Shown here piece by piece: positions 1 to 6,028 of a stretch of DNA of 6,028 nucleotides; positions within the stretch are counted from its first letter, which is position 1, and each line of letters opens with the position of its first letter. The DNA comes from Pseudomonadota bacterium (GTDB taxonomy: Bacteria > Myxococcota > Bradymonadia > UBA4248). The position numbers were made by a program, and so were the translations under genes. The notes under the pieces are model-generated. The model did not search any database. It was given only the letters and a program-made list of their open reading frames with translations, and was not told where the DNA came from. Where the stretch lies: contig JAGBXG010000507.1 in the NCBI GenBank assembly GCA_017629415.1, positions 1-6,028 on the forward strand, given 5' to 3'.

Positions 1-69
1 CCCGCTCCCCCCATTTTTCTTCTCCGCAATATACCACTTCATAAGTGATTTGAGACTTTGCATACACTG

Positions 70-89
70 TGGGGGCTATGCCTCCCCCA
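70..89. repeat. G5/C5 palindrome (REP-like)
   Basis: TGGGGG at 70-75 pairs with CCCCCA at 84-89 around an 8-base loop; an inner GGC/GCC pairing is an alternative. A CTGCAGA sequence follows at 99-105. Near the other end of the window the reverse strand shows the same order (G5, CT-TGCC, C5, then CTGCAGA). The two sites may therefore be diverged copies of one genomic repeat in opposite orientations. Not followed by a clean T-run, so a terminator is less likely. Confidence 0.5.
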
Positions 90-126
90 AAATACGACCT
101 GCAGATGCATCAAAAAGGGAGAAATT

Positions 127-156
127 TTGTATCATTGCCATTGAACCGCATAATAT
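127..156 (+). promoter_or_regulatory. weak possible sigma70-type promoter
   Basis: TTGTAT (127-132) and TAATAT (151-156) are separated by 18 bases. The -35 matches consensus at three of six positions and the -10 at four of six; an overlapping TATAAG at 154-159 is a better -10 but lacks a well-placed -35. If used, it would give a leader of about 160 bases containing the stem-loops at 161-240. Speculative. Confidence 0.2.
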
Positions 157-160
157 AAGA

Positions 161-194
161 TGTGGTGTTGTGCGCTTTTAGCGCACTAGCCACA
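161..194 (+). repeat. two-part stem-loop upstream of the operon
   Basis: An outer stem TGTGG (161-165) with CCACA (190-194) and an inner stem GTGCGC (170-175) with GCGCAC (181-186) enclose a five-base loop TTTTA, with a 4/3 internal loop between them. GTGCGCTT (170-177) can instead pair perfectly with AAGCGCAC (235-242), giving a competing long-range fold. No T-run follows, so it is not an obvious terminator. It may be an extragenic repeat or a structured leader RNA. Confidence 0.5.
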
Positions 195-196
195 CC

Positions 197-240
197 GCGC
201 GAGCGTATGGAGGCGGCGAAGCCGACGACATAGCAAGCGC
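197..240. repeat. imperfect extragenic palindrome
   Basis: A symmetric element is centred on CGGC-GAA-GCCG (214-224). Outward, TATG (206-209) faces CATA (229-232), GC (203-204) faces GC (233-234), and GCGC (197-200) faces GCGC (237-240), with mismatches and a bulge between. The layout is typical of extragenic palindromic repeats. Copies elsewhere in the genome cannot be checked here. Confidence 0.45.
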
Positions 241-264
241 ACCTTTAGTTTCGACAAAAATCTC

Positions 265-294
265 GCGAACAGATAGCTAAATTTGTCTGTACGC
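265..294. promoter_or_regulatory. operator-like inverted repeat
   Basis: GCGAACAGA (265-273) and TCTGTACGC (286-294) are inverted arms of nine bases with one mismatch, separated by the A/T-rich spacer TAGCTAAATTTG. The element ends 27 bases before the first start codon. A weak -10-like TAGCTA or TAAATT lies inside the spacer, with TTCGAC at 250-255 as a poor -35, so a dimeric repressor here could block a promoter. It could equally form a leader hairpin. Confidence 0.4.
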
Positions 295-295
295 A

Positions 296-307
296 TGCTT
301 ATAAGCA
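296..307. promoter_or_regulatory. perfect 12-bp palindrome before the start codon
   Basis: TGCTTATAAGCA reads identically on both strands and ends 14 bases before the ATG at 322. It contains a TATAAG-like -10, but no matching -35 at 16-18 bases was found. Possible roles are a second operator half-site pair or a promoter core, which would imply a very short leader. Confidence 0.35.
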
Positions 308-321
308 GGTTCAAATAGGCC

Positions 322-2394
322 ATGGTATTTACCATTCTCATCATTGACAATCGCAAGACATATGAAAATTTTGAAGCCTATCGTTTTATCTTTCAGCCGT
401 ATATTGCGGCAGGAAAGATGGCGATTTGCCTTTGGAACGAAGACGGCGACAGGGTGGAAACTGCTTTGCCGCGGCTGAAGGAGTTAACGCGAGATCGGGA
501 TACCTGGCGAGCTATTGTGGTGAATCCGGATGGCTTCAATGAGGAATATCAAAAAGTGATGAGAAGCCAGAATCCGTTTGATTATTCGGAGATTGACAAG
601 GAAGACGGTCCGCATGAAAGTCCGATTCCTTTGGTGCGTTTGACCCATATTTTGGGCGGATATCCTTCTACTCCCCCTAAAACCTTTGAAGAAGCGTTTG
701 AATGTTACGAAAAATCTGAAAATGACGATTGGGATGACGGCTGGAATGACGATTGGAGCAGCCAAACATTCGAACATGCGTTGAAAAGTCAGACATTGCG
801 TCACGATGAACTCACAGAAGAAGATAGAGAAAAATATACATTAAAATCTATTTATATCGAAACAAGACATCATGAAGATATTTTAAAGGGTTATCAGGAA
901 CTGGCTCAAAAATATGATAGTTTAATTTCAAAACCCTGCGAAATATTATTAACCGGATTGCGTCATTATTATCCCAATGACAAACTCCGGCTTGAAGAAG
1001 TTTGGAAAAAACCGCATGAATCGGCAAGTTCTGCCTTCTGCGAACGCAATAAATATCCCGGAAATTGCAGATTTTTATTTGCAGAACCCACGCATTATGA
1101 CGAAAATCATCTGCAAAAATTATATGCCGAATTTTGGCTTTCTGTACTCACATTAGCCCTTAACCGCGTGCCTTCGGCGACCTTGCAAGCCTATCGTTTG
1201 TATCGTCTTGGTATTGATATCGATTTAAGAAAATTAGACGATGCCTTGAACACACAGCTCGATAAATTAGAATCCGTCAAACAATATTTGACCCAAAAAC
1301 GCGCGGCACTGCCGGAATTTACCTTAAAGAGCTCGAGCAATATTCTGGAACGCCAGGAAATTAAAGTTCTCACCGAGACTTCGGACGAAAAAGAAGATTA
1401 CGCCAATAACATCGATAAGGGCTCAAAAAACGTCGTTGCACATGGCGCATTTCAAACAGACAGGTCAGAAATTGCCCAAATGGCCTCCATGCTCAAAGAT
1501 CCCAGACGCGCCATTGAACGTGCCGCCAGAACCGTGCGCCGCAAAGCAGATGGCTTCTTGGGCGAACAAATTTTGCTCGATGAATTTCAATATCATGATT
1601 TGATTCAGGAAACCGCCGAACTCGAAAAAAAGGTCTTTTCCATTCGACCACGCAATACATTTGACCGCAACAGCGTCCAAAAATCTAAAGCCGATTATCA
1701 AAAAGCCAATCATAATATGCCCAAATCCGCCATGACCATGCAGGAACAAATCGTTCTCATGCTTGTCGCCGTAGGATTGGCGCTGTGCGGCTTCATTCCC
1801 TACTTCATCGGCCTTACCGACAGCTCCCCCTTAACCTTTTTCCTCGGGCTCATCATCTGTGTCATCGTACTCGCTGTGACTGCATTCGGCGGATATTTGG
1901 CTCTGATCCCCTTCAAACATCAAGTCGAAGACCAAATTCTTAAAAATGATAAAATTATTCATAAAGAATTTGATAAACGCGTTGCCATTGAAAAAAAATT
2001 CGGAAATCATTTTACCAATATCTGCACTTATATGAAAGCTCAGGCCCTGATCTCCGGCGCATGCATCGGACAAGATGAAGCTCAGTTAAAACGGCATCAG
2101 TATTTCAATGATTTGCGCATCACGGATTCCGTCATTGAAAAATTAGAAAATTGGATGGCACACTTCCGTATCGAACGAGTTCCTGAAACGAAAACAAATA
2201 TCGAAAACTTTTTTAATGAATCTTTGCCAATGCAAGACAATCACATTTTCTGGCTCCCCATTTCCGGCGAGGATACCAAAATACCGCTCAATACATCCGG
2301 TCATAAGATAGATACGCCGTTCGAATTTGTCACGCGCCTCACCATTGCCCGCGAAGAAATCTTTGATACAAACAACGATGGAGAGCAGCCATGA
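322..2394 (+). CDS. uncharacterised two-helix membrane protein (690 aa)
   Basis: Function not recognised. Residues 1-70 alternate strands and helices (TILIIDN, MAICLWNEDG, WRAIVVNPDG) like a small Rossmann or receiver-type domain, but where a receiver has its acidic pair and phospho-Asp the residues look like Asp-Asn and Asn, so any such domain is probably inactive (inference). Residues 100-119 carry a conserved-looking PIPLVRLTHILGG segment. An Asp/Trp-rich microrepeat lies at 134-145. Residues 260-335 and 380-440 look helical. Two hydrophobic helices, about 476-497 and 503-529, are joined by a short loop; basic residues on both flanks suggest both termini are cytosolic. Residues 530-620 are charged and helical, possibly coiled coil. 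The start is fixed by an in-frame TAG at 316-318 with no earlier ATG; the ribosome-binding site is poor (AGG at 307-309 or 317-319). It overlaps the next gene by four bases, suggesting a joint membrane complex. Confidence 0.9.
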   Translation: MVFTILIIDNRKTYENFEAYRFIFQPYIAAGKMAICLWNEDGDRVETALPRLKELTRDRDTWRAIVVNPDGFNEEYQKVMRSQNPFDYSEIDKEDGPHESPIPLVRLTHILGGYPSTPPKTFEEAFECYEKSENDDWDDGWNDDWSSQTFEHALKSQTLRHDELTEEDREKYTLKSIYIETRHHEDILKGYQELAQKYDSLISKPCEILLTGLRHYYPNDKLRLEEVWKKPHESASSAFCERNKYPGNCRFLFAEPTHYDENHLQKLYAEFWLSVLTLALNRVPSATLQAYRLYRLGIDIDLRKLDDALNTQLDKLESVKQYLTQKRAALPEFTLKSSSNILERQEIKVLTETSDEKEDYANNIDKGSKNVVAHGAFQTDRSEIAQMASMLKDPRRAIERAARTVRRKADGFLGEQILLDEFQYHDLIQETAELEKKVFSIRPRNTFDRNSVQKSKADYQKANHNMPKSAMTMQEQIVLMLVAVGLALCGFIPYFIGLTDSSPLTFFLGLIICVIVLAVTAFGGYLALIPFKHQVEDQILKNDKIIHKEFDKRVAIEKKFGNHFTNICTYMKAQALISGACIGQDEAQLKRHQYFNDLRITDSVIEKLENWMAHFRIERVPETKTNIENFFNESLPMQDNHIFWLPISGEDTKIPLNTSGHKIDTPFEFVTRLTIAREEIFDTNNDGEQP
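721..756 (+). repeat. three tandem 12-bp units encoding (N/D)D(D/G)W
   Basis: AATGACGATTGG (721-732) and its exact copy (745-756) flank a diverged unit, GATGACGGCTGG (733-744). In frame they give NDDW-DDGW-NDDW at residues 134-145 of the first protein, within an acidic region between the N-terminal domain and the central helical part. Identical outer units suggest recent slippage or duplication. The result is a flexible acidic linker with regularly spaced Trp residues. Confidence 0.8.
2380..2385 (+). promoter_or_regulatory. ribosome-binding site of the second gene
   Basis: GGAGAG lies five bases before the ATG at 2391, inside the last codons of the first gene. It is far stronger than anything before the first gene's start. 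It fixes the start of the second protein and supports coupled translation through the ATGA overlap. Confidence 0.8.
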
Positions 2395-5300
2395 ACACTA
2401 TCTTAAGTTTGATCAAAACCATCACTTTTTGCATGCCCTTTGTCTTTCTTTGCATCGCATGCTATAAAATAAATCTGCCCAAAGCTCATCGATATAAACA
2501 ATATCCTCTGCCCGTTTTCGCCATTGCCTATTGTTTAATTGCTATTTTCGGACTTGAGTTTATTCAGGCTTATATCTTCATAAAGTTAGAAAATTTCTTC
2601 GAACAGTCCAAAGACTTGATGGATATTATTTCTATCATTTTGCCTGAAGAAGCATTTGCAAAGATTTTGGCCGATATGAAAAAATTCATCGAAGGCCTCA
2701 TGATCTATGCCATGAATACGGTTTTTGTAACTGGTTTTCTGGCATGCAAAACCTTCATACTCCCCTTGTGTAAAAAATTCTGGAATGATGAAATCACGCG
2801 CGTCACTTCTATTAAGTTTTATAGAAAAGCCCCATGTCATCTGACCGAAGACCTTGCCAACAGCCTGAATATTAACTTCAAAAAGAAAAAATCTGCCATG
2901 ATTTGGATCCTGCGTCCCGATTATCGACAGAAAAAATATTATTTCGGCGGTTTCTATATCGCACTTTTTGTCGTATCTATGTTGCTGTTTGTCATATCAC
3001 AGGTTTTCAAGGATTATGAGGTCTTCCAATCTTCATTCTATCCCGTGTTCGGCGTGCTGATTTTAGGAGAAATCTTTGCCTTCTTAAACGGCCTGGATGA
3101 TGTCGAAATCTGTTCAGAAGATGAAACTGAAAAAGAAGAACCTGACGAAGAAGAAGAAACTCAAGAAGAAGACACCAAAAAAGAAAAGAAAAAACTCAAT
3201 TACCTCCTCTCTTTACCGCCGAATCAAAGAAAAGATAGATTGCGCGTCGACTTGCGTATTTTATTCATAGATCGCGATTTGCAGGATTCCTATATCGAAC
3301 CATCTGCCGAAACTCCTTCCATTTCGGAATGGCAAGCTGCCTTCTTGGATATCGAAGACAATCATACTGCCGAAATTGCCTTGGAATATTTTTCATCGCT
3401 TGAACAGGAAGGCAAAAACTTTAATATCAACGATATTCATTCTGCCATTCGCCTCATCCAAGGCAAAAGTGTCCTCATCTGCAATCCATTCTATCAAGAT
3501 CTGACGCATTACCTGATGCTGCCCATCATGCGGACTCTCCTGAGACATCGCAAATGCCTGATTCTGTCCGGCCGGGAATCGGCTGTCGAAGACATTAAAG
3601 AATGGATGACTGAAGCCACCCAGGAATTTGTCGGTACTCCAGGCCTCTGGCGCGTCAATGTTCTGTCTGAAAATCCCGCCGATACAGATATCGGCATCAT
3701 GCGTCCAAGTGATATTTATCATTTGAAGCTTCACCAACAAAACGCAGATTTCTTCGAACGCGTTGGCTTTGTATTGCTCATCGAACCCTCCCACATCCTG
3801 GCCACCGGACAAATCGGCTTGAGTATGATTGTGCACCGCATGCACACTCGGTCTAAAGAAGACAAATTATATACACCGCCCGTCTTCTGTGCCTGCGATC
3901 GCAACTGCGATGGACTTGTCGATGTCCTCTCACACACATTGCGTACCAATCTGACCGAAGTCGCCGCAACCCCAGGCACGCCGGCAGGATGCTCACAAAC
4001 AACCTGGCGAGCCGAAGGAACATCCGTTCACAACATTCTGTGGCCCAATATCGCGCGTTTTTTGGATCTTGGCACCTCACTGGCAGCAGCAGCCATGAAA
4101 AACCATGTTCCTGCTGTGACCTGGATAAGCTCCGAAAAATTCCCTGTCATCGACATGAAATGGTTCGCAGGACAATACTACCGGCAAATTTGCCAATACG
4201 CAGGCCTCCCCACCAGCCAGGCTGCCTTCAATCAACGCTTCGAAGTCCAGGCAAATCTCTGGAAAGGCGGCATCCTCCCCGAACGCTTCCTCATCCTCGA
4301 AGACGAATTCCAAAATCTCTTTGAACTCCACCGCATCTACGCTTCTCGTGCGGATTCATATATCTATCTGAATGTTATCAGCGAAAATTATATTTTGCGC
4401 GATTATATGGTCGCCAATTTAAGCACATTCATGCACGATCCCAAAGCTATCCCCACGATCGTGCCCGAATTTGCCAGAACAGAACGCAATACAGCCCTCA
4501 AGCTCGTCATGATGATGGCTGCCGCGCCCCTGTCCGAAACCGAAATTGCCCATGAATTCACCCTATGCGGCATCCCCACCACTTCCGTCTATCAAACCTT
4601 GCAAAACCTGCTCGCCAGGCACTGCAACATGAAACCCGGTTCACACGGCTACGATCTGACAGAAACCTCCGAAGAAAACGGCAGAAGCAAACTCGAAAAA
4701 CGTTATTTCATCGACCAAAATAACGAAATCTACCGCTATGCCCAAAATCTCACCCCCGCTTACTTCATTACAGAAGACGAAACCGGACACAAACACTTGC
4801 TCGGCGCCATGCTCTACGGGCACGTTTATCAAGCCTATCTGCCCGGCCAATTCATCGTTCACGAAGGCAAATACTACGAAATCCGCGCCATTACGTCCGA
4901 AAATGGCGTCATCTTGCGCCGCGCCGCCGATCACATCAATCACCGCAACACCTATCGCCAAAACTGCCGCATCGCCCTGTCAAAATGGCAAGACGAAACC
5001 AGCATGGGCGCACAAACATCTTATTCAGATATCGTTTTCCAACGCGGTACTGCCACCTTAGACATCCAAACCGACGGCTACATCGAAATGCCAGACCTGC
5101 ACGACTTCTCCGCTGCAAGATTTATCGCCGTCAACAACATTCCAACGCGTCAATATATCAACAAAACCGTCCTGCGCATTTCTCTGCCGAACACTACGGT
5201 TCGACAGCGCCTTACTCTCTGTCTGATCCTGAACGAAATCTTTAGAACCACATACCCAGATTCGCAATCCTATATTCATGCCTCCACTGAACTCGGCACT

Positions 5301-6028
5301 TTAGCCGACGCCCTCGAAGGCAATTTAAAATATATCATTCACGCCTTCTCGACGGAAAATAACAATATATCCAATGAAACAATTCAAAATACAGAAAATA
5401 TTCAAAATACATCTCAAACAATTCAAAACACACATAAAACTATCGACAAGCCAATTAAAAATATAGAAAACATTGATGAACTCAATGAAAACATCGATGA
5501 ACTCAATGAAGATGAAGATATTTGGCAAATTCTCAATGACAATCATTTAGAAAATATAGAAAATGTTGACATTAAAAATATTGAAAATATAGAAAATGTT
5601 GACATTAAAAATATAGAACCCAAAACAGAACCGCAATCGATTCCGCAAACACCCCCTGAAATTCTGGAACAAGCCCCCGACAAACTTCCCGAAGACGTCA
5701 ATGCGATTGCAGATTCCAAGGAACCCAGCCCCGTTGCAAAATGTGATGCAGAGCCCTCCAAAACCTCTGCAGACACACAGGGGGCAGAGCCCCCTGCGGC
5801 GCTATTGGCAAGCCAATACGCGCCTTTTCTTCATCCACATGTCGCATGTATTTACAATATAATATTCACATATCAAAACAATACACCAAATAAACATCAT
5901 CCCTTTTACCTCATTATCGCATTTTATATCCCCCATCATATTCATAAAGCGGTTGGTGCGCGCACATTGCGCAAAACTGTCATTCCATCGTTTGTGCACA
6001 TTTCTCTAAAAAAGCAGCTTCGGAGAGA
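2391..6028 (+). CDS. membrane-anchored degenerate SF2 helicase-like protein, 3' end not in window
   Basis: An unbroken frame of 1212 codons runs to the window edge. Predicted membrane helices lie at about 5-26, 39-65, 100-127, 183-205 and 212-234; basic loops at 25-38 and 128-182 fit an outside N-terminus and cytosolic C-terminal part. An acidic linker follows (238-262). Residues about 327-515 follow the order of a DEAD/DEAH first RecA-like domain: HSAIRLIQGKSVLI, a Walker A-like place reading NPFYQDLTH, KCLILSGR, DIGIMRPSDIYHL, and VLLIEPSH in place of DEAH. Catalytic residues are missing. A second RecA-like part (about 550-680, with RFLILEDEFQNLFELHR) lacks the QxxGRxGR motif. Then come a possible winged helix (698-747), a beta-rich segment (803-866, LPGQFIVHEGKYYEIR) resembling MrfA-type helicases, and a DUF1998-like part to about 988. 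After that the tail is repetitive and low complexity, then passes a hairpin element; the real stop may be lost, frameshifted or beyond the window. Likely a non-hydrolysing scaffold or nucleic-acid binder at the membrane (inference). Confidence 0.85.
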   Translation, partial: MNTILSLIKTITFCMPFVFLCIACYKINLPKAHRYKQYPLPVFAIAYCLIAIFGLEFIQAYIFIKLENFFEQSKDLMDIISIILPEEAFAKILADMKKFIEGLMIYAMNTVFVTGFLACKTFILPLCKKFWNDEITRVTSIKFYRKAPCHLTEDLANSLNINFKKKKSAMIWILRPDYRQKKYYFGGFYIALFVVSMLLFVISQVFKDYEVFQSSFYPVFGVLILGEIFAFLNGLDDVEICSEDETEKEEPDEEEETQEEDTKKEKKKLNYLLSLPPNQRKDRLRVDLRILFIDRDLQDSYIEPSAETPSISEWQAAFLDIEDNHTAEIALEYFSSLEQEGKNFNINDIHSAIRLIQGKSVLICNPFYQDLTHYLMLPIMRTLLRHRKCLILSGRESAVEDIKEWMTEATQEFVGTPGLWRVNVLSENPADTDIGIMRPSDIYHLKLHQQNADFFERVGFVLLIEPSHILATGQIGLSMIVHRMHTRSKEDKLYTPPVFCACDRNCDGLVDVLSHTLRTNLTEVAATPGTPAGCSQTTWRAEGTSVHNILWPNIARFLDLGTSLAAAAMKNHVPAVTWISSEKFPVIDMKWFAGQYYRQICQYAGLPTSQAAFNQRFEVQANLWKGGILPERFLILEDEFQNLFELHRIYASRADSYIYLNVISENYILRDYMVANLSTFMHDPKAIPTIVPEFARTERNTALKLVMMMAAAPLSETEIAHEFTLCGIPTTSVYQTLQNLLARHCNMKPGSHGYDLTETSEENGRSKLEKRYFIDQNNEIYRYAQNLTPAYFITEDETGHKHLLGAMLYGHVYQAYLPGQFIVHEGKYYEIRAITSENGVILRRAADHINHRNTYRQNCRIALSKWQDETSMGAQTSYSDIVFQRGTATLDIQTDGYIEMPDLHDFSAARFIAVNNIPTRQYINKTVLRISLPNTTVRQRLTLCLILNEIFRTTYPDSQSYIHASTELGTLADALEGNLKYIIHAFSTENNNISNETIQNTENIQNTSQTIQNTHKTIDKPIKNIENIDELNENIDELNEDEDIWQILNDNHLENIENVDIKNIENIENVDIKNIEPKTEPQSIPQTPPEILEQAPDKLPEDVNAIADSKEPSPVAKCDAEPSKTSADTQGAEPPAALLASQYAPFLHPHVACIYNIIFTYQNNTPNKHHPFYLIIAFYIPHHIHKAVGARTLRKTVIPSFVHISLKKQLRR
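5383..5432 (+). repeat. in-frame TTCAAAAYACA short repeats (IQNT)
   Basis: TTCAAAATACA occurs at 5383-5393 and 5401-5411, and TTCAAAACACA at 5422-5432. The starts are 18 and 21 bases apart, both multiples of three, giving IQNT three times (residues 998-1001, 1004-1007, 1011-1014). They begin the low-complexity tail of the second protein. Confidence 0.75.
5466..5507 (+). repeat. tandem 21-bp duplication (ENIDELN x2)
   Basis: Two adjacent 21-base units (5466-5486 and 5487-5507) differ at one base (ATT versus ATC, synonymous for Ile). Each encodes ENIDELN, at residues 1026-1032 and 1033-1039. The in-frame unit length and silent difference suggest the region is translated. Confidence 0.9.
5550..5615 (+). 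repeat. tandem 33-bp duplication (ENIENVDIKNI x2)
   Basis: Two adjacent 33-base units (5550-5582 and 5583-5615) differ only at the last base, again a silent Ile change. Each encodes ENIENVDIKNI (residues 1054-1064 and 1065-1075). Near identity implies recent duplication. Copy number may vary between strains. Confidence 0.9.
5778..5828. repeat. tandem hairpins with T-run, terminator-like, inside the open frame
   Basis: Hairpin one is CAGGGGG (5778-5784) with CCCCCTG (5790-5796) and a five-base loop. Hairpin two is GGCGCTATTGGC (5798-5809) with GCCAATA plus GCGCC (5812-5824), with one bulged C at 5819. TTTT at 5825-5828 follows, as in a Rho-independent terminator. Such a structure normally sits between genes, yet the frame of the second gene passes through it without a stop, giving GAEPPAALLASQYAPF. 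The first hairpin resembles the inverted copy at 70-89. Confidence 0.6.
5956..5973. repeat. GC-rich palindrome and hairpin
   Basis: GTGCGCGCAC (5956-5965) is a perfect palindrome, and TGCGC (5957-5961) can also pair with GCGCA (5969-5973). The surrounding 5829-6028 stretch is A/T-rich. In the open frame it encodes a His/Tyr/Ile/Asn-rich sequence unlike the preceding protein. This looks more intergenic than coding. Confidence 0.4.

Follow-up and report, generated by a model that had tools for sequence, protein, structure and literature searches.

A putative membrane-tethered pseudohelicase and its relatives in vWA-tubulin gene clusters

Introduction

The window, by which we mean the whole stretch of 6,028 nucleotides that was analysed, carries two genes on its plus strand, A and then B, and the second raises the question of what a helicase-like protein may do once each of its catalytic motifs has been replaced. 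The original prediction had recognized in gene B the segment order of SF2 helicases of the MrfA/DUF1998 type, placed the protein at the membrane and suggested a retained non-enzymatic role. A decaying copy, a plain scaffold, an enzyme of a new kind and a membrane-bound switch are the readings that have to be weighed, and the evidence that bears on them comes from the predicted structure, from the conservation of the former motif places and from the genes found next to the relatives of gene B.

Genes of the window and collection of relatives

Gene A (322..2394) encodes a protein of 690 amino acids with a predicted alpha/beta N-terminal part, two hydrophobic segments (aa 477-495 and 504-522), long helices and a small C-terminal beta part. 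It overlaps by 4 bases with the open frame of gene B (2391..6026), which starts with an ATG at 2391, has 1212 visible codons and is still open at the 3' end of the window. The region singled out by the original prediction, 3369-5354, corresponds to aa 327-988 of gene B, and the strings quoted from it (HSAIRLIQGKSVLI, NPFYQDLTH, KCLILSGR, DIGIMRPSDIYHL and VLLIEPSH) were all recovered in the frame assigned to them. A comparison of both proteins with Pfam and NCBIfam gave no family at cut-off for either. Upstream of gene A, positions 1-321 of the window did not match the upstream genes of the relatives (vWA, tubulin-like).

Within alignment A3, which comprises 66 of the 70 listed gene A references, residues W62, N84, P85 and P205 are invariant (66 rows). 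Near both ends of the window, at 71-85 and 5780-5794, lies a palindrome with a high G+C content and the form GGGGGCAGAGCCCCC; three matches with at most 3 mismatches were counted, one of them being the other strand of the same site, versus 0.04 expected, and the palindrome was absent from the 80 relative loci.

Relatives of gene B were collected as proteins (50 by a single-sequence search and 116 by a profile search) and as genome contigs, from which the best 80 of 173 related stretches were used as loci. Since related sequences were found in the protein searches as well as in the contig search, the similarity is more than chance. The 80 loci were selected by the patterns [CS]DGL[VL]Dx[LM]SH and SxxYLL[RK]DYM, so that conservation at these sites is partly built in, and the motif counts were repeated on the protein rows alone to avoid the DGLVDxxSH selection of the loci. 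Alignment A2 leaves out L013 (partial), L019 (large insert) and L007, while L021, L044 and L059 lack a long gene B ORF; its 75 rows were combined with 155 proteins into 230 rows, which are overlapping sets and from which rows gapped at a site were dropped for that site. The window copy shares 48% identity or less with its relatives. In a quick tree its clade (SH-aLRT 98) includes L004 and L009, two ruminant omasum bins with the title Proteobacteria, as well as L010 and L011, whose bins are titled Myxococcales.

Fold of the core

The core of gene B (3174..5360, aa 262-990) yielded a confident AlphaFold2 model (pLDDT 91.5), in which a helical part and then a beta-rich, canopy-like one come after two RecA-like lobes, that is, the fold and domain order of YprA/MrfA in the predicted structure. 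When this model was used in a fold search, the top four PDB matches were all MrfA chains, from a DUF1998 helicase, with 7e-22 as the best E value and the next fold following at 4e-9. The fold assignment, made originally from motif order, was in this way borne out by the predicted structure. The comparison of profiles gave a weaker picture: gene B was partly collinear with MrfA-like helicases, including a beta stretch PGQ...RRAADH (4842..4934, aa 818-848) that aligned to their HPG stretch, but the profile-profile scores against active helicases were low, with a probability of 14% for four proteins and of 0.3% for 17 of 18 proteins (L128 was not recovered). In the latter alignment NPFYQDL was not placed at motif I, and a GKS at aa 358-360 fell near the SGKS of the template.

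The DUF1998-like part of the original prediction calls for a correction: a Pfam MZB/DUF1998 match (PF09369) was absent for the window protein and from the families listed for 19 A1 members, and A2 contains no conserved four-Cys cluster; cysteines are kept in half of A2 only at positions 484, 500, 502, 506 and 538 (the model ends at aa 990). According to a 2025 survey of YprA proteins (PMC12458937), the DUF1998 four-Cys cluster has been lost in Dpd as well. We are nearly certain that the core has an MrfA-like helicase fold but lacks the classical motor, and an origin of gene B within the YprA/MrfA (DUF1998) branch of the SF2 helicases is probable.

Replacement of the ATP motifs

The places of the helicase motifs could be located in gene B, and they read differently throughout: NPFYQDL at the motif I place (3483..3503, aa 365-371), LLIEPSH at the motif II place (3774..3794, aa 462-468), CACDRNCDGLVDVLSH at the motif III place (3888..3935, aa 500-515) and EDEFQNLFELHRIYASR at a combined EDE and motif VI place (4299..4349, aa 637-653), where R648 and R653 are retained. 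The original prediction had noted the lack of GKT, of the DEAH box (here EPSH) and of QxxGRxGR in the single copy, and the alignment of homologs extends this loss to the family. GK[ST] at the motif I place (aa 360-376) was present in 0/221 rows of loci and proteins together and in 0/146 protein rows, DExx at the motif II place in 0/226 rows (DEx[HD] in 0/151 protein rows), [ST]AT at the motif III place in 0/225 (0/150 protein rows) and GRxGR at the motif VI place in 0/223 (0/148 protein rows).

What came instead is highly conserved. The motif I place reads P[FY][YF] in 214/221 rows, the motif II place [ED]P[STA] in 220/226 and the motif III place DxxxDG[LI]xDxxSH in 222/226 (147/151 protein rows), EDE is kept in 221/223 rows (146/148 protein rows), and the motif VI arginines persist in 147/150 (R648) and 146/150 (R653) protein rows. 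Within A2, residues D503, D507, G508, D511, S514 and H515 occur in 75/75 rows, although these locus rows were partly chosen by the motif III pattern, and the same number holds for E637, D638 and E639. On the protein rows, the 78 motif-place positions (of 705) account for 19 of the 54 positions with a conservation of 97% or more (p 7e-7).

A GKS at aa 358-360 of the window copy, found in 116/223 ungapped rows, was considered as an intact Walker A elsewhere in the protein and rejected: the full GxxxxGK[ST] occurs around these residues in 0/222 rows, and in the model GKS precedes the first RecA strand (E99-102, corresponding to aa 360-363), whereas the Walker A loop is expected after that strand.

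Since the replacing residues hardly vary and motif VI still has two of its arginines, the loss of the motifs is, as judged from sequence, a rebuilding of the cleft and not its decay, and this rebuilding would have preceded the spread of the family and have been held since. Given that the ATP motifs are absent, ATP-driven unwinding by gene B appears very unlikely. The rebuilt cleft might be a new active site, in which E465, D503, D507, D511, H515, E637-D638-E639, R648 and R653 would catalyse another reaction, e.g. metal-dependent hydrolysis or nucleotide chemistry, and gene B would then be an enzyme of a new kind. Charged cleft residues of such a kind are typical of catalysis, and the invariance of D503, D507, D511, S514, H515 and EDE in A2, together with the counts for the motif III replacement and EDE in the protein rows, fits that reading; nevertheless, no known catalytic signature was matched and the binding of a ligand or partner would give the same residue pattern. 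We consider a new active site unlikely.

Membrane part and C-terminal end

A hydropathy scan of the N-terminal part (2400..3086) detected hydrophobic segments at aa 4-22, 40-58, 99-117, 188-206 and 214-232 and a weaker one at 76-94, in agreement with the membrane tether proposed originally. An acidic linker separates these segments, which extend up to aa 232, from the core. Lys and Arg are abundant between aa 117 and 188 (14 K+R versus 5 D+E within aa 121-182), which would leave the core in the cytoplasm after five crossings.

Beyond the core follows a low-complexity tail (5361..5750) in which the coding signal is still present. The codon signal is lost after ~5750 and no stop is encountered, and the remainder of the open frame (5751..6026) is probably not gene B protein. 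An EDSxxDxG segment, which may resemble the end of DUF1998, follows the core in 74 of the 78 long gene B ORFs, the window being one of the four without. Most complete relatives (56/69) have a zincin-like HExx[HR] motif beyond aa 950, and among the 13 without it there, 8 encode such a motif in a separate ORF directly downstream. It was seen neither fused nor downstream for L010, L011, L019, L032 and L057, and it is also lacking in the window copy. Weak Pfam matches in the C-terminal part (at E 0.1) were to DUF6055 (11 of 19 A1 members) and to DUF6782 (10 of 19), the latter being a family of putative metallopeptidases.

The long intact frame on which the original prediction relied was thus confirmed over more than 1,100 codons, with a coding signal through the core, but not for the end of the protein, where the EDSxxDxG segment is missing and the codon signal fades. 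The missing segment, the missing zincin motif and the absence of a stop could indicate that the window copy is decaying or truncated and that its odd motifs are uninformative. Yet the replaced motifs are the norm of the family, and L010 and L011, which belong to the same clade and also lack the zincin motif, end in a stop; these observations and the intact frame make decay highly doubtful.

Operon in the relatives

Clustering of the ORFs in the 80 loci and the window gave vWA, tubulin-like, gene A, gene B as the main gene order in the relatives. By tblastn, gene A was found upstream of gene B in 72/72, the tubulin-like gene in 66/67 and the vWA gene in 59/60 of the loci with enough DNA, L014 being the sole exception for both of the latter. 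The tubulin-like protein of L001 matched Pfam Tubulin_2 at 7.6e-59, and the tubulin-type G box is present in 58 of 59 long members. Among the first-gene proteins VWA_2 was matched in 3/14 at E 0.01, and the metal-site string D.S.S occurs in 61/62; the vWA protein carries a membrane segment. In the window itself genes A and B are visible, the vWA and tubulin-like genes lying outside, and the vWA-tubulin system is assigned to this copy by analogy with its relatives.

The fixed gene order, the membrane segments and the loss of motifs I, II, III and VI would also suit a plain scaffold, i.e. a helicase fold with an empty cleft that serves as a membrane platform for gene A and the tubulin-like protein. 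That conserved positions are so strongly concentrated at the former motif places, however, suggests a selected pocket, and we regard a mere platform as quite improbable.

Comparison with known systems

Gene B has the fold and domain order of MrfA in common with the YprA/MrfA (DUF1998) helicases, including those of DISARM, Dpd, Druantia and ARMADA. Unlike these, it lacks Walker A, DExx, SAT and GRxGR, shows neither an MZB/DUF1998 match nor a four-Cys cluster, possesses N-terminal membrane segments and has relatives in an operon with vWA and tubulin-like genes. The words tubulin, vWA and transmembrane do not appear in the main text of the YprA survey (PMC12458937).

A second resemblance concerns the operon. 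As described in sections of Kaur et al. 2020 (PMC7159879), the GAP1-N2 conflict systems of Firmicutes and Actinobacteria are GTPase-centred and contain tubulin and vWA components. Neighbours of this type, a tubulin-domain protein and a membrane vWA protein, are present in gene B relatives, and the likeness includes the extended C-terminus of the tubulin-domain protein, the membrane helices of the vWA protein with the vWA domain outside, the occurrence in Firmicutes and Actinobacteria and the frequency of inactive enzyme domains. The gene B operon differs in having one tubulin-like and one vWA gene, where the GAP1-N2 systems of Firmicutes have two of each. A GAP1-N2 protein was detected in 0/16 genomes carrying gene B relatives and in 1/14 control genomes (Corynebacterium glutamicum). 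The phrase "inactive helicase" is absent from PMC7159879, and among the matches listed for the open-licence literature there was no description of an operon with gene B. We place gene B outside the active helicase family, as a pseudoenzyme that varies a known fold, and see in its operon a likeness to an established class of conflict systems; the view of a helicase-like protein with its catalytic motifs replaced, from which the analysis started, is upheld, and the interpretation originally attached to it is supported.

Proposed function

We give about an even chance to the reading that gene B is a membrane-tethered pseudohelicase that switches in response to a ligand or to nucleic acid, as part of a vWA-tubulin envelope system that may be an immune one. 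In gene B the two-lobe clamp has outlasted the ATP motor motifs, other, strictly kept residues would occupy the old ATP cleft, and the protein would act as a cytoplasmic switch at the inner membrane. Binding of a ligand (candidates are nucleotides, nucleic acids and the tubulin partner) would move the clamp, and the change could then reach gene A and the tubulin-like GTPase, as well as the zincin-like peptidase that is fused or adjacent to gene B in most relatives. Because a membrane-tied clamp is encoded together with a tubulin-like GTPase, a membrane vWA protein and often a peptidase, the switch may join an outer to an inner signal, combining what reaches the surface via the vWA protein with what is sensed inside. 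Against this stand the weak profile-profile scores and the one alignment that puts GKS instead of NPFYQDL near the template SGKS, as well as the lack of EDSxxDxG and zincin in the window copy and the position of the vWA and tubulin-like genes outside the window, so that the system is read from the relatives.

In this family, proteins with a helicase fold and a predicted membrane anchor have exchanged the ATP motifs for other conserved residues, and their genes lie next to that of a bacterial tubulin-like protein. Helicases of this kind are known for roles in DNA repair and phage defence, and they would gain a branch of pseudoenzymes; the role of vWA-tubulin gene clusters becomes directly testable through four core genes.

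Variable genes downstream of gene B

The genes downstream of gene B vary between relatives: out of 62 readable loci, 20 have a member of a RyR-like or Castor/Pollux-like cluster and 7 a member of a TIR cluster, these names being derived from samples (Castor_Poll_mid in 5/20 and RyR in 3/20 proteins, and TIR in three proteins). Such a constant core amid changing neighbours is reminiscent of the conflict systems in Kaur et al. 2020 (PMC7159879). A more specific and tentative reading, which we hold to be rather unlikely, is that of a bacterial membrane receptor complex, in which the rebuilt cleft of a dead YprA-type helicase would sense a ligand (perhaps a nucleotide signal, perhaps nucleic acid of foreign origin) and relay it via the tubulin-like assembly to the zincin-like peptidase and variable effectors (TIR, RyR-like, Castor/Pollux-like). 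If true, this would be a convergent bacterial counterpart of the receptors built on SF2 helicase folds, a class undescribed so far.

Several single cases were observed besides these clusters. In L006 (15518-18490) a TIR protein with a C-terminal HD domain is encoded downstream of the operon, and transglutaminase-like ORFs lie downstream of gene B relatives in L003 (14157-15368) and L072 (21382-22686); a transglutaminase-like domain was also matched by 3 of 19 A1 members. Genes for FtsK/SpoIIIE-type ATPases directly follow the gene B relatives of L037 (13937-18511) and L065 (14275-17742). Finally, 4 of the 50 relatives (P0017, P0018, P0023 and P0024) have, by precomputed Pfam annotation, an N-terminal subtilisin-type domain (PF00082) ahead of the gene B part.
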